Shown piece by piece: positions 1 through 64,000 of a stretch of 64,000 nucleotides of DNA. The translations under genes were made by a program, and so were the position numbers. Position 1 is the first letter of the stretch. Every line of letters starts with the position of its first letter. The notes beneath the pieces were generated by a model, which was not told the DNA's origin, made no database searches, and worked only from the letters and a program-made list of their open reading frames with translations. This stretch comes from Allomuricauda sp. (GTDB lineage Bacteria; Bacteroidota; Bacteroidia; Flavobacteriales; Flavobacteriaceae): assembly GCA_030148335.1 (NCBI GenBank), contig JASBTQ010000007.1, positions 1-64,000 of the forward strand, read 5' to 3'.

Positions 1-1
1 G

Positions 2-1624
2 TTTGCGGGAACCAAGGGAAGCGATGAGATCATAGCCGACATCGAGGCGAGGATCGCCGAGCTCTTTTTGGAGAAAATGGAAAACGAGCGACAGGTGATC
101 ACCCACAAGGAAGTGGACCAGGTCATCGATGTGATGGGACAACCAGAGGATTACATGGTGGACGAGGACATCTTTGAGGACGACCCAAAAAGAACCTACA
201 CAGAGCCCAGACCCAGGGCCAAGAAACTATATCGGGACATCGACCATAAATATATTGGTGGTGTGTGTGCCGGTCTGGAGCACTACTTGGGGCTGGATGC
301 ACTATGGATCCGGATCATTTTCCTCCTTTTGGCCGTTTTCACCTCCGGGTTTGGGCTGATTGCCTATATCCTACTGTGGATCTTGGTCCCGGAAGCGGCC
401 ACAACCTCCCAAAAATTGGATATGCGGGGGGAGCCCGTCAACATCAGCAATATAGAACGCAAAGTTAAAGAGGGGTTTGATGATGTTGCCGACAAGGTAA
501 AAAACGTTGACTACGAAAAAGTGGGCAACAAGGTCAAAAGCAGCTCCAAGACCTTTTTTGATACCATCGGGGACATTATCCTGTTCCTTTTCAAGGTATT
601 CGGCAAGTTCATCGGCATATTGCTCATCATCATCGGGGCATCCACGCTCATCGGTCTGTTCTTCGGACTGTTCACTGTGGGCATGTTCGATGCGGTTCAA
701 TTCCCAGGAGTCGATTTCTACGAGATCGTGAACACCACGGGGGCGCCTGTTTGGGTGGTTTCCATACTGCTTTTCTTTGCGGTCGGCATTCCTTTCTTCT
801 TTGTCCTTTATTTAGGACTGAAGATTTTGGTGAACAACCTGAAATCCATCGGGAACATAGCCAAATTCTCCCTTTTGGGGCTTTGGTTGATCTCCGTTGG
901 GGCCTTGATCGCCCTTGGCATCCGTCAGGCTGCGGAATTTTCGAACACGGGAAGCGTGCACGAACAAGACCAATTGGTCCTGGAAAACGTGACCGATACG
1001 CTTGTCATCCGAATGAAGAACCCCGGCTACGAATACACTAGGGACGATATCCATTTTGGACGTATGTCCTTTGCCTACGATAAGGATGATAACCGGGTAC
1101 TCATTTCCGATGAGGTGCACATCAACGTGAAAAAAGCAGAGGATTCCGTCGTTTCCCTGTCCATACGAAAGGATTCCAACGGCAGTTCCTCACGGGCTGC
1201 CAGGGACAGGGCCAAAAACATTATGTATGGCTACGAACTTTTGGGCAATGAGATCCTTTTGGACGAATACCTGATCACAGATATTTCCAATAAGGCCAGG
1301 AACCAGGAAGTGACCACTACCATCCATATCCCCGCGGGCAGGATGGTGCAGTTCGAGGAATCCGCAAGATACCATATAGGTAGGGGCATTGCCAATGACA
1401 AGGATTATTACAGAAGTAGTATTGTTGGCCACGTTTGGCTCATGGGCAAAGATGGTGAATTGAAGTGCCAGGATTGTTCTGATGAAGATGATGAAAAAGA
1501 TAGGAATGAAAATGGCAAGATCATCATCAATGAAGACGGAATAGACATTGATATCAAGGACAACCAAGATTCCTTTGAAATGAAGATCAATGAGGATGGC
1601 ATCAAGGTAAAGGCCGGGAACTAG
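2..1624 (+). CDS. PspC domain membrane protein with N-terminal HAAS-like segment, 5' end truncated by window
   Basis: Frame stays open upstream of the listed TTG start (FAGTKGSDEIIADIEARIAELFLEKMENER...), so the true N-terminus lies outside. PspC signature RDIDHKYIGGVCAGLEHYLGLDALWIRIIF and several TM segments. Confidence 0.9.
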   Translation, partial: FAGTKGSDEIIADIEARIAELFLEKMENERQVITHKEVDQVIDVMGQPEDYMVDEDIFEDDPKRTYTEPRPRAKKLYRDIDHKYIGGVCAGLEHYLGLDALWIRIIFLLLAVFTSGFGLIAYILLWILVPEAATTSQKLDMRGEPVNISNIERKVKEGFDDVADKVKNVDYEKVGNKVKSSSKTFFDTIGDIILFLFKVFGKFIGILLIIIGASTLIGLFFGLFTVGMFDAVQFPGVDFYEIVNTTGAPVWVVSILLFFAVGIPFFFVLYLGLKILVNNLKSIGNIAKFSLLGLWLISVGALIALGIRQAAEFSNTGSVHEQDQLVLENVTDTLVIRMKNPGYEYTRDDIHFGRMSFAYDKDDNRVLISDEVHINVKKAEDSVVSLSIRKDSNGSSSRAARDRAKNIMYGYELLGNEILLDEYLITDISNKARNQEVTTTIHIPAGRMVQFEESARYHIGRGIANDKDYYRSSIVGHVWLMGKDGELKCQDCSDEDDEKDRNENGKIIINEDGIDIDIKDNQDSFEMKINEDGIKVKAGN

Positions 1625-1664
1625 ACTATTTTCATTATCAGAACCCAATTCAAAAAAATAAAAA

Positions 1665-2246
1665 ATGACAAAGTTTATTTCCATACTACTGTTCAGTTTC
1701 ATCACCCTTTCCTCCCCTGCACAGGACAATTCCTTTCAGGGAAAAGAAGATGGGAAATCCATCCCACCTTTTGAAAGTCTGATCGTTACGACAGGAGGTG
1801 ATATTTATGTACACCCTTCATCAACAACCACTTTACAATTGAAAGGAGATAAAGATTGTGTGGAAAAGATTGATGCTTCGGTTTTATCAAAAGTCTTGCG
1901 CATTTCAAGCAAGGATAACCATTCAGATGATTGCCGTGTCGAAATCCATATTGGCACCCCGAACTTTGACGAAATTCAGTTAAGTGGTGGCGGAACATTG
2001 ATAGTAGAGGACGGCTTTGCCCCGATAGAAGTCCTCAAATGCTCCATAAAAGGAGGGGGGAATGTTGAGATGGCATCCTTATCTGTTGGTTCCCTGTTTG
2101 CCATCGTTGGCGGAGGTGGGGAAATAACAGCCCAGGTCAAAACTCTCCTTGATGGTACGATCAAAGGTGGGGGAAGCATTTTTTACGATGGCAATCCTAT
2201 CGTAAAATCAGATATATCAAATGGTGGGACCATACAACGCAAATGA
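1665..2246 (+). CDS. DUF2807 / head GIN domain-type secreted protein
   Basis: Signal peptide; beta-helix-like repeats with GGG turns (LSGGGTL, IKGGGNVE, VGGGGEIT, IKGGGSIF). Confidence 0.8.
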   Translation: MTKFISILLFSFITLSSPAQDNSFQGKEDGKSIPPFESLIVTTGGDIYVHPSSTTTLQLKGDKDCVEKIDASVLSKVLRISSKDNHSDDCRVEIHIGTPNFDEIQLSGGGTLIVEDGFAPIEVLKCSIKGGGNVEMASLSVGSLFAIVGGGGEITAQVKTLLDGTIKGGGSIFYDGNPIVKSDISNGGTIQRK

Positions 2247-2426
2247 AATGATGGGGATAGGAAAGCAAAAATTACAATTGGGGAACAGTTTTCTACAATT
2301 GGGTAGTATAAAATTCAAACCATACGCATAAAATAGGACATTTACACTGTTGAATTTCAGTGCAGATCACAACTAAATCAATCAATAACAGCTGTCCGGT
2401 GCACCTGGACACAAAAAACAACAATC

Positions 2427-3149
2427 ATGACAACACTAGCAAGATTAGCAATCGCAGTATTATTATCCCTGTTCGCGTCCTCCTGTATGATGGACATGAA
2501 CTTTGGGAGCGGCAAGACCGGCAACGGCGAAGTCGTAGAGGAAAACCGCAATGTGGATGAGGATTTCACGGTGGTATCCGCTTCGGAAGGAATCGATGTA
2601 TTCGTGACACAGGGCGCAGAGTACAAGATCAGCGTTGAGGCAGATGAGAACATCATCAGCCTGATCGGAACCGATGTCAGGGATGGAAAATTGAAGATCC
2701 ATGCCATTGAGAACATCGGAAGGGCCACCAAGAATGTATATGTTACCCTTCGCAATGTGGATGCATTGGAAAGCTCAAGTGGGGCGGACCTTCTCACCCA
2801 AAATGTCATCGAGTCCGGAAAAATAGATCTTGATGCCAGCAGCGGGTCCGACCTTCAGGTAGAAGTAGTGGCCGATGAAATCTCCGCAAACGCCAGTAGT
2901 GGTGCAGACATCCGGATATCAGGAAAAGCGGACAAACTCTATGCCGATGCGAGCAGTGGTTCCGACATCAAAGCTAGGGACCTGACCGTAAAGACCTGCC
3001 ATGCCGATGCCAGTAGTGGGGCCGACATTTCCGTGAATGTATCCGAATCCTTGGTGGCCGATGCCAGCAGCGGTGCGGACATCTCCTACACAGGTGATGC
3101 CAGCGTGGAGACCAAGAAATCGGTTTCTGGAAGCGTGCGTAAATATTGA
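2427..3149 (+). CDS. DUF2807 / head GIN domain lipoprotein
   Basis: Lipobox-like LFASSC; repeated (A)SSG(A/S)D(I/L) turns. Confidence 0.87.
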   Translation: MTTLARLAIAVLLSLFASSCMMDMNFGSGKTGNGEVVEENRNVDEDFTVVSASEGIDVFVTQGAEYKISVEADENIISLIGTDVRDGKLKIHAIENIGRATKNVYVTLRNVDALESSSGADLLTQNVIESGKIDLDASSGSDLQVEVVADEISANASSGADIRISGKADKLYADASSGSDIKARDLTVKTCHADASSGADISVNVSESLVADASSGADISYTGDASVETKKSVSGSVRKY

Positions 3150-3172
3150 TCCAATTCCCTTTAAATATGCAA

Positions 3173-3204
3173 AGGCCCGCCGAGTTTTTCGGTGGGCTTT
3201 TGTT
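3173..3204 (+). terminator. Rho-independent terminator
   Basis: Stem gcccgccga/tcggtgggc followed by a T-rich stretch just after the 3149 stop. Confidence 0.75.
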
Positions 3205-3259
3205 TTTAATAAGTATAGGCGAAACCCTATCTTAGCATAGTCAAAAAAAAGAAAGATTT

Positions 3260-4270
3260 ATGCAGATAGCGATCAAAAAATATACTTTACAACTTGCTCA
3301 TACCTTTACCATTTCCAGGGAATCGCATGACACCCAGGACACGATGATCGTGGCCCTTTCCCATAAGGGAAAGACCGGATATGGCGAGGCCACCTCCAAT
3401 CCCTATTATAAAATTACCGTTGAGAGCATGACCGCCGAGATTGAAGCTGTCAGGCAGGCCATTGAAGGATATGATTTTGACGATCCGGAAAATTTCTATC
3501 GGCATTTGGAATCCCTGAACCTTGAAAAGTTCACCTTGTGCGCACTGGACCTTGCTGCCAATGATCTATACGGAAAGTTACTGGGCAAACCTCTTTATGA
3601 AATCTGGGGCACTGACAACAGCCACTACCCGACCACCAACTATACCATCGGCATTGACAGCGTTGAAAAGATGGTGGAAAAGCTCCAAGAAAAGCCATGG
3701 CCCGTTTACAAGATCAAACTGGGCACCCAAGACGATGTGGCCATTGTGAGGGAATTGCGCAAGCACACTGATAGCATCTTTCGTATAGATGCCAATTGCG
3801 CATGGACCGCGGAGGAAACCATTAAGAATGCTCCTCTTTTGAAAGAGCTTGGTGTTGAATTTTTGGAACAGCCCCTCAAGGCCGATGACTGGGAGGGTAT
3901 GGCAAAAGTAAAAGCGCATTCCGCACTACCCGTGATTGCCGACGAAAGCTGCATTGTGGAAGGCGATGTGGAAAAATGCGGCCCTTATTTCCACGGCATC
4001 AACATCAAACTGACCAAATGTGGTGGCCTTACCCCTGCCCGACGTATGATCCAAAAAGGAAAGGAACTGGGACTAAAGATCATGGTGGGTTGCATGACGG
4101 AATCCACGGTAGGGATTTCTGCCATTGCACAACTGACCCCCCAATTGGACTATGTGGATATGGACGGTTCGCTGCTGCTCAAACATGACATTGCCCGCGG
4201 TGTCCAAATTTTGGATGATGGAAAGGTCATTTTTCCCCAACTTCCCGGAAGCGGGATAGAACTACTGTAA
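3260..4270 (+). CDS. Dipeptide epimerase (L-Ala-D/L-Glu epimerase-like, enolase superfamily)
   Basis: YKIKLGTQDD, RIDANCAW, EFLEQPL, ADESC, INIKLTKCGG, GCMTEST motifs. Confidence 0.9.
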   Translation: MQIAIKKYTLQLAHTFTISRESHDTQDTMIVALSHKGKTGYGEATSNPYYKITVESMTAEIEAVRQAIEGYDFDDPENFYRHLESLNLEKFTLCALDLAANDLYGKLLGKPLYEIWGTDNSHYPTTNYTIGIDSVEKMVEKLQEKPWPVYKIKLGTQDDVAIVRELRKHTDSIFRIDANCAWTAEETIKNAPLLKELGVEFLEQPLKADDWEGMAKVKAHSALPVIADESCIVEGDVEKCGPYFHGINIKLTKCGGLTPARRMIQKGKELGLKIMVGCMTESTVGISAIAQLTPQLDYVDMDGSLLLKHDIARGVQILDDGKVIFPQLPGSGIELL

Positions 4271-5316
4271 TGTCGCATTCCATCGCCCGCATACCCGACC
4301 GATTGGTCCAAGTGGAAGACAAGACGTACCTCTATTTTGGTGGTACCGCCTACCTTGGGCTTCAATCCTATCCTCCCTTTTTGGAGATTTTCAGCAAAAA
4401 TGTAGAGAAATGTGGCATGCACTACGGGGCATCGAGAAAATCCAATGTCTCTTTGGACATCTATGGAATTGCGGAGGACTATTTGGCCAAATGGGTAGGG
4501 GCGGAAAGCTGCCTTACCCTGTCCTCGGGATATTTGGCCGCCCAATTGGTCATCCAGACCTTATTGCAGCAAGGACACTCCTTGTTTGCCGCTCCCAATG
4601 CCCACACTGCGCTCCATTTGGTTGGAGTGACCAAAACGGAGAGCTTTGAAGATCTTAGTGATCGCCTCCAGAAAGAAATCCATCGAGGTGGCCCAATGCC
4701 AGTGCTGCTTTTTGACACCATAGACTTTTCAGGGAAGCAGTTCCCGCATTTTCATGCCCTGAAAAAGCTTCCTTTGGAAAAGATCATGCTCGTCGGTGAT
4801 GATTCGCACGGCATCGGTATTGTGGGAAAAGATGGGGCCGGTTGTTATGGTACGCTCAAAATGTTGAACCCCGCCAAGTTGATGATCTGTTGTTCCTTGG
4901 GAAAGGGTCTGGGCATTCAGGCCGGAGCCATATTGGGAAACCATGGGGATGTGGAAATGCTGCGCAACACTCCTTTTTTTGGAGGGGCGAGCCCTGCCCT
5001 TCCCGCTTTCATGGGTACGCTATTGGATTCCACCGATATCTATGCTGAAAGAAGGACCAAACTCATGGAAAATGATGCGTTTTTTAGAAATGTATTGCAT
5101 CATCCTTCCCTTTTCAAACACATGGAAGGGCATCCTACGTATGAGTTTGAAGATGCCGATTTGGCAAGGGCCTTGGAAAAAAATGGTTTCATCACCACCT
5201 ATTTCAACTATCCGGATGCGGACGGGCCCATAGTAGGCCGTATCGTTTTGAGCGCCTATCATGAAAAAGAGGATATCCAACAATTGGCCAACTGTTTGAA
5301 CGCACTTCAAGGCTAG
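4270..5316 (+). CDS. Aminotransferase class I/II-fold PLP enzyme (BioF/KBL-like)
   Basis: GGTAYLGL, HYGASRKSNV, DDSHGIGIVG, SLGKGLGIQAG resemble alpha-oxoamine synthase family; starts at the epimerase stop. Confidence 0.8.
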   Translation: MSHSIARIPDRLVQVEDKTYLYFGGTAYLGLQSYPPFLEIFSKNVEKCGMHYGASRKSNVSLDIYGIAEDYLAKWVGAESCLTLSSGYLAAQLVIQTLLQQGHSLFAAPNAHTALHLVGVTKTESFEDLSDRLQKEIHRGGPMPVLLFDTIDFSGKQFPHFHALKKLPLEKIMLVGDDSHGIGIVGKDGAGCYGTLKMLNPAKLMICCSLGKGLGIQAGAILGNHGDVEMLRNTPFFGGASPALPAFMGTLLDSTDIYAERRTKLMENDAFFRNVLHHPSLFKHMEGHPTYEFEDADLARALEKNGFITTYFNYPDADGPIVGRIVLSAYHEKEDIQQLANCLNALQG

Positions 5317-5355
5317 TTGATGAGTGCATTTGTAAATAATTAAACCGAGTCTACA

Positions 5356-6558
5356 ATGAAATTTCTATTCTCCCTTCAAAAAAGATGCTGTTTGTATGCT
5401 TTGCTGACCCTTGTTTTCATGGCATGCGAAACAAAGACAGATACGGGGCCCAATAAAGTTGAAGAAGCCATTTCTTCCATTAAAAGTACCTACGCTCCCG
5501 ATACGCGGGTGGTCCTTTTCGATATCGAAGCGATACAAAGCCCTGAAGGATATACACTAAAAGGGGGCACAAGCCTTCCAGAAGCTTTGGATGCCTTACA
5601 GAAACAGTTGGAACAGGAACAAATTACGTTTCGGGACAGTGTTGAGGTACTTCCTTCGGCAAGCTTGGAGGGAAACATATATGGTGCCATAGCACTTTCG
5701 GTGGCCAATTTAAGGTCCCGCCCCGCCCATTCCGCAGAAATGGTCACCCAAGGAACTTTGGGAATGCCCGTAAACGTGTATCAAAAACAGGGAAGCTGGT
5801 ACCGCATCCAAACCCCGGACCACTATTTGGGCTGGGTGGACAGCAGAGGAATTGAGTTGATGGACAAGACCCGTTTCCAAGATTGGCAAGATTCGGAAAA
5901 ATTAATCTATACCCAAACCTATGGACATGCTGTTGCCGAAGCAAATGCATCTGCCCAGGTGGTATCCGACCTTGTTGCAGGCAATATTCTAAAGTTGATT
6001 GCAGAAGATGGCGGTTTTTATCAGGTGGAATACCCTGATGGAAAAAATGGCTTTGTTCCCAAATCCGAAGCATCTCCATATTTGGATTGGAAATCAAATC
6101 TGGTATTTACTGAAGAAGCCTTGGTGGAAACCTCCAAAACGATGTTGGGCGTACCCTATCTGTGGGGAGGTACCTCCACAAAAGGCGTGGATTGTAGTGG
6201 TTTTACCAAGACCGTATATTTTATGAACGGCATGATAATCCCCCGTGATGCTTCGCAACAGATCCATGAAGGGACATTGATAGATGATTCAAGGGAGTTT
6301 GATAAACTCATTCCCGGGGATTTGCTCTTTTTTGGAAGAAAAGCCACGGATTCAACTTCGGAAAGGGTGGTCCACGTAGGGATGTGGATTGGAAACAATG
6401 AATTTATCCATTCCGCCGGGAATGTGCATATCAGCAGTATGGACAAAAATGCAGCCAATTTTGACGAGTACAATTATGACCGCTATTTGAGAAGCAAACG
6501 TATTCTGAACCAAAAGGATGAAGGTCTCCTGTACTTGACGGAGCAAGATGTTTTTTAA
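5356..6558 (+). CDS. SH3 domain plus NlpC/P60 (C40) peptidase lipoprotein
   Basis: LVFMAC lipobox; SH3-like repeats; GVDCSGFTKTVYF and HVGMWIGNNEFIHSAG catalytic motifs. Confidence 0.92.
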   Translation: MKFLFSLQKRCCLYALLTLVFMACETKTDTGPNKVEEAISSIKSTYAPDTRVVLFDIEAIQSPEGYTLKGGTSLPEALDALQKQLEQEQITFRDSVEVLPSASLEGNIYGAIALSVANLRSRPAHSAEMVTQGTLGMPVNVYQKQGSWYRIQTPDHYLGWVDSRGIELMDKTRFQDWQDSEKLIYTQTYGHAVAEANASAQVVSDLVAGNILKLIAEDGGFYQVEYPDGKNGFVPKSEASPYLDWKSNLVFTEEALVETSKTMLGVPYLWGGTSTKGVDCSGFTKTVYFMNGMIIPRDASQQIHEGTLIDDSREFDKLIPGDLLFFGRKATDSTSERVVHVGMWIGNNEFIHSAGNVHISSMDKNAANFDEYNYDRYLRSKRILNQKDEGLLYLTEQDVF

Positions 6559-6577
6559 GGTCCCATGAACACCAAAA

Positions 6578-6606
6578 AAAAGGCCATCCAATGGGATGGC
6601 CTTTTT
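6578..6606. terminator. Bidirectional terminator between convergent genes
   Basis: aggccatcc / ggatggcct stem flanked by A-run and T-run. Confidence 0.85.
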
Positions 6607-6631
6607 GCATTTATGACTAACTCGTCGGATC

Positions 6632-8113
6632 CTATTCATCCCACCAAACGGGAACCACGGGATCCTGTTGGTTGGCCAATACGTTAGCCTCATTCCTAGT
6701 TAGCTCGGTAGAAGGGTAATTGGCTCTTCGGAACCATTGCCCTGGGAACTCGGTGTCGGCACTTTCTTCCTCACTCCTGATCTGCAATCCAGTGAACACC
6801 TCATCGGAGAAATCATATCTCCTGTAATCCACAAAAGTCTCTGGGTTTAGGAAGTTATGGATGTATTTTTCCTTCATGATGTGGTGCAACATCAGTGCAC
6901 CTTCCCCGACATCGATGGCGGCGTCGGCCATATAGTCACTACCATCCACTTCGTACATTTCCATACTGGCGGCTATACCGTCCATGTAAGCGGCATAAGC
7001 AGTGGCATTGGAACCTACACTGGTCGTAGTGCCCCCATTGGCCAAAAATGCAGCTTCAGCTTTTATAAAAAGTACTTCGGCATAGCTGATAAGGATAAGC
7101 GGAGAATCTACACTGGTGTAAAAACCATCTTCCCTAAATCTTGCATTGGCATCGGTTCCATCGGGTGCAATACCTCCTCCGCCACTGACAAAGCCTTTAT
7201 ACTCAGCCTCATCACCATTTTCGGCGAACAATGGCAATCTTGGGTCAATTTCAACAGTACCACTTTGAAAAGGATAATAATCCCCGTTCATGGAGCTTAC
7301 CAATTGGCTGGCAATATCCTTGCTGAGGTTACCGGTCTCCCTGGCCAATATCTCTTCGGAATACCACGGGTTGATGTTCTTCTCATTGTAGTACATGGCG
7401 AAGTTGTCATCATTGGACGTAAAGCCATTTTCAACTGTTGAAAGTACTTCTGCTGCGGTAACCACTCCTTTGTTCACCAAATGCAATTGGTAACGGGCTT
7501 TTAGGGAATAGGCCGCCCGCAGCCATTTTTCCACATCGCCATCATAGATCAAATCTGATGCACCAAGTCCAAAACCAGAGGTATCGGGTGCGTTCAATTT
7601 GGCTATGGCCCCATCTAAAAGAGCGAACACCTCGGTATAAATTTCCTCTTGGGTGTCAAAACTGGCAAAGTTGTTCTCAGGGCCTTGCGTGGCATCGGAA
7701 TAGGGAATATTGTTCCAAGTATCCGTGGCCATACCAATATTGGCAGCGATAAGGATATCTGCTATGGCCTCAATATGCGTGGCTCCATTCTCTACCGCCT
7801 TTTGCTTGGCCGCTTCAAGATTGGGTAATACATAGAGGTACACTTGGCTCCAAAGTCCATCGGCAGAGGTCTGTCCTGCTGCTCCACCTCCCGTGGTCAC
7901 AAAGTTCTGAACGTAGTTGCCAAAGGCCAATTCTGCCGACCTCTGCCCTTCCAATGTACTGTGAATGGCCGGGGCCATGAGGTCCTGCATACGCAAATCT
8001 TCCAATGGTGCTGTATTGGAAGGCGTGTTCACATCAAAATAATCTTCACTACACCCTACGTAGGCCATCGCGGAGAGTAGTAGAAATGCCTTTATTATAT
8101 GTATTTTTTTCAT
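6632..8113 (-). CDS. SusD/RagB family outer membrane lipoprotein
   Basis: Lipobox AYVGCSEDYFDVNTPSN; adjacent SusC. Start taken at MKKIHI rather than the ORF-track start. Confidence 0.88.
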   Translation of the reverse strand: MKKIHIIKAFLLLSAMAYVGCSEDYFDVNTPSNTAPLEDLRMQDLMAPAIHSTLEGQRSAELAFGNYVQNFVTTGGGAAGQTSADGLWSQVYLYVLPNLEAAKQKAVENGATHIEAIADILIAANIGMATDTWNNIPYSDATQGPENNFASFDTQEEIYTEVFALLDGAIAKLNAPDTSGFGLGASDLIYDGDVEKWLRAAYSLKARYQLHLVNKGVVTAAEVLSTVENGFTSNDDNFAMYYNEKNINPWYSEEILARETGNLSKDIASQLVSSMNGDYYPFQSGTVEIDPRLPLFAENGDEAEYKGFVSGGGGIAPDGTDANARFREDGFYTSVDSPLILISYAEVLFIKAEAAFLANGGTTTSVGSNATAYAAYMDGIAASMEMYEVDGSDYMADAAIDVGEGALMLHHIMKEKYIHNFLNPETFVDYRRYDFSDEVFTGLQIRSEEESADTEFPGQWFRRANYPSTELTRNEANVLANQQDPVVPVWWDE

Positions 8114-8123
8114 AGTTCTTTTT

Positions 8124-11100
8124 TTAAAATGCAATGTTCAATCCAAAAGAATAGCTTTCGGCCAAGGGTATGTTCAATCCTGTGAAACCATATACGTTAC
8201 TGCCTGCACTGTATTGGTTGCCCTCTGGGTCATACCCATCAAACGGTGTCCAAAGTAGGATGTTGTTGGCACTAGCGGATATGCTTACCTTATCGAGATT
8301 CAAGTCTTTGATCAACCTACTTTGAAAATCGTAGGACAGGGAGATGTTCCTCAATTTTACCCAGGAGGCATCCTGCACCAAAATTTCGGAAGCACGGTTA
8401 TACACATTGGAATTTCTATAATAGTTCTCATCTATAAACACCTCAGTGGTATTTGGCACAAAACCTCCATTGCCATCATCCATAACACCATCCAAGACCA
8501 CATCGACGTATCGCTGTAAGGTACTTGAAGGGGTACCGTTTCGAATGGCATTTCGAATACCGGCATCATAAAGATCACCACCTTTTTTCCATTCCAATAG
8601 GAAGTTTAAGCCAATCCCCTTATACTTGAAATTACTCCCCAATGAGGAAATGAAATCTGGAAAAGCATTCCCGACTACCACTTTCTCATCTATATTGATG
8701 ACGGGAAAACCGTCAGGTCCAATATACCTTTCACCGTTCTCGTACCTCCATTTGTAGCCGTAGAGGTTGCCCATTTTATCCCCGGCCCTTACTTCTGAGG
8801 TTATTCCGGTAAATCCTGAATCGGCAAATATCACGGATTCTATGTCCTCGGGAATTTCCAACACTTTTCCTTCACTGGTGGACCAATTGAGGATGACCTC
8901 CCATCTTAGGTCTTGGTTTCGGATGATGTCCGCACTCAACAGGAACTCATGTCCGAAGATTTCGTAATCCCCAGCATTTCTGGTGATTCCTGAAAGTCCT
9001 GAAGAATAGGCAGTACCCACCGTAAATATCTGATCTTTGACCCGTGTGTTGTAGTAGGCGTAATCCAATCGGATCCTGTCATTCAAGAACCTGAGGTCAG
9101 CCCCAAACTCAGTGGATTGGTTTCTTTCAGGTACGATATCCAAATCTCCCAACAAGGTACTTCTTCGGTACCCTCCTACGCCTCCAAATGGAAAGTCGCT
9201 ATCTACGACAAAATACTGGCCAACATCCCCAAAGCCTGGGCCTTTACCAACCTCTGCCCATGAGGCCCTAAGTTTTCCGAAAGTAAAGATGTCATTTTCG
9301 CCAAAGAGGCCCGAAACATCATAGGCCAAGCTCACTGATGGATAAAAGAACGACCTGTTCTCTTTTGGCAAGGTGGAAACCCAGTCATTCCTACCTGTCA
9401 ATGACAGGAACAATTTATCCTTGTACCCAAACTTGAGTTCGCCAAACACCCCAACGTTTCTAAGCTGGACTATTTCCTTGTTAATGAAAAAGTTTGTGGT
9501 GTTACCAATTTCGTTTACCCCAGGCACGTTCAAGCCTTCTCCCCTGGCCTCCAAATAAGATCTCTTGGAATCGGACAATTGGTGCCCCAAAGTGAGGTCT
9601 GTGGTGAAGTCCTCAGACCAGGCCTTGTTCATGGCCACCAAGAAATTGGATTCCAGACCTGTGAAATTTACATTTTGCTCCAAAATGAAACCGCCTACTT
9701 GTGAACCTCCATCCAGATCGGGCCCAACATATCGGTTCCTTGCATCGGAATAGTTGTCTATCTGTGCGGCATAGGTAATCGTCACCCAGTCTTTTGGCGT
9801 CCAAGTAAGGGTAGTGTTGCCAATCCAACGGTTCACATCGTCCTCCAAGTTACTGGTTTCCAATAAATATCTTGGGTTGTCAATGATTCCAAAGGAATAA
9901 TCCCTTTCACTACCATCCGCATTCTGATAATCATTTATGGGGAAGGTCCCTGCATAATAATAAAGGGCGCTCATCACAGATTTGTCACCCCCATTGGCCC
10001 TCTTTCCTCCAGAATTGGTAAAGGAGATGGAACCATCTATGTTGAAGTTGTCTGTTACCTTATATCCTGCCTTTAACCTGAAATTGGTCTTTTTATAATC
10101 TGTGTTTGGCAACACCCCTTGCTCACTGTTGTTTCCCATGGAGAAATAATAGTTCAATCGCTCGCCCGCCCCGCTCAGGTTCATGTTGAGCTGTGAATTG
10201 AAACCAGTCCTAAAGATATCATAAGGACTATAGAACCTATCATTGGAAAGATCGACAATGTTTCCTTCGCCCAGATCATAAGAATCCAAAGCATATTCAG
10301 GACCCCATGAATAGAAAGACGTGGAGTTCTGGACCCTGTTGAACCCTGTTTCGGAGGTAGGGTCATAAAGTGTCCTTGGTGCGCCGGCAAATCCTTCCCT
10401 ATACTTAGTTTGGAGCGATGGCGTTGTTTTTACATCGCGGAAAGTTGTTGAGGCCGAGATATTGATCTTGGCCCGTCCTTGTTTTCCTTTTTTGGTTGTA
10501 ATGATTATGGCTCCATTGGCCGCTCTTACCCCATAAAGTGCTGTCGCAGCAGCTCCCTTTAATACGTTGAAACTTTCAATGTCCTCTGGGTTCAAATCAC
10601 CAGCCCTGTTCGAAAAAGCAAACTGTTCCGAACTGTTGGGTGAATTGGAACCTGCACTGGGCCTAACTTCCCCAGAAAAGGTATCATTGTCCAAAGCAAG
10701 GCCATCCACGATGATCAACGGTTGGTTGCTCCTGTTCGGATTTACGGAAGTCACCCCTCTGATCAAAATGTCAACACCACCTCCCGAAGTACCGGAAGAC
10801 CTGTTTATCTGCACCCCGGCAACTCGACCTTGAAGGCTTTCAATCGGGTTGGACTGGCCTGCCAGATTAAGATCTTCGGTGTTTACCTTCGTAACAGAAT
10901 ATCCCAAGGATTTCTGCTTTTGCTCCACACCAAAGGCGGTCACCACGACCTCATCGAGCTGCGTGGAGTCTTCTTCCAACACTACATCGAGGGTGGTTGA
11001 CGATCCTACCGTCACATCTTTGGTTGTCATTCCCAAATAGGAAAATCTGAGTACCTGTCCACTAGAGGCATTGATGGAGTAGTTTCCATCAAAATCAGTA

Positions 11101-11246
11101 GTGGTTCCGTTGTCCGTGCCGCTCACCACAATGGTCACCCCGGGCAGGGGTGTCCCTGAAGTATCGGATACCGTACCGGTTATGGTCTGTCCGAAAGCGG
11201 CAATGCAAGAAAACACTGCAACAAATGTTAAATAAATGCTTTTCAT
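8124..11246 (-). CDS. SusC/RagA family TonB-linked outer membrane protein
   Basis: Carboxypeptidase-D-like N-term domain, LDEVVVTAFGVEQKQKSLGYSV, ATALYGVRAANGAIIITTKKG, C-terminal NIAF. Confidence 0.95.
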   Translation of the reverse strand: MKSIYLTFVAVFSCIAAFGQTITGTVSDTSGTPLPGVTIVVSGTDNGTTTDFDGNYSINASSGQVLRFSYLGMTTKDVTVGSSTTLDVVLEEDSTQLDEVVVTAFGVEQKQKSLGYSVTKVNTEDLNLAGQSNPIESLQGRVAGVQINRSSGTSGGGVDILIRGVTSVNPNRSNQPLIIVDGLALDNDTFSGEVRPSAGSNSPNSSEQFAFSNRAGDLNPEDIESFNVLKGAAATALYGVRAANGAIIITTKKGKQGRAKINISASTTFRDVKTTPSLQTKYREGFAGAPRTLYDPTSETGFNRVQNSTSFYSWGPEYALDSYDLGEGNIVDLSNDRFYSPYDIFRTGFNSQLNMNLSGAGERLNYYFSMGNNSEQGVLPNTDYKKTNFRLKAGYKVTDNFNIDGSISFTNSGGKRANGGDKSVMSALYYYAGTFPINDYQNADGSERDYSFGIIDNPRYLLETSNLEDDVNRWIGNTTLTWTPKDWVTITYAAQIDNYSDARNRYVGPDLDGGSQVGGFILEQNVNFTGLESNFLVAMNKAWSEDFTTDLTLGHQLSDSKRSYLEARGEGLNVPGVNEIGNTTNFFINKEIVQLRNVGVFGELKFGYKDKLFLSLTGRNDWVSTLPKENRSFFYPSVSLAYDVSGLFGENDIFTFGKLRASWAEVGKGPGFGDVGQYFVVDSDFPFGGVGGYRRSTLLGDLDIVPERNQSTEFGADLRFLNDRIRLDYAYYNTRVKDQIFTVGTAYSSGLSGITRNAGDYEIFGHEFLLSADIIRNQDLRWEVILNWSTSEGKVLEIPEDIESVIFADSGFTGITSEVRAGDKMGNLYGYKWRYENGERYIGPDGFPVINIDEKVVVGNAFPDFISSLGSNFKYKGIGLNFLLEWKKGGDLYDAGIRNAIRNGTPSSTLQRYVDVVLDGVMDDGNGGFVPNTTEVFIDENYYRNSNVYNRASEILVQDASWVKLRNISLSYDFQSRLIKDLNLDKVSISASANNILLWTPFDGYDPEGNQYSAGSNVYGFTGLNIPLAESYSFGLNIAF

Positions 11247-11543
11247 TTCTTTAGTTTGTGTTAATACTTCTGAAAATTGCCCAAAAAATTTTACAAATCA
11301 AACATTTAGATCAAAAAATGTTTATCATGTAAAAATAATGCCGTTTTATGCAATTATTATCAAATCATCTGCAAATCTTTTGAAAAAGCCATTCTCCACC
11401 AAATTTTTTTCAACTAATATGACCTATTCAACACATGGTCTGTATTTTAAAAAAATGTTAAAATTTTAAGATTAAAAAAACAGTTTTAACAAAAAATATC
11501 ACTACCTTTTAGATATTCTTTAACCTCCAATGCATCAATCTCT

Positions 11544-11987
11544 ATGAAAAAATCCATTTTTATCAGTGTATGCTTTGTCGTTTTCTTGATGGCCGGGAGC
11601 TTTAAGGGAATTGAACAATATCGTATCTCCATCGAAGGTACTTGGGAATTACAGAGTTTTTATAGCTATGACGGTAAAAACGTGATAGATACTATCGAAA
11701 AATCTGATGGATACAGGCAGGTCAAAATGTATTCAAGGGAAAAAATCATGTGGACCAGATATGTGCCGGACGACCCCAATGGTAGGTTTGGTTATGGTTC
11801 TTACAGAACAACGGACACTTCTTTGGTGGAAGTCATAGAATATGGGGACGATGAAATGATGAAGGCCCTGGACACCATGCGCAACTTCACCTTTGAACTG
11901 CTGCTCACTGCAGATTCGTTCAGCCAGATTACCCTGGACCAAGATGGCAACAGGACATTCTCTGAAAACTACAGGAGAATCGACTGA
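11544..11987 (+). CDS. Hypothetical secreted protein (lipocalin-like)
   Basis: Signal peptide followed by IEGTWELQSFYSYDG. Confidence 0.6.
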   Translation: MKKSIFISVCFVVFLMAGSFKGIEQYRISIEGTWELQSFYSYDGKNVIDTIEKSDGYRQVKMYSREKIMWTRYVPDDPNGRFGYGSYRTTDTSLVEVIEYGDDEMMKALDTMRNFTFELLLTADSFSQITLDQDGNRTFSENYRRID

Positions 11988-12005
11988 AATAAGTTTTCCA
12001 AAGAA

Positions 12006-12032
12006 AAAGGCACTGGATGATCCAGTGCCTTA
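12006..12032. terminator. Terminator between convergent genes
   Basis: aggcactgga-tga-tccagtgcct perfect 10-bp stem. Confidence 0.8.
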
Positions 12033-12056
12033 TACTTATTTTTTGACCTTTTTTTA

Positions 12057-13025
12057 TCAGGAGACAAATACTTCCTTGCTTTCCACGGCTGCCAGATAAC
12101 GCTCTGCATCCAGGGCTGCCATACAGCCTGTTCCTGCGGCAGTGACCGCCTGTCGATATATTTTGTCCTGGGCATCGCCACTGGCAAATACTCCTGGTTT
12201 GTTGGTCTTTGTAGATTTGGCCTGGGTGATTATATACCCTGTTTCATCCATGTCCAACTGTCCCTTGAAAATATCTGTATTCGGCTTATGGCCAATGGCA
12301 ATGAACAATCCGGTCACGGGAATCACTTCTTTTTTGCCGGTCTGGTTGTTCACGGTCCTGATACCTTCCACCACTTGCGTTCCCAATACTTCGTCCACCT
12401 CGGTGTTGTACCTGATCTCAATATTGTCCATGCTGTTCACCCTATGTTGCATGGCCTTGGAGGCCCGCATGTGGTCCTTGCGCACCAACATGGTCACTTT
12501 TTTACAGATATTGGCCAGATAGGAGGCCTCTTCGGCCGCGGTATCCCCTGCCCCTACTATGGCCACTTCCTGTCCTTTGTAGAAAAACCCATCGCAAACA
12601 GCACAGGCAGAGACCCCTCCACCCCTTAACCGTTGCTCACTGGGAATATTCAGGTATTTGGCCGAAGCCCCTGTTGATATGATCACGGTTTCCGCTTCGA
12701 TTACGGTAGATTCATCAACGGTCACTTTATGGATCCCGCCCACTTCATCACTAAAATCCACTGCGGTCACCATTCCTATCCTGACCTCCGTACCAAACCG
12801 TTCGGCCTGTTGCTGTAGTTGCATCATCATCGTTGGTCCGTCCACCCCTTCGGGATATCCGGGAAAATTGTCCACTTCGGTGGTCGTGGTCAACTGTCCA
12901 CCTGGTTCCATACCCGTGTACATTACAGGTTTCAAATCTGCCCTAGCTGCATAAATAGCAGCCGTGTACCCGGCCGGTCCCGAGCCAATGATCAATGTTT
13001 TTATTCTTTCCATCTGTTCTGACAT
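12057..13025 (-). CDS. trxB: Thioredoxin-disulfide reductase
   Basis: GSGPAGYTAAIYAARA, CAVCDGFF redox motif, VGAGDTAAEEA, ASGDAQDKIYRQAVTAAGTGCMAALDAERYL. Confidence 0.96.
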   Translation of the reverse strand: MSEQMERIKTLIIGSGPAGYTAAIYAARADLKPVMYTGMEPGGQLTTTTEVDNFPGYPEGVDGPTMMMQLQQQAERFGTEVRIGMVTAVDFSDEVGGIHKVTVDESTVIEAETVIISTGASAKYLNIPSEQRLRGGGVSACAVCDGFFYKGQEVAIVGAGDTAAEEASYLANICKKVTMLVRKDHMRASKAMQHRVNSMDNIEIRYNTEVDEVLGTQVVEGIRTVNNQTGKKEVIPVTGLFIAIGHKPNTDIFKGQLDMDETGYIITQAKSTKTNKPGVFASGDAQDKIYRQAVTAAGTGCMAALDAERYLAAVESKEVFVS

Positions 13026-13145
13026 ATCAAAAATCTTCCTCTGTTGGTTCACTTACAAAAGTAGCTTTTTTGCATAAAAACTTACACTGTGGGATTTCCA
13101 CGTTTTCTTAAAAGATGTGAACAATTGAAAATGGCCAAAAGAAAA

Positions 13146-13167
13146 AGGAGCCATTTTCACGGCTCCT
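13146..13167 (-). terminator. Rho-independent terminator on minus strand
   Basis: aggagcc-gtgaaaat-ggctcct followed by tttttctttt on the minus strand. Confidence 0.75.
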
Positions 13168-13172
13168 TTCCT

Positions 13173-13356
13173 AAAAAAAAGTAGGTCAAATTTACGGGAA
13201 CATATATTTTGACTTTGAAACCGTTACAGCCGAGGGGGCTCAACCTCAAAAACCCCCTGGCGCAACGTAAACCTCCTTTTGAATAAGACTTTGGGTAAAA
13301 GAACACTTGAGTACCCTACTATCACCCCATCCTATTTTGGTGGTTTTCTTTTGATT
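13173..13356 (-). ncRNA. Candidate structured ncRNA (6S-like; possible 6S-Flavo family)
   Basis: Intergenic. Minus-strand closing helix AGTAGG/CCTACT ending in TTTTTTTT, extended apical stem cgttgcgcc-agggggt...gccccct-cggctgtaacg, and a -7-like TATGTTTG just upstream (13363-13370). Confidence 0.4.
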
Positions 13357-13460
13357 CCGAGACAAACATACTACTGGTTTTTCTTATTTGAGGGTGCCAA
13401 TTAACGGATGGGGCTTTTGGCTTAACGGATAGCCGTTTTGAATTCATATTCAAAAAAAAA

Positions 13461-13484
13461 TCCGTACTCGTAAGAAAGTACGGA
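13461..13484 (-). terminator. Rho-independent terminator of the 13527-14897 gene
   Basis: tccgtact/agtacgga 8-bp stem followed on the minus strand by TTTTTTTTT. Confidence 0.85.
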
Positions 13485-13526
13485 CTAAATACACAACTAT
13501 TTGATAATGAATTTATTAATATAAAA

Positions 13527-14897
13527 TCAGGAATTGTATTTGAGTTTCCGCTCGATGGTCTCAATCATCACATTGGCGATGTCCATTCCCGTGGTATTTT
13601 CGATACCTTCCAATCCGGGCGAAGAGTTTACTTCCAAAAGCAATGGTCCCCTATTGGAACGGATGATGTCCACCCCTGCCACATCCAGGTTGAGCACTTT
13701 TGCCGATTTGATGGCGAGTTTTCGTTCTTCTGATGTGATTTTGATCAATGATGCGGCCCCACCTTGGTGGATGTTGGCCCTGAATTCCCCTTTTTGGGCC
13801 TGACGCTGCATGGAGGCCACTACCTTGCCGTTCACCACAAAACACCGTATATCCTGTCCATTGGCCTCTTTGATGAATTCCTGCACCAAAATATTGGTCT
13901 GTACGCTCTTGAAAGCATTGATGACACTCTCGGCGGCCTTGTTCGTCTCGGCCAACACCACGCCCTTGCCCTGCGTACTTTCCAATAGTTTGATGATCAA
14001 TGGGGCCCCGTTCACCATTCGGATTAGGTCCTTGGTGTCCATCGGGGATTTGGCAAAGCCAGTTATGGGGATATGGATATCGTTCTTGGAGAAAAGTTGT
14101 GAAGCAAACAGTTTGTCCCTGGATTTGCTGATGGCATCGGCCGTGTTCAGGCAATACACCCCTAGTGTATCGAACTGTCTCAATAGGGCGCAACCATAGA
14201 AAGTGACCGATGGCTTGATCCTTGGGATCACCGCATCGAACTTATCCAAAATATTCCCTCCCCTATACCTGATTTCAGGCGAACTGGCATCGAGTTTCAT
14301 GTAAACGTTCTCCACATTCAAAAAGACCACCTTGTGCCCTCGCATCTCACCGGCCTCGATGATCCGCTTGTTGCTGTACAGCTCCGGGTTACTAGCCAAA
14401 AGGCCAAGGGTCAACCCAGATTTGTCCGATTTATACGGGCGGTACTTGATGGCCATTTCATCTGGAGAGATATTGCCCATGCTAAAACTCTTGGAGGGGT
14501 CCACCAAATACCTCTCGTTGATGGCCTCCCGTCCCAACAACATGCGGTATTCCATAGTGTCCCTATTGGCCAAGGTAAGTTCAATATCGAAGATTTTCCC
14601 GCCAAGGTTCACGGGGGTCTTTATCACAGGCCGTTCCTCGGATATGCCCTGCGAACTTTTCACACTACGCATATCCACCAACTTGGACTGGCACAATATG
14701 GAAATGCTCCTGTTGTCCTGCAATGGGTTTACCTCGAACCTTACCCAATCTTCCAGTCCTTTGGTAAAGATTTTGATCTTGCTGGCTTGGATCGATGATG
14801 TCTTTGCACCGGAATCCACCCTGGCCTTGATGGCGGGTATCCCAAGTTCCTCAAAACGGCACCATTCCTCGCTGCCCAATATTTCCAAATTGTCCAA
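13527..14897 (-). CDS. Fusion: N-terminal ATP-dependent zinc protease-like (RimB/DUF785-type) domain plus C-terminal RimK-type ATP-grasp ligase
   Basis: N-term [20 protein letters not shown]...[20 protein letters not shown]-term [52 protein letters not shown]. Confidence 0.88.
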
Positions 14898-14909
14898 AAT
14901 AAAATGCTT

Positions 14910-15695
14910 TTAATTGATTATACGCATGATGAACAGGTCCAGCACTTCGACCAATATCAAAATGATAATGATCCATTCCAGCCTACTGCTCTCCCTGTGG
15001 TCCATGATGTCCTTGAAAAGGCTTAGGTTCTCTTTGATGATGTATCCCTGTTCCTTGATGGTCCTATAGCGTTCCTTTAGGTCAAAGATCTGTTTCAAGT
15101 TCCTGTCCAACCGATCGAGGGCCTCATCTTCCCACACCACTTCCGGGGAATCAAAAATATAGAGGTTTTCAGAAATCTGGTTGTTGATGTTCAGGACCCT
15201 GGCAATGTATCTTTTGAGTTTTTTGCCCCCTAGGTCCAACCGACCGTGGTGTTCCAAATAATTGGTGTGCTCCCTGGTCTCCTTCATGATTTGGTCCGAA
15301 AGTCCGGCAAAATGGTCCAATGCCACGGATTGCGATAGGTGCAGCAGGGCCAACCGCATGCCTTCCACATTCGATTGGGGCATTATGATCTTGTTGTTGG
15401 TCACTTTTGCAGGCTCCCCGTCAGGTACGACCTCTATCTCCATTTCATCATTGAGCTCCGATTGGTCCCAGCCTTCGCAAAAAGGTTTCAGTCCATCCAA
15501 AATCTCGGTCATGGAGGCTTTATCAAAACCATAAAAGGAGACAATCCCGTACCTGAAAACATACAGATATTGTGGACCATCGGCATAGAAAAGTTCATCC
15601 CTGTCGCCAAAGATGAGTTTTCTTCCAATGGCCTGTCTGTAGGCAGAAATGTCTATGTTCCCTGCAAGGTGCAAGGCTATGGCTTTTGAATCCAT
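14910..15695 (-). CDS. RMD1/DUF155 family protein
   Basis: FRYGIVSFYGFD, LSQSVALDHFAGLSDQIM, and a single C-terminal TM segment. Confidence 0.8.
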   Translation of the reverse strand: MDSKAIALHLAGNIDISAYRQAIGRKLIFGDRDELFYADGPQYLYVFRYGIVSFYGFDKASMTEILDGLKPFCEGWDQSELNDEMEIEVVPDGEPAKVTNNKIIMPQSNVEGMRLALLHLSQSVALDHFAGLSDQIMKETREHTNYLEHHGRLDLGGKKLKRYIARVLNINNQISENLYIFDSPEVVWEDEALDRLDRNLKQIFDLKERYRTIKEQGYIIKENLSLFKDIMDHRESSRLEWIIIILILVEVLDLFIMRIIN

Positions 15696-15703
15696 GGTAT
15701 CTA

Positions 15704-16117
15704 TCAGGTTGCGAAAATCTCCTCTGGGTCCCTAAAGCTCTTGAACTCCACCATGTAGCCGTTGGGGTCTTGTATAAAAAAGGACAGGTGCTCCCCGACC
15801 TTGTCCTGCATGAACGTGGCCTCGGTGGTCACCTCTAGGTCCAATTGGAACAACCTTGAATACAGCTCTCCCCAGACATCCACGGGAACGATCACCCCAA
15901 AATGGAACGAGGGCAGGATATAATCCTCCAAACGGTAATTCTTGAAATCAAAGTTGAAGTTTCCCGATTGGGTAAAGGTCAGCTGGTTGCCAAAGAGGTC
16001 AACATCCAGCCATTTTTCGGTATGTCTGCCCAAATTGGCCTTGATTACATCTTGATAAAAGACACGGGTCTCTTCAATATCCTTACATGGCAAGGCGAGG
16101 TGGAACTTTGTATCCAT
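15704..16117 (-). CDS. VOC family (glyoxalase-like) protein
   Basis: FHLALPCKDIEETRVFYQDV...FFIQDPNGYMVEFKSF. Confidence 0.88.
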   Translation of the reverse strand: MDTKFHLALPCKDIEETRVFYQDVIKANLGRHTEKWLDVDLFGNQLTFTQSGNFNFDFKNYRLEDYILPSFHFGVIVPVDVWGELYSRLFQLDLEVTTEATFMQDKVGEHLSFFIQDPNGYMVEFKSFRDPEEIFAT

Positions 16118-16529
16118 TTTCTTTGTTTGTTTTTCTTCCTAAACTTTTAAAATAGGACCGAACGGCCATCCGGTCCATTTTGTCCATAAAGGGCAGGGCT
16201 TCTTTCCATTCCAGCCAAAGGGCTTCTTCAAACTTGTATTTTTCCTTTACTTTTATGGTCCGTGGTTTCATTTGGACCAAAAAATAGTTTTTCACCATGT
16301 TCCCCATCTTCCCTTTTTTCGTGTGGGAAAGATAAAAACTCAACTGTGCTTCGGACAGTTTCAACTTTATTTCCTCACCCACTTCACGAACCAGCGTTTC
16401 ACTTTCCGTCTCCTTCTTTTTCTTCACACCACCGGGCAAAGTGTACCTTAATGGACCGCCTACTTTTCTTAGCACGAGAACCTTGTCCTTGTGTATGGCA
16501 ATCAATCGGGATTTGACTGTTTTTTTCAT
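16083..16529 (-). CDS. NUDIX hydrolase-like protein
   Basis: LPGGVKKKKETESETLVREVGEEIKL approximates the Nudix box GX5EX7REUXEEXGU. Confidence 0.85.
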   Translation of the reverse strand: MKKTVKSRLIAIHKDKVLVLRKVGGPLRYTLPGGVKKKKETESETLVREVGEEIKLKLSEAQLSFYLSHTKKGKMGNMVKNYFLVQMKPRTIKVKEKYKFEEALWLEWKEALPFMDKMDRMAVRSYFKSLGRKTNKENGYKVPPRLAM

Positions 16530-16645
16530 AAGGCTCCTCTTTACTTAAGGAATGTAGATGGAAATTACGCATATATGGTCTGGTTTCAATGCATCCAACC
16601 TATATTTTTTCCTCTTTATGCTGTACAGTCTTCTTCAAACAGATG

Positions 16646-16963
16646 TTACTCCTCCCCAGTATTCTCCAGACCTTCAGTGTCCAAAGAGCCTTCCTCTTCT
16701 GAATCGGAATCGGTGTCGACGTCCTCATGGACTTCCATGGCCATCACCAAACGTTTGCTCACTTTCACGAGATATGCGGTGTCCTCTGTACGTACTTCGA
16801 TGCATTCCACCACTTCATTGCTGGCATTCCGGTAGGTGACAATATCATCGTCATCGTACCCATCCGGAAATTTCTCCACGAGTAGGTTCAGGATATGGTT
16901 GTCGAGCTTTTTATAGTCCACGATAACACGCTTCAACGTCATTGGTTGTCTGTTCTTCATCAT
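16646..16963 (-). CDS. Small protein of unknown function with highly acidic C-terminal tail
   Basis: ATG overlaps the stop of the upstream DHS-like gene (ATGTGATGATG); tail DVDTDSDSEEEGSLDTEGLENTGEE. The longer ORF-track start lies inside the upstream gene. Confidence 0.75.
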   Translation of the reverse strand: MMKNRQPMTLKRVIVDYKKLDNHILNLLVEKFPDGYDDDDIVTYRNASNEVVECIEVRTEDTAYLVKVSKRLVMAMEVHEDVDTDSDSEEEGSLDTEGLENTGEE

Positions 16964-17937
16964 CACATGTCTAGGAGGTATGCAAAAATTAGGGGCGCCA
17001 CAATGGTCGCATCCGATTCCACAATGAACTTGGGGGTGTCTATATCCAATTTCCCCCATGTGATCTTTTCATTGGGCACAGCACCGGAGTAGGAACCGTA
17101 ACTTGTGGTGGAATCGCTGATCTGACAGAAATAGCTCCAGAATGGGGTCTCTGTCTGCTCCAAATCCTGATAAAGCATAGGCACTACGCAAATGGGGAAG
17201 TCCCCCGCAATACCTCCCCCTATTTGGAAGAAACCGATACCTTTTTCAGAGTTTTTTTGGTACCAATCGGCCAAAAAGGTCATGTACTCGATACCTGACT
17301 TCATGGTACTCGCCTTCAGCTCGCCCTTGATCACATAACTGGCAAAGATGTTCCCCATGGTACTGTCCTCCCAACCTGGGACCACAATGGGCAGGTTCTT
17401 CTTGGCAGCCGCATACATCCAGGAATCCTTGATGTCTATCTCATAATATTGCTCCAAAACGCCCGAAAGCAGGAGCTTGTACATAAATTCATGGGGGAAA
17501 TAGCGCTCGCCTTTGTCATCGGCATCTTTCCAGATCTTGTAAATGTGCTGTTGCAAGCGTCTAAAGGCCTCCTCTTCGGGGATGCAGGTATCGGTAACGC
17601 GGTTCAGTCCCTTTTCCAACAGTTCCCATTCTTGCTGTGGGGTAAGGTCCCTATAGTTGGGCACCCTTCGGTAGTGGGAATGCGCCACAAGGTTCATGAG
17701 ATCCTCTTCCAAGTTGGCACCTGTGCACGAGACAATGTGTACTTTATCGGTGCGTATGATATCGGCGAAGATCTTGCCCAGTTCCGCCGTACTCATGGCG
17801 CCGGCAAGGGACACCAACATCTTGGAACCCTGCTCCAACTGGGCCTCATACCCTTTGGCGGCATCCACCAATGCGGCAGAGTTGAAGTGCAAAAAATATT
17901 TTTGAATGAATTGTGATATTTCTCCTTTATTGTTCAT
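16963..17937 (-). CDS. Deoxyhypusine synthase family protein (bacterial homospermidine synthase-like)
   Basis: SCTGANLEEDLMNL, VVPGWEDSTMGNIF, IGFFQIGGGIAGDFPICVVPM, DSTTSYGSYSGAVPNEKITWGK. Confidence 0.9.
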   Translation of the reverse strand: MNNKGEISQFIQKYFLHFNSAALVDAAKGYEAQLEQGSKMLVSLAGAMSTAELGKIFADIIRTDKVHIVSCTGANLEEDLMNLVAHSHYRRVPNYRDLTPQQEWELLEKGLNRVTDTCIPEEEAFRRLQQHIYKIWKDADDKGERYFPHEFMYKLLLSGVLEQYYEIDIKDSWMYAAAKKNLPIVVPGWEDSTMGNIFASYVIKGELKASTMKSGIEYMTFLADWYQKNSEKGIGFFQIGGGIAGDFPICVVPMLYQDLEQTETPFWSYFCQISDSTTSYGSYSGAVPNEKITWGKLDIDTPKFIVESDATIVAPLIFAYLLDM

Positions 17938-18868
17938 CGTAATCGTCAATTGGGTTTACGGATTTCTTAAAGTTATCATTGTTTTCCTCAAATCCGTCCT
18001 CTAAGTAATCATTCTTTTTTAAAAATTTATAGCTCAACATTTTGTAGTACAGCTTTGCGGCCAAAAAATCGGAAGATCTTTCCTGTGCGTTGGGGCACAG
18101 CTCCACAATATCAAAGCCCACTACGTTTTTCTCCTCAAAGACCCTTTTTAGAAAATCCAGGGTTTCATACCAGAAAAGCCCTCCTGGTTCCGGTGTCCCG
18201 GTAGATGGCAGTATGGAGGGGTCAAAAGCGTCCAGGTCAAAACTGATGTAAACATTATCTGTCATCAGATCTAGAGCGGTGTCCATCCAAAAATCATCGG
18301 TGACCATTTCATGTGCAAAGAACACCTTGTCCCGATCCATGACCAAAGTTTCCGAATGGTCCATACTTCGGATGCCCACCTGCACCAAATTTGTGGTCTC
18401 ATTGGCTTCTCGCATGGCACAGGCATGGTTGTATCGGGAACCGTTGTATTCCTTTCTCAGATCGGCATGGGCATCCAAGTGCAGAACGGTAAGGTCTTCA
18501 AAACATTCATTGAACGCCCTAATGGCCCCAATGGAAATAGAATGCTCCCCACCGATCATGGTGACCAGCTTGTTCCTTTTGATGTATTCCTTTACGGTTT
18601 TATGGACGGCATCCACCATCTGTTCAGGGGAATCCAGCGCATCGATGGAATCGGCCAGATAAATGCCCTGTCTATAGACCTCGGTATCCGTTTCAATGTC
18701 ATACCACTCCATGTTCTCCGATGCTTCCAAAAAGGCCTCGGGGCCTTTGTCGGCACCCTTCCCCCATGTACTGGTGCCATCATAGGGCACGGGCAACAAT
18801 ATTACTTTGGCTTTTTCAGGAGATGCGTATTCCTTTGGAATACCGGCATATATTCTATTCGTTTTCAT
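17927..18868 (-). CDS. speB: Agmatinase (ureohydrolase family)
   Basis: MIGGEHSISIGAIRAF, LHLDAHADLR, SFDLDAFDPSILPSTGTPEPGG metal-binding motifs. Confidence 0.93.
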   Translation of the reverse strand: MKTNRIYAGIPKEYASPEKAKVILLPVPYDGTSTWGKGADKGPEAFLEASENMEWYDIETDTEVYRQGIYLADSIDALDSPEQMVDAVHKTVKEYIKRNKLVTMIGGEHSISIGAIRAFNECFEDLTVLHLDAHADLRKEYNGSRYNHACAMREANETTNLVQVGIRSMDHSETLVMDRDKVFFAHEMVTDDFWMDTALDLMTDNVYISFDLDAFDPSILPSTGTPEPGGLFWYETLDFLKRVFEEKNVVGFDIVELCPNAQERSSDFLAAKLYYKMLSYKFLKKNDYLEDGFEENNDNFKKSVNPIDDYDEQ

Positions 18869-18886
18869 TTGGGATTATTGTTCATA

Positions 18887-20341
18887 TCAATTTTTGCTGG
18901 GCACGGGCAGCTTCTTCGAAGCCACTAGGCTATCCGATGATTTCTTCGCCCCATAACCGAGTATGGAAAGGAATTCGCCCGCAGTTTGTTGTTCAGCAAA
19001 GACAGAGGTCTTCAACTTCCCTTCCTTGTCCTTGTTGATCAGTATGTGCTTGGGATGTGGGATAAGACAGTGCTGTAGCCCCCCAAACCCACCAATGGTT
19101 TCTTGGTAGGCACCCGTATTGAAGAATCCGATGTAGAGCGGCCTGTCCTTTCTGTATTTCGGAAGATAAATAGCGTTCATGTGCTGCTCCGAGTTGTAAT
19201 AATCGTCACTATCGCAGGTGAGTCCACCCAACAGCACCCTTTCATATTCTTCGTTCCACCTGTTGATGGACAGGGTAATGAACCTTTTGCTGATGGCCCA
19301 CGAATCGGGCATGGTGGTAATGAACGATGAATTGATCATGTTCCACTTTTCCCTGTCGTTCTGCTGTTTTTGATAGAGGACCTCATAGATGGTGCCGCCA
19401 CTTTCGCCCACCGTGAAACTTCCAAATTCGGTGAAGATATTGGGCACTTCCACCCCAGCCTCTTCGCATGCCTGTTTGATCTGATGGATGATCTCATCCA
19501 CCATGTACTCGTAATCATATTCGAACGCCAAGGAGTTCTTTATGGGAAACCCACCGCCAATATTGAGGCTGTCCAAGGTTGGGCACACTTTTTTGAGGCT
19601 GATGTACACCTTCAAACATTTCAAAAGTTCGTTCCAGTAATAGGCCGTGTCCCGGATGCCCGTATTGATGAAAAAGTGGAGCATTTTCAGCTCGACCTTG
19701 GGATTCTCCTTTATGGATTGGTTGTAGAAAGGCACAATGTTCTTGTACCCAATGCCCAACCTAGAGGTGTAAAACTCGAATTTTGGCTCTTCCTCGGAAG
19801 CAATACGGATGCCTACCTTGAAATTGCCGTCGATGGCATCGCTCAGTAGCTCTATTTCCTCATAATTATCGATAATCGGAATGCAGTTCTTGTGCCCATT
19901 GTTCATCAATCGTGCTATGTTCTGGATGTATTGGTCCCTTTTGAAGCCATTGCAGATCACGTAGGTGTCCTTGGTGACCTTGCCTGTTTTCTTCAAGTGC
20001 TCCACGATGTCAATATCAAAGGCCGATGAGGTCTCTATATGGATGTCGTTTTTCAATGCCTCGTTCAGCACATGCTCAAAATGGGAACTTTTGGTACAGT
20101 AGCAATAGTGGTAAGAACCCGAATAATCATGCTTCTTCATGGCCTCCCCGAACCATTTCTTTGCCCGTTGGATGTTGTCCGATATCTTGGGGAGATAGGT
20201 GAATTTTAAGGGTGTACCATAGCGCTGTATCAAATCATACAGGTCTATGCCATGGAACTGAAGTTTGTTATCCTGTAGTGTGAATTCCTCTTGTGGAAAA
20301 TCGTAGGTCTGCTCGATTAGATCGATATATTTTGTTTTCAT
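18887..20341 (-). CDS. speA: Arginine decarboxylase (PLP fold III type)
   Basis: HYCYCTKSSHFEHVL, NIGGGFPIKNS, ITTMPDSWAISKRF, LTCDSDD, FFNTGAYQE; followed by agmatinase. Confidence 0.85.
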   Translation of the reverse strand: MKTKYIDLIEQTYDFPQEEFTLQDNKLQFHGIDLYDLIQRYGTPLKFTYLPKISDNIQRAKKWFGEAMKKHDYSGSYHYCYCTKSSHFEHVLNEALKNDIHIETSSAFDIDIVEHLKKTGKVTKDTYVICNGFKRDQYIQNIARLMNNGHKNCIPIIDNYEEIELLSDAIDGNFKVGIRIASEEEPKFEFYTSRLGIGYKNIVPFYNQSIKENPKVELKMLHFFINTGIRDTAYYWNELLKCLKVYISLKKVCPTLDSLNIGGGFPIKNSLAFEYDYEYMVDEIIHQIKQACEEAGVEVPNIFTEFGSFTVGESGGTIYEVLYQKQQNDREKWNMINSSFITTMPDSWAISKRFITLSINRWNEEYERVLLGGLTCDSDDYYNSEQHMNAIYLPKYRKDRPLYIGFFNTGAYQETIGGFGGLQHCLIPHPKHILINKDKEGKLKTSVFAEQQTAGEFLSILGYGAKKSSDSLVASKKLPVPSKN

Positions 20342-20617
20342 TTAAATTTCGTATTGATAAAAAAACTGATAGCTAATTTTTGTGGACAAATGAGCAGCAA
20401 GTTCTCAGATACGAAACTCAAATACAGTATATGCAACAAAGAAGGGAGTCCGTGAAAAATCACGGATGATGGAGTGTTTTTCGGAAGTCGTCCCTAAAAT
20501 CCGGTGTCTTGACCTGAAGACGGCTTTTTGGGTTGACTTCCTTATTCCCAAAAGCCCGAACATGAAAAAAGTTTTCAACGCAATTAGGTGATGTGTCCCA
20601 ATATTCTGGACTCATTC
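20342..20617 (-). promoter_or_regulatory. Candidate structured 5' leader of arginine decarboxylase gene
   Basis: About 275-nt predicted leader with nested helices and two mutually exclusive pairings (see findings). Confidence 0.5.
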
Positions 20618-20623
20618 AGGGGT

Positions 20624-20652
20624 CAAACATAAACAAAAAACAAATACGTCAA
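20624..20652 (-). promoter_or_regulatory. Predicted Bacteroidota sigma-A promoter for speA
   Basis: Minus strand TTG-N18-TATGTTTG matches the TTG/TAnnTTTG consensus. Confidence 0.55.
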
Positions 20653-20798
20653 CTTTTTTTGCAAAAAAAAATCAATCATCATAAATCGATGTAAATCAAA
20701 TAGTTAATAGTAACGAAACTCCATTACCCTGCTGCTATTTGTTCCAAAGGCAATAAAATAAGAACCTGAACGCCTTCACCGGCATTCCAAATATGATG

Positions 20799-23000
20799 TT
20801 ACCCTACCAAGGGTGGTCTCTCATTGATAAAAGGTTGGCTGTAATGTCGCCTACCCGTAGCTTTGTACAGCGCATTGGCCAATGCACCCACGATCGGCGG
20901 CAATGAGGGTTCTCCCAAGCCTGTTGGGTCGATACCATTGTCCACAAAGAACGTCTCGATTTCCCTGGGTGCCTCGGTATTCCGAATCAATCTATACCTA
21001 TCAAAGTTGGATTGTTCCGGTTTTCCATCCTTGAAGGACAAGGCACTATAGGTAGCGTGGCCTATACCGTCCACAATGCCCCCTTCAACCTGGTTTTTGG
21101 CACTCATAGGGTTGATGACGATGCCGCAGTCCACGGCACACCATACTTTGTCCACTCTTGGTATTCCATCCCCATCTTCCAAATCCAAAACTTGGGCCAC
21201 ATAGGAATTATGGCAAAAGTAGGCGGACACCCCTCTCGATTTTCCATTGGCAGCACCCCAATTGGATTTTTCCTTTACCAACTTGAGCACTCCGGCGTAA
21301 CGTTCGGGGTCGTAATCGTTTTTATCGGGTTCGCCCACAGGATTGTTGATGGCCCTGTCGAACAGTTCCAAACGGAACTCGATAGGGTCTTTTCCTGAAG
21401 CTTCGGCCACCTCGTCCATAAAGGCCTGCTCCGCTCCTGCGATAAAGTTGGAACGGGGAGCACGCCATGCCCCAGTGGTCACATTGGTCTGCAAGCTATG
21501 CTTCTCGGCCAAATAATTGTCCACGGCACCTGCCGGAAAACGGTTTTCAAAGACGAGATCATCATTGGTTCCCGCACCCCTTACGTGCCAAGCGATAAGG
21601 TTGCCATTTTCATCCAGCCCTGCTTTGTACTTAATTTTATACGCTGGGCGATAGGTGCCTTGCGTCATATCGTCTTCACGGGTGTAGACCAACTTGACGG
21701 GAGCATTCATTTTTTGGGAGATGACGGCCGCTTCCACGGCAAAAGTACCATACAGACGTCGACCAAAACCGCCGCCCATTCGGGTCATCATCACATCTAT
21801 TTTCTCAACGGGCATGCCCAATCTGGACGCCAAGGTCAGCTCCAAAAACTCCGGGGTCTGTATGGGGCCCAACAGTTCTGCTTTCTCGGGAGTAACATGG
21901 GCAAAAAAGTTCATCGGTTCCATGGTATTGTGCGCCAAATAAGGGGCTGAATAAGTGCTTTCCACAATCTTCGCCGCCTTTTTGAAGGCTGCTTCCACAT
22001 CACCATCCTTTCGTGCCGGTTGCTCGGTTGCTTTCTCCAACAATGCGGTAAGGGCTTCATCGTGATAAGCCGTGCTTTCCAGCTTGGAATCTTCCTCCCA
22101 CTCCACTTCGAGGGCTTTCTTGGCCTGCATGCATTCCCAGGTACTGTTGCCCACAATGGCCACAAGTTCGGGAATCCCTCCCCCATCTGACCATTGTTTT
22201 TCCGTGTCTTCTGGGTATACCTCAAAATGGAACACATCTTTGATGCCCGGCATGGATTTTACCGAGTCGGCGTTCATTGCTTTGTATTTCATGCCAAATG
22301 CGGGGGGATGCACTATCATCGCCGTGAGCATTCCCTCTCGGTAAACATCCAGACCAAACAATGGTTTTCCGGTGGCGATTTTTTCACCATCCACATTTTT
22401 GATGTCCGTACCTATGATCGAAAAATTCGTATTCTCTTTCAGTTCGACTTCCTCTGGCACCTCAATGCCCGTAGCCGCTGAGGCCATTTCTCCAAAACCG
22501 GCCGATTTGCCACTGGCCTCATGTATCAATTGCCCTTCTTTTGTGGTGATTTCGCTGGAAGGAACCTGCCAGGCCTCTGCCGCGGCTTCCTTCAACATAT
22601 GCCTTGCCGTAGCCCCGGCCATGCGGAGGCTTTCCCACCCTTGTCGGATGGATTGGCTTCCCCCTGCCAATTGTCGTGTAAAAATTGCGGTGTTCAAGGG
22701 AGCTTGCTCCACGATCACATCTTTCCAGGCTACATCCAATTCTTCCGCGATGATCATGGGCATGGCGGTTTTCACATTTTGTCCAATCTCTGGATTGGGC
22801 GACATGATGGTCACCAGACCATTGTCCCCTACCTTGAGGAAGCCATTCAGTTCGAACCACTCCTTGGGCAAACTTCTGACCTGTTCTGGGGTCATCTTGC
22901 AAGATGCCAGCCAGTTGAAGCCCAAAACCAGACCTCCACCGGCCAAACCTGTATTTCTTATGAAGGCCCGACGGCCAATTTTTGTCTTTACAAGTGTCAT
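20799..23000 (-). CDS. Xanthine dehydrogenase family molybdopterin-binding subunit (isoquinoline 1-oxidoreductase beta-like), Tat signal
   Basis: RRAFIRNTGLAGGG twin-arginine leader; MTRMGGGFGRRLYGTFAVEAA, TGAWRAPRSNFIAGAEQAFMDE, GLGEPSLPPIVGALANAL. Confidence 0.92.
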   Translation of the reverse strand: MTLVKTKIGRRAFIRNTGLAGGGLVLGFNWLASCKMTPEQVRSLPKEWFELNGFLKVGDNGLVTIMSPNPEIGQNVKTAMPMIIAEELDVAWKDVIVEQAPLNTAIFTRQLAGGSQSIRQGWESLRMAGATARHMLKEAAAEAWQVPSSEITTKEGQLIHEASGKSAGFGEMASAATGIEVPEEVELKENTNFSIIGTDIKNVDGEKIATGKPLFGLDVYREGMLTAMIVHPPAFGMKYKAMNADSVKSMPGIKDVFHFEVYPEDTEKQWSDGGGIPELVAIVGNSTWECMQAKKALEVEWEEDSKLESTAYHDEALTALLEKATEQPARKDGDVEAAFKKAAKIVESTYSAPYLAHNTMEPMNFFAHVTPEKAELLGPIQTPEFLELTLASRLGMPVEKIDVMMTRMGGGFGRRLYGTFAVEAAVISQKMNAPVKLVYTREDDMTQGTYRPAYKIKYKAGLDENGNLIAWHVRGAGTNDDLVFENRFPAGAVDNYLAEKHSLQTNVTTGAWRAPRSNFIAGAEQAFMDEVAEASGKDPIEFRLELFDRAINNPVGEPDKNDYDPERYAGVLKLVKEKSNWGAANGKSRGVSAYFCHNSYVAQVLDLEDGDGIPRVDKVWCAVDCGIVINPMSAKNQVEGGIVDGIGHATYSALSFKDGKPEQSNFDRYRLIRNTEAPREIETFFVDNGIDPTGLGEPSLPPIVGALANALYKATGRRHYSQPFINERPPLVG

Positions 23001-23025
23001 GATCGTATGTTTTTGGTGTAGTGGA

Positions 23026-23481
23026 TTATGATTTGGCTGCCATTTTCACGGCTTTTCGTATTCTGAGATAGGTACCGCAACGACAGATGTTTCCGTTCAT
23101 GGCGGTTTCTATTTCTTCATCCGTAGGGGTAGGGTTGGTCTCCAAAAGTGCAGACGCCGTCATGATTTGACCAGCCTGACAATACCCACATTGGGGCACA
23201 TCTACCTCCAACCAAGCTTTTTGTACGGGGTGGTCCCCTTTTTCGGACAGTCCTTCAATGGTCGTGATCTTCTGCTCTCCTATGGAAGATACGGTAAGCA
23301 CGCATGATCGGGTCGCCTTGCCATCCAAGTGTATGGTACAGGCACCGCACTGGGCTATGCCACATCCGTATTTAGTGCCGACCAGGTTCAAATGATCGCG
23401 CAAAACCCATAGGATGGGCGTGGATGGATCTACATCCACCTCTTGTTTTTTTCCGTTGATGTTGAGTGTATATGTCGCCAT
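23026..23481 (-). CDS. (2Fe-2S)-binding oxidoreductase subunit
   Basis: [41 protein letters not shown] cysteine clusters. Confidence 0.95.
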
Positions 23482-23655
23482 GATATAAAAATTCCTCTTG
23501 AAGGTAAAGATTTCCTTCTAAAGATGGCTCACTTTCCTTGAACATCGTTAAAAAATTAACATCGATTTTACGTTTTGGAAGGTTACTTAAAATCGATTTA
23601 AATAAGAAGTCTCTTTCTACATATGGTTTTCCAGGTACTGAACCACGATCCAATC

Positions 23656-24489
23656 CTATCGAAACTGCAAGCGGGCAAGGACAGGTAGGTGGTCGGATGG
23701 GTACCTACAATCTTTGGAATCGCTCAAAATGGCACTTTTGAGCACTTCAAATTCATCGGACACAAAAACATAGTCTATCCTTCGCTCCACAGGTTTGTTG
23801 AATTCAAAACCATTGAAAGTTCCTTTTGGTCCAAAGGCATTTTCACCTGCGGCCAGATGGGTATCGGCCATTTGGGTGAGGATTACCTGAACCCCGGGGC
23901 TATCGCTTTCCAGGTTGAAATCCCCCGTCACCACGACTGGGAGGTCTTCAGTGTTCAGTTCCTTTATTTTTCTGAGGATGAGTTTGGAGCTCTCCTCTCT
24001 GGCCTTCACCCCAACATGGTCAAAATGGGTATTGAAGACCATAAACTTTTTGCCATCCTCCTTATTTTCAAAAAGTCCATAGGTACAGATACGCGGCAAA
24101 GCGGCGTCCCATCCTTTGGATGGGGTTGTTGGTGTTTCGGACAGCCAAAATGTGGATTGCTCCAATAAATCGAGTTTTTCTTTGTTGTAGAATATAGCGG
24201 TAAACTCCCCCCTGTCATCCCCATGGTCACGCCCCACTCCAAAATAAGTGTAGTTCCCCAGTCCGTTGTCAATGTCCTTCAACTGATGCACAAGCCCTTC
24301 TTGGGTTCCAAAGACATCGGGGGCATAGAAATTCAATTGGGATATAAGAAACTCTTTTCGGTTGTCCCAATTATTAGGTTTGTCATCGGGGTTGTCATAT
24401 CTGATATTATAGGAAATGACATCGATTGTTTGACTTTGGACATTGAAAAATGTGCCTATTGCAAAAAGCGCTACATAAATATTTTTCAT
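23656..24489 (-). CDS. Endonuclease/exonuclease/phosphatase family protein
   Basis: SYNIRYDNP, GTQEGL, NTHFDHVG, VTGDFNLESDSP, RIDYVFVS, SDHLPVLARL. Confidence 0.93.
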   Translation of the reverse strand: MKNIYVALFAIGTFFNVQSQTIDVISYNIRYDNPDDKPNNWDNRKEFLISQLNFYAPDVFGTQEGLVHQLKDIDNGLGNYTYFGVGRDHGDDRGEFTAIFYNKEKLDLLEQSTFWLSETPTTPSKGWDAALPRICTYGLFENKEDGKKFMVFNTHFDHVGVKAREESSKLILRKIKELNTEDLPVVVTGDFNLESDSPGVQVILTQMADTHLAAGENAFGPKGTFNGFEFNKPVERRIDYVFVSDEFEVLKSAILSDSKDCRYPSDHLPVLARLQFR

Positions 24490-26117
24490 TGGATGGGTGT
24501 TCCTCTCAGTTTTTTAAAAGCATCGTACGTTTTGTTCACTTTTTCCTTGGGAGTGGTCTCAAACTCTTTCTCGGTCACTTTGTAATAGGTCTGCAAGCTA
24601 TCCAATTTTTTGTGCATTGAGGTTATGATATCTTTATATTCTTCATCATTGATGGCATTGTGCTGTTCTTTGGGATCTTTTTCCAGATCATAAAACTCCC
24701 ACTCATCAATATCGTCATAAAAATGGATGAGCTTATATCTGTCCGTCCGCACCCCATATTGCCTTTTGACCATGTGAAAGGCCGGAAAATCATAATAATG
24801 AAAGTAAACGGCATCGTTGAATTCATTTGTGGTCCCTTCCAAAACGTCCCGGAACGACCTTCCCTGCATTTCCGAAGCATATTGGGTTCCTCCTGCCAAA
24901 TCCAAGAAGGTCGGCGCAAAATCCAGATTCTGGACCATGGCATCGATTTCAGTGCCCGGTTTGATGACGCCCGGCAACTGCATCAACAAGGGCATTTTCA
25001 TGGATTCCTCATACATAAAACGCTTGTCGAACCAACCGTGTTCCCCTAAATAAAATCCTTGGTCCGAGGTATAGACCACCAAGGTGTTTTCGTCCAACCC
25101 GGTCTCTTCCAAGTAATCCAATATTTTTCCAATACCCTCATCCACAGCCTTTACCGTGGCCAAATATTCATGCAGATACCGTTGGCCCTTCCACTCCGCC
25201 AATTCCTTTCCGTGGAGGTTGGCTTCCCAAAAGGCATTGTTCTTTGGCAGATAGGCCTCGTCCCAAATTTTGCGTTGTTCGGGCGTCATTCGTTCAAAAT
25301 CCGTGGTCCACGGGTTATGGGCCAGCTCGGTACTTCCGTGCGCTTTGCTCAATTTCAGGTCGTGCCCCTCGTACATATCCTTATAAATGGTCTGTTGTTG
25401 CTCGGCCGCCGCCTGTTGGTCCACAAATTCAGGAAAATAGGTGTCCGGCAACGGAAATGTTATCGAATCATATACATTCAGATGACGCAAGGCGGGCATC
25501 CAATTACGGTGTGGGGCCTTGTGGTGCACCATTAAATAGAACGGTTGCTGCAAACTGTCCCGCTGCTTCAACCATTCCAGGCTTTTCTTCGTGATGAGAT
25601 CGGTAGCGTAGCCTTCCACCACGGTAGTGTCCTCTCCCTGTATGAATTCCGGGTTGTAATAGTTCCCTTGATCGTTCAAAATTTCCCAATGATCAAATCC
25701 CGTAGGCTGACCGTGTAGGTGCCATTTTCCGATGATAGCGGTTTTGTAGCCCAACTTTTTCAAATGTTTCGGCAAAGTGGGCTGACTGTTATCGAACCGC
25801 TCCCCGTTCATCCGAAAACCGTTGATGTGGCTGTGTTTTCCCGTTAGGATGACCGCCCTGCTGGGGCCGCAAATGGAGTTAGTGCAGAAATTGTTCTGAA
25901 AGATGGCCCCGTTCTTGGCGATACGGTCAATATTGGGCGTGGGCGCCAATTTACCCAGTTCGTGCCCATACGCACTTATGGCTTGAAAGGCATGGTCATC
26001 CGACATGATGAAAATGATGTTCGGTGGACCTTTTGCCACTTCCTCCTTTGGTTTTTCCGCTTGTTTGCAGGCCAAAACCAATACCAAACCTGCCAATATC
26101 CATCCAATTCGCATCAT
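24486..26117 (-). CDS. Sulfatase (S1 type) lipoprotein
   Basis: PNIIFIMSDDHA, formylglycine motif CGPSRAVILTGKH, lipobox VLACK. Confidence 0.94.
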   Translation of the reverse strand: MMRIGWILAGLVLVLACKQAEKPKEEVAKGPPNIIFIMSDDHAFQAISAYGHELGKLAPTPNIDRIAKNGAIFQNNFCTNSICGPSRAVILTGKHSHINGFRMNGERFDNSQPTLPKHLKKLGYKTAIIGKWHLHGQPTGFDHWEILNDQGNYYNPEFIQGEDTTVVEGYATDLITKKSLEWLKQRDSLQQPFYLMVHHKAPHRNWMPALRHLNVYDSITFPLPDTYFPEFVDQQAAAEQQQTIYKDMYEGHDLKLSKAHGSTELAHNPWTTDFERMTPEQRKIWDEAYLPKNNAFWEANLHGKELAEWKGQRYLHEYLATVKAVDEGIGKILDYLEETGLDENTLVVYTSDQGFYLGEHGWFDKRFMYEESMKMPLLMQLPGVIKPGTEIDAMVQNLDFAPTFLDLAGGTQYASEMQGRSFRDVLEGTTNEFNDAVYFHYYDFPAFHMVKRQYGVRTDRYKLIHFYDDIDEWEFYDLEKDPKEQHNAINDEEYKDIITSMHKKLDSLQTYYKVTEKEFETTPKEKVNKTYDAFKKLRGTPIQ

Positions 26118-26120
26118 ATT

Positions 26121-28388
26121 TTATTTTAAAGTGAATGTTTTAGATAGCTCTGCATCTGAATTGGTGCCGACAAAAACTTCAAATTCCCCAGGTTCTGACA
26201 CAAAATCCAATTGGCTGTTGTAAAATTTCAGATCATCAGGCGACAAGGTGATGGTGATTTCCTTCTTTTCCCCTTTCTTCAAAAACACTTTTTGGAAACC
26301 TTTCAATTCCCGTTTTGGTGGGGTGATGCTTCGGACAACATCCCTCAAATACAACTGCACCACTTCTTCCCCATCATAATTTCCTGTATTGGCCACGGTC
26401 ACCGTTGCGGAAATCGATTCTCCCTGACCAATGCTCGACTTATCCAATTTCAAATTGGAATATTTAAACTTCGTATAACTCAATCCATATCCGAAGGGCA
26501 ACAATGGGGAATTGGGTGAATCCAGATAATTGGACCTGAATTTTTGGAACTCGTCATTTTCGGGGGCTGGTCTGCCCGTATTCTTTACACTGTGGTAAAT
26601 GGGAATCTGTCCCACACTTCTGGGCCAAGTCGCTGTTAATTTTCCTGATGGATTGTAATCGCCAAAAATTACATCGGCAATGGCATTACCCGCTTCCACG
26701 CCGGGATGCCAAACTTGCAGAATGGCCACGGGCAGTTCAAATTCTTCGGGAATGGTCAAGGGCCTTCCACTCATCAACACCAAGGCCACGGGCTTGCCTG
26801 TTTCAACCAATGCCTTAATGAGTTTCTTTTGACTATCCGGGATCGAAATATCGGTACGACTTGCTGCTTCCCCGCTCATTTCGGTGGCCTCACCCACCAC
26901 GGCAACCACCACATCGGAGTTTTTGGCCAAATCCACGGCTTCTTTCAACAGGGTTTCAGGAGAACGTTGATCGATTTCGATACGGGGACCGAATACGTTC
27001 ACTTTTTTGGCAAATTCAGGATCATCCGAAATATTGGCTCCCTTGGCATATTGGATGGTGGCGTTGGGAGCCACATTTTTGAAGCCTTCCTGAATCGTCA
27101 CAGCCAAACTTACATCTCCCGTGGGTGCCCAAGTGCCCAACATATTGTTCCGGCTATCGGCCAACGGCCCGATCAGGGCTATTTTTTTATTTTTTTGAAG
27201 GGGCAATACTTGGTTTTCATTTTTCAGCAATACAAAAGAATGCGCGGCCAATTGACGGGCCAAGGCCCTATTTTCTTTGGTAAGGATATCCTTTTCGGGG
27301 CGCTTGCTGTCCAAATATCGGTACGGATCTTCAAAAAGTCCAGAAATGTATTTGGCTTCCAACACTCTTCGGCAGGCATTGGTGATTTCTTCCTCGGTCA
27401 CTTTGCTTTCATCCAAGGATTTTTTCAAAGTGGTCAAGAATCCTTCGCCGACCATATCCATATCCAACCCGGCTTTGAGTGCCAAGGCGGAAACGGCCTG
27501 CAAATCGCCTAGCCCATGCGCTATCATTTCGTTGAGGGAAGTGTAATCAGAAACTACAAAACCATCAAAACCCCATCTGTCACGAAGCAAATCGGTCAAC
27601 AACCACTTATTTCCTGTGGCGGGCACGCCATCAACATCGTTAAAAGACGTCATGACACTGGCAGCCCCGGCATCCACAGCGGCTTTGTAAGGTGGAAAAT
27701 ACTGATTGAACATCTTGATCTTGCTCATATCCACCGAATGGTAATCCCGTCCTGCCTCTGCTGCACCATAAAGTGCAAAATGCTTCACACAGGCCAGCAT
27801 GGTGTGGGCCGAAGCCAAATCATCACCTTGGTATCCCTTCACCATGGCCTCGGCTATCTTGGAACCCAAATAGGGGTCTTCGCCCCCCGTTTCGGCAATT
27901 CTTCCCCAGCGTGGATCACGGGCAATGTCCACCATAGGGGAGAAATTCCAGTTGATGCCATCTGCAGTGGCTTCCCGAGCGGCCATCTGGGCAGCTTGTT
28001 CCACCAACTCCATATCCCAACTGGCCGACAATCCCAAAGGGATTGGGTACGTAGTCTTGTAGCCATGGATCACATCGGAACCAATGAGCAATGGAATACC
28101 CAATCGACTTTCCTTAACGGCAAGTTCCTGGGCCACCCTAACCTTATCGGGTCCGGCCACGCCAAAAAGTCCCCCTACTTGGCCTGCTTTGATCTTTGCT
28201 TCCACATTTTTGCTGACCACCTCACCCGTGGCAACACCTCCCCCAGGGGTCAAAAGGTTGAGCTGGCCTATCTTTTCCTCTATGGTCATCTTTTGTAAAA
28301 GTTCCTCTACTTCTGGGATTCGTTGTTGGGCATTTACTCCCCAAAAAGAGAGCGCAACTAGGGCTATCACTATTTTTTTTGTGGACAT
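26121..28388 (-). CDS. GH3 family beta-glucosidase (BglX-like)
   Basis: GSDVIHGYKTTYPIPL, NWNFSPMVDIARDPRWGR, CVKHFALYGAAEAGRDY, GFDGFVVSDY nucleophile region, C-terminal Fn3-like domain. Confidence 0.94.
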   Translation of the reverse strand: MSTKKIVIALVALSFWGVNAQQRIPEVEELLQKMTIEEKIGQLNLLTPGGGVATGEVVSKNVEAKIKAGQVGGLFGVAGPDKVRVAQELAVKESRLGIPLLIGSDVIHGYKTTYPIPLGLSASWDMELVEQAAQMAAREATADGINWNFSPMVDIARDPRWGRIAETGGEDPYLGSKIAEAMVKGYQGDDLASAHTMLACVKHFALYGAAEAGRDYHSVDMSKIKMFNQYFPPYKAAVDAGAASVMTSFNDVDGVPATGNKWLLTDLLRDRWGFDGFVVSDYTSLNEMIAHGLGDLQAVSALALKAGLDMDMVGEGFLTTLKKSLDESKVTEEEITNACRRVLEAKYISGLFEDPYRYLDSKRPEKDILTKENRALARQLAAHSFVLLKNENQVLPLQKNKKIALIGPLADSRNNMLGTWAPTGDVSLAVTIQEGFKNVAPNATIQYAKGANISDDPEFAKKVNVFGPRIEIDQRSPETLLKEAVDLAKNSDVVVAVVGEATEMSGEAASRTDISIPDSQKKLIKALVETGKPVALVLMSGRPLTIPEEFELPVAILQVWHPGVEAGNAIADVIFGDYNPSGKLTATWPRSVGQIPIYHSVKNTGRPAPENDEFQKFRSNYLDSPNSPLLPFGYGLSYTKFKYSNLKLDKSSIGQGESISATVTVANTGNYDGEEVVQLYLRDVVRSITPPKRELKGFQKVFLKKGEKKEITITLSPDDLKFYNSQLDFVSEPGEFEVFVGTNSDAELSKTFTLK

Positions 28389-28413
28389 GATTCGGTTGTT
28401 TTGTTTTGGTATT

Positions 28414-30177
28414 TTATTCTGATTTGACAATGGTTGTCCGCTCGGAGATTCCATTGTTGTTAAAAGCCTCTATCTGAAAATAGTAGGCATCGGTCCGGTC
28501 CATTCCCGAGAAATAATATTCGTTTTTCCCATAGACCATGATACTTCCGTAGAGCTTGTCCTTGGATTTTCCAAAATAGATGACATAGCCATCGGCAAGA
28601 TCGTTCTGTTTCCAGCGGAGCCAAGAATTCCTCCGTTCCCCAAACTTGTCGGGACTGGAGCGCAACACAACAAAGTCTTCAACAGGTTGTGGTTTTTCTC
28701 CGCTTCCCTTTCCGAATACCCGAAAACCGCTCAGGGCGAACTTGCCCGTGGGCATTTTGATGTTCTCGATTTTGAGGTATCTGGCCTGTGCTGCCTTTTT
28801 CAATTCGATGTAATCGTGGGGCACATCGGTCTGGTTCTTGCTTTTGTCCACCAGAACAGACCATTTTTTCCCATCATTGGATGCATAGATTTTGTATTGA
28901 TGATAGACGCCCTCGGATTTGCCCAAAAACTCCACATCTTGATCGGCATAATTGACCTGTATCGCATGGATGGTGGAAACTTCCCCAAGATCGGTCTGGA
29001 ACCACTCGCCCTTATCCCCTGTTTTGGCACTCCAATAGGTCTTCATGTCCTCATCCACAGCAAAATTGGGCTGATAGCCTCCCAAAGTGGAAGAGGTTTG
29101 GACGGGTTTGTTGTAATTCAACAGCATCCACCCTGTAAACAGTCCTTGAACATGATCTGCATCTTCCTTTGGAAGATAGGTAGGGTAATCGCCATAAGCA
29201 GTATTGCAATACATGACATCGTCCCCATCAAAACCTGCTGGCCAAATGCCGATTCGGCGTTCAAAACTGTTCTTTTGGTTGAGAATGATGGTGGAAACGT
29301 GCCACCAGTTTCCAAACGTATCCTGATAAGTTGCGCCATGGCCTGCTCCCCTGGCAAAACCTCCTGGCTTGTATGAAAATGGGTTGTGGTCTTGATAGGC
29401 AAAGGCATCCAAGGGCTTATCGCTCACATACACCCCATCGCCATAACCGCTGAACTCAGTGCCGGGAGCACCATATTGGAGATAATATTTTCCGTTGTGC
29501 TTGGTCATCCAGGCCCCTTCCATGAAAGGTTGGAGAAAGGTGTTGTCGTTGTGTTCACCAAAGCGTTCCCAACCATGATCTTCGGGAACCAAGGAAATCA
29601 ATGGCTTTACATAGCCTTCGGATTGCAGGGTCTTGGTGTTGATCTCGGTGCCCAAAATGGGGAACACGTTGCTGGAACCCCAATACATATAGAGCTTGTC
29701 CGTGTCTTCTTCATACAAAAAACCGGGATCCCAAGCACCTGCTTTTAAGGAATCGACAGCAATTTCCCAATTGTCCGTAGTGGGGTCCTCGCTCTTCCAC
29801 ATGGAGAATGCTGGCCCGTGGGTGGAACCGATCAAGTACAGTTCATCCTTCATCACAAAGGCCGCTGGGGCGCACAGTTCGTCATAGACCTTGTTCCTCT
29901 CCCTCAAAAACTTTCGGGGAATGAATTTCCAGTCATACATATCATCGCTCCACCAATAACCCCATTGGTTGGTGGAAAAGAGAAAATATTTATCCTTGAA
30001 GGTGACAATTACGGGGTCTGCCGTGGCCCTGTGTTTGCCATGGGTGGCAAAATTGGGTATGGGCGTGTAGCCGTAGTTGATGTTGATGGGGTTGCAATAG
30101 GTTTTTTGTTGCGCATTCAGATTTTTTGAAAATCCAATCAACACAAAAACTCCTATGACCAACAATCTTTTCTGCAT
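28414..30177 (-). CDS. GH43 family glycosidase with C-terminal F5/8 type C-like domain
   Basis: ATADPVIVTFKDKYFLFSTNQ, AWDPGFLYEEDTDKLYMYWGSS; discoidin-like region VQTSSTLGGYQPNFAVDEDMKTYWSA. Confidence 0.82.
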   Translation of the reverse strand: MQKRLLVIGVFVLIGFSKNLNAQQKTYCNPININYGYTPIPNFATHGKHRATADPVIVTFKDKYFLFSTNQWGYWWSDDMYDWKFIPRKFLRERNKVYDELCAPAAFVMKDELYLIGSTHGPAFSMWKSEDPTTDNWEIAVDSLKAGAWDPGFLYEEDTDKLYMYWGSSNVFPILGTEINTKTLQSEGYVKPLISLVPEDHGWERFGEHNDNTFLQPFMEGAWMTKHNGKYYLQYGAPGTEFSGYGDGVYVSDKPLDAFAYQDHNPFSYKPGGFARGAGHGATYQDTFGNWWHVSTIILNQKNSFERRIGIWPAGFDGDDVMYCNTAYGDYPTYLPKEDADHVQGLFTGWMLLNYNKPVQTSSTLGGYQPNFAVDEDMKTYWSAKTGDKGEWFQTDLGEVSTIHAIQVNYADQDVEFLGKSEGVYHQYKIYASNDGKKWSVLVDKSKNQTDVPHDYIELKKAAQARYLKIENIKMPTGKFALSGFRVFGKGSGEKPQPVEDFVVLRSSPDKFGERRNSWLRWKQNDLADGYVIYFGKSKDKLYGSIMVYGKNEYYFSGMDRTDAYYFQIEAFNNNGISERTTIVKSE

Positions 30178-30180
30178 GAT

Positions 30181-30978
30181 CTATGGGGTCGTTTTTTTAT
30201 GGGAAAACAACCAGGGCAAAAGGTCCGGTTCCGCAAAAGCTGGGTCCCAACTGCCGTGATTGGCAAAATCATATAGGGTGAATTTTGGATAAACCCCTGC
30301 CTTGAGCAGTGCACTGACCATTTCCATGGATTGGAGCGGATTTACCACATTGTCCTGAGCCCCATGGAATACCCACAAAGGGGTGTTTTTGGCATAACTA
30401 GAGACCGAATTGGGGTCACCTCCGCCACAAATGGGAATGGCCGCCGCAAAAGTATCCGGCTTACGGCTCAACAGCTCGAAGCTGCCCATTCCGCCCATGG
30501 AAAGACCCATCAGATATATTTGGTTGTCATCTGAATAGGGTTGTTGTATGGTGCTGTCCAAGAGGTCCATCACCATTTGCAAGGGCTTGGTGGGGCCGCC
30601 ATCATAGTTAAAATTGAGTTTTATGGGATATGTACTTCGGTCCACATCCACATTGGACCAATAGCTTTCCTTGGGACATTGTGGGAAAATGACAATGGCG
30701 GGATAACGGTCCTGTAGATAATCCGTGGCAAACAACTTACCACCATGAACCAATTGGCTCTCATTATCGTTTCCCCGTTCCCCGGCTCCATGCAAAAAGA
30801 GGATGACGGGATAGGTTTCCGTTTCCTTGAAATCTTTGGGGTACATGATCCGATATCGTAAGGTATCGTTTCCATCGACCAACTCCTTTTTTTCATACTT
30901 GGATTGCCATTGGGCCGAAACCAAAGTGCCCAACAATAGCATTAACGGTAGAAATAATTGTTTTTTCATCTGTTCCAT
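30181..30978 (-). CDS. Alpha/beta-hydrolase, carboxylesterase/PHB depolymerase-like
   Basis: FLHGAGERGNDN, GLSMGGMGSF nucleophile elbow, VFHGAQDNVV, NHGSWDPAF. Confidence 0.9.
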   Translation of the reverse strand: MEQMKKQLFLPLMLLLGTLVSAQWQSKYEKKELVDGNDTLRYRIMYPKDFKETETYPVILFLHGAGERGNDNESQLVHGGKLFATDYLQDRYPAIVIFPQCPKESYWSNVDVDRSTYPIKLNFNYDGGPTKPLQMVMDLLDSTIQQPYSDDNQIYLMGLSMGGMGSFELLSRKPDTFAAAIPICGGGDPNSVSSYAKNTPLWVFHGAQDNVVNPLQSMEMVSALLKAGVYPKFTLYDFANHGSWDPAFAEPDLLPWLFSHKKTTP

Positions 30979-31049
30979 ATTATAAGGTTACAAATAATGA
31001 AGAAACAAAAAAACCAGCGAATGTACAGACTGGGTGATGTATTTTCATA

Positions 31050-32426
31050 TCAAAATCCGAGTTTGGTGAGTCCTGTCTGTACATCCTCATTGGCCATAAA
31101 CAGATTCCAGAGCAATCCTGTGCGATGGTTTTCGATCATGATGATCTGAGGTCCTTGATCAATGGCCAAATAGGCCTCGGCCACCCAAAAATTGTACTCT
31201 GGACTGAAGGCATCGTAAAAACCGGCAGGCCCCAGCAGTTTGTCCTTGTTTTTGTAAAAAAAGTGCATGGCCTTCAACGATTCCTGAGGAGTGTACGGAA
31301 TCGAGCTTATGGCCGCAGTGGGCGATATGACCCCGATATCGTTGGACGGGCTGTGGGCATTGTAACCCATGCTCCCATCACTGTTCCTGGAATAACTGGC
31401 GGTAAGGCCCCAGCAATCCTCCCCATAATCCTCAAATCCTTTTGGATTGGCAACACAATACTGATAATTGATCTTGGAATGGTTGACGTTTACGTCCCAA
31501 TAATCCACATACTCATCGGAAAGGGTTTTGGGGTTGAGCCCCAAATAGGAATAATGTGCCCAAAACAAGGGTCCTCCAAATTGTTCGGCACCTACATGCT
31601 TGACCAAAAGGGGAAATCCATACTGGCTGTTGGAGGACTTTATGCCACCATTCGAAGCCCAGCCATTGGTATATACTTCCTTTTCAATGCCAAAATCCGG
31701 TGAGGCCGCGGCCAAAATGTATGCGATCAGCACTTCATTATATCCTTTTAGCTGTAGATTGATGGCAAAGTCGTGGTTGGGGCTCCAATGCCAGTATAGC
31801 ACATTTTGTCCCTGGGTGTACCAGTCCCACTCCACCCCTTTCCAAAGGTCATCGGCCTGTTGTGCCAATGCTTGTTCCTCCGCCGATCCATTTTTCAAAT
31901 ACTCCTTGATGCAGATCAACCCTTGGGCCAAAAAAGCGGTTTCCACCAAATCCCCCCCATCATCCAAAGAGCTAAAGGGAATCACAGCCCCGGTGGAACC
32001 ATTGATCCAGTGGGACCATGCGCCATGGAAACGATCTGCATTTTCCAAAAAATCCAAAAGCGTGGTCAATCGTTCCACACCTTCCGTTCTGGAAATAAAG
32101 CCACGTTCGATCCCTATCAAAATGGCCATCAATCCAAAGCCAGTACCGCCTGCCGTCACCACCTGCGAATCCCTGTTCGGGTCGTCCGGATGGTACCTCT
32201 CCTTGGCACCTCCTGAGTTTTGCTCTGCAAAGTCCCAAAAATATTTGAAGGTTTCCTCTTGGACCAAATCCATCAACTCATTATCGGTGATGGTCGGCAC
32301 GTCATCTTCCGAGCCATCGTCGGGAATCTCGGGAGTTGTTGGCACATAGGTATAGTCATCACCTCCACCACAAGAAATTGTTAGGGTGAATAGTATGATT
32401 AGGCCAAGTGCTTTCTTAATCATCAT
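31050..32426 (-). CDS. Glucoamylase family protein (COG5368; GH144-like endo-beta-1,2-glucanase), lipoprotein
   Basis: Lipobox TLTISCGGG; TFKYFWDFAEQNSGGAKER, GTGFGLMAILIGIERGF, PLFWAHYSYLGLNPK, CWGLTASYS. Confidence 0.85.
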   Translation of the reverse strand: MMIKKALGLIILFTLTISCGGGDDYTYVPTTPEIPDDGSEDDVPTITDNELMDLVQEETFKYFWDFAEQNSGGAKERYHPDDPNRDSQVVTAGGTGFGLMAILIGIERGFISRTEGVERLTTLLDFLENADRFHGAWSHWINGSTGAVIPFSSLDDGGDLVETAFLAQGLICIKEYLKNGSAEEQALAQQADDLWKGVEWDWYTQGQNVLYWHWSPNHDFAINLQLKGYNEVLIAYILAAASPDFGIEKEVYTNGWASNGGIKSSNSQYGFPLLVKHVGAEQFGGPLFWAHYSYLGLNPKTLSDEYVDYWDVNVNHSKINYQYCVANPKGFEDYGEDCWGLTASYSRNSDGSMGYNAHSPSNDIGVISPTAAISSIPYTPQESLKAMHFFYKNKDKLLGPAGFYDAFSPEYNFWVAEAYLAIDQGPQIIMIENHRTGLLWNLFMANEDVQTGLTKLGF

Positions 32427-33780
32427 TCTTTAGATATGGGCTATCGAAACCCAATTTTTTCAGACCACTTTTCACTTCTTCGTTTGCCATGAACAGTTTC
32501 CACAAAAGACCACTCCTATGGTTTTCTATCATTACAGGAATAGGCCCTTGATCTATGGCCAAATACCGTGGCAGGTACCAATCCTTTTCCAAACTGAAGG
32601 CGTCATAGGGACCGTACTTTCCGATCAGACTATCCTGCTGGGTGTACATATACCTCAAGAATTGTGTGCTTTCCTTGGGTGTATAGGGCATGGAGGAAAG
32701 GGCGGCCGTTGGCGAGATCACTCCCAGATCCATACCGGGTCTGTGCCCCGCATACCCCTTTATAGAGTAACTGGAGGTGAGCCCCCAGCAATCTTCCCCA
32801 TAGCCTTCATATCCCTTTGGATTGTCCACCGCATATTTGTAATGGATCATGGCATGGTTGGTATTGAGCTTCCAATAGTCACCGAATTGATCGGTAAGAC
32901 CCTTTGGGTCCAATCCCAAATAGGAATAATGTGCCCAGAAGAGTGGCCCTACGGGTGCATCGTCATGCTCAAAGTGGTTGAGTTCGGTCTCCAGCCCATA
33001 ATAGGTGGTGTCCTTGGCTATCGCGCCATCCAACGCCCATCCTTTTTCATAAACACTTTTATTGATGGAATGTGTCGGGGATGCAGCTGCCAGCACATAC
33101 ATGATCAGGCATTCGTTGTACCCCCCAACGGGAAAGTTCATTTCCCATCCATATTCGGGGCTCCAATGCCAATAGAGTACATCTTCGCCACCTTTGGTGT
33201 ACCAGTCCCACTCGACTCCTTCCCAAAGCTCTTGGATCTTTTGTGCTAATTTTTGTTCGCGTTCGTTTCCATCCTTGAAGTATTCCTTTACGGTCAAAAG
33301 ACCTTGCACCAAAAATGCCGTTTCCACCAAATCCCCACCATTGTCCTTTGGACTGAAAGGGGTCACTTTTCCCGATGGCAACAACCAGTGCGGCCACGCT
33401 CCATGAAATCGGTCGGCCTTTTCCAAAAAGCCCACTATTTTCTCATAGCGTTCCAAGGCTTGTTCCCTGGTGATGAATTTGCGCTCCACGCCTACTAAAA
33501 TGGCCATTAGGCCAAAACCTGAACCTCCTGTAGTGATGATGTCCTTGTCGTGGTTAGGATATTCATTGTCCATGTGGAAACGCTCCCTTGCCAATCCTGA
33601 AACCGGTTCCGCACCTTCCCAAAAATAATTGAAGGTTTGATATTGGACAGAATCCATCAATGCTTCATCGGTATAGGCAATGGTGTCCTTGTGTGATGAA
33701 TCTTCCTCTTTCTTGTTTTTATGGCCATTGCATCCCATAATTAAGGATGCAACAGCCATTGGAATTAAAATTAACCTCAT
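32416..33780 (-). CDS. Glucoamylase family protein (COG5368; GH144-like), paralogue of the neighbour
   Basis: TFNYFWEGAEPVSGLARERFH, GSGFGLMAILVGVERKF, GPLFWAHYSYLGLDPKG, CWGLTSSYS. Confidence 0.85.
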   Translation of the reverse strand: MRLILIPMAVASLIMGCNGHKNKKEEDSSHKDTIAYTDEALMDSVQYQTFNYFWEGAEPVSGLARERFHMDNEYPNHDKDIITTGGSGFGLMAILVGVERKFITREQALERYEKIVGFLEKADRFHGAWPHWLLPSGKVTPFSPKDNGGDLVETAFLVQGLLTVKEYFKDGNEREQKLAQKIQELWEGVEWDWYTKGGEDVLYWHWSPEYGWEMNFPVGGYNECLIMYVLAAASPTHSINKSVYEKGWALDGAIAKDTTYYGLETELNHFEHDDAPVGPLFWAHYSYLGLDPKGLTDQFGDYWKLNTNHAMIHYKYAVDNPKGYEGYGEDCWGLTSSYSIKGYAGHRPGMDLGVISPTAALSSMPYTPKESTQFLRYMYTQQDSLIGKYGPYDAFSLEKDWYLPRYLAIDQGPIPVMIENHRSGLLWKLFMANEEVKSGLKKLGFDSPYLKNDD

Positions 33781-33808
33781 AAAAACTAAACTAACTCGAC
33801 TAAACTAA

Positions 33809-35521
33809 TTATTGCATTAAATTTTGAATTTCCTGTTGTGTGAGTGCTTTGCTATACAGCCTCAACTCATCCATTTGCCCTTTCTCTGTTTTATGGTCCC
33901 AACCATTAAAATTGGGGTCACCGGACATGATCACCAAATCTCCCACACCTGTCCAGTCTATTCCGGTAAAAGCAGTTTCTCCAACCAATTCCCCGTTCAT
34001 GTACAGTGCTGCATTGGTTGCTGAAATGGAGATTCCAAAATGCACCCACTCGTCAAGGGTCGGGTCTATGGTGGCGGGGTCACCAGGGTTCACCCAGGTG
34101 GCATTGGTGCCATTGCCCACAAGAAGTATGAATTTTTGTGCGTCCGCACTTCCTTCGCGAATCAATCCGAACCCACTGGGCTTATCGGATGGAGATGCCG
34201 GTTCGGCCGGGGCAATATTGATTATTCCCGCCCTCGTATCCGATGGATCGATTTTCAACCAGAACGTGGCACTGAATTCATTTCCTTGGGCCAAATCGGC
34301 TGATGGGAACGTCAGATAGGAATCCGCAGCCCCTTGGTATGCATTCCCCAATATCCCGCCAACAAGGCTCGGAGACCCCACTTCGGTAGCATTTTCACCG
34401 CTTAGCACGTCTGTATAACTTCCATCAAAGGGTAAATAGAATGTAGAACTCGACTCCGTGACCTGCTTTTGAATTTCCTGTTGCGTAAGTGCTTTGTTAA
34501 ACAGCCTCAACTCATCCATTTGCCCTTTCTCAGTTTTGTGGTCCCAACCATTAAAATTGGGGTCACCGGACATGATCACCAAATCTCCCACGCCTGTCCA
34601 GTCTATTCCGGTAAAAGCAGTTTCTCCAACCAATTCCCCGTTCATGTACAGTGCTGCATTGGTTGCTGAGATCGAGATTCCAAAATGTACCCACTCATCA
34701 AGGGTCGGGTCTATGGTGGCGGGTTCACCGGGGTTCACCCAGGTGGCATTGGTGCCATTGCCCACAAGAAGTATGAATTTCTGGGCGTCCGCACTTCCTT
34801 CGCGAATCAATCCGAACCCGCTTGGCTTATCCGATGGAGATGCCGGTTCCGCCGGGGCAATATTGATTATTCCCGCCCTAGTATCCGATGGATCGATTTT
34901 CAACCAGAACGTGGCACTGAATTCATTTCCTTGGGCCAAATCGGCTGATGGGAACGTCAGATAGGAATCCGCAGCCCCTTGGTATGCATTCCCCGCTATT
35001 CCATTAACAAAACTCGGAGATCCCACTTCGCCAGCAGCTGTAATGGTAACCTGCTCATTAAAGTCGCCATTAAAAGGCATATAGAACATTTCCCCGTCGT
35101 ATAAGGGTACATAAGGTGGTGTTTTCTCAAAATCAATGGAAGATGCCGTGGTTTTGCCATCTACGTCCGTAGCCGTTATGGTCAATGTATGTACCCCTGT
35201 GGTTACATTGTCATATACCAGATCATCCTTTATAAAGTGACGGTAATCCAAGAATTCCGTGTAACTGGCAATTTCAGAACCATCCATTGCAACAGAGACA
35301 GCGCTAATTTCTATGTCATCCCTAACTTCAAAATCGATGGTTATGGCAGCAACAGCTTCGGGTACTTTTAACTGAAAACCATCTATGGGCTTGTTAATGA
35401 CTATTGAAGGTGCCGTTTCGTCCACTCCGGCATCCACTGCGGTAATGGGATCTATTCCCTCATTACAGGAAACCACCAGAAGTCCCAACAGGAACGCTAT
35501 GGATTTAATTGTATGTTTCAT
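33809..35521 (-). CDS. LamG/ConA-like lectin lipoprotein with two near-identical domains
   Basis: Lipobox LVVSCNEG; two copies of GNAYQGAADSYLTFPSADLAQGNEFSATFWLKIDPSDTRAG...MDELRL. Confidence 0.85.
   Translation of the reverse strand: MKHTIKSIAFLLGLLVVSCNEGIDPITAVDAGVDETAPSIVINKPIDGFQLKVPEAVAAITIDFEVRDDIEISAVSVAMDGSEIASYTEFLDYRHFIKDDLVYDNVTTGVHTLTITATDVDGKTTASSIDFEKTPPYVPLYDGEMFYMPFNGDFNEQVTITAAGEVGSPSFVNGIAGNAYQGAADSYLTFPSADLAQGNEFSATFWLKIDPSDTRAGIINIAPAEPASPSDKPSGFGLIREGSADAQKFILLVGNGTNATWVNPGEPATIDPTLDEWVHFGISISATNAALYMNGELVGETAFTGIDWTGVGDLVIMSGDPNFNGWDHKTEKGQMDELRLFNKALTQQEIQKQVTESSSTFYLPFDGSYTDVLSGENATEVGSPSLVGGILGNAYQGAADSYLTFPSADLAQGNEFSATFWLKIDPSDTRAGIINIAPAEPASPSDKPSGFGLIREGSADAQKFILLVGNGTNATWVNPGDPATIDPTLDEWVHFGISISATNAALYMNGELVGETAFTGIDWTGVGDLVIMSGDPNFNGWDHKTEKGQMDELRLYSKALTQQEIQNLMQ
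33824..34384 (-). repeat. LamG-encoding direct repeat, copy A
   Basis: Near-identical to 34469-35029 at a constant 645-bp offset. Confidence 0.9.
34469..35029 (-). repeat. LamG-encoding direct repeat, copy B
   Basis: Near-identical to 33824-34384. Confidence 0.9.
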
Positions 35522-35545
35522 CTTTCGTAGTTTATTTGGTTAATG

Positions 35546-37090
35546 TTAGTTGCCACCGTTCCCCAAGGTCGGCAATGCATCTATCTGCGCCTGTGGGTAT
35601 GGAAGTAATTGCTTGTCCGCGGCAAAGGTCCTTCCGTCGTAGCTCAGTTCGGAGAAATTGTCCAAACGGATCATATCGTAGTAACGGATACCCCATTCCA
35701 AGGCCAATTCCGCAAACTTTTCGTCCATGACCTGTTCACTGTTCACTCCTGACAATCCGCCCAAACCTGCACGGCTCCTGACCAGGTTCACCGCTTGGTC
35801 CGCTGTCATACCGCTACCTGTTGCGCCGCGCGTCAAGGCTTCGGCATACATCAACAATATTTCGGCATAACGGATGACGATCATGTTCTTACCTCCTCCA
35901 TAATCATTACGGCCAGTAGTGATCTGCACGGATGGCAGGTAGTGTTTTCCGCTGGCGAAAAGTGCCCTTGCATAATCATTTATAATATCCCCATCTCGGG
36001 TTGTGTTGTCCACAAAGGAAGGCAAGGTGGCATAATTGGGATCGGACTGAAGTTCTGCAATTCCTCTATCGGTCCAAAGTACGCTGGTCTCCAACCTCAC
36101 GGTCTCGTTCCTATCCAGCATAAACTTGATGAACTTCATACTGGGCTCGTAAAAGCCCCATCCGTCTGAAGCATTTGCTCTAGCAGGAGTCCATCCTTGG
36201 GGGCCAAAAGGACCATACAGATGATAGAAAGTATCCCCTGTACCGGAGCCAAAATCGGAAAACTGCATTTCCAAAAGACTCTCATCACTCAGTTCTCCGG
36301 GTTTTTTGAAGAGACTGTAGAAATCGGGGTAAAGGGAAAACTTATTGGAGTTGATAATGGCTGCACAGGCATCCGCAACTGCTTGATAGTTTTCCATTTC
36401 CAGATTGGCCAAGGCCTTCATTGCATATGCAGTGTAGCGGGTCACACCACCTGGAATATCGGTTCGTTCATTGGGCCTCATGTTGGGCAATAATGGGATT
36501 GCCTCATCCATTTGATCGGAGATGAACTGCATGACCTCATCCTTGGAGGCCGGTCCGTCCGCAATTTCGCTATCGGGTTGTGTGGTCTGGATGATGAACA
36601 CATCGCCCCATACCCTGGCCAGGTTAAAGTGAAACCACGCCCTCAACACTTTGATCTCTGCAATATATTGATCGGCAGTGGCTTGCCCACTTTCATCCGC
36701 GAAACTCTTGAAATTTTCGATGAGTTCTATTTCGGTGTTGAGGCTTACGATATCGCCATAATGAATGTTCCACAAAGAATTGTACATCCAATAATCCTGG
36801 GTATATATGAAATTGTCCGTGTCCGCAAAAGGTTGCTGGTCCCCAAGACCGCCTGCATTCACATCGTCCCCACGGACGGAGAGCAACAAGGGCTCTTCCC
36901 ATCCCCTGGTGGCAAAAATTTCGTAGGACCCCACCAAGGCCTGGATCATGTTGTCCGTATTCGAATAGTCAAGGTCATCCGCATTCAACTGACCTTCTAT
37001 ATCATCAAACTTGTCACTGCACGATTGGATGAAAAACACCGCAATCAATGCAAACATCCATTTGCCAATTATGTTTTTCTTAGTTTTCAT
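35546..37090 (-). CDS. SusD/RagB family outer membrane lipoprotein
   Basis: Lipobox FIQSCSDKFDD; SusD-like TPR architecture; adjacent SusC. Confidence 0.93.
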   Translation of the reverse strand: MKTKKNIIGKWMFALIAVFFIQSCSDKFDDIEGQLNADDLDYSNTDNMIQALVGSYEIFATRGWEEPLLLSVRGDDVNAGGLGDQQPFADTDNFIYTQDYWMYNSLWNIHYGDIVSLNTEIELIENFKSFADESGQATADQYIAEIKVLRAWFHFNLARVWGDVFIIQTTQPDSEIADGPASKDEVMQFISDQMDEAIPLLPNMRPNERTDIPGGVTRYTAYAMKALANLEMENYQAVADACAAIINSNKFSLYPDFYSLFKKPGELSDESLLEMQFSDFGSGTGDTFYHLYGPFGPQGWTPARANASDGWGFYEPSMKFIKFMLDRNETVRLETSVLWTDRGIAELQSDPNYATLPSFVDNTTRDGDIINDYARALFASGKHYLPSVQITTGRNDYGGGKNMIVIRYAEILLMYAEALTRGATGSGMTADQAVNLVRSRAGLGGLSGVNSEQVMDEKFAELALEWGIRYYDMIRLDNFSELSYDGRTFAADKQLLPYPQAQIDALPTLGNGGN

Positions 37091-37100
37091 TTCAATTTTT

Positions 37101-40100
37101 TTATAGTTTAACATTTACCCCTATGGTGTAGATTGCCGGTACCGGATACGTCTGACGGTCTACTCCGTTGGAAACCTCTGGATTGAACCCGTTATAGCTG
37201 AACAAGGTAAGAGGTCGTTCGGCAGTCAGGGTAAATTTGAAATCGGGGGCGTTACCCTTGAACTTGTCCCCCCGCAGGGTATAGGCCAATTGGATGTTCT
37301 GTATCCTGAAGAAGTCCCCATCCTCTACCCAAAAATTGCTGAGTCGTTGGTTCCAACTATCGCGAAGGCCCGCCGAGGAGGGATAGGTGTTGCTGGTACC
37401 TTCACCATGCCAACGGTTTTTGGCGAGATCGGCATCCATGTTGGTATCGCTGGTGAAAATGATCTCTCCCCGCTTTCTGTTCAAGATCTTATTGCCTGTC
37501 TGTCCATAGAAATTCATGGTAAAACCGAAGTCCTTGTAGTTGACACCGATGTTTCCGCCATAGGTGAACTCGGGAAGGAAAGAGCCGAGCACTGTCCTAT
37601 CCTCATCGGTGATGCTGCCATCCCCGTTCCTATCGTTATAGATCAAATAACCGGGCTGAATGTCCTGTCCGTTCGTTATGGCATTCTGCGCCACCGGATC
37701 GGCATCGATTTGGGCCTGGTTCTGATACACCCCAGTGGTTTCATAGCCGTAGAAGGCGTACAATGGTTCTCCCACAATAGTCCTTTGACGGAACTCTGCA
37801 GAACCTGCATCGATATATCCACTTTCGTTTTCCACCTCAAGGGTTTCGTTCTTCACTGTGGTGAAGTTGGCCCCTATCGTGTAGTTGAGATCTTCGGAGA
37901 TGTCGTCGGTCCAGTTTAGTGCCACCTCGACCCCTGAGTTTCGGATAACCCCTGAGTTTCTGTCGATGGTCACGTTGGCAATGGGGATATACACGGGCAT
38001 GATGGCATTTTCGGTGTCCCGAATGTAATAATCCGCTTCCAACGACAAACGATTGCTGAGTGTGGTAAGGTTGATACCAAAATCAAGTTCTTCCACCACT
38101 TCCCAACTCAAATCGGAAAAGTTGCTCGTAGCCGTGATTCCTGTCACCGGGTTATCTCCCAAATCAACCGTTACATTGCTAATGGTGTTGGAACCAGAGC
38201 TGGCATTGACATTGTCGTTGCCCAAACGGCCCCACGCTGCCCTCAATTTTAGGAAGTCAAAAATACCATTGTCCTGCATGAACGGTTCCTGGGACAAGAC
38301 CCATCCGGCACCCACAGCGGGGAAATAGCCCCATTGGTCCTTAGTGAACTTGGATGACCTATCTGCCCTAAATGTTCCGTACAACAGATACCTGTCCTTG
38401 AAGTTGTAGGAGACCCTTCCAAAATAGGATTGACCATACACCCTTTTGTTCTCTTCTTCCACATTGTTGTTGAAGGATAGAGGATCGGCAAAGTCCAAGT
38501 ACCAAGAGGTCTCATAATTGATCCCTGCAATATCCGTACCTGTGGCCTCAAATCTGTTTGCTGCCTCGTCCCTATACGAAGCCCCTGCCATTACTGTGAC
38601 ATTATGGTCTTCATTATAGGTATCGGTATAGGTCAAGATATTGTCCCAGATCTGGTTGTAGTAGTTGTTCTGTTTTCTATTGATGTCTGAAAGACGCTGA
38701 TCGCCGAATCCCATATTGTAGGGCAGGTTCACATAACGCTCCTCCAAGGCCGAGAAATCTACATTGTAGGTGGTTTTAAAAGTCAACTTATCCTTGATCA
38801 AATCCGTCTGTAGATAAATGTTGGCCAACAATTTGCGTATTTTCAACCTGTTGTTGTTGTACTCCATATCGGGAAAAGGGTTCTGTGTGGCCCTGTATCC
38901 CAATGCCTGGGCATTGGCATAACGAACCGGTGTGGCGGCAGTGTTCAAGTCATCAAAAACAGGGAGAATCGGAACTGCAAAATAAGCCTTGAACCATGCT
39001 GAATCCTCTGGCGTAAACTGTGTGGCGTTACTGAACACGGTGTTCACCCCTACTTTTACATTATCGGTCACATCCACATCCAGTTTTGAACGGATATTGA
39101 ACCGTTCGTACTTGTTCTTCATATCGAGCAGACCTTCTTGGGAGAAATAGTTGGTCCCGATGGCATAGGCCACATTCTCGGTTCCGCCGGTGACACTCAA
39201 TCCGTGGTTTTGGATGATCCCATCCCTGATAATCTCATCAAACCAGTCGGTGTTGACATCGGGCACATTGGGGTTGATACGGCTCCTTCCATAACGCTGC
39301 ATGGCATTGAGCACAAATTGGGCATCGGGTGCAGATCCTGATTCGACCGCCATGGTGACGAACTGCTCCGCATTGGCCATTTGCAATACGTTCTGGGCCC
39401 GCTGGATTCCAGTATAGCCATTATATTCTATCTGAGGTTTCCTGTTCTTTCCACCTGATTTGGTCTCAATGATGATGACCCCGTTGGCGGCCCTCACCCC
39501 ATAAATGGCCGATGAGGACGCATCCTTGAGCACGTTCATTGATTTGATGTCGTTTGGGTTCAAAAAGTCAATGTTGCTGTAGAACATCCCATCCACTACA
39601 TATAACAGTTCGGTAGCGTCCGAGTACGTTCCCAAACCACGGATCCTAACCGTTGGCGAAGCACCAGGGCTTCCTGTGGTCACGATCTGTACCCCGGCCA
39701 CTTTGCCCTGCAGCGACTGCACCGGGTTGGCAGATGGGGTTTTCTCGATTTGTTCAGCATCCACCGTTACAATGGATCCTGTCAAATCGGCCTTTCTTTG
39801 GGTACCATAACCCACAACGACCACTTCATCCAGACTTTGGGTGTCCTGCTGTAGGGTAACATCGATATTGGTCCTGCCATCAATGGGGACCTCCTGTGTG
39901 GAAAAACCAATATAACTGAACACCAGCGTCCCAGTATCGGGAACATTGTCCAAGCTATAATTTCCATCAAAATCGGTTTGGATGCCCGTTGTAGTACCTT
40001 GTAAGATCACACTGGCCCCTGGCAACGGTTGGCCCTGATCGTCCATTACCGTTCCCGAAACCGTAACGTTGTTTTGGGCAAAGAGCACTGCCTGAAACAA

Positions 40101-40139
40101 CATGAACGAGATTAGCAAAAGTTTGCTTTTAATTTTCAT
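37101..40139 (-). CDS. SusC/RagA family TonB-linked outer membrane protein
   Basis: VSGTVMDDQGQPLPGASVIL, LDEVVVVGYGTQRKADLTGSI, SSAIYGVRAANGVIIIETKSG. Confidence 0.96.
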   Translation of the reverse strand: MKIKSKLLLISFMLFQAVLFAQNNVTVSGTVMDDQGQPLPGASVILQGTTTGIQTDFDGNYSLDNVPDTGTLVFSYIGFSTQEVPIDGRTNIDVTLQQDTQSLDEVVVVGYGTQRKADLTGSIVTVDAEQIEKTPSANPVQSLQGKVAGVQIVTTGSPGASPTVRIRGLGTYSDATELLYVVDGMFYSNIDFLNPNDIKSMNVLKDASSSAIYGVRAANGVIIIETKSGGKNRKPQIEYNGYTGIQRAQNVLQMANAEQFVTMAVESGSAPDAQFVLNAMQRYGRSRINPNVPDVNTDWFDEIIRDGIIQNHGLSVTGGTENVAYAIGTNYFSQEGLLDMKNKYERFNIRSKLDVDVTDNVKVGVNTVFSNATQFTPEDSAWFKAYFAVPILPVFDDLNTAATPVRYANAQALGYRATQNPFPDMEYNNNRLKIRKLLANIYLQTDLIKDKLTFKTTYNVDFSALEERYVNLPYNMGFGDQRLSDINRKQNNYYNQIWDNILTYTDTYNEDHNVTVMAGASYRDEAANRFEATGTDIAGINYETSWYLDFADPLSFNNNVEEENKRVYGQSYFGRVSYNFKDRYLLYGTFRADRSSKFTKDQWGYFPAVGAGWVLSQEPFMQDNGIFDFLKLRAAWGRLGNDNVNASSGSNTISNVTVDLGDNPVTGITATSNFSDLSWEVVEELDFGINLTTLSNRLSLEADYYIRDTENAIMPVYIPIANVTIDRNSGVIRNSGVEVALNWTDDISEDLNYTIGANFTTVKNETLEVENESGYIDAGSAEFRQRTIVGEPLYAFYGYETTGVYQNQAQIDADPVAQNAITNGQDIQPGYLIYNDRNGDGSITDEDRTVLGSFLPEFTYGGNIGVNYKDFGFTMNFYGQTGNKILNRKRGEIIFTSDTNMDADLAKNRWHGEGTSNTYPSSAGLRDSWNQRLSNFWVEDGDFFRIQNIQLAYTLRGDKFKGNAPDFKFTLTAERPLTLFSYNGFNPEVSNGVDRQTYPVPAIYTIGVNVKL

Positions 40140-40370
40140 AATTGTGCAAAAATAGAGTTAGATTTTTACTAAATTAACAAAACCTTAAGTCCTTGGTGTA
40201 CAGAAGGGATACATAATAAATACATCACGCAAATACCCTTGAAAAGGCCTTATTTCACTGTGTTTGCAGTAGTTCACAACTGCAAAGTGCAAAAAAAATT
40301 AACATAGTGATGTAGTGATGATGTAATTCCGAAAAGTAGGAATTGGACCGCGAGACCTAGTATTTGCGGA

Positions 40371-43124
40371 CTAAAAGGTGATAAGAAAATTGGAGAGGTT
40401 TTCCGAACTGTCTATATCCAGTTTTTTCCGTAACCTATAACGATGTATTTCCACACCCCTGATGGAAATGGCCATAAGCGGGGCAATCTCCTTCGTGGAA
40501 AGGTTCATTTTGAGGTATGCACAAAGTTTGAGGTCCTTGGGCGTCAAGGAAGGGTATGCTTTTAACAGTCTCTCGAAGAAATCTTCGTGGAGTTCCTTAA
40601 AATTGACCTCGAACCGTTTCCAATCCTCGGTATCTTCAATGGAGCTGTCCAATTTTTTGAGGAAGGATCGGTAACGCTGTGAATTGGAAAATTTATCCTT
40701 GTTCACCAAGAGCATGTTCTTGATCTCCAACATCATTTCGTTCTTCTTGGCAATGTTCAGGGTGGTGCTGGCCAATTCGTTCTGTTTCAGGCGTACTTCC
40801 TTGGCGAGTTCCTCTTTTTCCAGTTGGGCCAATCTTTCCTGTTGCTCTTTTTCCATTTGCTGCTCCATCTCCCGCTGTTTCCTGCCCAGTTTCCTGCGAT
40901 TGTACCATCTCACCAAGAAGATGGCCACTATGGTCAATAGGCCATATATGATCAAACTGGCCGTTGAAAGGTACCAAGGTGGCAAGATGGTAAAGCGCAG
41001 CGCATTGGTCGCCGAAAGCTGATTATCCATTCCCGAAGTGGAAACCTTGAAAGTGTATTCCCCATAAGGAAGGTTCTGGAAATTGATGAAACCACTTTCC
41101 ACATATTCTGTGTACTCTTTTGGGCCCTTGAGCTCAAAATAATAATGGGGAGAGATGTATTTCGGGGATGCCACTTCTATGGTGATTGACTGGGAATGCC
41201 TAAAAGGCACTTCTATCTGTTCCTGCAGTATGGCATGGGCTGCCCTTTGATCGCGAAGTACGATAATCTTAGGCACTGGAAGCACCAATTGTTGGGATTG
41301 GTCCTTCAACCTTGATGGGTTGATCTTGGCAAAACCATCGCTCAACGTGATGTAGGAAAGACTATCATTCACCTTGACCACCTTTTGTGAATCAGGGGCC
41401 AAACGTTCACGCAAGGGGAGGTCGGTGATCATAAGGCTATCCTCTTTTAAATCGGTATATATAATGGCCTTTTTATCCTCACCCTCCACAAACCAGTAGT
41501 GCTCATCATCAAAAAAGAGGAGTTCTTTGTTCCTATACTCCTTGAATTCCTCAAAGGGGACGATAAGGTCGCCAATGGAATTGTACCTGTACCAATTGCC
41601 CTCACTGTTCAGGACGATATGGTTCTTGATGTTATAGATCTCTACATTGTACTCACTCGGCCCCCCGTCATTGGCAAATTGTTGGATGCGGGCCACTTTG
41701 CCATAATCGCCATCATCAAAGTGGATTCTGTAGAACCCTTTATAAGGATGGGCGGCCCATAGTATTGTTGGGGTTTCGAAACAAAGATGCTTTACCGGAA
41801 AATCAAACCCTTCTATCTTAGTGATCTCCCATTTCCCATCCTCTTTTTTCACAAACTTTGAAAGTCCGTTGTAAGTGCCCTGCACATAGGTCGAGTTTTG
41901 CCCTGGCACCTGTATGGTCTGGTATCCCCCAGTTATTGTACTCAAGGGTTTGAAACCATCTTCCTCCACCTTATACGTACCCGTGTTATGACCGCAGAGT
42001 AGGTCACCTTCCAGTTCCACCAAATCCCATACATGGCCTTGTGAACCGTTCACGAACTTGAGTTCGTTCCCTTCAAAATAAAAAACACCCGTATTGCTCC
42101 CCAAATACAATTTTCCCTTATGCTGGGCAATGTCATATACCATTCCCAAAGTTCCCGTATAATCGGTATAATAGGATATAGGGTTGTTGAGCTTCACCCG
42201 GGCTATACCATTGTCCAGTCCCAACCAGAGTTGATCATTGTACAGCAAAATGGAGAGGACCGTATTGTTCTGCAAGCCAGATTCCCTGTTCAAGATCTGA
42301 TGGGTCCTGGTAAATGCGTCATACAGGTACATCCCATTTTTGATGGTACCAAAACCTATCCTGTCCCTGCCAAGCACATACATTTTGTTCAATTGGTGCT
42401 GTTTGAGGTCCTCGTTGATCTTGGCCGACCAAGGACGGAGGTTTTCTCCATCAAAAAGGTAACACCCACTGAGCTTGGTACCTACCATCAAACTGCCCTT
42501 GAAGACCACCATGTCGGTAATCGTTTTTCCCATGAGCAAATCCTGGTCGGGCAAGGGCACCAGTTCCTTGTCCTTCAGTTCAAAAAGACCGAGGGGGCCA
42601 GAGGCAACAATCAGCTTATCATTGAATTCGATAAAATCGGATACAAAATTGGGAGGGACCACCACTTCTATGGCATTGCCATCATAACTATAAATGGCCG
42701 AGAAGGAACGGAACAGTACTTTATCATGGGATGGGAATATTTCCCAAAACTCCTCGCTGGTGAAGGTATGGTCCTTGATCAGACGCGTAAGCGATGTATA
42801 TTCGAGTTGCCCAATGGCATTTTTCACCCAATAGCCAAACTCTTCGTAAGATCCCGTATAGACCCGGTCCCCTATGGACTCCACGGATCGGATAATGGTA
42901 TTGTTGGGCAGTTTGTTGAGGGTCCATTGCTCTCCATTGAAATAGAGGAGCCCCTTGTTATTGGCCACAAAGAGTTCGCCATCATCGTTTACGGAAACAT
43001 CCCAGTTTTTGCTGGCTCCCTTATACTCCAGCAGTCGATAATTGTATATGGGTGGCAATAGGTTTTGTCCACAGACCAGAATGGGGACAAAAAGAATCAA
43101 TGTTTTCAAGAACTTGCCAAGCAT
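40371..43124 (-). CDS. Triple-tyrosine-motif sensor/regulator with C-terminal LuxR-type HTH
   Basis: N-terminal beta-propeller-like repeats, Y_Y_Y region (GEYTFKVSTSGMDNQ), TM, coiled coil, C-terminal LTPKDLKLCAYLKMNLSTKEIAPLMAISIRGVEIHRYRLRKKL. Confidence 0.88.
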   Translation of the reverse strand: MLGKFLKTLILFVPILVCGQNLLPPIYNYRLLEYKGASKNWDVSVNDDGELFVANNKGLLYFNGEQWTLNKLPNNTIIRSVESIGDRVYTGSYEEFGYWVKNAIGQLEYTSLTRLIKDHTFTSEEFWEIFPSHDKVLFRSFSAIYSYDGNAIEVVVPPNFVSDFIEFNDKLIVASGPLGLFELKDKELVPLPDQDLLMGKTITDMVVFKGSLMVGTKLSGCYLFDGENLRPWSAKINEDLKQHQLNKMYVLGRDRIGFGTIKNGMYLYDAFTRTHQILNRESGLQNNTVLSILLYNDQLWLGLDNGIARVKLNNPISYYTDYTGTLGMVYDIAQHKGKLYLGSNTGVFYFEGNELKFVNGSQGHVWDLVELEGDLLCGHNTGTYKVEEDGFKPLSTITGGYQTIQVPGQNSTYVQGTYNGLSKFVKKEDGKWEITKIEGFDFPVKHLCFETPTILWAAHPYKGFYRIHFDDGDYGKVARIQQFANDGGPSEYNVEIYNIKNHIVLNSEGNWYRYNSIGDLIVPFEEFKEYRNKELLFFDDEHYWFVEGEDKKAIIYTDLKEDSLMITDLPLRERLAPDSQKVVKVNDSLSYITLSDGFAKINPSRLKDQSQQLVLPVPKIIVLRDQRAAHAILQEQIEVPFRHSQSITIEVASPKYISPHYYFELKGPKEYTEYVESGFINFQNLPYGEYTFKVSTSGMDNQLSATNALRFTILPPWYLSTASLIIYGLLTIVAIFLVRWYNRRKLGRKQREMEQQMEKEQQERLAQLEKEELAKEVRLKQNELASTTLNIAKKNEMMLEIKNMLLVNKDKFSNSQRYRSFLKKLDSSIEDTEDWKRFEVNFKELHEDFFERLLKAYPSLTPKDLKLCAYLKMNLSTKEIAPLMAISIRGVEIHRYRLRKKLDIDSSENLSNFLITF

Positions 43125-43480
43125 TCCTGTTTCGATTTAGCCTATGACCAAAGGTCTTTCCTTTTAATCAATATACAAAACTAAATGTAGAAATACAGTT
43201 TTGTTCAGGAATCATCGCCCTATTGATGTTCTCCCAATACTGACAACCGTCATAAAAATCATTCTATCACATCATTTTGCTTAAGCGACATTTACCTTTT
43301 TCCTTGACCCATTTTACATACGATAATCTTTTTTAACCTTTTGATAATCCCTTTTCCTTTTTCATAACCTTTATTGTTTTCTTCTTAATCCGCAACGATA
43401 TTCCTCTCATCTATTTTAGCACCACAACTGACCAAGGAGACAAAATAGACCTTGGTGCCATATCCAACCAAAATTAAACT

Positions 43481-44479
43481 ATGATTCAAGTAAAATGTAC
43501 TTGCGCCAATAGACCCTTCAAGTCAGGAAGAGCTTTCCGTTGGACTTGTTTATTGGTATTCGCCTGCATGGGTCTTTCGCTCCAGGCACAGACACCCAAC
43601 GATGCCCTGATGATGCCTTCCAAAAACATCTGCGTGCTTCTATCGTATGACTTTGGAACTTTTGACCGATATTGGGAAGGAACCTTGTTAAGGTCCAATG
43701 AGACCATTGCCACAGTGGACCAAAAAACCATCATGCCCATGGCTGCCATCGGTATTTTGGACGACCTCAATTTTTACATCAGCCTACCCCATATCAATAC
43801 TGAATCATCCGAGCCCAATGGAGGAAAATTTGCCGGTGCCAAGGGCTTTCAGGATATCGGGTTTGCTCTTAAATATCGTGCCGTCCATCGGGATTTGGGC
43901 CCCGGAAAGTTCACTGCCCTGGCCACGGCTGGTTTTTCAACCCCTTTCACCAATTATCTTTCGGACTACAGGCCCTACAGCATTGGAGCTGGTGCCCCTG
44001 AGTTTTCCTTGCGAGGCATAACCCAATACCAATGGAACAATGGTTTTTATGCCCGTGCCTCCCTCGCCCACTTATGGCGCGGATATACCGAAGCGGAGCG
44101 GGACTATTACTATAACAATGGGAGCTACTATACCGCTTGGATGGATGTGCCCAATGCATGGACCTATGAGGGTATCCTAGGAAAATGGTTGTTCGATTAC
44201 TCTTTGAAACTTGAATTGAGCTATTTCAGCCTTACCTCGACCAGTGGGGATGATATCCGGGCATACAACGCAGCACAACCTACCAACAAAGTGGAATCCG
44301 ACCGCATAGGGTTTTCAGCACAATACTACTTCAAATCGCTGAAAGGATTTGGGGTAGTGGCCTATCACAACAGGGTGGTGGACGGAAGGAACGTTCCCAA
44401 GCTGAGCAACACGGGCTTTGGCATCACCTACCAATTCAATGTCATTAAAAAACAAACTGAAGCTACCGATGAACAATAA
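43481..44479 (+). CDS. Outer membrane beta-barrel (transporter-like) protein
   Basis: Secretion signal region GLSLQAQTPN; alternating amphipathic strands; C-terminal NTGFGITYQFNVIKK. Confidence 0.65.
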   Translation: MIQVKCTCANRPFKSGRAFRWTCLLVFACMGLSLQAQTPNDALMMPSKNICVLLSYDFGTFDRYWEGTLLRSNETIATVDQKTIMPMAAIGILDDLNFYISLPHINTESSEPNGGKFAGAKGFQDIGFALKYRAVHRDLGPGKFTALATAGFSTPFTNYLSDYRPYSIGAGAPEFSLRGITQYQWNNGFYARASLAHLWRGYTEAERDYYYNNGSYYTAWMDVPNAWTYEGILGKWLFDYSLKLELSYFSLTSTSGDDIRAYNAAQPTNKVESDRIGFSAQYYFKSLKGFGVVAYHNRVVDGRNVPKLSNTGFGITYQFNVIKKQTEATDEQ

Positions 44480-46010
44480 GATATATACCCTATTATTGGC
44501 CGTGGGCCTCATTACCTTGGCCTCTTGTGAGAAAGATACCCCACAGTACCTTCCATACGAAAGTTATGCATACTCCGAACCTGATGAAGATGGCGGAGAT
44601 TGGGTTCCCGTTCTCCAAGAATCCGGGGCCGCCATTGAGATAACGGCACCAGAATCGACCGCTTCGCAATCCTATTTGGATGAGCTCGAAGATATGAAAG
44701 AAGCTATGGCCAGTATGACCTCCGAACAGAAAAAAGCGGTAAAATACTGGACCAACAATCCGGCCATACGTTGGAACGAGATTGCCCTGGAACTGATCGC
44801 CAAATACAACCTCATCCCTGGGCCCAATGCTGACGGCAGCTATACCCTGCCCAATCCTTCCAACCCAGAAGGACCACCTGCATTTCCCTTTGCCCATCCA
44901 CCTTATGCGTGCAGGGCACTGGCCTATATGTCCGTGGCCCAATTTGATGGGCTCATCAGTGCATGGCACCACAAATACAACTATAACAGACCAGCACCTT
45001 ACCAACTGGATGAAAGCATCGACTACGCCTATGAGGACAACGATATTCCCTCCTATCCTTCGGATGGTGCGGTGATTGCAAGGGCATCAAGAAACATCCT
45101 AACGGCCATGTTCCCTTTGGAAGCCGAATACTTGCAAGACCTTGAGGAAGAACATTTGGAAAGCCTGATGCTTTCTGGGGGCAATGTGATGAGTGACATC
45201 GATGCCGGAGTGGAAATCGGCGATGCGGTATCTTCCACCGCCTTGGCACGTGCCGCCAATGACGGCATGAAGAACGCCCAGACCCCAAAAGCTGTATCGG
45301 ATTCCATTAAGCAAGCCGCCCTGGACAGGTTTGGCTGGGCCTGGGACAATCTGGAAATCCCAGTGCGCCCCGTGGGCCTTACCCCGCTCTTTGGCAAAGT
45401 GACCATGTGGAGCATTGATGATGTGGAAAGCGTTCGTCCCATAGCCCCACCACAATTGGATTCACAGGAATTTTTGGACGATGTGAAACTACTGAAAGAC
45501 TACGCCGACAACATGACCGACGAACACCGTAGGATCGCCAACTTTTGGCAGGACGGGCTTGGCACCTATACGCCTCCGGGACACTGGAACCGTATTGCCA
45601 ATGAGCTTATGGTGGAATATCGGTTGAATCCCTTGCAAACTACACGGACCCTGGCCTATATGAACATGGCCATCATGGATTCGGGAATAAGCTGTTGGGA
45701 TGCCAAATACTACTACCATTATCCTAGGCCCATACAGTTGATCGAAGGATTCAAGACGATTGCGGGTACACCCAATTTTCCGAGCTATACCTCTGGACAC
45801 AGTGTGTTTTCGGCAGCGGCATCGGAAGTCCTTTCCTATGTTTTCCCAGAGGAAGCATCCAAGATGAGGGCTTGGGCAGAAGAAGCGGCGATTTCCAGAG
45901 TTTACGGCGGCATCCACTGGAGTTTTGATGCCACTGTGGGCACGGAACAAGGGCAAAATGTTGCCCAATACACCATTGATAGGGCCAAAGCAGACGGTGC
46001 CGACCAATGA
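44469..46010 (+). CDS. Vanadium-dependent haloperoxidase / PAP2 family lipoprotein
   Basis: Lipobox ITLASCEKD; KYYYHYPRPIQ, PSYTSGHSVFSAAA, SRVYGGIHWSFD (KX6RP-PSGH-SRX5HX3D). Start taken at MNNKIY. Confidence 0.88.
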   Translation: MNNKIYTLLLAVGLITLASCEKDTPQYLPYESYAYSEPDEDGGDWVPVLQESGAAIEITAPESTASQSYLDELEDMKEAMASMTSEQKKAVKYWTNNPAIRWNEIALELIAKYNLIPGPNADGSYTLPNPSNPEGPPAFPFAHPPYACRALAYMSVAQFDGLISAWHHKYNYNRPAPYQLDESIDYAYEDNDIPSYPSDGAVIARASRNILTAMFPLEAEYLQDLEEEHLESLMLSGGNVMSDIDAGVEIGDAVSSTALARAANDGMKNAQTPKAVSDSIKQAALDRFGWAWDNLEIPVRPVGLTPLFGKVTMWSIDDVESVRPIAPPQLDSQEFLDDVKLLKDYADNMTDEHRRIANFWQDGLGTYTPPGHWNRIANELMVEYRLNPLQTTRTLAYMNMAIMDSGISCWDAKYYYHYPRPIQLIEGFKTIAGTPNFPSYTSGHSVFSAAASEVLSYVFPEEASKMRAWAEEAAISRVYGGIHWSFDATVGTEQGQNVAQYTIDRAKADGADQ

Positions 46011-46016
46011 TTTTAG

Positions 46017-46628
46017 CTAAACGCTGACTATTGTTCTAAAAGTAAGGTTGATTCTCGGCGTTTTCACCAACTTTGTTGGTGGCAAACGATGCAACCAATG
46101 GCTCTGGGTAATTCCCTTCATTACCAAGAGACTCCCATGGTCGAGGATCAGCTCTACTTTTTCCTTGGTCTGCTTGTGCTTGAACGCAAATTTACGTTCG
46201 GCCCCAAAACTTAAGGAAGCTATGGCCCCATTCCGCTTCAGGTCCTTCTCCGCGTCACTGTGCCAGGCCATCCCTTCCTCCCCGGAATGGTATAGATTCA
46301 GTAAACACGAATTATAGGTTTCCCCAGTACGGTTTTCGGCCAATACCTTCAACTCCAAGAGGGCTTCTGTCCACGGCAGTGCCTTTTTGGTATGGTTGGA
46401 ATAGGTGTATTCAAAAGGTCGGTCGCCATACCAGGCCACTTTACGTTTGGTCTCTATGCGCTTGCCGTAGATGATGGCCACATCGTTGGTCCAGGCAATG
46501 TTGGCCAAAAGCTCTTGAAAATAGGCATCCGCAACTTTTCGGGCCATGACAGATCCATAATAATTCACGTTGCCGTCCTTGGGCAACCAATTATGGTCGG
46601 GGTCTATTTCAGAGGTGAACAAATCCAT
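46017..46628 (-). CDS. alkB: Alpha-ketoglutarate-dependent dioxygenase AlkB family
   Basis: YNSCLLNLYHSGEEGMAWHSDAEKDL, ASLSFGAERKFAFKHK, PRINLTFR. Confidence 0.93.
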   Translation of the reverse strand: MDLFTSEIDPDHNWLPKDGNVNYYGSVMARKVADAYFQELLANIAWTNDVAIIYGKRIETKRKVAWYGDRPFEYTYSNHTKKALPWTEALLELKVLAENRTGETYNSCLLNLYHSGEEGMAWHSDAEKDLKRNGAIASLSFGAERKFAFKHKQTKEKVELILDHGSLLVMKGITQSHWLHRLPPTKLVKTPRINLTFRTIVSV

Positions 46629-46860
46629 CTTTCCATTGTTTATAGGCCTCCTTCATGCAGTGTCCGCAAGGTCGGAACCCCATTTTCCGTGCCTCGGCAT
46701 CCGATTTAAAAAAAACTCTGTTCTCCCGCTTCATACGTTTGCTCGAAGCACACCCCAAGGTACCATATATTTTCAACCTTTTGTTCCCGCCCAGTACAAT
46801 CTCCCCTTTTCGGATCATGTTCAGGACTTCTTTTTTATCGGTATCGGAATGAAATACCAT
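46609..46860 (-). CDS. Stand-alone Ada metal-binding domain protein
   Basis: GTLGCASSKRMKRENRVFFKSDAEARKMGFRPCGHCMKEAYKQW cysteine pattern. Confidence 0.87.
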   Translation of the reverse strand: MVFHSDTDKKEVLNMIRKGEIVLGGNKRLKIYGTLGCASSKRMKRENRVFFKSDAEARKMGFRPCGHCMKEAYKQWKDGFVHL

Positions 46861-46863
46861 TTC

Positions 46864-47577
46864 TCAACTGACGGCATCGTGAAAAATGATGCCTAGCGTA
46901 CATCTTTCACCGTGGTGCAGTTCACTTACCCCATGCTTCATATTCACCCTGTAGTATCCCTTTGTGCCTTTTACCGGTCTAAAATTCGTGGTGAAGAGTA
47001 CCATATCCCCTTTCTTGGGCCTGAGCACAATGGCTTTGGATTGGGCCCTCGGTGTTTGTTGGGTCATGACAAATTCACCTCCTTGGTAATCGGTATCGGG
47101 ATCGCTCAAAAAAAGGACGGCCTGGAGAGGAAAATAGATTTCTCCGTACAGATCTTGATGCAAGGTATTGAACCCGCCCTTTCCATATTTTAAAATAAGT
47201 GGGGTAGGTTTCAACTGGTTCTGCTCCTTACATTGATCTATCAATTCCTGATGGGTTTGGGGAAAAACCTTTTTTATGTTCAACGCTTTCATCCAAAGAT
47301 TGGCAACGGGAACCAAATGTGGGTACAATCCTTCCCTGAGTTCTTGGATGGGTTCGGGCAATGGATAATCAAAATATTTGTATTCCCCCAATCCGAAACG
47401 ATAGCGTTCCATGACCACGGTCTTCCTGTACCCTTCTTTCTGATCGTATAATTCCTTCAGGGCATCGCACCTATCTGGTTCCAAAAAATCGGAAACCAAG
47501 GCATATCCCTTGTCATGCAGACTTTCTTCCACTTGGTCCCATTTGACCTCGGAACTTTGGTGCATTATTGTATTCAT
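46864..47577 (-). CDS. 2OG-Fe(II) oxygenase (prolyl hydroxylase-like)
   Basis: GGFNTLHQDLYGEIYFPLQAVLFLSDPDTDYQGGEFVMTQ and GTKGYYRVNMKHGVSEL. Start taken at MNTIMHQ. Confidence 0.85.
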   Translation of the reverse strand: MNTIMHQSSEVKWDQVEESLHDKGYALVSDFLEPDRCDALKELYDQKEGYRKTVVMERYRFGLGEYKYFDYPLPEPIQELREGLYPHLVPVANLWMKALNIKKVFPQTHQELIDQCKEQNQLKPTPLILKYGKGGFNTLHQDLYGEIYFPLQAVLFLSDPDTDYQGGEFVMTQQTPRAQSKAIVLRPKKGDMVLFTTNFRPVKGTKGYYRVNMKHGVSELHHGERCTLGIIFHDAVS

Positions 47578-47580
47578 GTT

Positions 47581-47629
47581 GACTGTTCGTTTTTTGATTG
47601 ATGATGGATTGGACTGTTCGTTTTTTGAT
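47581..47629. repeat. Short direct repeat (18 bp, 31-bp period)
   Basis: gactgttcgttttttgat at 47581-47598 and 47612-47629. Confidence 0.9.
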
Positions 47630-47636
47630 GGATGTT

Positions 47637-48494
47637 TTACTCGGCAGGGGCCATTTGCGCAGCTTCCCACCCTATGATGGCACTTTTTCGGGTACTGCCC
47701 CACATATAACCTCCCACTTTTCCGGTCGATTGAATGACCCTATGGCATGGGATCAAAAAGGCTACGGGGTTTTTCCCAATGGCTGTGCCCACAGCGCGAG
47801 ATGCTTTCGGTCTTTCCATTTTTTGTGCAATGGATCCATACACCTCCAAACTTCCGGTCGGGATCTTGAGCAGGGTTTCCCATACTTTCAATTGGAAGGG
47901 CGTACCGTGCAAATGCAGTTTGATCTGTTCCTGCTTGCTCCAATCATCCCTAAAAATGGCCAGTCCGTCCTGCTGGTTCTTGTCCAACAACTGTCGATAG
48001 GTTGCATTGGGGAAACGGGACTTTAAATCCTCGAACCCCTCTTTTCCATCATCCACAAAGGACATATGGCAAATGCCCTTGGGCGTGGAGGCAACAATCA
48101 GTTTTCCAAAGGGGCTTTCCGCAAAACTATAGTTGATTTCCAAATTTTCTCCCCCATTCTTGTATTCCCCGGGGGTCATCCCTTCAATGTTGACAAAGAG
48201 GTCGTGCAATCTTCCCGTCCCGGAAAAACCTGTTTCCATGGCTGCTTCGGACAAAGTGACCTGTGTGTCCTTCAACATTTTCTTGGCATGTTCGACGCTG
48301 ATGTACTGCATGAACTTTTTGGGACTTACCCCTGCCCACTCCGTAAAGAGTCTTTGAAAATGGTATGGGCTCAAATGAACGGATTCCGCAATCTCGTTCA
48401 GGGAGGGTTGCTCCTTAAAATTGCTCCGTATGAAGCTGATGGCCTTTGCCACCCTATCGTAATTGAATTCTGCCTGCGTGTTCATAATTATCAT
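47637..48494 (-). CDS. AraC-type HTH fused to methylated-DNA-protein-cysteine methyltransferase
   Basis: HTH VHLSPYHFQRLFTEWAGVSPKKFMQYI; MGMT active site FLIPCHRVIQSTGKVGGY. Confidence 0.94.
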   Translation of the reverse strand: MIIMNTQAEFNYDRVAKAISFIRSNFKEQPSLNEIAESVHLSPYHFQRLFTEWAGVSPKKFMQYISVEHAKKMLKDTQVTLSEAAMETGFSGTGRLHDLFVNIEGMTPGEYKNGGENLEINYSFAESPFGKLIVASTPKGICHMSFVDDGKEGFEDLKSRFPNATYRQLLDKNQQDGLAIFRDDWSKQEQIKLHLHGTPFQLKVWETLLKIPTGSLEVYGSIAQKMERPKASRAVGTAIGKNPVAFLIPCHRVIQSTGKVGGYMWGSTRKSAIIGWEAAQMAPAE

Positions 48495-48566
48495 ATTTGA
48501 ACCAAAAGTACATGGCTCAACTTGAGGATAAAACCCGAATCTTGCTGACTATTGATCGGGAACAGT

Positions 48567-49523
48567 TTACCCAGCCAACATTTCCTGGCTTTTCTTCAGG
48601 ATGTCGGCTACCCTCTTTTTCAGCGCATCGGGTTCCACGATCGTGGCATAGTCCCCGAACATGAGGAACCATCTGGCAAAGCCATTTTCCATATCGGTGG
48701 TCATAAAGGTCATTTCCATCTGTCCGCCCACAGGTTTTTCCGAAACAAAGCCATAATGCTTTCTGCCTCCCCGAATGTACTTGGCCACGGATTTGTCCAC
48801 CAAGATCTTCACCTTGGTCTTTTCCACCTCTTCCCTTTTTTCACGGTGTTCGTCCATGGTCCCGTGCTCCAGCATAAAATCCATGGAGGTCCTGGCGATG
48901 TGGTGTATCCTGTCCGTCCGAAAATGTCTGTAGTCCATCCGCAGGTGGCAATAACCCAAAATGTACCAAAACCCGTTTTCATTGAAAAGGCCCACGGGCT
49001 CTATCCTACGTTCCGATGGGTTTTCTTCCCGAAGCGATTCGTACTTTAAAAAGACCTGTTTACGCTCGGCAATGCTCTCGAACAGGATTTCAAGGGCGTT
49101 GGGCACCTCTTCGTTGAACAGCACTTGGCCCGGCACGATGGATACCTGCGACTCCAAGGCTTCCACCCAATCCTTTTCCTTGCCCCGAAGCACCGATTTC
49201 AATTTGTACATGGCCGACTCGTAGTAGGCCCCAAGGGACTTATCGGTGAACTTTTGCATGAGTTTTTCCGCCGCCACAAAACTTCCGGCCTCTTCCCGGG
49301 TGAACATCACCGGGGGCAGACGATACCCTTCCATAATGGAGTAGCCCACGCCCGCCTCACTGACTATGGGCACACCGGATGCCTCCAAGGTCCTGATGTC
49401 CCTATATACGGTACGAAGGCTCACATCGAAGCGGTCTGCCAGTTCCTGTGCCTTCACAATCCGTTTGGATTGTAGCTGTATCAAAATGGCGACTATCCTA
49501 TCAAAGCGTTTGGCGGTGTCCAT
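48567..49523 (-). CDS. YafY-type HTH/WYL-domain transcriptional regulator
   Basis: N-term DRIVAILIQLQSKRIVKAQELADRFDVSLRTVYRDIRTLEASGVPI; WYL-type EPVGLFNENGFWYILGYCHLRMDYRHFRTDRI. Confidence 0.92.
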   Translation of the reverse strand: MDTAKRFDRIVAILIQLQSKRIVKAQELADRFDVSLRTVYRDIRTLEASGVPIVSEAGVGYSIMEGYRLPPVMFTREEAGSFVAAEKLMQKFTDKSLGAYYESAMYKLKSVLRGKEKDWVEALESQVSIVPGQVLFNEEVPNALEILFESIAERKQVFLKYESLREENPSERRIEPVGLFNENGFWYILGYCHLRMDYRHFRTDRIHHIARTSMDFMLEHGTMDEHREKREEVEKTKVKILVDKSVAKYIRGGRKHYGFVSEKPVGGQMEMTFMTTDMENGFARWFLMFGDYATIVEPDALKKRVADILKKSQEMLAG

Positions 49524-49626
49524 TCCCATAATTGCGTGAGCTATCTCCCAAAGATAGGATTTCAATCCAAGGACCTGCGTTCTTTTCTTTCCCATCTTGA
49601 TTCATTTATAACATTATTATCCTTGG

Positions 49627-49734
49627 CAAAGCTAGGCCCGCAGGGTGACAACAGCTTGTCAAGAACTTTTTTTCGGTCTATTTTTTTTCTACTGACAAAG
49701 GGCTGTCACACCCCCCTTCTAATTTTGGTTTCAG
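49627..49734. promoter_or_regulatory. Divergent promoter region with two TGACA-N6-TGTCA palindromes
   Basis: 49646-49661 and 49693-49708, each 11 bp from an outward TAnnTTTG box (49627-49634 minus; 49720-49727 plus). Confidence 0.7.
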
Positions 49735-49761
49735 AAATCATAAACCTTTAAATAAAACGTC

Positions 49762-50256
49762 ATGGAAAACACCGTAAAAAATCAAACTGAAGCACAAGTC
49801 ATTTCCCCTGCCCAACTTTTGGAGCACTACCAAGGCCACCGCGGTCTTACCCGAAGGGTTATCGAAGCCTTTCCAGAGAAGGAATTCTTCAACTACAACA
49901 TTGGGGGAATGCGCACCTTTGCCGAAATGACCATGGAGCTTTTGGGGATAGCCGTTCCTGGGCTGAAGGAAATCGTGACCCGCGAAACCACAGAACTGCA
50001 AGAGCATTTTGAGCACGGGAACCAAAAGGCCAAGATCTTGGAAAGATGGGACCAGGACACGGAAGAGATCAACAAGCTCTGGGGGCAGATCGAATTGGAG
50101 CGCTTCCAAGACCATATAAAACTCTTTGGCCAGTATGAAGGCACCGTGCAATCCTCCATTTTCTATTTTATGGACAATGAAATCCACCACCGGGGGCAGG
50201 GTTATGTCTATCTGAGGGCATTGGGCGTTGAACCTCCGTTTTTCTACGAGCGCTAA
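49762..50256 (+). CDS. DinB family protein
   Basis: LLEHYQGHRGLTRRVIEAFPEKEFF...FMDNEIHHRGQGYVYLRALG, typical DinB His motif. Confidence 0.9.
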   Translation: MENTVKNQTEAQVISPAQLLEHYQGHRGLTRRVIEAFPEKEFFNYNIGGMRTFAEMTMELLGIAVPGLKEIVTRETTELQEHFEHGNQKAKILERWDQDTEEINKLWGQIELERFQDHIKLFGQYEGTVQSSIFYFMDNEIHHRGQGYVYLRALGVEPPFFYER

Positions 50257-50264
50257 AAACGAAT

Positions 50265-50486
50265 GTGATGAAGACCGTTTTGGTATTTAGGACTTCAGTA
50301 TTGGGCAAGGGCCACATTAGGACACTTAGACCCTTATTGAACCAAGTGATCGACAGGAACGGGTATTGGAATTTTGACCTGGAGGATTGTGATAACATTC
50401 TCCGGGTCGAAACCCAAAACGTACAGCCACACACTATTTCAACTTTATTGAAAAAAAATGGATTTAGTTGCGAAGAACTCCATTGA
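50265..50486 (+). CDS. Small conserved-type protein (HMA-fold-like, no CxxC)
   Basis: 73 aa immediately downstream of dinB; VLGKGHIRTLRPLLNQVIDRNGYWNFDLEDCDNILRVET. Confidence 0.6.
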   Translation: MMKTVLVFRTSVLGKGHIRTLRPLLNQVIDRNGYWNFDLEDCDNILRVETQNVQPHTISTLLKKNGFSCEELH

Positions 50487-50599
50487 AATTGTTTCCCGAA
50501 AAACGACCGATGATAAAGAAATCGGGCATGATCTTCGATCAAAGGATGTTGATCGGGTGTTCCGATTTTGGACCATTCGGCCCCCTAAACAGCATAAGC

Positions 50600-50636
50600 C
50601 GGCATCCTGATCTTTTGGATCAGATGCCCGCTTTTT
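50600..50636. terminator. Terminator between convergent genes, overlapping the 50620 stop
   Basis: gcatcctgatc-ttttg-gatcagatgc stem followed by ctttttgttt. Confidence 0.75.
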
Positions 50637-53634
50637 GTTTCAGTTCATTGAATTGGGAATATAGTTCCTGATAACGTTCCTTTTCTTCTTCTCCCGGCTT
50701 TTTGTCACTTCCTCCCAAAATGTTGTTCAGATACGATATTTGGGCCACCATCATCTGCTGGGGATAGGCTCCTTCCTCATTTTTCAGTTGTTGTAACAAT
50801 TTTTTGAGTTCCTCCAATTGAGTTTCGCCGGTCTTGTCCTTTTCCAGTTTTTTGATCTTTTCCTCCGCATCGTCCTGCAATTTTCGTGCATCGGACAATA
50901 GGTCCATCACTTTTTGTTGTAAAGCCAGTTGCTCCTTCATGTCGGATAGGGAAACATTCTCTTCCTCCAATTTGGGATCGATAAGCACCTCAAAAGATTT
51001 CTCGTACGATTGACCATCAACCGTAAGTTTGGCGGTGTAGGTGCCGGGAAGCGCCAGGGGGCCGCCCTTATAGCGTCTTCCCTTGCGCTTGTCCCAAGGC
51101 CCTTTTTGACGAAGGTCCCATTGGAACCGGTTTATGCCTTTTTTGGTTTCCAACTTGCTGTCCAAATAGACAAAAGTCATGCTAAGGCCCATGTCCTCCA
51201 CTTTCTCTTCCGTGGATTCCAGTTGGGTGGAGTCGCTTACAATAGTCGCCACTTCTTTGCCCTGTGCATCCAAAATCTGAAGGCTGACCCCTTCTTTAAC
51301 TTCTTTGGGCAAATAATAATCAATGATGACGCTCGTGGAGGGATAATTTGGAAAATCCCCACCTCCCCAAGGCGTTCTGTACCGAATGGTGTTGTCCGGT
51401 TTGAACAGAACGGGCTCATCTTTCAATTGATCCATATTTTTGTCCTGAAGGGCCGTGATGTTGTCCAATATCCAAAAACCGCGTCCCATGGTGCTCAGGA
51501 TCATATCGCCCCGAAAAAGAATGATGTCCGTGATGGGCGTCACGGGAAGGTTCTGTTGGAATTCCTTCCAGGTTTTCCCATCATCAAAGGAAATGAACAT
51601 CCCAAATTCCGTTCCTGCATACAATAATCCTTCACGAACGAGGTCTTCCCGTAGCACACGGGCGGTGTAATCCAAAGGTATGCCATTGGAGTCGGTACTG
51701 ATGAGTTCCCAGCTTTCCCCGTAATTCTCCGTTTTGTAGAAGTAGGGCTTCGGGTCTCCCAACAAATGTCGATCTACCGCCACATAGGCCTTTGCCGGAT
51801 GGAACTGGGAAGGCTCCACGGACTCCACCCTTCCTCCTTTGGGCAATTTCTTCGGGGTTACGTTTTCCCAAGTCTTGCCACCATCTTTAGTCACGGAAAT
51901 GACCCCATCGTTGGAACCGGTCCAGATGACTCCCTGGCTGATCTTGGATTCCCTGATGGAGTACAATGTGCTATAATATTCCTCTCCGGTGATATCGCGG
52001 GTAATGGGATTTCCCGAAATGACCTGTTTGTCCGGCTCGTTCGCTGTCAGATCTGGGGAAATGGTCTCCCACTGCTGTCCGCCGTTGTTCGTTTTGTGCA
52101 GGTATTGCGACCCCATATACACCACTTCGGGATTGAAGGGCGAAACATGGATGGGGGCCACCCGCTGGAAGCGATATTTCAAATCCTTTGGATTGTGTCC
52201 ATAGATATTGGACGCCCCAATGGAATACTCCCTGTCCATTCCCGTTTTCTTGCTGTACACACTGAAACGTCCCTTACAGTTGTTGTACACGATGTAATGG
52301 TTGCCGGGCATGGGAATAACCGGTCCCGTTTCGCAGCCCCCTACGTCCATCATCATCTGGGCTCCCTGCGTACCAGTGGCAGTCGGAGCCCTACTCGGGA
52401 TGGCCAAAGTGGTATTGTCCTGCTGTGCTCCGTACACCCAATAGGGATATTGATCGTCCACAGCAACTTGATAGATCTCGGCCGTGGGCTGGTTGAACTG
52501 GGTGGACCAGGTCTTGCCGCCATTGTGGGACACATTTGCCCCGCCATCATTACACTGGATCAGCAAATCTGGATTGTTAGGGTTAAGCCAGATATCGTGA
52601 TTATCACCATGCGGTACACTCATCCGATTCCAGGTCTTACCGCCATCCGTTGATTTCACCAACGGATTAGCATTGGAATAAATGATATCTGGATTGGTGG
52701 GGTCCAGTTCGATGTTGGTGTAGTAAAACGGTCTGTTCACCAAATCCTCATTGTCCGAAACGTGGGTGAACGATTTGCCTTGATCCACGGATTTGTAGAG
52801 CCCCCTATCCTCTCCCGGGGCTTCAATGACGGCATAGAGTATACGTGAATCGACTGGAGAAACCGCGAGATCGATTTTGCCAATGAGTCCTTTGGGCAAT
52901 CCTTTTTCCAGTTTTATCCAGTCTTTGCCCCCATTGATGGACTTGTAGATGCCCCCTTCACTGTTCTCTCCCCCAGAATCGATGGTCCATGGGGTACGAC
53001 GGGCCTTCCATGCCGCGGCATAGATCACGTTGGGGTTTCCGGGAAGCAGCTCCAGATCGGCAAAACCTACCTCATCAGACACGAAAAATACCTTTTCCCA
53101 ATGCTGTCCCCCATCCGTCGTTTTGAACATACCACGCTCACTGTTCGGTTTGAATGCATTGCCAATGGCCGCTACCCATACCGTATTATGGTCCGTAGGG
53201 TCTATTTCCACAGCACCGATCTGTCCCACATTTTCCAGTCCGATATGCTCCCAGGTTTCTCCTGCATCGATGGACTTATACATTCCTTTTCCTTCGATTA
53301 TATTACTGCGGATACCGTCCGACCCTGTTCCCACATACACGATGTTGGGATCGTTGACTGCCACTTCGATGGCCCCGATGGACGGTGTCTTGAAATAGCC
53401 ATCGGAAACATTGTTCCAAGTGGTGCCATAATCGTCCGTTTTCCAGACACCACCACCAGTAGCTCCCAAATAGAAGGTTCCGGGCAACATGGGGGTTCCC
53501 GTGACCGTGGTCACCCGACCTCCGCGTGACGGTCCAATGGTGCGGTATTCGAATGCCTTGAAGTCTTGCGCGACCAAAGCGCAGGTAACAAAAAATGATA
53601 GTGTAAAGTAAAAAGAGCGTAGTTGTAATCCCAT
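50620..53634 (-). CDS. VPS10/sortilin-like BNR-repeat protein, secreted
   Basis: Repeated (T)DGG(K/Q)TW(E/N) Asp-box motifs; signal peptide; C-terminal coiled coil. Confidence 0.9.
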   Translation of the reverse strand: MGLQLRSFYFTLSFFVTCALVAQDFKAFEYRTIGPSRGGRVTTVTGTPMLPGTFYLGATGGGVWKTDDYGTTWNNVSDGYFKTPSIGAIEVAVNDPNIVYVGTGSDGIRSNIIEGKGMYKSIDAGETWEHIGLENVGQIGAVEIDPTDHNTVWVAAIGNAFKPNSERGMFKTTDGGQHWEKVFFVSDEVGFADLELLPGNPNVIYAAAWKARRTPWTIDSGGENSEGGIYKSINGGKDWIKLEKGLPKGLIGKIDLAVSPVDSRILYAVIEAPGEDRGLYKSVDQGKSFTHVSDNEDLVNRPFYYTNIELDPTNPDIIYSNANPLVKSTDGGKTWNRMSVPHGDNHDIWLNPNNPDLLIQCNDGGANVSHNGGKTWSTQFNQPTAEIYQVAVDDQYPYWVYGAQQDNTTLAIPSRAPTATGTQGAQMMMDVGGCETGPVIPMPGNHYIVYNNCKGRFSVYSKKTGMDREYSIGASNIYGHNPKDLKYRFQRVAPIHVSPFNPEVVYMGSQYLHKTNNGGQQWETISPDLTANEPDKQVISGNPITRDITGEEYYSTLYSIRESKISQGVIWTGSNDGVISVTKDGGKTWENVTPKKLPKGGRVESVEPSQFHPAKAYVAVDRHLLGDPKPYFYKTENYGESWELISTDSNGIPLDYTARVLREDLVREGLLYAGTEFGMFISFDDGKTWKEFQQNLPVTPITDIILFRGDMILSTMGRGFWILDNITALQDKNMDQLKDEPVLFKPDNTIRYRTPWGGGDFPNYPSTSVIIDYYLPKEVKEGVSLQILDAQGKEVATIVSDSTQLESTEEKVEDMGLSMTFVYLDSKLETKKGINRFQWDLRQKGPWDKRKGRRYKGGPLALPGTYTAKLTVDGQSYEKSFEVLIDPKLEEENVSLSDMKEQLALQQKVMDLLSDARKLQDDAEEKIKKLEKDKTGETQLEELKKLLQQLKNEEGAYPQQMMVAQISYLNNILGGSDKKPGEEEKERYQELYSQFNELKQKAGI

Positions 53635-53837
53635 GGGTCAGTTAAAGTTGTTCGATTCTGACCAAATCTAATAAATACAATGGAATAAGTCATCCTAAGG
53701 ACACAATCATTCTGCTTTGCCGCTTCCAAGAGGCACAAAACGGTTGATTTTTCAGAACCAATCTGTCCAATGGATGAAATCAAACATACCTATCATCTGA
53801 TGCCATAACAATTATCCACGTTCCTCCGACACCATGT

Positions 53838-54464
53838 TCAATAGGATAGCCCCGGAGTCCGATGAAGATACTGGTCGGTTTTTAGCTGTGATAGAACAAA
53901 CATGGCTATGTCCGCTTTTGAGATTTTCAACTTTATCGATCTATCGTCCGCTGAAAAACCATGTTTGAACTGCCCTGTGGCATCCCCATCCGTAAAGGCA
54001 CCGGGACGCACTATGGTCCAGTCAAGGCCACTTTCCATCACATATTTCTCCTGGGCCTGATGATCTTGGTAAGCATCCTTCAAAAGAAAACCGAACATGA
54101 GGTATTTCCAAAAGAAGTCCAAATTGCCCCTACTATCACCAGCACCCAACGTACTCTGTACAATAAGCCGCTTGACCCCTGTCTTTTTCATGGCCTGGAT
54201 AATATGAAAAGTGCCTTCCGATCTTATGTTTCCCTTTCTTCCAGCTCCCAAGGCACATATAACGGCGTCTTGCCCATCAATGGCGTCCTCCACCACTCTA
54301 TCATCAAGGACATCACCTTCACAGATCTTGAGATTTTTATGCCCGACTTCGTTCAATTTAGCTTTGTCCCTGGTAAATGCGGTGATGGTGTGTCCCAACG
54401 CCAGACCCTGATGCACGAGATGCTGACCCACATTGCCAGTGGCCCCAAAAATGACAACTTTCAT
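53838..54464 (-). CDS. NAD(P)H-binding / SDR-type protein
   Basis: KVVIFGATGNVGQHLVHQGL, AVICALGAGRKG. Confidence 0.9.
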   Translation of the reverse strand: MKVVIFGATGNVGQHLVHQGLALGHTITAFTRDKAKLNEVGHKNLKICEGDVLDDRVVEDAIDGQDAVICALGAGRKGNIRSEGTFHIIQAMKKTGVKRLIVQSTLGAGDSRGNLDFFWKYLMFGFLLKDAYQDHQAQEKYVMESGLDWTIVRPGAFTDGDATGQFKHGFSADDRSIKLKISKADIAMFVLSQLKTDQYLHRTPGLSY

Positions 54465-54613
54465 GATTCGTTTGTGATTTGATTTCTTGATTTGATGAAT
54501 AAACTCTACGTGCTGTCAAAGCTAGATTTTGGCAGTTTGAAATAATAGAAGAAAAGCGACAGCTTCGTATTATTTGTATTTGGGACTTACACTTTTCAAC
54601 TACCCAGCCATAC

Positions 54614-54967
54614 CTATAGAATCTCTACCTCTTGAGGAATGTTCAGCATCAGTTCGCACCCGTTCTCCGAAGTCACCCCATGTTTGTAGTCCTTTGGGGT
54701 GTAGAGGTAATCGCCCGCTTCCAAAAAGGCCTCGTTGACCCTGCAACTCCCTTTCATCACAAACAGTTCTTCCCCTCCGGGGTGGTTGTGGTACGGATAG
54801 GAGGCTCCTGGTTCGAATTTCAACAAAATGGACGGGGAGCGGTGGGTGGCCTCATCAAAGCGTAGCGATTTCACCCATACACCTTCATAGTGCTTCCCGT
54901 TTTCAATAAGGGGTTGCCACTCCATTTTGTGACTGTTCACGATGTAATCGAAAATGTCTGTACTCAT
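54614..54967 (-). CDS. Cupin domain protein
   Basis: PGASYPYHNHPGGEELFVMKGSCRV...GDYLYTPKDYKHG. Confidence 0.88.
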   Translation of the reverse strand: MSTDIFDYIVNSHKMEWQPLIENGKHYEGVWVKSLRFDEATHRSPSILLKFEPGASYPYHNHPGGEELFVMKGSCRVNEAFLEAGDYLYTPKDYKHGVTSENGCELMLNIPQEVEIL

Positions 54968-55065
54968 AATTCTGATCTTTAATTTATTATGGTACAAATG
55001 TATGGGGCGGTGCTACCCCAAAGAATAGAAGATCTTGGGAAAAGGATGTAAGATTTCATCCCACA

Positions 55066-55932
55066 TCAATCCTCTTCCGGAAAAAGGAGTTTTTTGGCAT
55101 TCCCATACCGTATTTTCTGTTTTTCTTCAGGGGTCAGGTCCAATCGGTCCAAAGCATCGGTGGCTTGCTTCAGGGTAAACTGTGGAAAATCAGAACCCAA
55201 CAAAATATTGTCCATGCCCACATTGCGCATGGTCCAGACAAACTCCTCTTCCAAAGGAGAACCGGCCATAAGAACCAAAGTGGCCGAAATGTCAAAATAA
55301 ATGTTGTTCCCCAACAACCCTTCCGCAGTCCTAGCCAAGGGAAGTATGTTCCAGAACCGAAAGTCCATCCCACCCATATGCGCAAAAATGAAATTGGTCT
55401 TAGGGCATCGCAAGGCCAAATCGAACAGTTTTTGGCAATCGCCGGGTACAATGCTGGCATTGTCCATCAAAATGGCAACTCCCAGTTCCCCTGCTTTTTT
55501 GCACAATGCAGTGACTCTCTCATCGGTAACATCAAAATCCATACTGTTCTTGTGCGGATGCAGTTTGATGACCTTCACCCCAAGTCCTGCAATGCGTTCC
55601 AGTTCGGCCATGGCTGCTTCACCGTCAAAAGGATGCACCGAGCAAATGGGCAAAAGGGGATATTCTTTGGAAAGCGCGATGAGCTCGTCGTTCTTGCGTT
55701 TTGTTTCTTCCAGTTTTCCCTGCATTGCCATGTGGATGCCCCCAAATTTTGTGATGGTACCCCCAGAGGATTCCACTTCTTCCAAATAAGTTTTAACAGA
55801 TGTTTCGCCTTCCCAAATATGGACATGGCCATCAAAAATGGGCTCTTGGGACAGTAAGGGGATGGAAATGAGCATAAAGGCAGATGCTGCGATATACCTT
55901 ATCATTTTAGATTTTGTGCTGATTGATTCCAT
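55066..55932 (-). CDS. Amidohydrolase family protein
   Basis: PIFDGHVHIWEG, VIKLHPHKNSMDF, FIFAHMGG, NILLGSDFP. Confidence 0.88.
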   Translation of the reverse strand: MESISTKSKMIRYIAASAFMLISIPLLSQEPIFDGHVHIWEGETSVKTYLEEVESSGGTITKFGGIHMAMQGKLEETKRKNDELIALSKEYPLLPICSVHPFDGEAAMAELERIAGLGVKVIKLHPHKNSMDFDVTDERVTALCKKAGELGVAILMDNASIVPGDCQKLFDLALRCPKTNFIFAHMGGMDFRFWNILPLARTAEGLLGNNIYFDISATLVLMAGSPLEEEFVWTMRNVGMDNILLGSDFPQFTLKQATDALDRLDLTPEEKQKIRYGNAKKLLFPEED

Positions 55933-55943
55933 TTGTATTTTGT

Positions 55944-56738
55944 TTAAATGAGGGCATATCGTGTTTGATAGGCTTTGGGGGATTGCCCAGTGTGTTTCTT
56001 GAAAAAGTTGGAAAAATAGAACGGGTCTGAAAATCCCAATTGGAAGGCCACTTCCTTGACGATCAGTTTCTCATAGGTCAACAATCGCTTAGCTTCGGAA
56101 ACGAGGAGCCCATAAATGACATTTTGGGCCGTCTTGCCCGTATGCAGTTTGGCCAGTTCGTTCAACTTGGCCTCCGTAGTGTCCAATAGTTCCGCAAAGC
56201 GTGCCACAGGATGGTTCAGCTCAAAGTTGGAACGCACCGATTCCAAAAACTTCAGAAATAGGGCGTCCGGTTTCCAAATTTCATCTCCCCTCGCAATCTT
56301 GCTCCGATTGATCTCCACCAAGATCAATTCAATCCTCGAATGGATGGAGATCAAGTGCTGATAGGGCTCATCTTTCAACTCTGTCCCAATGGTGTCCAAT
56401 TGATCCGCCACCAATTTAGGATCGCTCACGGGAATGACCTCGTTCATTGCAAAATGACAGAACAGTCCGTTTTGGAAGATAAGTTCGATATCACTGTCCG
56501 TTTTGCAGAAAAAATCAAGGGTAAACTCCAAAATATGGCCCTCCGCGCCATCAAACTGCTTAACGTAATGGACTTGGCCCGAAGTGATGGTCAGCACCGA
56601 TCTGGGTAGCAACACCAGTTCTTTTTCATCCACTACCACCTGTAACTGTCCTGATGAACAATAAATCAGTACATATTTCATCAACCGTCTGGGAACGTCA
56701 ATGTCCTTATTTTGTTCAAAAGTTTGTAGGCTTACCAC
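55944..56738 (-). CDS. AraC family transcriptional regulator
   Basis: C-terminal KEVAFQLGFSDPFYFSNFFKKHTGQSPKAYQTRYA. Confidence 0.92.
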   Translation of the reverse strand: MVSLQTFEQNKDIDVPRRLMKYVLIYCSSGQLQVVVDEKELVLLPRSVLTITSGQVHYVKQFDGAEGHILEFTLDFFCKTDSDIELIFQNGLFCHFAMNEVIPVSDPKLVADQLDTIGTELKDEPYQHLISIHSRIELILVEINRSKIARGDEIWKPDALFLKFLESVRSNFELNHPVARFAELLDTTEAKLNELAKLHTGKTAQNVIYGLLVSEAKRLLTYEKLIVKEVAFQLGFSDPFYFSNFFKKHTGQSPKAYQTRYALI

Positions 56739-56948
56739 GTCAATTCAAGTTTTCCATAAATTTACGCCATTTGATCGATAGCTTTTCGGGATAGCTCCAA
56801 AACAAAATTGGGCACGCACATGAACCTCTGCCATTTGCGCCATTGGGAAACAAATAGGACCAAATTGAATATTCCGATTGGGCTTCTATCACATGGTACC
56901 GTATTTCTTTGATTTTGAATTTCGGCTCCATAAAAAAAAGTCTCAAAA

Positions 56949-57365
56949 TCAGCCTTTGTAATTTTCTGCATATAATTTAAAGCTTTCCAGCACGGACCGG
57001 CAAAACTCCTGCTGAAGATCAATGGGGTCATTGTGCTGTGGATCAAAGGTTTCGATGATCTCTACCATTTTGCCCAATGATCTAAAAGCTATCTCTGTGC
57101 TTCTACCATCATCCAATGATTGGGACAGCAACTCATAGGGCAACACTTTTCGGTAAGTTCCCTTATGATCGAAGGAAAGTTCGCCGTCCAAGGATTCCAT
57201 CCTAAAATTGAAGGTCCCTTTGTTTCGCACATCGTTCTCGACATGGGTTGTGTGCCATCCATCAATTGTATTGTTCCACTGCTTGATGTGTTTGGGATCC
57301 GTCCAAAGGTCCCATACCATTACAAGTGGCACCTTTACTTGGATTGTAATCTGTATCTTTTCCAT
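56949..57365 (-). CDS. SRPBCC (AHSA1-like) family protein
   Basis: ITIQVKVPLVMVWDLWTDPKHIKQWN...FDPQHNDPIDLQQEFCRSVLESF. Start taken at MEKIQI. Confidence 0.85.
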   Translation of the reverse strand: MEKIQITIQVKVPLVMVWDLWTDPKHIKQWNNTIDGWHTTHVENDVRNKGTFNFRMESLDGELSFDHKGTYRKVLPYELLSQSLDDGRSTEIAFRSLGKMVEIIETFDPQHNDPIDLQQEFCRSVLESFKLYAENYKG

Positions 57366-57530
57366 GGTCGTTAAAACTTTATGGGACAAAGTTGGCAAGG
57401 ATTTGGGAAACCAAGAGGGTGCAAAAACGGATGTTAAGCGGGGTAGTTCCGCCAAATTCGATTTCCGATAGATGTGAGTGGGCCAAATAATTTTCCATTG
57501 ACCTTATCCTGCCCAATACCAATAGGCCCA

Positions 57531-58520
57531 TTATCGATTTTGATCTACCATTTCATTGTTGTAACGGACCTTATAGTCCAAAGGGGTCAATCCGGTAACT
57601 TTTCTGAACACTTCCCGAAATGCCTTTTCGTCCGAGTACCCTACTTCGTACATCACTTCATTGATGGCTTTACGTGTGGTTTCGAACTCTTTTTTGGCCA
57701 TCTCCATTTTCACCCTCTGTATGTAGTTCAGAGGGGTGTTCCCCGTAGCTTTGATGAATCTCCTATCGAACTGTCTCCTAGTGACCGGAAATTTTTCGGA
57801 TAGGGACGAAATGGAAATTTTTTCCCTCACGTTGTCTTCAATGTAGGCCTGGGCCTGCTTTACCAGTTCGTCACCGTGCATCTTTTGGCCTTTGAAAATA
57901 ATAAACGGGGACTGGCTCTGTCGATCCATTTCGATTTGGAACACTTTGGAGCAGAAAATTGCCGTCTCACGATCATAGTACTTCTCCACCAAGTAGATCA
58001 TCAAGTTCAAAAAGGAATAAGCTCCCCCATTGGTATAGATCCCATCCTCATCGGTGATCAGCTTATCTGGCCGTATGTTGACTCCGGGAAACCTTTTCTT
58101 TAAGTTTGTCGATGCCGCCCAATGCGTGGAACAGGTCTTTCCATTCAACAGACCGGCCGCTGCCAAAAGAAATGCCCCTGTGCAGATGCTCGCTATTTCC
58201 GAACCCTTCATATACTGTTCCCTGAGCCAATGGATAAGGTTTTGGTTGTCTTCCAAGGCCTTTTCATGATTATGGTTGAGCGATGGAACAATGATAAGGT
58301 CGGTCTTTGTCATTGTTGATATACTAGCGCCGGGCCTGGCACAGAACAATCCATCATAGAAATCCACCTCTTTGGAGGTCCCCACCAAACTGATATGGAA
58401 CACTTTCTTCTTGCCTCTCCCCTCCCAATGGCCATTTGCCCTGGAGAAAATTTTATAGGGACCTACTATACTGCTAAGATTGTTCTCGCCCTCGGGCACC
58501 AATATGGCCAACTGTTTCAT
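57531..58520 (-). CDS. GlxA family regulator (DJ-1/PfpI plus AraC HTH)
   Basis: IASICTGAFLLAAAGLLNGKTCSTHW; HTH ISSLSEKFPVTRRQFDRRFIKATGNTPLNYIQRVKM. Confidence 0.93.
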   Translation of the reverse strand: MKQLAILVPEGENNLSSIVGPYKIFSRANGHWEGRGKKKVFHISLVGTSKEVDFYDGLFCARPGASISTMTKTDLIIVPSLNHNHEKALEDNQNLIHWLREQYMKGSEIASICTGAFLLAAAGLLNGKTCSTHWAASTNLKKRFPGVNIRPDKLITDEDGIYTNGGAYSFLNLMIYLVEKYYDRETAIFCSKVFQIEMDRQSQSPFIIFKGQKMHGDELVKQAQAYIEDNVREKISISSLSEKFPVTRRQFDRRFIKATGNTPLNYIQRVKMEMAKKEFETTRKAINEVMYEVGYSDEKAFREVFRKVTGLTPLDYKVRYNNEMVDQNR

Positions 58521-58698
58521 TTTGTCTTTTCGTAAAGATATTATGATCCCATGTCCAAATCAACCTGTCACAAAGTCTATATTACAACCTTCCCCCCTTG
58601 TTTATGGATATTACTTTTGAGTTCAAGGATGGTTCGGGAGAAAAGAACCATCAAATTGATATAACAACGAACAGATTTTTAACCAAAACAAGCAAAAA

Positions 58699-59157
58699 AT
58701 GACAGATATTATCCATAGGGTGGGCATCAAGGCCCCGGTTTCAGAAGTTTATAAGGCATTGGCATCGGTCGAAGGGATAGCGGATTGGTGGACCCAAGCA
58801 ACTTCGGGGACATCTGCGGTGGGAAAAACAATACGGGTTCGCTTTGAATCAAGGGAAGGGGAAGAAATTGGCAGTATGGACATGATCGTCAAGGTCCTTG
58901 ATTCCGATAAAAAAGTACATTGGCACTTTACCGAGGGTCCCGAGGAATGGATAGGTACGGATGCGACGTTCGACCTACATGTCGAAGGGGATCATACCAT
59001 TGTTCTTTTTGGCCACAGGAACTGGCGCGAGGCGGTTGAATTCACTGCGCACTGCAGTATGAAATGGGCCGTGTTTTTATTGAGCCTCAAAGAACTGGTC
59101 GAAACCGGCAAAGGTAGGCCCTCCCCCAATGATGCCAAGATAGACAACTGGAATTAG
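58699..59157 (+). CDS. SRPBCC domain protein
   Basis: HRVGIKAPVSEVYKALASVEGIADWWTQATSG...MKWAVFLLSLKELVETGKGRPSPND. Confidence 0.88.
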   Translation: MTDIIHRVGIKAPVSEVYKALASVEGIADWWTQATSGTSAVGKTIRVRFESREGEEIGSMDMIVKVLDSDKKVHWHFTEGPEEWIGTDATFDLHVEGDHTIVLFGHRNWREAVEFTAHCSMKWAVFLLSLKELVETGKGRPSPNDAKIDNWN

Positions 59158-59193
59158 TTCCCTTTTTATTTCCATTGAGGGGAAAGATCCCTA

Positions 59194-60627
59194 TTACACC
59201 TGTATTGTTTTCCACTTTCCCCTTGAAAAGAGCCACAAGGTGAAGAGCCCCACACCGGTCTCCGAAAAGAAAACGGCCCAGAAAACGCCGGAATACCCCC
59301 ATTCCAAGGCAATGGCCAGAATATAGGCCAACGGGATCTGTATCAGCCAGAAAAAGACCAAATTGATCTTTGTCGGTGTCCGGGTATCCCCAGAACCGTT
59401 GAAGGCCTGTACGGATACCATCCACCAGCCATACACAAAATAGGCATAGGAAAGTATCGCCAACCATTTTCCTCCTATCTTGATCACATTCGCATCATTG
59501 GTAAAAAGTCCCATCAATGCATGATTGAAGAAGAAGTACACAATGGAGACCCCTATCAAAAAGACCATATTGTACAGTCCTATCTTCCATACAGCGGATT
59601 CGGCCCTATCTGGGTTGCCCGCTCCCAAGTTTTGCCCTACCAAGGTAGCAGCCGCATTGGAAAGCCCCCAGGCGGGCATTAGGGTGAACAGCATGATACG
59701 GAGCGCAATGGTAGATCCTGCCACGGCATCACTCCCAATATCCGCCAAAATACGCATGATGAATATCCAAGAGGTCATGGCCACGATCATCTGGCCCACT
59801 CCGCCCAAAGAAGTCTTCACGATGTTGAGTATCACTTTGCCGTTCCAATAGATCTGTACCAATTTGGCCTGAATGTGCTTTCCTCCCTTGAAGAGTACCC
59901 AAAGCTGTGTGCCCACTCCGATACTTCTTCCCAAGGTAGTGGCAATGGCCGCGCCTTCTATGCCCATCGCGGGAATTGGCCCCCATCCGAAAATCAACAG
60001 TGGGTCCAAGATCATGTTGAGACCGTTAGCGATCCAGAGTACCCGCATGGCTATGGCTGCATCGCCCGCCCCGCGAAATACCGCATTGATCACGAACAGC
60101 AATATGATGATGCCATTGCCCCCCAGCATCCATTGGGTATATCGGTAGCCGTGTTCCAAGGCCCACTGGTCTGCCCCCATCAATCCCAACAACTCCTTCG
60201 CAAAGAAAATTCCTCCAACAGCAAAGGGCAACGAGGCCAAAATGGCCAAGATGATGGCTTGGACGGCAACGGCTCCTGCTTCCTCCTTCTTTTTCTCCCC
60301 GATCCTGCGGGCCACGATCGCAGTCACCGCAGTGGCCAATCCCATGGCAATGGAATATAGGAGGAAAAGATATGTTTCTGTCAAGCCAACGGTTGCCACT
60401 GCCGATGCGCCCAGTTTCCCCACAAAATAGATGTCCACCACAGCAAAGGTGGACTCCATAATAAGTTCCAAAATCATGGGGACCGCCAACAGAAAAATCG
60501 CTTTTTTTAGATCGATCTTGGTATAATCGGCCTCCGTTCCCTTTATTGCATCCTTCAAGGCCGTCCATACGGGACGTTTGGAAAGTGGTGTTTCTTGATC
60601 TTTCTGAATTTCTGTGCTTTCCTCCAT
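59194..60627 (-). CDS. MATE family efflux transporter
   Basis: Twelve TM-like segments; LAVPMILELIMESTFAVVDIYFVGKLGASAVATVGL. Confidence 0.93.
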   Translation of the reverse strand: MEESTEIQKDQETPLSKRPVWTALKDAIKGTEADYTKIDLKKAIFLLAVPMILELIMESTFAVVDIYFVGKLGASAVATVGLTETYLFLLYSIAMGLATAVTAIVARRIGEKKKEEAGAVAVQAIILAILASLPFAVGGIFFAKELLGLMGADQWALEHGYRYTQWMLGGNGIIILLFVINAVFRGAGDAAIAMRVLWIANGLNMILDPLLIFGWGPIPAMGIEGAAIATTLGRSIGVGTQLWVLFKGGKHIQAKLVQIYWNGKVILNIVKTSLGGVGQMIVAMTSWIFIMRILADIGSDAVAGSTIALRIMLFTLMPAWGLSNAAATLVGQNLGAGNPDRAESAVWKIGLYNMVFLIGVSIVYFFFNHALMGLFTNDANVIKIGGKWLAILSYAYFVYGWWMVSVQAFNGSGDTRTPTKINLVFFWLIQIPLAYILAIALEWGYSGVFWAVFFSETGVGLFTLWLFSRGKWKTIQV

Positions 60628-61005
60628 TTGTAAGTTTTCAGTAGTTCCTAGGGTATTTTTGAATGGCCGTAAATGTAATCGGCATCTGCAAAAAATGATT
60701 GTATGAAACCGACATCGGTCAAAAAATTATCGCTGTATCCATCCCAACAACAGTAACAAAAATAGTCCATGCCACTCTACAAAAAAGGTGTAAAAAGCGT
60801 CATTTCCAAGGGTTGATTCCGCCATGGGTTTTCATTACTTTTGAAAAGAGAAGGATATACCGGGTGTTCGATGTTTTCTTCAATTGCTTGTCGTTATCAC
60901 CTGGAACAATGGATGTTAGCAGCAATAGGACTCGAAACGAAACTATTTCAAGCAACCCTTGCCCACATTGTGCATCAATAAAAAAGGTGCTGGGACTGTA
61001 GAATT

Positions 61006-61953
61006 TTGCCGACCGATGGGGAGACCCGTGGCCTACCACAACGGAACAACAAAAACAAGAAATACACATTCAAATCCATCAATCAAAATCCGCCATCACC
61101 AGTGAAACAACAAACATTTTATGCCCCACATCCCTTACTGAGAAACTACATCCGCTATTTTTGGACCTTTGACCACAATACATCGCCCTCCGATATGATC
61201 TATCTCCGAATCATGGCCGACCGGTTCCCGAAATTGATCTTACAGGATAGTGAAGGAAAAAGCGGCATCATCAAACCGAACCATGAATGCCTGCCCCAGT
61301 ATTTTGTCTCGGGCATTATCTCCAAACCGTTGTCCTTCAAGATCAGGGGCGACTATTCTCATTTCGGGGTCAGCTTTACCCCGGATGCCCTGCGCCATAT
61401 CTTCAAGGTAAAACCCAACACGCTCATTGACAACTTCAAGGATCTTTCCCTTCTTACGCCCAAAAGCCTGTCACTGGAGCTGGGCAATGCCGTTTGCGCA
61501 AAGCAAAAAATAAGCCTATTGACCCATTTCTTCTGGGATCGGGTGAAAAATACATCACAGAGCAACCATGTGGCGGTGCTCAATCTTGTTTGGAACACCA
61601 AAAAGTATAGACACACCTCTGTCGGGGACATTGCCAAATCCCACGGCCTATCCGAGCGTTCCTTGGAGCGACAATTCAAGGAACTGGTAGGGATTTCCCC
61701 AAAAAAATATTTGCAGCTCTATCGGTTTGAGCAGACCTATAAGAGTTTGACCGTCAATTCTTTTGAGTCCCTTTCCGAAGTGGGATATCAAAACGGCTTT
61801 TCCGACCAGTCCCATTTCATACGGAACTTCAAGCAATATTCCGGGATACTGCCCACGACCTACATGGAAGAGGTAAAAAAGGAGAATGAGGGTGAAGGCG
61901 TGCTGTTCTGGAACTACACCAAGCCAAAGCTAAAACCCTTTGTGGCTCGCTAG
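61006..61953 (+). CDS. AraC family transcriptional regulator
   Basis: HTH VGDIAKSHGLSERSLERQFKELVGISPKKYLQLYRFEQ; start codon uncertain. Confidence 0.85.
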   Translation: MPTDGETRGLPQRNNKNKKYTFKSINQNPPSPVKQQTFYAPHPLLRNYIRYFWTFDHNTSPSDMIYLRIMADRFPKLILQDSEGKSGIIKPNHECLPQYFVSGIISKPLSFKIRGDYSHFGVSFTPDALRHIFKVKPNTLIDNFKDLSLLTPKSLSLELGNAVCAKQKISLLTHFFWDRVKNTSQSNHVAVLNLVWNTKKYRHTSVGDIAKSHGLSERSLERQFKELVGISPKKYLQLYRFEQTYKSLTVNSFESLSEVGYQNGFSDQSHFIRNFKQYSGILPTTYMEEVKKENEGEGVLFWNYTKPKLKPFVAR

Positions 61954-62088
61954 ATCTAATCTACTTGGATGTATCGTTTCAAATCCCCACCGTTTCGGGA
62001 TCAAACAATGGATCATCCAACACATATAAAACAAAAAAGGGTATCGATAGTACAAAACCGACACCCTTTCCTCCTATTCCCGGATTTC

Positions 62089-62400
62089 TCAACCCAACAT
62101 GTTCCTTGTGCCATCCAAAGGGAATATTTCTTCAATGGACGGCTCCATTTCCAATCCACTGGCATCCCTTTCCTTTTGGAATGAGACAAAGGAAGGCACA
62201 TTCAATACTTTCTGCTGGATTTCCTCATCCTTGAAATGGGAGATATGGACAAACGTCCTCTTATCCCCCTTTTGGTAGATGTTGTAACGAAAACTATCCG
62301 TGTCCATGGCTTTAAAATCCGCTAAAAAGGCACGGATGTTTTCTTGGTTTCTTTTGACAAAACCTTCTTTTACGGTGTAAATCACTTTATAAACAATCAT
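62089..62400 (-). CDS. Small ABM-like (dimeric alpha-beta barrel) protein
   Basis: MIVYKVIYTVKEGFVKRNQENIRAFLADF...FRYNIYQKGDKRTFVHISHFKDEE. Confidence 0.65.
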   Translation of the reverse strand: MIVYKVIYTVKEGFVKRNQENIRAFLADFKAMDTDSFRYNIYQKGDKRTFVHISHFKDEEIQQKVLNVPSFVSFQKERDASGLEMEPSIEEIFPLDGTRNMLG

Positions 62401-62447
62401 TGTAAATATTTTTAGATTACTGAAATTCAATACTTTATTCCCTTGTT

Positions 62448-63128
62448 TTATCTCGCCAATTGTCCCAAAGCATCGTCAGTACGATGCCCTGCGCGGCCAT
62501 TTTCAATTGAAGAGACGAACTTATGCAACTTTTCACTGAAGGTGTCCTTTAAATCGATGTCCACGATTCCATGCTCTTCGGAAAAATTCCGCGAAAACAT
62601 CGGAAGTGAAAAATCGGTGATGGTACTGGCTCCCATGTATTCGAAGCTGCCCACGGCAAAATCCAGTACGGTTCTCCCTCCCCGTTCTCCGGGCGATGTG
62701 GACATCAGAAGCATGGGTTTGTTTTCCCAAATGTTGCGGTCTATCCGCGATATCCAATCAAAAATGTTCTTGAAGGCCGAGGAATAGGTGCTGTTATATT
62801 CCGCGAATGAAATAATGATGCCGTCCGCCCATCTCAATCTGTCCTTGAATTCCAGTGCCTGCTCCGGTATTCCCATTGCCTCTTCCCTTTCCACGCTATA
62901 AATGGGCATTTCGTAGTCGTTCAGGTCCAAAACTTCCACAGCAGCTTTCGCTATTTGCGAAGCAGCATGGATTGCCAGCCTTTTATTGATTGACTTTTTG
63001 CTATTGCTTGCGGCAAAGGCCACTATTTTGGTGCCTATGTCCGAAGGGACATTTGGTGCGGTGATTTTTGCATCTCGATGTGGTTGTCCACCGCCGACCG
63101 TTGTATCTTTCCTTGATTTTGGTCTCAT
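62448..63128 (-). CDS. NADPH-dependent FMN reductase-like protein
   Basis: IVAFAASNSKKSINKRLAIHAA, YEMPIYSVEREEAMGIP, ADGIIISFAEYNSTYSSAFKNIFDW. Confidence 0.9.
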   Translation of the reverse strand: MRPKSRKDTTVGGGQPHRDAKITAPNVPSDIGTKIVAFAASNSKKSINKRLAIHAASQIAKAAVEVLDLNDYEMPIYSVEREEAMGIPEQALEFKDRLRWADGIIISFAEYNSTYSSAFKNIFDWISRIDRNIWENKPMLLMSTSPGERGGRTVLDFAVGSFEYMGASTITDFSLPMFSRNFSEEHGIVDIDLKDTFSEKLHKFVSSIENGRAGHRTDDALGQLAR

Positions 63129-63194
63129 TTTTACTTGTTTTTATAATAGTTTCTACCCTTAAGGCAAACAAGTGGAAGGAAACGTGACAAAAAA

Positions 63195-64000
63195 TCAGCC
63201 TGTTTTTACATTTTTGAGTTTTTCTGGGTCAACAATCGAGTACATATGGGTGATTTTCCCGGAAGATTTGTCCAAACGGAACAATTGGCAATTGACCAAT
63301 ATTCCATCTTTAAAAAATAGCAGGGCGGGTGTATGGTTCAGTTCGCCAACCTCGACATGGTAATCCTTCAGGTACATCCCATACACCTTAAACACAAAAT
63401 CGACCACCGCATGGATACCGTCCACGAACTCGCTGAGCACTTTGATCTTTTTGCCTCCATCGGTCCGTGCCGTGATCTGGTCCGATAGCATTTGCTCCAA
63501 AAGCTTTACATCCCCTTTTTGGATCACATCGACATATCTGGTCAAAAAACCGATCTGGTGGACATCCCTTGGTTCCAAATCCGACCCTTGCTTTTTTAAG
63601 GTGCCTTTGGCCCGACTGAGAATTTTTCGGGAATTGTCCACACTGAACGAGAACAGTTCCGCTATCTCTTCGTGGGAATAGTCAAAGGCTTCCTTAAGAA
63701 TGAACACTGCCCTTTCCTTTGGATTGAGGTACTCTAGCATGACCATCATGGTATAGGAAATGATTTCCCGTCTGTGCATTTTATTATCGGCACTATCCGT
63801 GGCGATGGGTTCCGGCAACCAAGTGGCCTCCCCTTGCATTTTTTTACGTCTCTTCTTTAGGTTTATGGATCTATTGATGACGCTCTTGATCAAATAGGCC
63901 TTCTCATTTTGGATGTCGTTCCCTTTCTTGTCGAGATGTCCCATGATCACATCCTGCACGATATCACGTGCATCGTCCGCGCTCCCAAGAATGTTATAGG
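63195..64000 (-). CDS. ECF41-type RNA polymerase sigma factor with SnoaL-like C-terminal extension; N-terminus beyond window
   Basis: Frame open to window end (YNILGSADDARDIVQDV); WLPEPI linker motif, sigma4 EREIISYTMM...NPKERAVFILKEAFDYSHEEIAELF, C-term TDGGKK and VDPEKL. Confidence 0.9.
   Translation of the reverse strand, partial: YNILGSADDARDIVQDVIMGHLDKKGNDIQNEKAYLIKSVINRSINLKKRRKKMQGEATWLPEPIATDSADNKMHRREIISYTMMVMLEYLNPKERAVFILKEAFDYSHEEIAELFSFSVDNSRKILSRAKGTLKKQGSDLEPRDVHQIGFLTRYVDVIQKGDVKLLEQMLSDQITARTDGGKKIKVLSEFVDGIHAVVDFVFKVYGMYLKDYHVEVGELNHTPALLFFKDGILVNCQLFRLDKSSGKITHMYSIVDPEKLKNVKTG

Follow-up and report, generated by a model that had tools for sequence, protein, structure and literature searches.

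A Conserved Pseudoknotted RNA Overlapping a Leader ORF Upstream of speA in Flavobacteriaceae: A Candidate Composite Regulator of Polyamine Synthesis

The speA Operon and Its Leader

The window, i.e., the whole 64,000-nt stretch of Allomuricauda sp. DNA analysed here, carries a polyamine operon on the minus strand. Its main genes and the elements preceding them are as follows:

16963–17949, minus: deoxyhypusine/homospermidine synthase-like gene (Pfam DS)
17927–18868, minus: speB, an agmatinase-family gene (NCBIfam agmatinase above cut-off)
18887–20341, minus: gene for a speA-like biosynthetic arginine decarboxylase, the putative target of the leader
20591–20615, minus: 5′ hairpin ATGAGTCC...GGGACACAT, read from the sequence and probably lying right after the predicted transcription start site (TSS)
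20624–20652, minus: Bacteroidota-type promoter predicted from the sequence, TTG (-33 region), N18 and TATGTTTG (-7 box)

The rest of the polyamine operon region (13527–17059, minus) includes genes for NUDIX, glyoxalase-like and DUF155/RMND1 proteins and a RimB-RimK fusion (S6 glutamate ligase), as well as for an acidic protein without a known family (16646–17059, minus). The linkage of polyamine synthesis genes with RimK is unusual.

The promoter had been proposed by an earlier note on this DNA, and the motif TTG-N18-TATGTTTG was found at these positions. The placement of the predicted TSS is plausible, since TAnnTTTG boxes are enriched upstream of orthologous leaders: they were found 5′ of 29 out of 53 leaders, compared with 13% in shuffles, and lie mostly 8–10 or 29–36 nt before helix P0 (see below). 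The 5′ hairpin has a counterpart in congeners (AATGAGTCC..GGACGCATT). The predicted leader of about 275 nt folds more stably than all 200 of its dinucleotide shuffles (z = -3.15).

A Pseudoknotted Fold Conserved among speA Leaders

Orthologues of speA were taken from public genomes, and most of them have a recognisable leader; 54 leaders were aligned and 58 were held out. For the whole alignment, RNAalifold returned the pseudoknot strands alone, because a nested fold cannot hold the pseudoknot together with the other helices. For this reason, the full structure was drawn up manually before being tested on shuffled and slid controls and on the held-out sequences. Five helices, namely P0, P1, P2, P3 and the pseudoknot, hold across the 54 aligned leaders. 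Their positions in the window, together with an additional hairpin P4, are given below:

20587–20592, minus: P0, 5′ strand, upstream of the leader start codon
20488–20493, minus: P0, 3′ strand, within the leader ORF
20556–20560, minus: P1, 5′ strand (from the alignment)
20500–20504, minus: P1, 3′ strand (from the alignment)
20547–20555, minus: P2, 5′ strand (GCTTTTGGG; from the alignment)
20522–20532, minus: P2, 3′ strand (CCCAAAAAGCC), with one bulge in the window copy
20506–20521, minus: P3 hairpin, both-side changes in 5/5 pairs
20537–20541, minus: pseudoknot strand 1 (GGAAG), in the P2 loop
20483–20487, minus: pseudoknot strand 2 (CTTCC), directly 3′ of P0
20449–20466, minus: P4 hairpin (TCCGTGA..TCACGGA), within the leader ORF

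In the aligned leaders, 89.3% of the cells are paired, compared with 27–56% when the partners are slid by 1–3 columns. Both sides have changed in 22 of the 30 pairs versus 12.5 in shuffles, although the leader sequences are phylogenetically related and such counts overstate independence. Pairing is most complete in the pseudoknot (99.6%) and in P1 (99.3%, with both-side changes in 3/5 pairs), followed by P2 (89.1%, 8/9 pairs) and P0 (84.6%, 4/6 pairs). P0 is weak in the window leader, where three of the six pairs form, and good in most relatives. P2 reads GCTTTTGAA/TTCAAAAGC in most species and GGTGTACG/CGTACACC in Sinomicrobium (L034).

All helices are kept in the 58 held-out leaders, with the pseudoknot 93.7% paired and changed on both sides in 3/5 pairs. 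The covariance model used for the locus search was built without the pseudoknot, and new loci were found with that model; in the 24 most divergent ones, all helices are 72–88% paired, compared with 33–38% after sliding. Covariation thus shows that the first part of the speA leader folds into a pseudoknotted three-way-junction RNA (P0–P3 and the pseudoknot). Such a structure, conserved in the 5′ leaders of genes with related metabolic roles, is one of the features expected of a riboswitch.

The earlier note had described most of these pairings, but arranged them as a switch between two mutually exclusive states. The gggcttttggg/cccaaaaagcc helix (P2), the gtctt/aagac hairpin (P3) and the ggaagtc/gacttcc helix (20535–20541 with 20483–20489, the pseudoknot) are all present and receive support from covariation in orthologues. 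The ccgtga/tcacgg hairpin at 20450–20465 corresponds to P4, where 72% of leaders form a perfect stem of at least 5 pairs, compared with 18% of shuffles. As for the exclusivity, P2 and ggaagtc/gacttcc are compatible and belong to one pseudoknotted fold. The alternative cccaaaa/ttttaggg pairing (TTTTAGGG) is not conserved, with 62.7% of cells paired versus 60.1% after sliding by one column, and one of its pairs forms in only 6 of the 54 sequences. Based on the unconserved alternative helix and on the single fold formed by the main helices, the two-state switch was rejected, while the view of the speA leader as structured, probably regulatory and without an Rfam family is strongly supported. The ORF that overlaps the RNA was absent from that account.

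A Leader ORF over the Same Bases

Most of the structured region lies within a short ORF:

20405–20578, minus: leader ORF, TTG start, 57 codons, TGA stop, product LKTFFMFGLLGIRKSTQKAVFRSRHRILGTTSEKHSIIRDFSRTPFFVAYTVFEFRI; start, frame, length and stop conserved
20405–20476, minus: C-terminal segment of the ORF, codons 35 to stop, with protein-level selection

In 113 distinct leaders, the start codon of the ORF (TTG, ATG or GTG) falls at a single position; no other codons were admitted by the start rule, although the shared T and G are also invariant columns in the leader alignment. Its length is 55–57 aa in 93 of the 113 leaders, and the remaining two frames are closed in 113/113 and 110/113. 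With conserved start, frame and stop, the ORF is located 52–148 nt upstream of speA.

Two parts of the ORF evolve differently. Over the RNA core (codons 2–33), few synonymous differences have accumulated (pS 0.12), in keeping with RNA-level constraint. From codon 35 onwards, pN is 0.20 and pS 0.61, giving a pN/pS of 0.33 in frame versus 1.62 and 1.47 out of frame; this substitution pattern shows that the segment is under selection at the protein level. The ORF product terminates in I or V in 106 of the 113 leaders and carries I, F or L two residues earlier (position -3) in 109, so that the C-terminal rule is [I/F/L]-x-[I/V]-stop. In this set, the three clear copies located before genes other than speA end in A or T. 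A short ORF near the regulated gene with amino acid-level conservation near its C-terminus is typical of leader peptides, and the ORF is presumably translated.

In Arenibacter (L042, L048, L054, L065), an ORF with SQHDYFFIPTTEKQIIV before the stop is kept and the pseudoknot core has diverged past recognition. Four further speA leaders without the RNA core (L044, L047, L051, L066) have short ORFs ending in LPIRI, LPIRM, RKKVWPLLPLIV or LPIHI. Aequorivita-type leaders have likewise lost the RNA core, and their ORFs end in ..LPIRI or ..RKKVWPLLPLIV.

These data bear first on a plain metabolite-binding riboswitch for a polyamine, agmatine, arginine or homospermidine, in which the ORF would be incidental and the RNA merely open in one frame. 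A compact conserved pseudoknot is typical of aptamers, the copies before other genes keep the RNA and lose the C-terminal I/V, and one copy without the ORF (L138, see below) keeps the five helices nearly complete. Against this, the start, length and stop are constant in the 113 leaders, the low pN/pS downstream of the fold is confined to one frame, and the ORF outlasts the RNA in some leaders (Arenibacter, Aequorivita). We consider this explanation improbable; as judged from the alignments, a pure riboswitch reading is incomplete because the RNA is embedded in an apparently protein-coding leader ORF under selection.

Conversely, control could be exerted by the leader peptide only: as in SpeFL or TnaC, the peptide in the exit tunnel would respond to arginine, agmatine or a polyamine by arrest at termination, and the fold would bind no ligand and just time or limit initiation at the leader. 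The confinement of protein-level selection to the last ~20 codons, the terminal residues and their loss in the non-speA copies, and the persistence of the C-terminus without the RNA core all fit such a peptide. Yet the C-termini fall into several unlike classes (SQHxYxFVPTT.., ..TVFxFRI, ..RKKVWALLPIIV and ..RLAYWLNPIRI), which is unusual for a single ligand pocket, and the constraint on the RNA core far exceeds the needs of a timing device, which makes this version unlikely, if somewhat less so than the plain riboswitch.

The ORF might also encode a small protein with a function of its own, as an independent gene autoregulated by the RNA fold. Protein-level selection on the C-terminal part agrees with this, but the ORF occurs only with the polyamine operon, its N-terminal part follows the RNA constraint, the C-termini are unlike between clades, and the leader peptide has no match in Pfam or NCBIfam; such a gene seems very improbable. 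Classical attenuation at regulatory arginine codons is hardly credible at all. The speA product does consume arginine, and 7 of the 57 codons in the window ORF encode Arg, but there is no run of Arg codons, Arg makes up 4.9% of the C-terminal part on average, and the stretch from the leader ORF to speA yielded no intrinsic terminator. The sole terminator-like site, near 20768–20787, is upstream of the promoter.

Predicted Sequestration of the speA Start

The end of the leader ORF can pair with the beginning of speA:

20409–20424, minus: sequestration hairpin, predicted 5′ arm, last ORF codons
20339–20354, minus: sequestration hairpin, predicted 3′ arm, over the speA start codon

In the window copy, the last ORF codons pair through the speA ATG. 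Across 35 leaders from the genus and its near relatives, the 16-bp helix is 86.2% paired, compared with 35–59% after sliding, and two pairs have changed on both sides. The helix is strong in the genus of the window and weak or absent in some other clades. On this basis we suggest, with moderate confidence, that pairing with the end of the leader ORF hides the speA initiation region, and the hairpin between the ORF end and the speA start is the likely expression platform. It has no bases in common with the pseudoknot; consequently, any coupling between the two would have to run through translation of the leader.

Distribution and Additional Copies

The model matched 194 of 400 sampled Flavobacteriaceae genomes, belonging to 132 of 237 genera, and close speA is present in 272 of the same 400 genomes. 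Almost all element-positive genomes (190/194) have speA, and the element nearly always lies directly before it. In three of the four others (L176, L177 and L178), no close speA was found and the element precedes a gene for a small acidic protein of the same operon, which suggests that the leader outlived speA; in the fourth, the match is at a contig end. In the genus of the window, the element occurs in 40 of 61 genomes; in 20 of the 21 genomes that lack it, no close speA was found, and in the last one speA is truncated by the end of a contig. About 80 speA-bearing genomes of the family have no model match, so the RNA is dispensable there. Outside the family, no element was found in the samples of the order (248 genomes) and of the phylum (346 genomes), which overlap. 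The weakest matches (L140, L141), which have no leader ORF and are not before speA, were treated as chance.

Second copies were found in several genomes. In L136, the copy precedes the acidic-protein gene, followed by RimK; in L113, L138 and L139, it precedes a gene for a small exported 'YYF' protein (ATYDGYEDGTYYF..) without a known family; and in two genomes of the window's genus (L182, L183), a partial copy (model positions 26–107) lies before a DUF155 gene. The acidic-protein, DUF155 and RimK genes near these copies have homologues in the window's own operon. The fold of the L138 copy (1501–1619, minus) is nearly complete, with P1, P3 and the pseudoknot fully paired, and an in-frame TAG interrupts its leader ORF. 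A further minus-strand copy before the small exported protein (ATYDGYEDGTYYF..) was seen in L020. At the Kordia-type locus, the exported-protein copy is divergent from the speA copy.

No match to Rfam 15 was obtained at gathering cut-offs for the window or at permissive thresholds for the leader and a relative's leader. A spermidine riboswitch of the SAM-I type was considered and rejected, as neither the window nor the relative's leader gave a SAM-type Rfam match. Weinberg and colleagues reportedly listed 224 candidate RNAs in 2017, and the families published there should be in Rfam. In the literature searched, no paper on a Bacteroidota speA leader was found. With no match in Rfam, the element is an undescribed RNA class, carried by more than half of the sampled genera of the family and by many marine flavobacteria. 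To our knowledge, very little RNA-level regulation has been described in Flavobacteriaceae.

Proposed Mechanism

Comparison of the leaders shows that the fold covers the start region and the first ~33 codons of an ORF of 55–58 codons, and that the last ~20 codons are selected as a peptide. Based on the above results, we suggest, with a probability of roughly 0.6, that the leader is a composite cis-regulator of polyamine synthesis, combining the fold, the selected leader ORF, sequestration of the speA start and its ribosome-dependent opening. One stretch of message probably acts both as an RNA switch and as a ribosome-controlled switch. As read here, the element would control entry into polyamine synthesis and combine in the same nucleotides two regulatory layers, a folded RNA and a selected leader peptide, that are usually separate.

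Since the leader ORF starts between P0 and P1, RNA folding presumably competes with leader translation. A stable fold, perhaps bound by a metabolite of the polyamine pathway, would prevent ribosomes from initiating at the leader ORF, and speA would then stay closed or be lost to Rho. Translation of the leader would instead bring a ribosome to the leader stop codon, where it would melt the sequestration hairpin and allow speA to be translated. The selected C-terminus points to a nascent peptide that may tune how long the ribosome dwells, or whether it arrests, at this stop codon. The ligand, the direction of control and the arrest are inferred, and the sensing of arginine or a polyamine is a guess from gene context. 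Bacteroidota initiate translation largely without Shine-Dalgarno pairing, and a hairpin opened by the leader ribosome would accordingly offer a testable model of translational coupling in this phylum.

The persistence of the ORF where the RNA core appears lost (Arenibacter, Aequorivita) argues for this composite regulator, and so do the second copies preceding other genes of the polyamine operon. The L138 copy argues against it, as the RNA can exist without an intact leader ORF, and so does the TTG start, since TTG codons are poor initiators. The speA-bearing genomes without a model match, the weakness or absence of the sequestration hairpin in some clades and its mere two pairs with both-side changes also count against it. 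A more ambitious version is a double sensor in one frame, in which a pseudoknot aptamer binding a polyamine-pathway compound gates initiation of the ORF, the nascent C-terminus gates termination, and both open speA. It is a tentative possibility; if true, both the RNA class and the architecture, with an aptamer and an arrest peptide sharing nucleotides, would be new.

Comparison with Known Systems

The nearest precedent in logic is orf34/SpeFL of speF in Salmonella and E. coli, likewise a short leader ORF 5′ of a polyamine decarboxylase gene. According to the relevant passages of PMC6386406, translation of orf34 unfolds an RNA structure hiding the speF ribosome-binding site and blocks Rho, and according to those of PMC8429421, SpeFL senses L-ornithine via termination arrest. 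As described there, the proteobacterial ORF has 34 codons in a 516-nt leader and contains two consecutive Arg codons, and those passages report no conserved pseudoknot over it. The present leader, in contrast, precedes arginine-specific speA, is about 275 nt long and has a covarying pseudoknot overlapping the ORF. In termination-arrest peptides of the TnaC type, selection likewise centres on the C-terminal residues that precede the stop codon, whereas the speA leader peptides, in which arrest is presumed, form several unlike C-terminal classes.

The spermidine riboswitch (PMC10853860) is likewise a candidate for regulating polyamine genes (speB, speE, speD) at the RNA level, but it is a variant of the SAM-I aptamer unrelated to the speA element, and a word search of that paper gave no Bacteroid-, Flavobacter- or speA. 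The mgtA leader, in which the passages of PMC6386406 place an Mg2+ riboswitch and the mgtL peptide in one Rho-linked 5′ region, also joins an RNA element with a leader peptide and differs from the speA leader in its target gene and signal.
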